Positions 1 to 24,713 of a stretch of 24,713 bases of DNA are shown here, one piece after another. Below the pieces are notes generated by a model that ran no database searches, was not told where the DNA came from, and saw only the letters and a list, made by a program, of their open reading frames with translations. Location: positions 1 to 24,713 of IMG/VR virus record IMGVR_UViG_3300006332_000071, one strand, 5' to 3'. Made by a program: the position numbers and the translations under genes. Each line of letters opens with the position of its first letter. Within the stretch, counting starts at the first letter, position 1. This DNA is from a virus.

Positions 1-1
1 C

Positions 2-394
2 CCTAAAGCAGAAGAATGGGCATCATCTAATGATTGGTTTGGTAAAGATAATGTTATGACTGCTGCAGCACTTGCTATAGATGCAGAATTAAAAGAAGAA
101 GGTTATAATCCAAACGATAATGAATTTTATCAAGAGGTTACTAACAGAATTAAAGTTGCTTTTCCACATAAATTTGGAGAAGCTGAAGAACGTGTGCAGG
201 AAACTACGTCAAGTCCTGCTCAAGTGGTATCGGGGAGTTCTCGCTCCTCCCCAAGTTCTAAAGGAAAAGTTAAACTCACACAAGAAGATATGAGATTAGC
301 TGAGAAATGGAATATACCCCTTGAAACATATGCTGCCCAGAAGCTTAAAGTAACAAAAGCTGATGGTGAGTATACAGATGTTTATAATAAGTAG
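2..394 (+). CDS. Putative capsid scaffold/assembly protein, C-terminal part
   Basis: The reading frame is open from base 2, so the gene starts before the window; a methionine at base 56 is internal. The visible 130 residues begin with an acidic/aromatic stretch (EEWASSNDWFGKD) followed by a helical part ending in FPHKF, then a Ser/Pro/Gln-rich linker, and a short C-terminal helix pair (VKLTQEDMRLAEKWNIPLE). From memory this arrangement, WFGKD...FPxKF then a linker and a VKLT...PLExYA ending, is common in phage proteins encoded just before the major capsid gene and is usually taken as scaffold or assembly protein whose C-terminal helices touch the capsid protein. The position three genes upstream of the capsid gene agrees. 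It could instead be another head-module protein. The next gene starts 14 bases downstream. Confidence 0.6.
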   Translation, partial: PKAEEWASSNDWFGKDNVMTAAALAIDAELKEEGYNPNDNEFYQEVTNRIKVAFPHKFGEAEERVQETTSSPAQVVSGSSRSSPSSKGKVKLTQEDMRLAEKWNIPLETYAAQKLKVTKADGEYTDVYNK

Positions 395-408
395 CGTGGG
401 AGAACACA

Positions 409-903
409 ATGAATACAACACGAAATGAAACACGTAGTGACAGTTTGAGAGAACAGAATTTAAGAGAAGAAGAATGGACCTTTGAGGAACCCGATGCCCT
501 CGCCATACCAGATGTGGTACAAGCACGTTTTGATAATGAAGGCATGGCCCTTCGTTGGATACGTATATCGTTAAAAGGTCAAGATGACATCACAAATGTT
601 GGTAAGAAACAACAAGCAGGATGGGTCTTCGTAACTCCTGATGAAGTTCCTGAAATGGCTGTTACATCCTTCGTAAGGGATGAAGGCCGATACCTTGGTA
701 CAGTCTGTCGTGGAGACTTAGCTTTGGCTAAAATGCCAGCAGGTAAGGTAAAGGCTAGGAGAAAGCACTATGAGACAAAAGCGAATGACATGATGGATGC
801 TGTAAACGCACAACTCATGAAAAACTCTGACTCTCGTATGCCTATCTCTAATACAAGTAAATCAGTAACAACAAGAGGAAGGCGACCTTCTTTTCAGAAT
901 TAG
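409..903 (+). CDS. Conserved head-module protein, unknown function
   Basis: A 164-residue protein that I do not recognise at domain level. It starts at an ATG with GGGAGA seven bases upstream. The first 25 residues are charged and probably disordered. The middle (about 27-105) mixes aromatic and hydrophobic residues (MALRWIRIS, GWVFVTPDE, GRYLGTVCRGDLALAKMP) and looks like a compact mostly beta fold. Residues 113-138 form a basic helix (KVKARRKHYETK) and the tail is Ser/Thr/Arg-rich. It has no signal peptide or membrane segment. Its place between a scaffold-like gene and the capsid genes makes a head assembly or minor capsid role likely, but this is inference from position only. Confidence 0.7.
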   Translation: MNTTRNETRSDSLREQNLREEEWTFEEPDALAIPDVVQARFDNEGMALRWIRISLKGQDDITNVGKKQQAGWVFVTPDEVPEMAVTSFVRDEGRYLGTVCRGDLALAKMPAGKVKARRKHYETKANDMMDAVNAQLMKNSDSRMPISNTSKSVTTRGRRPSFQN

Positions 904-931
904 TCTTCTTCATAATTAAGGAGATGAAACA

Positions 932-1546
932 ATGTCTACTACTAAAGCATTTCGTGGTTTCATTCCTGCTCGTAAAAAAGGTGGTAACTATAATAATGAG
1001 GCTGTAACCGATATGATCACGTTGACTTCAACGGGTCAGGCGCAGTCACCATCTAACAATATTTTCACTGGCGATCCAGTGGTAATGCCAGGAGCTAACT
1101 TTGCAACTATTTCACCATATGTTGCAAGTACTCTTAAACCTTCTGGTGTTTTCATGGGATGTCAATATGTTGAAAATGGCGAACAGAAATTCGCTCGTTA
1201 TTGGAACGGGGGAGTAAGTGCCACGGATATTAAATTCTTTGTAATAACTGATCCTGATCAGACTTATTACATTCAAGCGTCCTTGTCACTGTCAGCGGCT
1301 GAGTTGGCAATTGTCAAGAACTATAACGTAACTGTCAGTTCTACTGCTTCATCTGGTAATACAACTACTGGTCAATCCAGTTATTACCTAGATGGTGCAA
1401 GTGGTGCTGAATCCGAAAAGCAAGTACGAGTCGTTGGTAAAGCTAAGTATCCTGATGAGAAGGATTCTGATGCTTATCCAATCGTAGAAGTCTGGTTGAA
1501 TATGCACCGTGACCGCTACGTAACGGCTACGGCTTCTTCGGCATAA
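932..1546 (+). CDS. Probable capsid decoration/structural protein
   Basis: A 204-residue protein with a strong ribosome site (AAGGAGA). The N-terminal part has the pattern of a phage head protein family often found directly before the major capsid gene: an initial RGFIPARKKGG, then 'IFTGDPVVMPG', a GVFMGCQY turn, a RYWNGG turn and 'FFVITDPDQTYYIQAS'. In that family, as I recall it, the order is 'phi-GDPV', 'G-phi-phi-xG', 'RYxxV-DDPD-xFxIQ'. The predicted fold is a beta barrel with no long helices, and the C-terminal 50 residues (VRVVGKAKYPDEKD...) would complete it. Decoration or cement proteins are commonly encoded here. The identification is by pattern and position, not a database match. 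One cysteine is visible in GCQY. Confidence 0.55.
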   Translation: MSTTKAFRGFIPARKKGGNYNNEAVTDMITLTSTGQAQSPSNNIFTGDPVVMPGANFATISPYVASTLKPSGVFMGCQYVENGEQKFARYWNGGVSATDIKFFVITDPDQTYYIQASLSLSAAELAIVKNYNVTVSSTASSGNTTTGQSSYYLDGASGAESEKQVRVVGKAKYPDEKDSDAYPIVEVWLNMHRDRYVTATASSA

Positions 1547-1561
1547 TAGGGAGGATTAATC

Positions 1562-2479
1562 ATGGCTATTAATAGAGCTAGTATTAGCAAAGAACTCCTT
1601 CCAGGTCTTAATGCCGTATTTGGAATGGAGTATGGAGAGGTGAACAATGAGCATGAGCCTCTCTTTGAAGTCGAGAACTCAGATCGTGCCTTTGAAGAAG
1701 AAGTACTCTTCACTGGTTTCGGTACTGCACCTACTAAAGGTGAGGGTGCTGCTGTTTCTTATGATGACGCACAGGAAAGCTACACGGCCCGTTATACGGC
1801 TGAGACTGTAGCTCTTGCCTTTGCTGTTACTGAAGAAGCAATGGAAGATAACCTGTATGATACGTTTGCTAAACTTCGTGCGAAAGGTCTTGCACGAGCA
1901 ATGGCAAATACCAAACAGGTGAAAGCTGCAAACATCTATAACAATGGTTTCTCTGATACCATTGGTGACGGTGCTGCATTCTTCTCTGCGGCTCACCCAA
2001 CTATTTCTGATGGTAATCAGTCCAACCTTTTGGCTGCGTCTGACCTATCAGAAGCAACTCTTGAAACTGCACTAACCACTGCTCAGAAGATCAAAGATGA
2101 TCGTGGTATTCTGATTGGTGCTTCTGTGGTTTCTTTGCACATCCCTGTTGATTATTGGGCCGTTGCTGACAAAGTACTCAGCAGTCCTGGTAACACAGGA
2201 ACCAGTGCAGCCGATGCCAACCCTAACACGAATGCTATCAATGCTGTTCGTCACATGGGTATGGTGCCAGAAGGCTACTACATTAACCGTCGCTTCACTG
2301 ATACTGATGCGTGGTTTGTGAAAACTGACGTGCCGAATGGAACAAAGATGTTTGTTCGTTCACCACTTCAGACTAAAATGGAGCCTGATTTTGATACTGG
2401 AAACCTTCGTTTCAAAGCCCGTGAGCGTTATAGCTTCGGTGTTTCTGATTGGCGTGGGTGGTTCGGTTCTGCTGGCTAA
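1562..2479 (+). CDS. Major capsid protein, Mu gpT-like/HK97 fold
   Basis: This 305-residue protein forms the shell of the head. Its features match the Mu-type major head subunit (gpT) branch of the HK97 fold: an N-terminal segment leading into FGMEYGEVNNEHEPLFE, a beta strand region with SYTARYTAETVALAFAVTEE, a long helix (about 98-123, DNLYDTFAKLRAKGLARAMA), the characteristic FFSAAHPTISDGNQSN loop at about 140-155, and a C-terminal domain ending in YSFGVSDWRGWFGSAG. The usual length for the family is about 300. The start has a near-perfect ribosome site (GGGAGG). Thirteen of its 14 arginines use CGN codons (11 CGT), unlike most of the window, which prefers AGA; this fits very high expression. 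A long hairpin follows the stop codon. Confidence 0.88.
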   Translation: MAINRASISKELLPGLNAVFGMEYGEVNNEHEPLFEVENSDRAFEEEVLFTGFGTAPTKGEGAAVSYDDAQESYTARYTAETVALAFAVTEEAMEDNLYDTFAKLRAKGLARAMANTKQVKAANIYNNGFSDTIGDGAAFFSAAHPTISDGNQSNLLAASDLSEATLETALTTAQKIKDDRGILIGASVVSLHIPVDYWAVADKVLSSPGNTGTSAADANPNTNAINAVRHMGMVPEGYYINRRFTDTDAWFVKTDVPNGTKMFVRSPLQTKMEPDFDTGNLRFKARERYSFGVSDWRGWFGSAG

Positions 2480-2488
2480 TGCAACTAT

Positions 2489-2526
2489 AGTAGAGAGGGG
2501 TAGTCAAGTACTACTCCTCTCATACT
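2489..2526 (+). promoter_or_regulatory. Long hairpin just after the capsid gene
   Basis: A 12-base-pair stem, GAGAGGGGTAGT (2493-2504) with ACTACTCCTCTC (2510-2521), has 11 Watson-Crick pairs and one G-U pair closing a five-base loop. The outer AGTA/TACT (2489-2492 with 2523-2526) adds four pairs beyond a single bulged A. It begins ten bases after the capsid stop codon and ends before the ribosome site of the next gene. There is no T-run behind it, so it is not a classical intrinsic terminator. It may protect or process the abundant capsid mRNA or act as a leaky terminator. Confidence 0.75.
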
Positions 2527-2541
2527 TATAAGGGAGTTATT

Positions 2542-2883
2542 ATGACAACAAATATTAAAGTTGGAATTGCTGTAGCAGACGCAGTTCTTACATATGTAGA
2601 AGATGATACGACTGTAGGTAGTAATGGTACAGGCGATAGCCCTACACCATCAACCACTCGTATCTTGGCTGTACACGCATTGGCTACAACTGCTGGTTCT
2701 TATTCAATTAAAGGACAAAGGCAGATTACCAATAAGACCGCAGAAGGTACTGCAATTAAATTTCAAGTAGCTGCCAATGAAGCAACTGACATTTATATGG
2801 GGGAACTTGGAGTTCCTGTCTATGGTGTTGTCAGTGTATCTGGTCCTACTGATGGATGTGTATTAACTGCATTCGTAGGCTAA
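2542..2883 (+). CDS. Small head-module protein, unknown
   Basis: A 113-residue protein that starts 15 bases after the post-capsid hairpin with a strong ribosome site (AGGGAG). It is rich in Thr, Ala, Val and Gly, predicted mostly beta, with no charged tails, membrane segment or signal. Near the C-terminus it reads YMGELGVPVYGVVSVSG, with one cysteine at 109. I do not recognise the family. A small beta protein between capsid and connector genes is often a decoration, head-fibre or head-completion protein, and that is the most likely role. The strong own ribosome site suggests a high-copy product. Confidence 0.65.
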   Translation: MTTNIKVGIAVADAVLTYVEDDTTVGSNGTGDSPTPSTTRILAVHALATTAGSYSIKGQRQITNKTAEGTAIKFQVAANEATDIYMGELGVPVYGVVSVSGPTDGCVLTAFVG

Positions 2884-2885
2884 TC

Positions 2886-3563
2886 ATGGCAACCTACGCA
2901 GATTTAAAATCAGCCATTATTAATACGACCGAAAATGATGGCACAGAATTTACTAGTGAGATACCTAATTTCATTAGCAGAGCAGAGATACGCCTGACCA
3001 AAGATATTGATGATGCTGGTCTGGATGAGTATACTGCTATTACACTTACGGCTGGTAATGCAGTTGTAAGTCTTGGAGACAGGGTGCGTATAGTTCGTAA
3101 TGTAAACTTTACAACCAGTGCCTCCAGTATTAAAACAAATCTGTTACAAAGAACAATCGAATATTGTAATGACTACTGGCCTGTGAGTGCTTCTACAGGT
3201 ACACCTCGTTACTACGCACGTAAGAATAACACTTCTATATTTATTGTACCAACTCCTGCATCTACTGTAACAGGAGAAGTACAGACAGTTTCACAACCTT
3301 TGGCTCTTGCTTCAGCTACAGGAACAAGTGTTACAACACAAAACTATTTTAGCAACTATTGTTATGATGCTTTATTCTACGCATCAATGATGGAAGCTAC
3401 AATGTACATGAAGGATTGGAATACAATTCCTGCATGGCAACAGCAATATGAAGCAGCAATAATTACACTTAGAAACCAAGCTAGAAGGACACGTCAAGAT
3501 GATATGGCAGTTGCTGCATCACCTGCTGGTGGTCCTGATACTTTACAACAAGGAACACCATAA
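2886..3563 (+). CDS. Head-tail adaptor / tail ring protein (first of two)
   Basis: A 225-residue protein whose start is placed at the ATG two bases after the previous stop; an in-frame ATG 30 bases upstream lies inside the previous gene and is unlikely. The N-terminal 75 residues (MATYADLKSAI, ...EIPNFISRAEIRLTKDID..., ITLTAGNAVVSLGDRVRIV) follow the pattern of phage adaptor/ring proteins: a helix, then 'IPxFIxxAExRI', then a 'tltaGxaxvxLPxd' strand pair. A helical C-terminal half (YDALFYASMMEATMYMKDW...) would pack in the ring. In podoviruses such proteins form the connector ring below the portal. A second ring-type protein lies at 7342-8016, so which is the direct portal adaptor is unclear. 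Confidence 0.65.
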   Translation: MATYADLKSAIINTTENDGTEFTSEIPNFISRAEIRLTKDIDDAGLDEYTAITLTAGNAVVSLGDRVRIVRNVNFTTSASSIKTNLLQRTIEYCNDYWPVSASTGTPRYYARKNNTSIFIVPTPASTVTGEVQTVSQPLALASATGTSVTTQNYFSNYCYDALFYASMMEATMYMKDWNTIPAWQQQYEAAIITLRNQARRTRQDDMAVAASPAGGPDTLQQGTP

Positions 3564-3580
3564 AGGGATCGGCAATAGTT

Positions 3581-3799
3581 ATGACTAATCGTTCTAGTGT
3601 TAGGAAACAGATCATGAAGCCACCCAAAAAACGCAAACCAAAACTAGGGAGTGGGGCTAGATTCAAAGCCCTGACAACACAACTAAAGAAACGTGGAGCA
3701 AAAAATCCTAAAGCCCTTGCTGCATCTATAGGCCGTAAAAAGTACGGTAAAAAGAAAATGACAGCAATGGCTAAGAAAGGTAGAAAGAGGAGATCATAA
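3581..3799 (+). CDS. Very basic small protein
   Basis: A 72-residue protein of which about a third is Lys or Arg. After a short N-terminus comes PPKKRKPKLGSGARFKALT, then a helix pair with NPKALAASIGRKKYGKKK and a basic tail GRKRRS. The motif 'RFKAL...LKKRGAKNPxALAAxIGRKKYGKKK' recurs in marine phage genomes as I remember it, without known function. It could bind DNA inside the head. An alternative start at 3614 (MKPPKK) has AGGA at a better distance. The stop codon overlaps the next start as TAATG. First member of the cassette of basic proteins between the two ring proteins. Confidence 0.65.
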   Translation: MTNRSSVRKQIMKPPKKRKPKLGSGARFKALTTQLKKRGAKNPKALAASIGRKKYGKKKMTAMAKKGRKRRS

Positions 3800-3954
3800 T
3801 GGATAAGAAAACCGTAGCAGTTGTAGAACAACCTGCTAAAGTAGAAACAAAACCTGTACAAGAGGATAGTAGTCTTGGGATAGGTATAGCAATTATTGCA
3901 GCTATTTGTATAGGTGCATGGTTTATTTATAGAAAATATAAGAAGGAGCAATAA
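3799..3954 (+). CDS. 51-residue single-pass membrane protein
   Basis: This short gene begins at the ATG of a TAATG overlap with the previous gene and ends with TAA two bases before the next ATG. The product has a hydrophilic N-terminus (1-25: MDKKTVAVVEQPAKVETKPV...), one clear transmembrane helix (26-44: LGIGIAIIAAICIGAWFIY) and a basic end RKYKKEQ. By the positive-inside rule the short C-terminus is cytoplasmic and the N-terminus outside. It is too short for routine calling, but its tight fit between two genes and good ribosome context for its neighbour support it. Function unknown; it may be a virion or host-membrane peptide. Confidence 0.6.
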   Translation: MDKKTVAVVEQPAKVETKPVQEDSSLGIGIAIIAAICIGAWFIYRKYKKEQ

Positions 3955-3955
3955 A

Positions 3956-4132
3956 ATGGCTGGACCCCATACTCTAATTAAACGTCCTCATAACCTAGAT
4001 GAGATTGTAGGTAGACCTACAGGACAAGGATATGGGGCAGCACGAAAAGGACCAGATGTAAAAGGTCCACCCCAAGATGTTGTAGTTGATGAAGACTATG
4101 ATGAAGGCAAAGCTTTTAAAGTGGAGAATTAA
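3956..4132 (+). CDS. Small hypothetical protein with acidic end
   Basis: A 58-residue protein whose start is the ATG at 3956, with AAGGAG nine bases upstream; an in-frame ATG at 3914 lies inside the preceding membrane-peptide gene and would have no ribosome site. The first half is neutral to basic and Gly/Pro-rich (HTLIKRPHNLDEIVGRP, QGYGAARKGPDVKGPP), the second half acidic (VVVDEDYDEGKAFKVEN). It looks intrinsically disordered. No family is recognised. It lies in the cassette of basic proteins and could be a partner or clamp for one of them; that is speculation. Confidence 0.55.
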   Translation: MAGPHTLIKRPHNLDEIVGRPTGQGYGAARKGPDVKGPPQDVVVDEDYDEGKAFKVEN

Positions 4133-4134
4133 TT

Positions 4135-5634
4135 ATGGCTGAACTTTCAGATAGATTAAAGAGATTAAAGAAAAAGTATCCTAAACAATTTAAAGCTTAT
4201 ATGAAAAGACGTAAAGGACGTAAAAGTTCGGCTGCTGATTTTAGAAAAACTATAGATAAAAAGGGAAAACAAGCTAAAGAAATAACAGAAAAAATTCCAA
4301 CAAGCCAACGTCAAATAGCTGCAGGTTTGGCGGTTGCTGGTTTAGTTCCTGGTGTAGGTAAACTTGTTAAACCTGCTAGTAAAGTAGCAACAGAAGCTGT
4401 AAAAAAAGGTACAAAATTTTATAAACGATCTCAAGCTGCTAAAAAAGCTGCAGCTTTAAAAAAACAAAAAGCAGCAGAAGCTGCTAAAAAGGCTGCAGAA
4501 AAAGCTAAAAAAGCTGCTGAATTAAGAAAACAAAAAAAAGAATATAAACAACAGTATGGAAGTACTACACCTAAAAAAGTTGTAAAGAAAACAACTAAAA
4601 AAGTTGTAAAGAAAACACCTAAAAAAGTTGTAAAGAAAACACCTATAGCTGATAAGTTAAAAAAACAAAGACAAGTATTAGCTGATAAGTTAAAAAAACA
4701 AAGACAAGCACAAGCTGCTAAGTTAAAAAAACAAAGACAAGCACAAGCTGCTAAGTTAAAAAAAGAATATAAACAACAATATGGATCTGTTAAACCAGCT
4801 TCTAAGACTGTAGTTCCAAAGGGTGGATCTGTTAAACCAGCTTCTAAGACTGTAAAACCATCTAAAGTTGTAAAGAAAAAACCTGTGGAAATGAGTGCCG
4901 CAGCCCGTAAAAAAGCAGAAAAACTTACAAAAGGTTACAAAAAACAACAGCCTAAAAATAAATATAGTAGTACAACAACCGCAAAAATTGCTAGAGATGC
5001 TACTAAAGGTAAACCTAAACCAAAGCCTATAATAGCTCCGAAACCGAAGACTAAAATAACTACAAAACCTAAACCGAAGCCTAAAAAGAATCAAGGACCA
5101 AATGTAGCAGCAAGAAAGAAGACTGTAGGAACATTAGGAAAAATAGCATTAGGCGGTGGTCTTCTTCTTGGTGGAAAAGCAGCTTATGATGCTAGTGAAA
5201 AGAAAAAGCAAGACCAATCTAAAAATAATAAACGAATATTAGCTGAACAAAAAAGAATGCAGCAAGGACAAAAAAATTTACCAGTTATAGCAAAACCAAA
5301 ACCAAAACCAGAACGTAAATCTAAAATTAAAGATTTTGTTGATGTAAATGAAATTGATTATGATACAGATAAAGATGAAGGTAATGGAACAGAAAAACGT
5401 AAAACTCTTGGTGAAGCTATGTTTGGTGGGTTTAAAACTGGCGATTGGTCAGCAAAAGATCAAGTAGTTGAAAATCCAATTACAGGTGAAGATATGGAAC
5501 TTAAATATGAGTATCCTGAAGATCCTGATGAAGGTATGAAAAAAGGTGGTAGCATTAAAAAGAAGATGAAGAAAACTAAAGTAAAGAAACGTGCTGCCCT
5601 ACGTGGATATGGTAAAGCACTTAGAGGATTTTAA
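4135..5634 (+). CDS. Repetitive Lys/Ala-rich protein, histone-like composition
   Basis: A 499-residue protein dominated by Lys and Ala. Order: basic N-terminus (1-55, RLKRLKKKYPKQFKAYMKRR), a short hydrophobic stretch (about 60-77, IAAGLAVAGLVPGVGKL), a Lys/Ala helix region (85-140), three KKVVKKTP repeats (147-170), four 11-residue repeats of the type AAKLKKQRQAQ (172-215), two 14-residue GSVKPASKTV repeats, a Pro/Lys-rich section (about 290-322), a Gly-rich hydrophobic stretch (333-350, LGKIALGGGLLLGGKAA), an acidic patch around 401-421, and a basic end (KVKKRAALRGYGKALRGF). The composition resembles histone H1 or TolA-like helices. It may condense DNA or line the virion interior. The hydrophobic patches may contact membrane. 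It has a ribosome site (GGAG) and couples to the next gene by TAATG. Confidence 0.65.
   Translation: MAELSDRLKRLKKKYPKQFKAYMKRRKGRKSSAADFRKTIDKKGKQAKEITEKIPTSQRQIAAGLAVAGLVPGVGKLVKPASKVATEAVKKGTKFYKRSQAAKKAAALKKQKAAEAAKKAAEKAKKAAELRKQKKEYKQQYGSTTPKKVVKKTTKKVVKKTPKKVVKKTPIADKLKKQRQVLADKLKKQRQAQAAKLKKQRQAQAAKLKKEYKQQYGSVKPASKTVVPKGGSVKPASKTVKPSKVVKKKPVEMSAAARKKAEKLTKGYKKQQPKNKYSSTTTAKIARDATKGKPKPKPIIAPKPKTKITTKPKPKPKKNQGPNVAARKKTVGTLGKIALGGGLLLGGKAAYDASEKKKQDQSKNNKRILAEQKRMQQGQKNLPVIAKPKPKPERKSKIKDFVDVNEIDYDTDKDEGNGTEKRKTLGEAMFGGFKTGDWSAKDQVVENPITGEDMELKYEYPEDPDEGMKKGGSIKKKMKKTKVKKRAALRGYGKALRGF
4573..4644 (+). repeat. Three 24-base tandem repeats in the Lys/Ala-rich gene
   Basis: Three adjacent copies of a 24-base unit encode KKVVKKTT, KKVVKKTP and KKVVKKTP. 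The copies are nearly identical in DNA (AAAAAAGTTGTAAAGAAAAC followed by AACT or ACCT), which points to recent slippage or unequal exchange. Confidence 0.9.
4648..4779 (+). repeat. Four 33-base tandem repeats in the Lys/Ala-rich gene
   Basis: Four adjacent 33-base units (from 4648, 4681, 4714 and 4747) encode ADKLKKQRQVL, ADKLKKQRQAQ, AAKLKKQRQAQ and AAKLKKEYKQQ. Units two and three differ by only a couple of bases. The 11-residue period and alternation of charged and small residues favour a continuous helix. Confidence 0.9.
4783..4854 (+). repeat. Two 30-base direct repeats in the Lys/Ala-rich gene
   Basis: A 30-base sequence at 4783-4812 recurs at 4825-4854 and encodes GSVKPASKTV in both places. 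Copies start 42 bases apart, so the protein period is 14 residues. Confidence 0.85.
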
Positions 5635-5831
5635 TGATTAGTGCAGAGTTTTTAAAACAATATAAACAATCTGTAGAAGCAGGAGAAGATGATTATAGTT
5701 TAGTAGACTATAGTTGTGTTAAACCTTTAAAAGAAAATTTTGATTGTTTTGATGAATATTGGAAAGAACTTACGCATTATTTAAAAGAAAAGTATAAGTA
5801 TACATATGGTAGCAAAGCGCAGAAAAAGTAA
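5634..5831 (+). CDS. Small acidic hypothetical protein
   Basis: A 65-residue protein starting in a TAATG overlap, with AGAGGA upstream inside the preceding gene. It is rich in Tyr, Asp, Glu and Lys, with two cysteines (28 and 38) and a helical look throughout (AEFLKQYKQSVEAGED, DEYWKELTHYLKEKYK). No membrane segment or recognised domain. It is one of the few non-basic proteins in this stretch, so it could neutralise or chaperone a basic neighbour; this is only a guess. Its 3' end overlaps the longer form of the next gene. Confidence 0.55.
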   Translation: MISAEFLKQYKQSVEAGEDDYSLVDYSCVKPLKENFDCFDEYWKELTHYLKEKYKYTYGSKAQKK

Positions 5832-6099
5832 TATGAAAGGGATTACCATTGGTAGGGGTATGAAACGTCCTACCAAGGCTGGTGCTGGTATGACCAAGAA
5901 AGGTGTAGCCAAGTATCGTAGGCAGAATCCTGGTTCTAAATTAAAGACTGCTGTTACTGAAAAGAAGCCTACTGGTAAACGTGCATCAAGACGTAAATCA
6001 TATTGTGCTAGATCAGCAGGGCAAATGAAGAAGTTTCCCAAAGCTGCTAAGAACCCTAACAGTAGACTAAGACAAGCTAGAAAAAGATGGAGATGCTAA
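5806..6099 (+). CDS. DUF6321-like basic protein
   Basis: A 97-residue, strongly basic protein. The order KAGAGMTKKGVAKYRRQNPG, SKLKTAVTEKKP, then a C-terminal part SRRKSYCARSAGQMKKFP, NPNSRLRQARKRWRC matches my memory of the DUF6321 family: 'GxTxKGxxKYRRxNPGSxLKtaVt...RRKSfCaRsxG...NPxSRlrxARkRWxC'. This family is frequent in marine phages and its function is unknown. Two cysteines (67 and 97) sit in the most conserved part and could bind a metal or pair up. The start is uncertain: an ATG at 5833, one base after the previous stop, gives 88 residues and fits the tight gene packing; the 5806 start overlaps the previous gene by 26 bases. Confidence 0.75.
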   Translation: MVAKRRKSNMKGITIGRGMKRPTKAGAGMTKKGVAKYRRQNPGSKLKTAVTEKKPTGKRASRRKSYCARSAGQMKKFPKAAKNPNSRLRQARKRWRC

Positions 6100-6106
6100 A
6101 AAATAA

Positions 6107-6790
6107 ATGTCTTATTTAATATCAAACATCCCACATTTTAAATGTTGGGTACGTAAAGAGTTTACAAGTAACCACGAAGATTATGAAGGAGAATATTTAC
6201 ACGCACTAGCTTTTGCAGTTAATACTATACCAGACAGGTCATTAAGTTTTCAAGTAGTATTTACTGGATGTGATGAAGAAGAAAACATACATGGTGGAGC
6301 AATGTGGGCTAGAATGCCAATAGCTGCACTAGTAGCTGATACAAGATTAGAAGAGTGGCCTGAGTTAATGCCAACACATTTTGCACAGCCTTGGGATTGT
6401 TCTTCACGAAATCACGCTATAATAGTAATGGATAGAGTTTCTTCTAGTCCGTGGCTTTGTAAAATAAATGGAGAGTTTTATACAGGTCGTTATATGTTTA
6501 CTGTAGATTATACAGACAGTTATATTTCAGATGATCCAGCACAACATAAACAATCACATGTATTAGAACTTATAGATGCTGGAGAATTTACAGGTAACAT
6601 AATAGCGTTACCAAATAATAGAGTAAGAGTAACAAACCCTGCTTTATGGGTTGCTGGAGAAGGCGCACCAGATTTTGCACCAAGTCAGTATATACATTCA
6701 GCAGAAATAGATAATAGTTACATGAATCCTAATATTACTTTTAACAACTTATATTCAGAAGAGGAAGATTCAAATGATGAAGAAGACTAA
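6107..6790 (+). CDS. Conserved phage protein with acidic tail, unknown
   Basis: A 227-residue protein with an N-terminal part (ISNIPHFKCWVRKEFTSNH...) rich in aromatic residues, followed by beta-like segments (LSFQVVFTGCDEEENIHGG, MWARMPIAALVADTRL, SRNHAIIVMDRVSS, GEFYTGRYMFTVDYTDSY), and an acidic end SEEEDSNDEED. I recall similar proteins beside DUF6321 in marine phage genomes, but know of no function. No membrane segment. The ribosome site is weak (GGAGA about 13 bases upstream). The last 17 bases are also the first codons of the next gene in another frame, so the acidic tail is read from the DNA that encodes the basic start of its neighbour. A globular virion or accessory protein is the safest description. 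Confidence 0.6.
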   Translation: MSYLISNIPHFKCWVRKEFTSNHEDYEGEYLHALAFAVNTIPDRSLSFQVVFTGCDEEENIHGGAMWARMPIAALVADTRLEEWPELMPTHFAQPWDCSSRNHAIIVMDRVSSSPWLCKINGEFYTGRYMFTVDYTDSYISDDPAQHKQSHVLELIDAGEFTGNIIALPNNRVRVTNPALWVAGEGAPDFAPSQYIHSAEIDNSYMNPNITFNNLYSEEEDSNDEED

Positions 6791-6935
6791 ATATAAATCT
6801 AAAGGTGGTACAGTTCGTCGTAGAGGCGGTGGTATGGCTAAGAATACTAAGTACAAATCTAAAGGTGGTGTAGTGCGCCGTAGAGGTGGTGGCAAGGCTA
6901 CTAAGTATCGTTCTCGTGGTGGTCGTGTTCGTTAA
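6774..6935 (+). CDS. 53-residue Arg/Gly/Lys repeat protein
   Basis: A short gene starting with ATGATG inside the end of the preceding gene and stopping 11 bases before the next. The product consists almost entirely of a 20-residue unit: TKYKSKGGTVRRRGGG, TKYKSKGGVVRRRGGG, then a degenerate third copy TKYRSRGGRVR. It has no acidic residues at all and resembles RGG-type nucleic-acid-binding peptides. Two adjacent copies are close to identical in DNA as well. No ribosome site beyond the GAGGAAGA upstream in the overlapped gene. Expected to bind DNA, RNA or phosphate-rich surfaces; function unknown. It is too short for routine gene calling. Confidence 0.65.
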   Translation: MMKKTKYKSKGGTVRRRGGGMAKNTKYKSKGGVVRRRGGGKATKYRSRGGRVR

Positions 6936-6946
6936 AGGCAATTAAA

Positions 6947-7342
6947 ATGCCAGTAAAAAAAAGCGGTACAGCTACAAAACGTGACCCTAAAAAATGGGCT
7001 GCTGCTAAAGCTAGAGCAAAAGCTAAGATGGGTGGTAAACACTCAGCAAGGGCGATGCAATTAGCAACTAAGTATTACAAGGATGCAGGTGGTACTTACT
7101 CAGGTAAGAAGAAAAAGAGTAATAAACTATCAAAATGGACAAAGCAGAAATGGACAACCAAATCAGGCAAACCAAGTGGCAAGACAGGGGAGAGATATCT
7201 TCCCAAGAAAGCAATCAAGGCACTGTCATCAAAGGAATATGCAGCGACCACCAGAGCAAAGAGAAAAGGGACTGCTGCAGGGAAGCAGTTCGTGAAGCAG
7301 CCAAAAAGAATAGCTAAGAAAACAGCAAGGTATAGGAAATAA
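6947..7342 (+). CDS. DUF5872-like basic protein
   Basis: A 131-residue basic protein with two parts. Residues 10-55 (RDPKKWAAAKARAKAKMGGK, HSARAMQLATKYYKDAGG) form two helices seen in many phage basic proteins. Residues 61-106 (LSKWTKQKWTTKSGKP, GERYLPKKAIKALSSKEY, ATTRAKR) match the DUF5872 pattern as I remember it: 'LskWTkeKWgTksGk...tGERYLPkkAr.aLs.kEYaATtrkKr'. DUF5872 is found in phages and giant viruses with unknown function; a nucleic-acid or chromatin-type role has been an obvious guess from its charge. The remaining tail is basic (KQPKRIAKKTARYRK). It is joined to the next gene by TAATG. Confidence 0.75.
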   Translation: MPVKKSGTATKRDPKKWAAAKARAKAKMGGKHSARAMQLATKYYKDAGGTYSGKKKKSNKLSKWTKQKWTTKSGKPSGKTGERYLPKKAIKALSSKEYAATTRAKRKGTAAGKQFVKQPKRIAKKTARYRK

Positions 7343-8016
7343 TGGCAGTATCAGGCACATATAATTTTAATCTTGATATAGATGAAGTAATACAAGAAGC
7401 AATGGAAATGATTGGGGGAGAGCAAACCCTTGGTCATGAACCTGCTTCTGCTAGACGTTCTATAAATCTTATGTTAAAGGATTGGCAAAATAGAGGTGTT
7501 CTTCTCTGGAGTACTTCTGTTTCTTCTGTGACTGTTGCTGCAAGTACGACAGCCTATGACCTAGCTTCTTCTACAGTAGATGCTCTTGAAGTGGTACTCA
7601 ATAGAGATGATACAGACTTACAATTAGAACGCATATCTCCTGAAGAATATTTATTAATACCAAATAAAACACAAACAGGAAGACCTTCTCAATATTCAAT
7701 ACGTAGAGGAAGAGCTAATCCTGTTCTTTCTTTATGGCCTATACCTGAAAATTCTACTGATGTTATAAAGATAGAAGTTATTAGTGAACTACAAGACGTA
7801 GATAAGTCAGCAGGACAGAATGCTGATTTACCTAAAAGGTTTCTACCTTGTCTTACATGTGGTCTAGCATATTATATGTCAATGAAAAGACCTGGTGTAG
7901 AAGGTGCTAGAATAACAATGTTAAAAACAAACTATGAAGAAACACTTGCAAGAGCTATGCAGGAGGACAGAGAAAGAGCAACTATGAAAGTTGTTCCAAG
8001 ATTAAGGTATGTATAA
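7342..8016 (+). CDS. Podovirus head-tail adaptor / tail ring protein (second)
   Basis: A 224-residue protein with the pattern of the P22 gp4 / T7 gp11-type ring proteins: helices at the start (DIDEVIQEAMEMIGGEQTLG, ARRSINLMLKDWQNRGVLLW), then a strand region (VSSVTVAASTTAYDL), an insertion holding LERISPEEYLLIP and TGRPSQYSIRRG, a strand LSLWPIPENSTDVIKIEVI, and a C-terminal helix bundle with LPKRFLPCLTCGLAYYMS. The 'W...v.l.a.t..Y.Lp..v..v......d..l.risr.eY..ip.k...G.Ps.y...' order is typical for the family. In podoviruses it forms the dodecameric ring linking portal and nozzle. Coupled by TAATG on both sides. Assignment of this or the first ring protein to 'adaptor' versus 'tail ring' is open. 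Confidence 0.75.
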   Translation: MAVSGTYNFNLDIDEVIQEAMEMIGGEQTLGHEPASARRSINLMLKDWQNRGVLLWSTSVSSVTVAASTTAYDLASSTVDALEVVLNRDDTDLQLERISPEEYLLIPNKTQTGRPSQYSIRRGRANPVLSLWPIPENSTDVIKIEVISELQDVDKSAGQNADLPKRFLPCLTCGLAYYMSMKRPGVEGARITMLKTNYEETLARAMQEDRERATMKVVPRLRYV

Positions 8017-8291
8017 TGGCAAGTAATAAAAACGCATTAGCAATGTGTGATACATGTGGGTTTGTATATCCACATAGAGTAATGCGTTTAAATAGTTATC
8101 ACATGATAACATGTCCAGATTGTTTTGAAGGACAGTATGACTTAGAAAATCACCCACAAAATAAAGTACCCGATGTACGAGATAACCCTGCTATACGTGA
8201 CCCAAGACCTGATGATGGTGGTAGAGGTCTTACATGGCAACAAGCAACAACCAAATGGGAAGACACTGACAACTGGTGGAATACAATATGA
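8016..8291 (+). CDS. Zinc-ribbon small protein
   Basis: A 91-residue protein with two CxxC knuckles: Cys11-x2-Cys14 (CDTCGFVYPH) and Cys33-x2-Cys36 (CPDC), spaced 18 residues, a classic zinc-ribbon layout. The second half is hydrophilic and Trp/Asp-rich (DVRDNPAIRDPRPDDGGRG, WEDTDNWWNTI). I recall similar proteins between the ring protein and fibre genes of marine podoviruses; their role is not known. It may be a small tail protein or an assembly factor. The gene overlaps the preceding stop by TAATG and the following start by ATGA, so it is tightly co-translated with the ring protein and the fibre. Confidence 0.7.
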   Translation: MASNKNALAMCDTCGFVYPHRVMRLNSYHMITCPDCFEGQYDLENHPQNKVPDVRDNPAIRDPRPDDGGRGLTWQQATTKWEDTDNWWNTI

Positions 8292-11071
8292 CAGAATTAA
8301 CAGGAAAATTAATATCAAATAGTTATAAACAACTACTAAAAGTTGGTGTAACTGCTAATACTGGCGTTAGTGCTGGTCTTCAAACTATTGAAACTGGAGA
8401 TGGAACTGATAGTTCTTTTCAACTTGCTACTGGTGCAGCCAAATTTACAGGGACTCTTGCTGTAACAGGTAACGTATCTCTTGATGGTAATCTTCATGTT
8501 GATGATAAAGTTTGTGCATCTGCATTCTATGGAGATGGTTCTAACATTACAGGTGTTACTGCTACGATTGCAGGTAATATATCAGTTAGTAATGCAACTG
8601 TAGGTGGTAATCTATATGTAAGTGGTACTACAACTATTGTAGGAGCTACACATTTACAGGCTGCTGTATCAGTTGGTGGTGCTGCACAGTTTGGTTCTAC
8701 AGTAACAGTATCAGGAGCAACACAGCTTCAAAGCACTGTAACGGCTGTTGGTGCAGCTACATTTAAATCTACAGTTACAGTAGAAGGTGCTGCTACTTTT
8801 GATAATAATGTATCAGTAAGTGGTACATTTAAAGCTCTTGGTGCATCTACGTTTACTGGTAAAGCAGAGTTTGAAGATGATGTGTCAGTATCAGGTGCCT
8901 TGGATGTAGCTGGTAATGCTTCTATTGGTGGAACACTCATGGCAACAGGTGCAGCCACATTTGATAATAATGTATCAGTTAGTGGTGGTCTTGTTGTAGG
9001 AGGCACAGTAACAATAGTAGGAGCCAACGTACAAGCTGCCAATGCAAAGGTTTGTGCATCTGCTTACTACGGTGATGGTTCTAATATAACTAATATTAGT
9101 GGACCTCAAATATCAGGTGATGTATCTGTTAGTAATATAAAAGCTGCTGGTAATGTATCTGTAGCTGGTAATTTAAATGTTGATGGTACTGTTACTATAG
9201 GGGGAACTAACTTACAAGCTACTAATGCAAGAGTTTGTGCATCTTCTTATTATGGAGATGGTTCTAACTTAACTAATATTGCTGCATCTATTGTTAATAA
9301 TAGAGTTGGAGGTAACTTTGCTGTATCTGCTAATCTATCAGTAGGTGGTACAGGTAACTATACAGGAGCAGCTACATTTGCTTCTACTGTAACAGTAGTG
9401 GGTGCAGCAGCCTTGAAGAGCAATGTAACAGTAGGTGGCACACTTGATGTTACAGGTAATACCTCAATAGGTGGTACATTCCTTGCAACTGGTAAAGCAG
9501 AATTTGAGGACGATGTATCTGTAAGTGGTGCATTAATAGTAGGAGGAACTACAACTATTGTAGGTGCTACTCATTTACAAAGCACTGCTTCAGTAGGAGG
9601 AGCAGCTACTTTTGCTTCTACGGTAACAGTGGTGGGTGCAGCAGCTTTAAAAAGTAATGTAACAGTAGGTGGTACATTAGATGTTACAGGCAATACATCT
9701 ATAGGTGGTACAAGTAATATTACAGGTAAAGCAGAGTTTGAAGATGATGTATCAGTCTCTGGTGCATTAGTTGTAGGTGGAGCTACACAACTTAACTCTA
9801 CAGTAACAATAGCTGGTTCAGCAATCTTTGAAGATAGTGTATCTGTAAGTGGTAATTTAGATGTAGCTGGTAATGTATCAGTAGGTGGTACATTTTTTGC
9901 TGCAGGTGGGATTACCTACGATGGTGATGTATCTGTATCAGGTAACTTAGCTGTAGGTGGAAATGTATCAGTAGGTGGAACTTTAAGTGTTACAGGTGCA
10001 GTTAGCCTAGCATCAACATTGAGTGTAGGTGGGGCTGCTCATTTTGCTTCAACAGTCACAGTTGCAGGGGCTGCTATATTTGAAGATGCAGTATCTGTAA
10101 GTGGTGTAGTTAATATAGCTGGTAATACATCAGTAGGAGGTACTTTTTTAACAACAGGGAAAGCAGAATTTGAAGATGATGTATCAGTTAGTGGTAATGT
10201 AAATATTGGAGGAACAACTACTATTGCAGGAGCAGTAAGTCTTGCTTCTACATTAAGTGTAGGTGGAGTAGCAAACTTTGCTGATACTGTAACAATAGCT
10301 GGTGCTGTAAGTCTTGCTTCTACATTAAGTGTGGGTGGGGCTGCATATTTTGCATCAACTGTTACTATAGCTGGAGCAGCACATTATCAAGGAGGTGTAT
10401 CAGTAGCAGGAGATATAACTGCAAGTGGTACAATTAATGTAACTGGTGATACAGCATCAGGTGATGATGCAGCAATAGGTTATACAAGTACAGAAGGAAT
10501 TATAATTACAGGACAAGGCTCGACAAATGACATAACTTTAAAACGAGACGACGACACCGCAGTGTTAGAAGTTGCAACAGGTCAAAGTGATATTGAAATT
10601 ACTGGTGGTAACATATTTTTTGGAACTGCAAATAAAGGTGTATATTTAGGAGTTACATCAGCCACAGCAGCTAATCTTCTTGATGATTATGAAGAAGGAA
10701 ACTGGACAGCAGCATTAGAAGGAAGTACATCTAATCCAAGTTCGGCTGTTACAGTTACAGGTAATTATACTAAAATAGGTAGAATAGTTTATATACAAGC
10801 AGCATTTGCAAATGTTGATACTACAGGGGCTGCTGGAGGTATTAGAGTTACAGGTTTACCTTTTGCTCCATCACCTGCTAATCAAATGACAGGTAATGTG
10901 ACTTTTCATACAATAGCTACAATAGCTTCTGGAACAGCAAATATATCTCCATTTTTTCAATCTGATAACGTAGCTTTCTATCAATCAAAAACAGCAGCAG
11001 CATGGTCAGAAACTCAACATAATGCTGGTTCAGGAAGATATTTATACTTTAGTGGTTTATATCAAACTTAG
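8288..11071 (+). CDS. Long repeat-built tail fibre protein
   Basis: A 927-residue fibre. The ATG at 8288 overlaps the previous stop (ATGA); a GTG four codons upstream is in frame but less likely. Residues 1-45 would attach to the tail. About 45-720 is built of short repeats with VSVSG, VTVVGAA, GGTLDVTGN and GKAEFEDD modules, interrupted three times by a [AS]-[FY]-YGDGSN-[IL]-T module (near 80, 260 and 320). Such alternating Val/Gly/Ser rungs suggest a trimeric beta-helix shaft. Near residue 797 begins a globular C-terminal domain with LLDDYEEGNWTAALEG, YTKIGRIVYIQAAF and a final YLYFSGLYQT, which I recall as a common end domain of marine phage fibres. Role: host surface binding. The codon pattern of internal repeats is notable (see findings). 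Confidence 0.8.
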   Translation: MTELTGKLISNSYKQLLKVGVTANTGVSAGLQTIETGDGTDSSFQLATGAAKFTGTLAVTGNVSLDGNLHVDDKVCASAFYGDGSNITGVTATIAGNISVSNATVGGNLYVSGTTTIVGATHLQAAVSVGGAAQFGSTVTVSGATQLQSTVTAVGAATFKSTVTVEGAATFDNNVSVSGTFKALGASTFTGKAEFEDDVSVSGALDVAGNASIGGTLMATGAATFDNNVSVSGGLVVGGTVTIVGANVQAANAKVCASAYYGDGSNITNISGPQISGDVSVSNIKAAGNVSVAGNLNVDGTVTIGGTNLQATNARVCASSYYGDGSNLTNIAASIVNNRVGGNFAVSANLSVGGTGNYTGAATFASTVTVVGAAALKSNVTVGGTLDVTGNTSIGGTFLATGKAEFEDDVSVSGALIVGGTTTIVGATHLQSTASVGGAATFASTVTVVGAAALKSNVTVGGTLDVTGNTSIGGTSNITGKAEFEDDVSVSGALVVGGATQLNSTVTIAGSAIFEDSVSVSGNLDVAGNVSVGGTFFAAGGITYDGDVSVSGNLAVGGNVSVGGTLSVTGAVSLASTLSVGGAAHFASTVTVAGAAIFEDAVSVSGVVNIAGNTSVGGTFLTTGKAEFEDDVSVSGNVNIGGTTTIAGAVSLASTLSVGGVANFADTVTIAGAVSLASTLSVGGAAYFASTVTIAGAAHYQGGVSVAGDITASGTINVTGDTASGDDAAIGYTSTEGIIITGQGSTNDITLKRDDDTAVLEVATGQSDIEITGGNIFFGTANKGVYLGVTSATAANLLDDYEEGNWTAALEGSTSNPSSAVTVTGNYTKIGRIVYIQAAFANVDTTGAAGGIRVTGLPFAPSPANQMTGNVTFHTIATIASGTANISPFFQSDNVAFYQSKTAAAWSETQHNAGSGRYLYFSGLYQT
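8440..10430 (+). repeat. Degenerate protein-level repeats of the fibre shaft
   Basis: Dozens of short Val/Gly/Ser-rich modules follow one another. GKAEFEDDVSVSG occurs four times, and one 36-residue block (9371-9478 and 9605-9712) is repeated with identical amino acids. DNA copies are diverged at third positions, so this is an old, selected repeat and not a fresh tandem duplication. Confidence 0.8.
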
Positions 11072-11082
11072 GAAATAATAAT

Positions 11083-11379
11083 ATGGCTATTACAAAAGAA
11101 ACTGAAATTTTTCAAATTGATTCAAATCCAACTAGCGGAGCAATATCTGTAAGAGTAGATACTATTGTTAAAGAAAATAGTGTTGAAATTTCAAGAGTTC
11201 CACATAGACATTCTATTGTTCCATATTCATCTGTTAAAAATTCTGATAATAGTTGGACACACACAAATACAGATATAAGTGGAGAAGACGCATCAGTACA
11301 GTCAATAGCTAATGCTTTATGGACAGAAACTATTAAAGAAGATTGGAAAGAAATGATAGAAAGAGAAAGTTTAATTTAA
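11083..11379 (+). CDS. Small protein behind the fibre, unknown
   Basis: A 98-residue protein that starts 11 bases after the fibre stop with GGAAATAAT upstream. The first half is beta-like (EIFQIDSNPTSGAISVRVDT, ISRVPHRHSIVPYSS), the second helical and charged (SIANALWTETIKEDWKEMIE). No membrane segment or cysteine. Proteins of this size and pattern are often encoded right after marine phage fibres in my memory, but the role is unknown; a tip or junction protein or a fibre chaperone are possible. The stop codon is directly followed by the next ATG. Confidence 0.6.
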   Translation: MAITKETEIFQIDSNPTSGAISVRVDTIVKENSVEISRVPHRHSIVPYSSVKNSDNSWTHTNTDISGEDASVQSIANALWTETIKEDWKEMIERESLI

Positions 11380-11580
11380 ATGTTTTATTATATATCAGTT
11401 ATAACTTTTCTTACACTTTCTCCTATGAATATACCTGTAGAAGAAAAAGCTGTGATAGGTCCATTTCCAGAAAAATATCAATGTGAAATTTATAAAGCAC
11501 AGGTAAAAGCTATAGTTAATAGTTCAGTTAATGCAGAACTAAAAACAGAAAAATGTGTTGAAAGGCCAAAAGTTAAGTAA
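11380..11580 (+). CDS. Small, possibly exported two-cysteine protein
   Basis: A 66-residue protein beginning at the ATG directly after the previous stop. The N-terminus (MFYYISVITFLTLSPMNI) is a hydrophobic stretch of about 16 residues with no positive charge ahead of it, so it could be a weak signal or anchor. The remainder (VIGPFPEKYQCEIYKAQVKA, ...TEKCVERPKVK) is charged with two cysteines (about 35 and 59), suggesting a disulphide outside the cytoplasm. Unknown family. Sitting between fibre genes, it may be an accessory (moron-like) cell-surface or superinfection-related protein, which is speculation. It is joined to the next gene by TAATG. Confidence 0.5.
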   Translation: MFYYISVITFLTLSPMNIPVEEKAVIGPFPEKYQCEIYKAQVKAIVNSSVNAELKTEKCVERPKVK

Positions 11581-12335
11581 TGTCAGGATTTCAAAGAAGT
11601 GTAATGATGGCTATGGGTGGTGGTATTGATATCACTACTACTGCTGATGCTGAAAATGTTAATCTCAGAACATTACTTGATGCAGCAGGGTTTGATAATG
11701 ATGTACCAACAAAGATTACCTATAGATTAAACTCTGGTGTTACTATAACTTCTGCAGCAGCAGGTACAGATCAAGAGGGACCAGCATGGCAAACAGGAAC
11801 TATTGGTAGTATACATACTTTAATAATATATATTGATGGTGATATTAAAGGTTATGGTGGTGTAGGTGGTTCTGGTGGTTTTCGTCATAGTACAAGCCCT
11901 AGAAGAAATGGTTTAAATGGTGGTGATGGTGGTGATGCAATGTCGTTTGCTTGCGATGCTACTCTTGTTGTCAACTCAGGTGCTTCTGTCCTTTCAGGAG
12001 GAGGTGGTGGTGCAGGTGGTGGTGGAGCCACTGGAGATGATACAAGTAATGGAGTAGAAGTTACTGCTAGTGGTGGAAATGGTGGTAGAGGTGCTGGTAC
12101 TTCTTCTGCTGAAAGTGGTGGTGCTGGTGAGAATAAAGATGGCTTTGCAATATCAGGTGCTGGTGGAGATGGTGGAGCACATGGTGCATCAGGAAGTAAT
12201 GGTTCAAATGCTACAACAGGAAGTGTTGAAATAGGAACAGGTGGTACTGGTGGTTCTGCAGGATATGCAGTTAGAAAGAACTCTAATACAGTAACAGTTA
12301 CAAATAATGGTACAATTACAGGTACGCAAGGATAA
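11580..12335 (+). CDS. Glycine-rich tail adhesin, gp38-like
   Basis: A 251-residue protein. Residues 1-90 form a domain with DAENVNLRTLLDAAGFDNDV, TKITYRLNSGVTITS and LIIYIDGDIKGYGG, after which come several Gly-rich runs (GGVGGSGG, NGLNGGDGGDAM, SGGGGGAGGGGA, SGGNGGRGAG, GAGGDGGAHGASG, GTGGTGGSAG). This is the layout of phage receptor-recognition proteins in which Gly-rich segments fold as a polyglycine-II sandwich with variable loops, as in the T4-group gp38 adhesins; the N-terminal 'NVNLRTLL..AG..' pattern is widespread in aquatic phages as I recall. Expected at the tip of a fibre, binding host receptors. One cysteine (SFACDAT). Position between two fibre genes supports it. Confidence 0.7.
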   Translation: MSGFQRSVMMAMGGGIDITTTADAENVNLRTLLDAAGFDNDVPTKITYRLNSGVTITSAAAGTDQEGPAWQTGTIGSIHTLIIYIDGDIKGYGGVGGSGGFRHSTSPRRNGLNGGDGGDAMSFACDATLVVNSGASVLSGGGGGAGGGGATGDDTSNGVEVTASGGNGGRGAGTSSAESGGAGENKDGFAISGAGGDGGAHGASGSNGSNATTGSVEIGTGGTGGSAGYAVRKNSNTVTVTNNGTITGTQG

Positions 12336-12370
12336 ATAAATGATTTGGATATTATATCAGGAGATGTTAA

Positions 12371-13366
12371 ATGGCAAGTACATATACAACTAATCTAAGA
12401 CTAACTAAACAGGGTGATGGAGAAAATCCTAATAGTTGGGGTCAGATTTTAAATGATGGTGTTATTAGTCTTGCTGATGAAGCTATAGCAGGTTATACTA
12501 CTATATCTATTGGTAGTGCTGCAACAGTAAACCTAACAAATAATGATGGTGCTGATGACCAATCACGTAAAGCTTTCTTGGAAATTAAAGGTACAGTTGG
12601 AGCAGTAGCAACTTCAATCTTTCTTGTTGTTCCCAATAATAGTAAATCCTATGCTATATTAAATAAAGTAACTCCCAATAATGATAGTGATGTTGTTATG
12701 ATGCGAGTAGCAGGTAATACTGGTGTTACTATAGGAAGGTCATCTACTACATTTCAACATGTAGTTTGTGATGGAGCTTCAGTAAGAAGTGCTAATCTTT
12801 TACCAAATAATGTTTGTATTACTGATAATTTATTTGTAGGTAATAATACTCAAATAACAGGTACTGTAACAGTAGTAGGTGCAGGTACTTTTAAAGCTGC
12901 TGTATCTGTGGAAGGTGCTGCTAAGTTTAATTCTACAGTCACTGTATCAGGTGCATCTAATTTTAAAAGTACTGTAACAGTAGAGGGGGCACAAGTAAAT
13001 AAAAGTACAACACGTTTTGAAGGTGCTGTATCATTAGCTGATGCACCTGTACACCAGACAATAACAACGATTGCAGATGCAACAAGTATTGTAATGAATA
13101 TGGCAACTAATAATCAATTCTTGGTAACTCTAGGTGGTGATAGAACATTAGCAGCCCCTACTAATTTAACAGTAGGACAAACAGGACATATTTATTGTAT
13201 TCAAAATTCTGGAGGAACACATAGTCTTAGTTATAATTCAGTATTTCAATTTGCAGGTGGGTCTGATCCTGTTCTAACTGCAGCAGGAGGATCTGTTGAT
13301 TTATTAGTATTCTCTGTAAGAGCTACTGATAAAGTTGATGCAGTAATGGTAAACGATTTAAAGTAA
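12371..13366 (+). CDS. Second tail fibre protein
   Basis: A 331-residue fibre with a ribosome site (AGGAG) 7 bases before the start. Residues 1-45 (TYTTNLRLTKQGDGENPN, SWGQILNDGVISLADEA) are a common attachment domain of phage fibres. A beta domain follows, then about 163-220 shaft repeats of the same type as in the long fibre (TVTVVGAGTFKAAVSVEGAA, FNSTVTVSGASNFKSTVTV), and a C-terminal domain (from about 225) with LGGDRTLAAPTNLTVGQTGH and LVFSVRATDKVDAVMVNDL. The shared shaft suggests that the two fibres exchanged or duplicated modules. It is likely a second receptor-binding fibre or the proximal part that carries the long one. Confidence 0.75.
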   Translation: MASTYTTNLRLTKQGDGENPNSWGQILNDGVISLADEAIAGYTTISIGSAATVNLTNNDGADDQSRKAFLEIKGTVGAVATSIFLVVPNNSKSYAILNKVTPNNDSDVVMMRVAGNTGVTIGRSSTTFQHVVCDGASVRSANLLPNNVCITDNLFVGNNTQITGTVTVVGAGTFKAAVSVEGAAKFNSTVTVSGASNFKSTVTVEGAQVNKSTTRFEGAVSLADAPVHQTITTIADATSIVMNMATNNQFLVTLGGDRTLAAPTNLTVGQTGHIYCIQNSGGTHSLSYNSVFQFAGGSDPVLTAAGGSVDLLVFSVRATDKVDAVMVNDLK

Positions 13367-13372
13367 TAGTAA

Positions 13373-15214
13373 ATGACTAAACTATCTAAGATTAAACTTA
13401 AACAAGGTCTTCATAGAGAATCTACTCAATATGAAGAAGAAGGTAATTGGTATGATGGTGATCGTGTACGCTTTCGTGCAGGTAAACCTGAAAATATGCG
13501 TGGGTATGAAACAAAAGTTAGTACTACATTTGATGGAAATGGTAGAGATTTAATTACATATAAAAGTGCTAATAGTAAAAAGAGGGCTGTATTTGGGACA
13601 CCTGATAAACTCTATGAACATGATGGTGATAGAATTGTAGATATAACTCCTATTACTACAGCCGTTACTTTAACAAATTGTTTTGGTACTTCTTCTGGTA
13701 CAACTAGAGTATGTTGTTCTGATGCAGCACATGGCAGAAGTGTTGGTGATTATGTTGCATTTACATCTTCAGCAGCATTTAATAATGTTAGTTTACAAGG
13801 TAACACTTATCAAATTGTATCCGTAGATAGTGCTGCTGTATTTACAATCTCTGTAACAGATGCTGCAAATGCTACAGGAAGTGATGTAGGATCAGCTACA
13901 TTTAATTATTTAATACCTACAGGTAATTCAATAGCTGTTGGTGGTACAGGTTATGGTGCTGCTGCTTATCAAGCTACTGTGTGTGCTTCTGATACAAGAG
14001 CATGGAATCAAGCAGCCAGTGCAGATGCTACTGATATTGTTTTTGATATAACACAATGGAGTCTTGATAATTGGGGAAATGATGTAGTAGCAAATAGAAG
14101 CGGAAGTAATATATTTTATTTTGATAGTGATGCTTCTACTGTGCCTGTTAGAGCTACATCTATAACAACTTCTCCTATTAGTGTCAACTCAATTGTTGTA
14201 TCGCCTAATGATAGACATTTAATTTGTTTAGGAGCTAATGAGTATTCTGCTACTGCTACTGTTAGTGGTACATTTAATCCAATGTTGGTTCGTTGGTCTG
14301 ATCAAGATGATCGTACTAATTGGGTTCCTTCAGTAAGCTCTACATCTGGTGAGGTAGTCTTAACTGATGGTACTAAAATTGTAGGAGGTGTTCGTTCAAG
14401 AACAGCTATTAATATATGGACAGATAATTCACTTTGGTTAATGCAGTTTGCAGGACCACCATTTACATTTAAGTTTACACAAGCTGGTACAAACTGTGGT
14501 ATGATTGCTCAACATGCAGCAGTAGATTATAATGGTATTACATATTGGATGGGATATGACAATTTTTATAAATATGATGGTTCTGTAAGAGCATTGGATT
14601 GTACAGTTAGAAAATATATATTTGATAGACTTAATATAAAATATAAAGATAAAGTATTTGCAGGTATTAATTCAGAGTTTAAAGAAATTATATGGCTCTA
14701 TGCTTCAGATGAGTCGGGCATTACAGATTGTGATAGTTATGTGATATTCTCACCTGAAAATAATTACTGGACTTATGGTACAGGTATCTTTACAACATAT
14801 GCAGATCAACAAGTATTTGGTAATACAATTACTACAGGTGTATCTTCAAATGAAAGTAGATTATATAATAATGAGCCACCAGATTATTTCACTGCTAATA
14901 ATAATACTATTACTTCTTTTATAGAGTCTGCTGATTTTGATATTGATGATGGTAATAAAATATTATTTATGAATAAATTAATACCTGATTTTGATTTAAG
15001 TACAGGTAAATTAAAAGTAAAAATTATAACTAAAAAATATCCAGAAAGTAGTGCAAGTACTACAAAAGAATTTGAAGTTACACAGCTAACAGATAAAGTT
15101 AATTTTAGAGCAAGGGGAAGGCAAGCAAAGATTAGGGTATCTTGTAGTTCACAGAATGCAAGCTGGCAATGGGGATCTGTCAGACTAGGTTTTCAAGGTG
15201 ATGGAGAAAGATAA
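13373..15214 (+). CDS. Tail nozzle protein (P22 gp10 / T7 gp12-like)
   Basis: A 613-residue protein whose start (LKQGLHRESTQYEEEGNWYD, GDRVRFRAGKPENMRGYE) is the recognisable beginning of podovirus tail nozzle proteins, in which the first 40 residues read 'G...e.t.Y..eG.W.d.d.VRFR.G.PEki.GW'. The body is a long beta-propeller-like region with repeats such as YDGDRV, SVVS and VVSPNDRHLICLGANEY, RWSDQDDRTNWVP, and ends with a small beta domain (FRARGRQAKIRVSC...GSVRLGF QGDGER). The length agrees with gp10-type proteins of marine phages. In the virion it forms the hexameric tube below the ring proteins and holds the DNA in. Its stop overlaps the next start (TAATG). Confidence 0.8.
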   Translation: MTKLSKIKLKQGLHRESTQYEEEGNWYDGDRVRFRAGKPENMRGYETKVSTTFDGNGRDLITYKSANSKKRAVFGTPDKLYEHDGDRIVDITPITTAVTLTNCFGTSSGTTRVCCSDAAHGRSVGDYVAFTSSAAFNNVSLQGNTYQIVSVDSAAVFTISVTDAANATGSDVGSATFNYLIPTGNSIAVGGTGYGAAAYQATVCASDTRAWNQAASADATDIVFDITQWSLDNWGNDVVANRSGSNIFYFDSDASTVPVRATSITTSPISVNSIVVSPNDRHLICLGANEYSATATVSGTFNPMLVRWSDQDDRTNWVPSVSSTSGEVVLTDGTKIVGGVRSRTAINIWTDNSLWLMQFAGPPFTFKFTQAGTNCGMIAQHAAVDYNGITYWMGYDNFYKYDGSVRALDCTVRKYIFDRLNIKYKDKVFAGINSEFKEIIWLYASDESGITDCDSYVIFSPENNYWTYGTGIFTTYADQQVFGNTITTGVSSNESRLYNNEPPDYFTANNNTITSFIESADFDIDDGNKILFMNKLIPDFDLSTGKLKVKIITKKYPESSASTTKEFEVTQLTDKVNFRARGRQAKIRVSCSSQNASWQWGSVRLGFQGDGER

Positions 15215-15498
15215 TGGCAAGATACCCAACATTTCCAACAAACTTTAATGGTATTAGTGATGATAAATTAAGGGAATTATATACTACAATAGAAAGTTGG
15301 GCAGCATTATTAGTATCAGAACTTCAAACAAGAGATGTAGATGTTGATGCTGCTCCATCTACTAATATTTATACAGTTGTTACAGTAACAAATATAGGAA
15401 GACCACGTAAGGGAGATATAGCATATTCAGCAAGTAGTGGTAAGTATAAAGGATATGTTAGTGTCGGAACAGAAACATCTTGGCAGAATTTAAACTAA
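15214..15498 (+). CDS. Small structural protein after the nozzle
   Basis: A 94-residue protein. An N-terminal helix (SDDKLRELYTTIESWAALL, VSELQTRDV) precedes a beta part that ends GRPRKGDIAYSASSGKYKG, YVSVGTETSWQNLN, the sort of short 'GD-x-x-Y...G-x-W' domain found at the ends of phage tail proteins. Such a helix plus beta tip could form a trimeric tail needle or plug, but I cannot prove it. It is coupled by TAATG on both sides, between nozzle and ejection proteins, so a tail role is likely. Confidence 0.6.
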   Translation: MARYPTFPTNFNGISDDKLRELYTTIESWAALLVSELQTRDVDVDAAPSTNIYTVVTVTNIGRPRKGDIAYSASSGKYKGYVSVGTETSWQNLN

Positions 15499-15716
15499 TG
15501 AAAAAAATGTCAACAAAAGAATATTATAATTTAATTAATAATAGCACCTATGTTAGTAATCTTAATCAAGGTAATGTTATTGATCCAACTAGATATTTAT
15601 TAACACAGAAAATGGAAACATTTAAAAAGTTAAAGCCTACTGAAGATCCTAACTTTATATCAGATGAATTAAAAGTGCAATCGAATTATGGAAGAATAGA
15701 CAATGGCATTAAGTGA
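15498..15716 (+). CDS. Small hypothetical tail-region protein
   Basis: A 72-residue protein starting in a TAATG overlap; a TTG start six codons upstream is in frame but unnecessary. Rich in Asn, Lys and Tyr (KEYYNLINNSTYVSNLNQGN, RYLLTQKMETFKKLKP), mostly helical in look, no membrane segment, no cysteine. Unrecognised. It shares 14 bases with the start of the next gene. Its place between the nozzle and internal virion proteins suggests a minor virion protein or assembly factor. Confidence 0.55.
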   Translation: MKKMSTKEYYNLINNSTYVSNLNQGNVIDPTRYLLTQKMETFKKLKPTEDPNFISDELKVQSNYGRIDNGIK

Positions 15717-16452
15717 CAGATTAAGAGAAATGAAAAATAATCAAATGTTAACTACTCTTGGACAGCAACAAGGTATAGTTCCTCCACAACCTACTTCTTT
15801 AGGTAATATAGGTGGAGGGCAAGGAGTTGTTCAAGAAACAGAAACAGCTATGCCCATGCCTATTCAAACAGAAAAGAAAACTATAGTTGGTCAAATACTT
15901 CAACAAGAAGGATTAATTAATCCACTTCTTCATACTGCTGTTGAAAAAGCTGTAGGAGAAGATACAAAAAGAAGAGCAGAAGCTAAACAAAAAGAAGATG
16001 ATAAAATAGTAGAAGCTGCTCAAATAAGAAAAAATATAGTAGAAAATAGTTTACCTATGATGGGTGGCTTACCTAGAACAGCGCAACGAAATATTAATGC
16101 TGCATTAGAAAATCAAGATCTTGCAGCAAAAAGTGGAGGATTAATGGAAATGGCTGCAGGTGGTTTTATGGGTCAGGTGCCAGGTCGCGGTCATGGTATG
16201 CAAGATAATGTTTACATGCCAATAGTAGAAAGACAAGCAGGGCAACAGGTAGGTACACTTGCTGTTAGTCCTGATGAATATGTAGTTGATGCTCATACAA
16301 TGTCAGCACTTGGTAACGGTAGTGCAGATGCAGGAGCAAGGGTTATGGATAAAGTAGTAAAAGGTGTACGACAGAAAGCATTTGGTACAGATAAACAACC
16401 GAATCAAATTAATGGATTGGCAGCACTTAGACCAATGATTGAAAGGGCATAA
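15703..16452 (+). CDS. Internal virion protein A (249 aa)
   Basis: The 249-residue product has a Gln/Pro-rich N-terminus (MALSDRLREMKNNQML, GIVPPQPTSLG), a charged helix (about 70-115, KAVGEDTKRRAEAKQKEDD) and, from about residue 153, a Gly-rich motif: GGFMGQVPGRGHGMQDNVYM, then LAVSPDEYVVDAHTMSALGN, GSADAGARVMDKVVKGVR. This 'G.v.GpG.G.sD.ip......v..l.v.pdEyVvdA..vs.lGnGs.daGa..ld' pattern is shared by many marine podovirus ejection proteins. It likely exits the head before the DNA with the next two products. The gene begins 14 bases before the previous stop; the following gene starts two bases after its stop. Confidence 0.7.
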   Translation: MALSDRLREMKNNQMLTTLGQQQGIVPPQPTSLGNIGGGQGVVQETETAMPMPIQTEKKTIVGQILQQEGLINPLLHTAVEKAVGEDTKRRAEAKQKEDDKIVEAAQIRKNIVENSLPMMGGLPRTAQRNINAALENQDLAAKSGGLMEMAAGGFMGQVPGRGHGMQDNVYMPIVERQAGQQVGTLAVSPDEYVVDAHTMSALGNGSADAGARVMDKVVKGVRQKAFGTDKQPNQINGLAALRPMIERA

Positions 16453-16454
16453 CA

Positions 16455-18386
16455 ATGAGTTTTATATCATCACTATTTGGATATTCAGATAAACCAGCAC
16501 AAGCTACATCACAAGTAAGGGCATATATTCCACCAGAATTAAAACCTTATGTAGATGAAGTTCTTAAAGATACTCAAGAACTTTACAAACAAAGGATGGA
16601 AGAAGGATATGTTCCTTATACTGGAGATACAATTGCTGGACTTACACCTGAAGAGATTGCTTCACAAGAAGGATTAAAATCTCTTATTGGAACACAACGT
16701 CCATTTCAAGAAGAGAGCCTTGGTTTATTGAGAGGCGGTTCTGAAAGATTTACTGCTGATAGAGCTAAAGAATATATGTCACCCTACATGAGGGCTGTTG
16801 TAGATGCTGAAAAAGAACAGGCACAGAGACAATATGAAAGAACTAAAGTTCCTCAATTTGAAGCAGAAGCTGTTGCTGCAGGTGGTATGTCTGGTCTAGG
16901 ATCTAGGGCTGGTGTAGAAGCTGCTGAAAGAGCTACAGGACAACAAAGACTACTGGCTGATATAGAAGCAAGAGGACAACAGAAAGCTTTTGAAGATGCC
17001 CAAAGAGCTTTCCAAGATCAAAAAGCAAGAGAACGTGCATTGGCTGGTGATATTTCTACAGCAGGTCAGAATATATTTTCTGCTGGTTTAGCTGAACAAG
17101 GATTGTTAAAAGATATAGGTCAAGAAAAACGTCAGCTTGCACAGTCTGCGTTGGATGAAGCTTACATGAAATATATGGAAGAACGACAATTTCCTGAAAC
17201 ACAGCTTGCTAGATATATGACTTCAATATATGGTAATCCTATATTAAAACAACAAAACTATGATATAACAAAAACTAATACTCCTGCTCAAGCTTCTATG
17301 GGTAAGAGTTTATTAGGACTAGGACTTGCTGGAATAAAAGGTCTTGGTGGTGGAAGTTATTCAAAAGGTTTTGGTACTATTGGTAAAGGTATTGGTAGTT
17401 TGTTTGGTGGTGCTAGTGGTGGTCAAGTAGGTGGACTTAATACACTATATAGACAAACTGGTGGTGACATAGAAATTATAGATGAAACAGAATTTCAAAC
17501 AGATGTAAATAGACCAGCAGAAGAGATTGTAGCAGCAAGAGAAGCTGTGGCTGGAGCAGGTATACAAAGATTATCTACATCAGATACATCAAAATCTGAT
17601 GCACCAGATATTTTAACAAGAGCAGATAGATTTGAAAAACTTTCACCAAGTCAAAGAGCAGCAGAAATAGCAACAAGAAAGTTTAAAGATAATCCTTATT
17701 ATGCTAAAGAATTATTATCAAGAGAAGAGCGTGATAGGAGAAGTAAAGACCAAGCTAAAATTATGAATGAGATGTTGGATAAACGAGAGAAGTTATCAAC
17801 CGATAGGCAGGTAGATGCTTTCTTGGTAGGATTTTTAAAACCACATGGAACTCCTGCAAGTGGTATAGCAAATATATCAAAAGTACAATTAGAACGCTAT
17901 AAAACAATGGATAAAATAAAAGATACGCAAGCTGTTAAAGAAGCTGCTCAATTAATGAAAAATATAAAAGATACTTATCCAGAAAATGTATATTTAAATA
18001 TAATGGAAAAATTTCAAAAGTTAAGAATGTCTGGATTGAAAAGAGATGAGTTAATTGCTAAGATAAAAAAATTAAATAGAGAAGCTGCAGGAATACTATC
18101 AGCAGAAGAACAAAAGAAGCAGTCGCTTAGAGCTATTCCTGAAGGGTTTGCAGAGTACGAACTAACTGATGAGGGTGTAAATGAAATTATAAAGAAAACT
18201 TTTACTAACCCTGCAATGCAAAAATATGTTGAAGGTGAAATAGATGGTTGGATTTATGATGATCCAAGTAGAGATACACTTAAAGCAAAGATAAGAGAGA
18301 AGCTTATAAGTGGAACAGCAAAAACTATACCACAAGCTTTTTCTGAAGTTTTAAAAGAACTGTATGCTAATAAAAAAGTAAAATAA
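16455..18386 (+). CDS. Internal virion protein B (643 aa)
   Basis: A 643-residue, mainly helical protein. Early part: YIPPELKPYVDEVLKDTQEL, PYTGDTIAGLTPEEIASQEG. Then YMSPYMRAVVDAEKEQAQRQ (about 107-126) and a long Glu/Arg/Gln/Ala-rich helix zone to about 250 with GGMSGLGSRAGVEAAERATG. A Gly-rich hydrophobic stretch follows (about 281-325, LLGLGLAGIKGLGGGSYSKG), and the rest (about 330-643) is charged helices such as YELTDEGVNEIIKKTF. 'YmsPYm..Vvd.ek.eAqRq...' followed by GG-FGGSR-like sequence is common in marine podovirus internal proteins as I recall. It probably is an ejection protein, comparable in role to T7 gp15/gp14. Ribosome site AAAGGG. Confidence 0.65.
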   Translation: MSFISSLFGYSDKPAQATSQVRAYIPPELKPYVDEVLKDTQELYKQRMEEGYVPYTGDTIAGLTPEEIASQEGLKSLIGTQRPFQEESLGLLRGGSERFTADRAKEYMSPYMRAVVDAEKEQAQRQYERTKVPQFEAEAVAAGGMSGLGSRAGVEAAERATGQQRLLADIEARGQQKAFEDAQRAFQDQKARERALAGDISTAGQNIFSAGLAEQGLLKDIGQEKRQLAQSALDEAYMKYMEERQFPETQLARYMTSIYGNPILKQQNYDITKTNTPAQASMGKSLLGLGLAGIKGLGGGSYSKGFGTIGKGIGSLFGGASGGQVGGLNTLYRQTGGDIEIIDETEFQTDVNRPAEEIVAAREAVAGAGIQRLSTSDTSKSDAPDILTRADRFEKLSPSQRAAEIATRKFKDNPYYAKELLSREERDRRSKDQAKIMNEMLDKREKLSTDRQVDAFLVGFLKPHGTPASGIANISKVQLERYKTMDKIKDTQAVKEAAQLMKNIKDTYPENVYLNIMEKFQKLRMSGLKRDELIAKIKKLNREAAGILSAEEQKKQSLRAIPEGFAEYELTDEGVNEIIKKTFTNPAMQKYVEGEIDGWIYDDPSRDTLKAKIREKLISGTAKTIPQAFSEVLKELYANKKVK

Positions 18387-18390
18387 TATA

Positions 18391-21300
18391 ATGGCAACCA
18401 ATATTACACCTTCAGATTTAACTCCTGAAAACCTTGAATTATCTTCTGGTATTACTCCTTCTGATATTACACCAGAAAATATAGATATTGAATTAAATAA
18501 ATTATTTAATATACAAGATATCTCTCAAGGTTCTTCTGGTATTACTCCTTCTGGTATTACTCCTTCTGATATTACTCCAAATTCTGTTGATCCTGACTAT
18601 AAAAATTCAACATCTAATAAATGGGATATAGCTACTGATGAATTGGGTGCTAACTTTTATAGCAGTCTTGGTGTTATTTCTGCTAAGTTAGGCTTTGATA
18701 AACAGGCTCAATCATTTCGTAATACTGCAGAAGAGTATAGAAAAGAAGCTGCTTCTAAACCTAAACCTGATATTAGTATGTCTATTACTGAAGAGAGTGG
18801 TAAGATATATGATAAATTTTCAGATGGAGATTTTTGGGGAGCGTTAGCAAATACAGCAGGTTTTGTTCATTCTGCTCTTATAGGGGCCGCTCCTTCACTA
18901 GCTGCTATGGGGACTGCAGTAGCTGCTACACCTATTATAACTACTCTTGCTGGTGGTGGTGTAGTTACTGGTGCGTTAACTGCTACTGTAGTTGGACTAG
19001 CATCAGGTGTTACTTTATCTTCTGGTAATGTTTATGAAGAGTTAATTAAAAATGGAGTGTCTAAAGAAGAAGCCGAAAATATTTCTTTAACTGCTGGTGC
19101 TGCAATAGGTTCACTAGAAAGATTAGGTCTTGCTCATGTTGTAAAAGGTTTAGTTGGTAAATTGGGTCCAGATTTAACTGTTAAATATTTAACTAAAAAT
19201 ACTAAACTTGCTAAAAAGACTGTGCAAGAAGCTGTAGATAATGCAGAAGAAATTACAAAGAAAAGTATTATAGCTGAAACAGCAAAAGGAGCAGTTAAAG
19301 GAGGTGCAATTGAAGGAACAACTGAGGCTGCTCAATCTGTTATAGAAGAATTAGTTCCTCCTATAGCAGCAGGTAAAGAAATTGAGGGTGGTAAGCTTTT
19401 AAAAAATGTAGTTGATTCATTTGCTGTAGGTAATATAGCTGGTTCATTTATTAGAGGTCCGTTACAAGGTCTTTCAGTTCCTGTTGCAAGACAAGCCCTA
19501 AGACAATCTGAAGAGGACGCTAAAGTTTTAGAAGAATTAGAAAAAGCATCTACTGAAATTGATGATGTTTATAAACAAGGTAAAATATCTCCTAAACAAA
19601 AAAAGAGTAAAAAACCTATATCAAAGCAAGGAAAGATAGAGGAACAAAGAATAGCAAAAAGAGCAGCTTTATTAGAAGAAGAGGAACCTTTAATTACTCC
19701 AGCTAGACCTGCACTTACAGAAGGTAGAGAACAAAGAACTGGAATGAAAACTCTACCTGAAAATGTAGAAGCTTTAATAATAGAAAGAGAAAAACTTATT
19801 AAGCTGAAGAATAAGAGTAAAAAGAAATTTTCTAAAAAAAATAAAGCACGATTAAATGAAATAACTGCAGAGCTTCAAGTTGATAGAGGAAATAAATCAT
19901 TTAATTTTGCAAGAGATTTAGTTAGTAGAGCAACCACACCTTTACGAGAACTTTCTAACAGAACTTCTGTTGCAAAAAGAATGGTAAATGAATTACAAAA
20001 TATGCCAGCAAAACATAATGCAGATGTTGGTAAATTTTATACTATTAAAGAAGATATTATACAGCCACTTTTAAAAGATTTTAAAGTTCCATTTCAAAGT
20101 AGAATAGATAGTAAGCTAAAAAAACAAGTTACAGATCAATTAAATTATGATGATTATGTAGCATCTGATCCAAGAGCTAAGAAAGTAGCAGAGGAATTAA
20201 GATCTAAAATATTTGATCCTTTATATGATACTTTAAAAGCTTCTGGTGTAGATATAAATCGTGTTGATAACTACTTAACACGAATTTATAAATTTAAAGT
20301 GGGGCCAGGTAGAAAAAAATCTATACAAGGAATGATAGATATATTAAATCGAAATGGTTTAAATGGTTCAGCTATTGTTGATAATATTATTTCTAATGAT
20401 GGAGTATTTATACCTGATGGGGATATAGATATTCTATTACCAGATCAACAATCAAAACAAATGCAAAGTTCTCAAATTGATCCTGAAAAACCAAGGAGTA
20501 TTCCTACCAATGTAGTTAAACAACTTGATATAGCTGGTTATCTTGAAAATGATTTTGATAAAATTACTAATAAATATATAATTAGTGCTTTAAAAAGAGC
20601 CGATTTAAAAAGATATGTAGATACTTATAATCCAGTAATTAATAATCTTTATAGAAATGGTGTTATGAATCTTGAGGAAGCTAAAAGAATTAAAGATATA
20701 GTCGATGCTCTTCAATTCAGGTATAATCCAATTCAAAAAGATAGTCTTAGAAGAGCCTATCGTTTTATAAATACATCTACTTATATTTTAACTCTACCTT
20801 TAGCAGCAATAACAGCTTTATCTGAACCACTTATAGTTTTACATAGAGTAAGCCCTAAGAATGCTTTATATGGAGCTATGGATGCTGCCTTGATTGCACT
20901 TAAACAAGGAGTTAGAACATTTAGACCTAAATTTAGTAAGGCAGAAAATGAAAGAGCTTTAATGTCTTTAATGCAAACTGCTGATTTAAGTCTTTCAGAT
21001 GCTTTTAGAGATATAAATGAAACCTCTGTAACTAAAAGAGTTACTGATAAATTTTTTAGAATTAACCTTTTAGCACAAGTAACTCAACTTAGTAGAAACA
21101 TAGCCTTTCAATCAGCTAGAAGACAGACTGCAGAGGATATTAAATTACTTCAAGAGTTAGAGTATAAAGGAGAACTGGTTAAAACTAGGAAGAAGGGTCA
21201 GAAGGGTGAAGTTAGAATGCGCCCAAGAGAAACTAAAAAAACTAAAAGAGCAAGACAAAGATTAGCTTTACAAGGTATTAGAAATCCTGTTCCTAAGATT

Positions 21301-22635
21301 AATTCAAAGACAGATCAGTTTGAAGATATTACTGAAAGACAACAAGAAATTTTAAATTGGGCTAATAGTCCAGACTTAGCTAATCCTCCTGATATAATTA
21401 CTAGAGGTTTAGGTATGGTAGTAGATGAAGTTATAATGACACCTAATGCTGTTAATAGACCTTTGTGGATGTCTAATCCTCACTTCGCACCTATTGCTCA
21501 ACTTAAAGGTTTTATGATGGTATTTGGTAATACTGTTGGTATGAGAATGTATAAAGAAGTTTTTCAACCTTTATTTAAAGGAAGACTTCCAGCAGGAGAT
21601 ATATTAAAATATGCTACTATGTTTACACTTCTTAGTGCTACTATACTAGGAACTCAAGCAATTAAAAACGTAATTCGTTATGGAGATAATTCAAGTCCTT
21701 ATGATGAAGATGAAGGATGGGAAAAATTATGGAGTGCTATACTTCAAAGTAATATATTTGGCTTTGGTAATTTATTTGTTAATGCTATAAAAGCTGCTGA
21801 ATATGGACAAGACCCTATTATTTCTGGATTTCTTGGTCCTGCTGCTGGTAAGGCTTCAAATATTGCTAGAGCAATTGCAAGTGGTGATCCTAAAAGAATA
21901 TCTAATGCTATAACTGCAAACTTACCTGTATTAAGTGCTTTTCCTGCTGTAAGAAGAAAAGAACTTTTAGGTATGGCTGAAGGTGGTTCTATTTTTGATA
22001 ATCTATTTGCCACAAGACCTAATATAAATCGTGATCGTAAAAGTATGCGTAAGGGTTTAGATATTGTTGGTGAATCTCTTAGAATAAAAGATAACTATGT
22101 TGGAGATGGAGATGACACTGAAGCTGTTGGTGATATAGATAATATTATCTTTAATAATTTTGAAAGACTAGGTATTAACCCTGATAATTATGGTATAGCT
22201 AAAAATAATTTAATTGATTTTGCTACACGTACTAAGATGGCTGAAAGTAGTGGTGATTATGAAGCAATTAATATACCTGAAAAAGGTAAAAAGAAAACAA
22301 CAGCAAAAGGTGCTTATCAGTTTATTGATGGATCAGTATTACCAGCACTTAAACGATTAGAAGTTAGAATAGGAAAAAGAGATTGGATAGATAGAGCCAA
22401 ACAACATAAAGATATTTTTAAATTAACTCCTCTACAACAAGATGCTCTTTTTCTTGGTGACATCATGGAGAAAACAATAAAAAAAACAAAAGGTCTTGGA
22501 GATAAATATATTAAAAGAATTTTAAAAGGTGATGTAAAAGCTATGAAAGATTTATATAGAATAGGACATCATACAGTTGGAAGAAAGGGTATGTCTCCAG
22601 CAGCTAGAAAAAACATGAACAGATGGTTTCAATAA
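18391..22635 (+). CDS. Large internal virion protein with C-terminal lysozyme-like domain
   Basis: A 1414-residue protein. N-terminus (4-67): ITPSDITPEN repeats. About 150-215: long hydrophobic, Ala/Gly/Thr-rich segment (LAAMGTAVAATPIITTLAGG, TGALTATVVGLASGV) able to span membrane. Helical charged regions follow to about 780, then hydrophobic YILTLPLAAITALSEPLIVL (about 793-812), a DKFFRINLLAQVTQLSRNIA motif typical of these proteins, and another hydrophobic part (about 1070-1190, MFTLLSATILGTQAIK). The C-terminus (about 1275-1414) looks like a lysozyme/lytic transglycosylase: MAESSGDY with candidate catalytic Glu1285, then AKGAYQF (1305-1311). Role by analogy with T7 gp16: ejected first, it opens peptidoglycan and forms the channel for DNA. 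Exact domain family is not proven. Confidence 0.75.
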   Translation: MATNITPSDLTPENLELSSGITPSDITPENIDIELNKLFNIQDISQGSSGITPSGITPSDITPNSVDPDYKNSTSNKWDIATDELGANFYSSLGVISAKLGFDKQAQSFRNTAEEYRKEAASKPKPDISMSITEESGKIYDKFSDGDFWGALANTAGFVHSALIGAAPSLAAMGTAVAATPIITTLAGGGVVTGALTATVVGLASGVTLSSGNVYEELIKNGVSKEEAENISLTAGAAIGSLERLGLAHVVKGLVGKLGPDLTVKYLTKNTKLAKKTVQEAVDNAEEITKKSIIAETAKGAVKGGAIEGTTEAAQSVIEELVPPIAAGKEIEGGKLLKNVVDSFAVGNIAGSFIRGPLQGLSVPVARQALRQSEEDAKVLEELEKASTEIDDVYKQGKISPKQKKSKKPISKQGKIEEQRIAKRAALLEEEEPLITPARPALTEGREQRTGMKTLPENVEALIIEREKLIKLKNKSKKKFSKKNKARLNEITAELQVDRGNKSFNFARDLVSRATTPLRELSNRTSVAKRMVNELQNMPAKHNADVGKFYTIKEDIIQPLLKDFKVPFQSRIDSKLKKQVTDQLNYDDYVASDPRAKKVAEELRSKIFDPLYDTLKASGVDINRVDNYLTRIYKFKVGPGRKKSIQGMIDILNRNGLNGSAIVDNIISNDGVFIPDGDIDILLPDQQSKQMQSSQIDPEKPRSIPTNVVKQLDIAGYLENDFDKITNKYIISALKRADLKRYVDTYNPVINNLYRNGVMNLEEAKRIKDIVDALQFRYNPIQKDSLRRAYRFINTSTYILTLPLAAITALSEPLIVLHRVSPKNALYGAMDAALIALKQGVRTFRPKFSKAENERALMSLMQTADLSLSDAFRDINETSVTKRVTDKFFRINLLAQVTQLSRNIAFQSARRQTAEDIKLLQELEYKGELVKTRKKGQKGEVRMRPRETKKTKRARQRLALQGIRNPVPKINSKTDQFEDITERQQEILNWANSPDLANPPDIITRGLGMVVDEVIMTPNAVNRPLWMSNPHFAPIAQLKGFMMVFGNTVGMRMYKEVFQPLFKGRLPAGDILKYATMFTLLSATILGTQAIKNVIRYGDNSSPYDEDEGWEKLWSAILQSNIFGFGNLFVNAIKAAEYGQDPIISGFLGPAAGKASNIARAIASGDPKRISNAITANLPVLSAFPAVRRKELLGMAEGGSIFDNLFATRPNINRDRKSMRKGLDIVGESLRIKDNYVGDGDDTEAVGDIDNIIFNNFERLGINPDNYGIAKNNLIDFATRTKMAESSGDYEAINIPEKGKKKTTAKGAYQFIDGSVLPALKRLEVRIGKRDWIDRAKQHKDIFKLTPLQQDALFLGDIMEKTIKKTKGLGDKYIKRILKGDVKAMKDLYRIGHHTVGRKGMSPAARKNMNRWFQ
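18400..18591 (+). repeat. ITPSDITPEN repeats at the start of the large ejection protein
   Basis: Six to seven copies of a short unit (ITPSDLTPEN, ITPSDITPEN, ITPSG, ITPSDITPN and relatives) occur in the first 67 residues, encoded by similar TCTGGTATTACTCCT blocks. Two are adjacent and nearly identical, so the number may vary by slippage. Confidence 0.8.
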
Positions 22636-22648
22636 TAGGAGAATAATA

Positions 22649-22897
22649 ATGGATGGATCAAGCCACATGATATGGAATGCTATACTGAGTCTTGCGTGTG
22701 GCTCGTTTATATGGTGGATAAGAGGTATCAATGTGAAGATAGAAGAAAATAGAAAACTAATGAGCAGAACTAGAGAGGAAATGGCTAGAGACTACGCACT
22801 CAAAGATGAAGTTGATAAAGATCTTGATAAAATTATGAGTCGCTTTGACCGTGTAGAAAGTAAGCTGGATAATCTAATGGAGAGAATAATAAAGTAA
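22649..22897 (+). CDS. Small membrane protein with coiled coil, lysis-region
   Basis: An 82-residue protein with a good ribosome site (AGGAGAATAAT). Residues 7-25 form one transmembrane helix (MIWNAILSLACGSFIWWIRG), and the rest is a long charged coiled coil (KIEENRKLMSRTREEMARD, KDLDKIMSRFDRVESKLDNL). This topology is that of small holin- or spanin-like proteins encoded before endolysins; my recollection of similar marine phage proteins is that they are called hypothetical or holin-like. No lipobox. The gene couples to the endolysin by TAATG, which supports a role in releasing it or in disrupting the envelope. Confidence 0.65.
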   Translation: MDGSSHMIWNAILSLACGSFIWWIRGINVKIEENRKLMSRTREEMARDYALKDEVDKDLDKIMSRFDRVESKLDNLMERIIK

Positions 22898-23283
22898 TGT
22901 CTAGGAATTGGGAGTTCTTTACAGAGCAGGAGATGCAATGTAAAGGTACTGGAGTATGTGATATGAATGAAGCTTTCATGTCCAAACTCATAAAGTTAAG
23001 AAAAAAGTTCAATCAACCAATGATTATTACTTCAGGTTATCGACACCCTGCACACAACATGGCAATAGGTGGTGCTAGATACTCAGCACATACCAAAGGT
23101 AGGGCTGTGGATGTATCTATTACAGGTAAGGAAGCATATAGATTAGTGCGTTTAGCTTTTGATGCTGGTATGACAGGTATAGGTGTGGCACAAAGAGGAC
23201 CAATTATAAAAAGATTTATACACATTGATGATTTGGAAGACAGTGATGAAAACCCTAGACCTTTAATATGGAGTTATAAGTAA
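22897..23283 (+). CDS. Endolysin, M15 peptidase
   Basis: A 128-residue M15-type (M15_3) metallopeptidase that cuts peptide cross-links in peptidoglycan, ending the infection. The body contains TSGYRHPAHN (45-54), then the metal-binding signature with His65 and Asp72 in YSAHTKGRAVDVS, and His109 with Asp111/112 in FIHIDD. These give the expected zinc ligands His65, Asp72 and His109. The length is usual for phage M15 endolysins. The N-terminal 25 residues (EFFTEQEMQCKGTGVCDMN) hold two cysteines. No signal peptide, so export needs a membrane partner; five candidates lie around it. TAATG overlaps at both ends. Confidence 0.88.
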   Translation: MSRNWEFFTEQEMQCKGTGVCDMNEAFMSKLIKLRKKFNQPMIITSGYRHPAHNMAIGGARYSAHTKGRAVDVSITGKEAYRLVRLAFDAGMTGIGVAQRGPIIKRFIHIDDLEDSDENPRPLIWSYK

Positions 23284-23363
23284 TGTTAATAGAATTTTTA
23301 TTATGTGTAGCAGGTGTTATAGCTATTGGTTGGTTTGTTTGTCATATAACAAAGGATGAATAG
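23283..23363 (+). CDS. 26-residue membrane peptide
   Basis: A short gene exactly filling the gap between the endolysin stop (TAATG) and the next ATG. The product MLIEFLLCVAGVIAIG then WFVCHITKDE is a single hydrophobic helix with two cysteines and a short charged tail. Such tiny peptides occur in phage lysis regions. It is not distinguishable from chance by length alone, but the gapless fit on both sides and the good hydrophobic profile argue for it. Function unknown; a small holin-like or lysis-timing peptide is possible. Confidence 0.5.
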   Translation: MLIEFLLCVAGVIAIGWFVCHITKDE

Positions 23364-23654
23364 ATGGATAGTAAATTTATAATAACTTTAGGTGTTGGTC
23401 TGTTTGTACAAGCTGCTGGTGTTATATGGTGGTTGGCTGGACTACAAGCCTCTGTACAACACAATGACTTTCAAATACAGATGATTGCTAAAGATGTAAG
23501 CAAGAACTCAAAGTTTGTTGAACTGTGGCCAGCAGGACGATGGGGGTCAGGGTCTTTACCTAGTGATGTAAGACAAGACCTAAAGATTGGTTCACTGGAA
23601 ACACAGGTACAGAAATTAAATGATAAGATATTTAATGGTGGTGGTAGAAAATGA
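23364..23654 (+). CDS. One-helix membrane protein (QAxGxIW type) A
   Basis: A 96-residue protein that starts directly after the stop of the tiny peptide gene. One transmembrane helix (about 5-26, FIITLGVGLFVQAAGVIWWL) is followed by a hydrophilic part with HNDFQIQMIAKDVSKN, FVELWPAGRWGSGSLPSDVR and a C-terminal coiled segment (LETQVQKLNDKIF). The motif QAAGVIWWLAGLQASV recurs in shortened form in the next gene, so the two are likely paralogues. Small phage proteins of this plan are sometimes inner-membrane spanin or holin subunits; I cannot choose. The last four bases overlap the next gene's start (ATGA). Confidence 0.65.
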   Translation: MDSKFIITLGVGLFVQAAGVIWWLAGLQASVQHNDFQIQMIAKDVSKNSKFVELWPAGRWGSGSLPSDVRQDLKIGSLETQVQKLNDKIFNGGGRK

Positions 23655-23974
23655 ATAATATTAAATTAAATTATGCACTGATATTTGCTATGGTTCTACA
23701 AGCTATAGGATTGATATGGTATGTCTCCAAGCTGGATAGCAAAGTAGAAACTGTGTATAAGTTCTATGAACAGGAGTCACAAAAGTCTGTTGTTGTTACC
23801 CAAGCCAAGATGCAATTTGATTTGGAACGTGTTATAAAAGATATGGAAGATATAAAGAAAGAACTTGCAGAAGGTAGGAACAAATCAAAAAAGATAATAA
23901 AACAGCATGAAAGAATTTTTAAGTTATTAAAACCAAAAAAAGGCGATCAATCTCCTAGACAGTATGGGTATTAA
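23651..23974 (+). CDS. One-helix membrane protein (QAxGxIW type) B
   Basis: A 107-residue protein with a transmembrane helix near 8-26 (YALIFAMVLQAIGLIWYVSK) and a long charged helix (KFYEQESQKSVVVTQAKM, LERVIKDMEDIKKELAEG), ending basic (RIFKLLKPKKGDQSPRQ). It shares QAxGxIWxxxxLxxxV with the preceding protein, which suggests duplication. The helix plus coiled coil topology is that of an inner-membrane spanin subunit (i-spanin-like), but no outer-membrane lipoprotein partner with a lipobox is visible here. It starts at the ATGA overlap. Confidence 0.65.
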   Translation: MNNIKLNYALIFAMVLQAIGLIWYVSKLDSKVETVYKFYEQESQKSVVVTQAKMQFDLERVIKDMEDIKKELAEGRNKSKKIIKQHERIFKLLKPKKGDQSPRQYGY

Positions 23975-23975
23975 T

Positions 23976-24158
23976 ATGCAGAAACATTTAAAAGAAGTTA
24001 AGATGACCTACCCTACCCATTTTATATTTGCATTGGGTATGGCAGCAGAAACATTTGTTATGTCTTTTGTTCTAGTAATACATGCAATAATACCATGTGT
24101 CTTTCAAAAACGATTTAGTAAATGGGTTGAAGAATATAATAAACATTTTAATGGGTAA
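23976..24158 (+). CDS. DUF6356-like small membrane protein
   Basis: A 60-residue protein beginning at the ATG right after the previous stop (an in-frame ATG at 23964 overlaps the previous gene; 24003 is a further option giving 51 residues). The core YPTHFIFALGMAAETFVMSF and VLVIHAIIPCVFQKRFSKW matches the DUF6356 pattern as I recall it: 'HF.FA...A......l..l.HAi.P..f...'. One or two membrane helices cover about 15-46. The function of the family is unknown; it is common in bacteria and marine phages. Its position after the endolysin makes it another lysis-region membrane protein. Confidence 0.65.
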   Translation: MQKHLKEVKMTYPTHFIFALGMAAETFVMSFVLVIHAIIPCVFQKRFSKWVEEYNKHFNG

Positions 24159-24175
24159 GTTGAGGAAGATTGAAA

Positions 24176-24439
24176 ATGACAACCTTTGCTAAAATAGAAG
24201 ATATCTTAGCTGATGTAGTCTCTCCTGCCATAGCTCAACATGGTGGCATTATACAATTATTATCTTACGATGAAGAAAAAAAGAATGTCCATGTTAAATT
24301 AACAGGGTCGTGTGCAGGGTGTGCTGCTAGTTCATTTACTCTTAAACTAGGAGTAGAAGAAACTCTTAAAGAATATCTACCAAATGACGTTGAAAGCGTA
24401 TCACATGAGGAAGGCGAGGTAATTAACCCATATTACTGA
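24176..24439 (+). CDS. NifU C-terminal-type Fe-S scaffold protein
   Basis: An 87-residue protein that is a lone NifU/NfuA scaffold domain. The ATG at 24176 has GAGGAAGA six bases upstream; a TTG six bases earlier is less likely. Signature: SPAIAQHGGIIQLLSYD (about 16-32), then VHVKLTGSCAGCAASSFT with Cys46 and Cys49, and LKLGVEETLKEYLP. The CxxC holds an iron-sulfur cluster (often 4Fe-4S between two monomers) and hands it to target enzymes. Iron-sulfur assembly genes are known as host-derived auxiliary genes in marine phages. Here it is at the end of the late operon after the lysis genes, not near a metabolic gene. It could act on a host or phage enzyme; the target is not visible. Confidence 0.85.
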   Translation: MTTFAKIEDILADVVSPAIAQHGGIIQLLSYDEEKKNVHVKLTGSCAGCAASSFTLKLGVEETLKEYLPNDVESVSHEEGEVINPYY

Positions 24440-24461
24440 AAAAAACAGGCCCGTAGAGCCT
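24439..24461 (-). terminator. Intrinsic terminator of the minus-strand gene
   Basis: Read on the minus strand, AGGCT-CTACG-GGCCT (24461 to 24447, five pairs including one G-U, five-base loop) is followed by GTTTTTTT (T-run 24445-24439). It lies about 90 bases after the stop of the minus-strand gene at 24554. The stem is short, so strength is uncertain; the larger inverted repeat listed next could replace it, using the same 3' arm and T-run. Confidence 0.55.
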
Positions 24462-24532
24462 CACTGAGTAGCCTTCTAAGGGGTCGCTGCACCTACCCCA
24501 CCCCAAGACTACCAATGTTGCTGTACGGGCCT
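24447..24532. repeat. 86-base GC-rich element framed by a 9-base inverted repeat
   Basis: AGGCCCGTA (24447-24455) is the exact complement of TACGGGCCT (24524-24532). Between lie a GGGGT/ACCCC hairpin (24480-24484 with 24495-24499) and a CTC/GAG mini-hairpin. CCTACCCCACC occurs at 24492-24502 and again at 24533-24543. By hand count the stretch 24446-24550 is about 60% G+C (63 of 105), far above the surrounding genes. Candidate structured RNA or regulatory site; no protein is encoded here. Confidence 0.6.
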
Positions 24533-24553
24533 CCTACCCCACCTAGCGTTGAT

Positions 24554-24713
24554 TTACTCTATTTCAACAGTATTTTCCTCCTCTTCTTCTGTATCCTCCA
24601 TAAAGTTACACTTTTCTAGTAAAGCATAGACCTTATCTGCACCTAAAATGTTAAGAAAAACATTTAGCTCTATTGCTAAACTAGAACTAGGAACATCATC
24701 AAAAGCAAGAGCT
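24554..24713 (-). CDS. Partial protein with acidic C-terminus, opposite strand
   Basis: On the minus strand a frame is open from the window end to a TAA at 24556-24554, giving the last 52 residues: LAFDDVPSSSLAIELNVFLN, ILGADKVYALLEKCNFME and an acidic end DTEEEEENTVEIE. The gene's start is outside the window. It is convergent with the plus-strand late genes. Part of the sequence looks like a helical domain with a hydrophobic core, but the family is not recognisable. The acidic tail is typical of proteins that bind single-stranded DNA-binding partners or mimic DNA, which is only a possibility. Confidence 0.6.
   Translation of the reverse strand, partial: ALAFDDVPSSSLAIELNVFLNILGADKVYALLEKCNFMEDTEEEEENTVEIE

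Follow-up and report, generated by a model that had tools for sequence, protein, structure and literature searches.

Variable proteins with constant, slot-specific C-terminal tails in a basic gene island of marine podoviruses

Abundant marine phages encode proteins most of which have no known function. The ejection proteins of podoviruses, including gp7, gp16 and gp20 of P22 and gp14-16 of T7, are internal and variable, carry peptidoglycan-cutting domains in some cases and are ejected with the DNA; we know of no common exchangeable C-terminal tag in these families. The internal proteins Ip1-3 of T4 have only an N-terminal packaging leader in common and inhibit different restriction enzymes (PMC12373910 and PMC3012670, each in part). 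In encapsulins, a C-terminal peptide can dock cargo in a shell with the HK97 fold (PMC8346489, in part).

The locus described here, which encodes the 499-residue protein P0001, resembles each of these systems in some respects. As with T4 Ip1-Ip3 and their capsid targeting sequence (CTS), unrelated exchangeable bodies have one short terminal sequence in common and are encoded at a hypervariable locus; however, the CTS is N-terminal whereas the common segment here is C-terminal, there are two slots with two different tags, and packaging, which is proven for the T4 proteins, is a prediction here. Like the cargo-loading peptides of encapsulins, the segment is a short conserved C-terminal peptide on non-homologous proteins, although encapsulins are cellular compartments with dedicated enzymes, a profile search of the PDB detected no sequence relation for the tag, and binding to a shell is hypothetical in the phage case. 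P0001 matches none of the podovirus ejection-protein families, and SLT and LysM domains occur only in co-tagged proteins. The T4 internal proteins serve as the precedent for a system of this kind.

A basic gene island with two slots

The window, meaning the whole stretch of DNA analysed here, is a 24.7-kb record of an uncultured marine podovirus in which the P0001 gene lies within a very basic gene island between two SU10-type adaptor genes (Table 1). The major head protein of the window is 52% identical to that of HTVC023P and 54-55% identical to those of CRP-901/902. The scored window proteins with a charge above +20 per 100 residues (P0001, the DUF6321 protein and the phrog_14910 protein) are all encoded between the adaptors. 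Two more small Lys/Arg-rich ORFs (3581-3799 and 6774-6935), which fall outside the charge scoring, are found there too. Across 80 loci anchored on adaptor 2, ORFs that basic made up 198 of 490 between the adaptors and 1 of 623 outside (Fisher p 3e-81), and ORFs bearing the strict form of the tag described below made up 41 of 490 and 1 of 623, respectively (Fisher p 2e-14); where a contig lacked adaptor 1, the 6 kb upstream of adaptor 2 was taken as the region between adaptors. When identical proteins were counted once in the 28 two-adaptor loci, the window included, very basic ORFs numbered 81/197 between the adaptors and 0/220 outside. No tagged ORF was found in 6 of these 28 loci, even with the broad pattern included, in a tally in which counting each identical protein once lowers the number of tagged loci.

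Table 1. Positions of island genes and P0001 features in the window
Feature	Position	Strand	Evidence or remark
Adaptor 1 (SU10_adaptor), left island border	2886-3563	+	PF24175, E 9e-21; ORF listed from 2856
Slot A position in relatives; empty in window	3564-3580	.	Synteny of relatives, window sequence
Constant small basic gene, TNRSSVRKQIM...	3581-3799	+	Read from window sequence; constant in relatives
Constant 51-aa one-helix membrane protein	3799-3954	+	Sequence; constant in relatives
Constant 58-aa protein, GPHTLI...GQGYGAARKGP, left border of slot B	3956-4132	+	Constant in relatives
P0001, slot B cargo (putative), 499-aa Lys/Ala-rich protein	4135-5634	+	Single intact ORF
Short conserved N-terminal segment of P0001 family, MAE..L..RLKxxKxxPKxFxxYM...	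4135-4260	+	Alignment, 7 homologues
First uncharged Gly/Ala patch, IAAGLAVAGLVPGVG	4315-4359	+	Sequence
21-bp repeat x2.7	4466-4521	+	TRF; weaker, absent from first-pass annotation
24-bp tandem repeat x3.3	4567-4645	+	TRF, 96% match
33-bp tandem repeat x3.6	4647-4764	+	TRF, 95% match
42-bp spaced repeat, 2 copies (4782-4812, 4824-4854)	4782-4854	+	31 nt identical
24-bp repeat x2.2	5017-5069	.	TRF; weaker, absent from first-pass annotation
Conserved acidic C-terminal module before tag, DVNEIDYDTDKDE...LGEAMFGGFKTGDW...YEYPEDPDEG	5335-5535	+	Homologue alignment
C-terminal tag of P0001, MKKGGSIKKKMKKTKVKKRAALRGYGKALRGF	5536-5631	+	Common to unrelated bodies
Constant 65-aa protein, right border of slot B; ATG shares one base with P0001 stop	5634-5831	+	Constant in relatives
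DUF6321 protein, 97 aa, net +33	5806-6099	+	PF19846, 5e-13
phrog_3704 acidic protein, net -23	6107-6790	+	PHROGs match
53-aa Arg/Gly/Lys repeat protein	6774-6935	+	TRF; relatives
phrog_14910 basic protein, net +39	6947-7342	+	PHROGs match
Adaptor 2 (SU10_adaptor), right island border	7342-8016	+	PF24175, 6.5e-12

Constant genes define two slots in the island, slot A directly before the RSSxRQQ gene and slot B flanked by the GPHTLL gene on one side and the 65-aa gene on the other; the window has P0001 in slot B and nothing in slot A. We compared slot proteins in the 80 adaptor-2-anchored loci, which had been fetched without reference to the tag, together with the window, excluding loci found by their tails (L002, L090-L094 and others) from the within-slot comparison of tails. 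For the 13 non-redundant bodies from 16 proteins in slot A, identity over the 18-residue tail was 0.37, as against 0.16 for shuffled sequences and 0.12 elsewhere in the same proteins; the corresponding values for the 16 bodies from 29 proteins in slot B were 0.39, 0.20 and 0.12. Slot A tails (KGGxITYRMSGGQVVDNSYD and kin) and slot B tails (RAALRGYGKALRGF, RKRAALRGHRAELRGG and kin) were only 0.13 identical to each other, in a set that includes some of the tail-found loci. The synteny-defined bodies of the two neighbouring slots matched each other no better than random windows, and the first 18-45 residues of slot proteins stood at background identity (heads 0.14-0.20). Slot proteins of these phages therefore have a modular architecture, in which variable bodies carry constant, slot-specific tails.

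Several other genes of the island have features of their own. The protein encoded at 6774-6935 consists of near-identical TKYKSKGGxVRRRGGG repeats with a 60-bp period (TRF) and recurs in relatives with small changes. The phrog_3704 protein, strongly acidic inside a basic island, carries the label 'ferredoxin' and a moron-gene classification, and its family also stands beside tagged genes of other phages (7 of the 136 neighbours scanned). The constant 58-aa protein contains GQGYGAARKG, a near-match to the C-terminal tail RGYGAARKG of the tagged L205 and L225 proteins, and judging from this likeness the stretch may be a related docking element.

One tail on many bodies

The last ~33 residues of P0001, ending in RAALRGYGKALRGF, also occur on same-locus proteins with unrelated bodies, and shuffles of the window gave an expectation of 0.00 chance occurrences of the tag pattern. 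In three loci (L004, L005 and L094), a 151-aa protein that is unrelated apart from the window's tail stands in P0001's place. Conversely, L057 (7277-8554) and L287 have a P0001-type body, with the first ~95 residues nearly identical to those of L001, that ends in a different tail, ...RGAGAAKRGFGRATYSDKLY. Across tail codons of the window compared with L004, L096 and L091 (the L057 row, misaligned by an indel, was left out), dS was 0.79-0.93 and dN 0.04-0.07 over 32 codons, a short and noisy sample that nevertheless shows the amino-acid sequence of the tail to be under selection. Tails differ in sequence between phage groups. Their similarity was 0.48 within genomes and 0.43 between genomes, with 4 of 2000 permutations as high, and phylogeny alone may explain this slight within-genome excess.

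Beyond the locus, the motif RGxGxAx[RKQ]G was present in at least 253 distinct proteins among the ORFs of 292 records, gathered with one pattern that demanded a stop codon and another that did not; it lay no more than 20 aa from the C terminus in 247 of the 253 matches listed. The 211 usable motif proteins among the matches listed, which come from marine phage contigs, fell into at least 50 body clusters (32 singletons). We do not count as evidence the R-G-G-A-G conservation in our alignments A1 (from which body clusters L223 and L271 were excluded as GC-rich chance matches), A4 (47 of 48 tails, with L121 left out) and A5 (78 of the 104 remaining non-redundant tagged proteins), because the proteins had been selected by that very motif; given this circularity, we relied instead on the synteny-defined slot test. 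A profile of 47 tails found no credible match in the PDB at E<=10, returning a single unrelated chain (E 0.62); neither a virion proteome nor a structure containing a tagged protein turned up in the sources searched, and a limited search of the open-access literature, which is not proof, found no description of the tag.

Convincing named domains were found in only nine tagged proteins, all of them peptidoglycan domains, when tagged or slot proteins were scanned in overlapping sets of 48, 78 and 47. An SLT transglycosylase domain was detected in L022 (1e-11) and L034 (5e-18), and LysM in L226, L209 (two proteins), L267, L275 and L139 (3e-13 to 6e-17) as well as L024 (8e-8). The L022 protein is built like P0001, with an N-terminal part, K/P/A repeats, a hydrophobic Gly/Ala segment, an acidic stretch and the tag. 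Uncharged hydrophobic 17-mers were present in 42 of 162 tagged proteins, compared with 5.1 expected; P0001's own patches are slightly too short to be counted by this measure. Elsewhere, the neighbours of tagged genes include terminase, portal, head maturation protease, major head and adaptor families (among the 25 of 63 matched families listed), in a scan of 136 of 227 listed ORFs, that is, the first 145 minus 9, several of these nine being on the opposite strand.

Among cultured phages, the pelagiphage HTVC023P (L009/L311) offers a laboratory system: phages of its type have a related major head protein, though no P0001 homologue was found among the phage records searched, and its gp32 and gp51 end in the tag-like sequences RGVGAAIRGHKFIGVK and RGGGAAVRGMGFKGVF. 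Looser versions of the tail end its gp30 and gp53. We found no convincing tag in 023Pt_psg01, HTVC027P, CRP-902, part of DSL-LC04 or part of CRP-901, so the tag is not universal in the HTVC023P/CRP-901-like phage group. In cultured phages, tblastn searches for the tag returned nothing credible, whether the query was a short peptide or a short tagged protein. A match in Anabaena phage A-1(L) was rejected as a tag, since it lies among early genes and the matched stretch begins ~45 codons into a 178-codon gene and is not C-terminal. HTVC027P gp44 (L313 28689-28955) was likewise rejected, as what it has in common with the tagged L218 protein is not the tag but an EF-hand-like stretch (for example, DLTGDGKVTQADILKGRG), which is also present in tagged L268 and L227 proteins. 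The text of a paper on HTVC023P-type pelagiphages (PMC9599517) does not contain the terms 'C-terminal', 'hypervariable' or 'adaptor'.

Repeats and relatives of P0001

P0001 has a net charge of +105 and a pI of 10.5, as computed from its translation. The first-pass annotation had described a Lys/Ala protein built from 24-, 33- and 42-base repeat systems in a row, with near-identical DNA copies, two hydrophobic Gly/Ala patches and an acidic patch. This description is borne out by TRF, by a separate repeat search that picked up the 42-bp pair under the TRF threshold, by shuffling and by the translation, in which the uncharged patches span residues ~61-75 and ~336-346 and the acidic stretch residues ~411-467; the match between copies is given in Table 1. 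A further, weaker repeat that had gone unrecorded is a 39-nt unit present twice, 225 bp apart (4533/4758). The gene contains 100 repeated 15-mers, compared with a mean of 0.5 (max 9) in 1000 codon shuffles and a mean of 12 (max 43) in 1000 synonymous-codon shuffles that preserve the protein. The repetition thus exceeds chance in protein and DNA alike, which fits recent duplication. The arrays are unlikely to be an assembly artefact, because every period is a multiple of three, the reading frame stays open and homologues on independent contigs have near-identical arrays of their own.

The same annotation had suggested a histone-like virion protein. The strong positive charge and the abundance of Lys agree with a histone-like character, but no histone-like or HU-type family was matched, nor any other family, in Pfam, PHROGs or NCBIfam. 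The AlphaFold model of P0001 (mean pLDDT 56), with long lone helices at residues 81-141 and 171-216, was too poor for a fold search and gives no hint of what the tag would bind.

No homologue of P0001 was found among 50,697 phage records, and IMG/VR yielded homologues of 388, 411, 462, 400, 389, 239 and 331 aa. In the alignment (n=7), a short N terminus and an acidic C-terminal module with the tag are conserved and the middle is poorly conserved. Fourteen distinct family members, chosen by the N-terminal pattern and the C-terminal tag, span 239-499 aa and have lineage-specific repeat units, in agreement with the earlier suggestion of a rapidly changing, length-variable protein. Repeat counts in homologues show that copy number is not constant: a 42-bp unit is present x2.4 in L002 and as one copy each in L001 and L003, and other lineages have arrays of 30 bp x3.6 (L057/L287) and 96 bp x1.9 (L093). 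None of the relatives examined had the repeats of the window itself, so their copy number is not comparable between phages. The proposal that repeat number varies between related phages therefore holds for the 42-bp unit of L002 but captures only part of the change, as sequence comparison indicates that the middle is replaced between lineages rather than merely expanded. The first-pass annotation also missed the conserved C-terminal tag on unrelated proteins and the two-slot island.

Candidate roles of the tag

On balance, we think it probable that P0001 is one of a set of interchangeable virion cargo proteins in HTVC023P/CRP-901-like marine podoviruses, with the constant C-terminal tag as a loading label; the location inside the virion is one that we infer. 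Each cargo would combine a variable body with a constant C-terminal tag that differs between slots A and B. During assembly, the tag would attach its protein to some part of the head or connector (or its DNA), and the tagged proteins would be packaged and then enter the cell with the genome. SLT and LysM bodies would act on peptidoglycan during entry, and Lys-rich bodies like P0001 may, in addition, neutralise the packaged DNA or travel with it. The middle of P0001 would be mostly linker, tolerant of slippage and replacement, which would explain the repeats. Loading into the virion and delivery at entry fit the constant tails on exchangeable bodies, the head and connector gene context and the peptidoglycan-acting domains.

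One alternative is that the Lys/Arg/Gly tag binds DNA or RNA and that the proteins are intracellular host-takeover or genome-condensing factors rather than loaded cargo. Bodies and tails are indeed very basic, in line with the earlier histone-like idea, and lysines of T4 internal proteins touch DNA phosphates (PMC3012670, in part). We nevertheless consider this unlikely, as the conserved part of the tail is sequence-specific and differs between slots A and B, which a mere charge patch would not need, and nothing about SLT or LysM bodies calls for nucleic-acid binding in the cytoplasm. Less likely again is a role late in infection, with the tag anchoring phage proteins on the inner side of the envelope. 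The LysM and SLT domains and the Gly/Ala hydrophobic segments of several tagged proteins would suit such a role, but the gene context is one of head, packaging and adaptor genes, and the scans of tagged proteins showed no holin or spanin family. Sorting by a host system is similarly unsupported, two tag patterns giving 0 matches in a cellular genome collection searched with no positive control. Least likely, in our judgement, is that the tails and constant flanking genes merely supply homology for cassette swaps, with no role at the protein level; the fixed slots between constant genes and the wholesale exchange of bodies would accord with this, but it is weakened by tail-codon dS far above dN (0.8-0.9 against 0.04-0.07, in few, noisy codons), by tails on cargos that come first of two, away from the constant flank (L003, L014, L034), by tails on proteins elsewhere in other phages (L210, L247) and by different tail types within one body family (L057/L287 and L001).

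Returning to the loading of virion cargo, we tentatively extend it to a loading code, a possibility we rate just short of probable, in which fast-evolving, exchangeable effectors are brought into the head or connector by at least two slot-specific C-terminal peptides and a tail of ~15-35 residues makes any body cargo. The effectors would then be peptidoglycan enzymes, membrane-active and Lys-rich proteins and possibly anti-defence proteins. Such a code, if real, would parallel the internal proteins of T4 independently, at the C terminus instead of the N terminus. Should the tag prove to be a loading signal, it would provide a sequence handle for injected proteins across abundant marine phages and a candidate peptide to direct foreign proteins into phage heads, and the question of which bodies target peptidoglycan and which target host defences would become testable.

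Outside the island, the window has two further ORFs of note. The first (8276-11071) encodes a 931-aa fibre-like protein of degenerate GGTVTVxGAA-type repeats, with a mirrored 104-aa ORF on the opposite strand. The second is a short ORF with a TTG start (24170-24439; GSCAGCAASSFTLK...), whose product resembles a NifU-type Fe-S scaffold domain.
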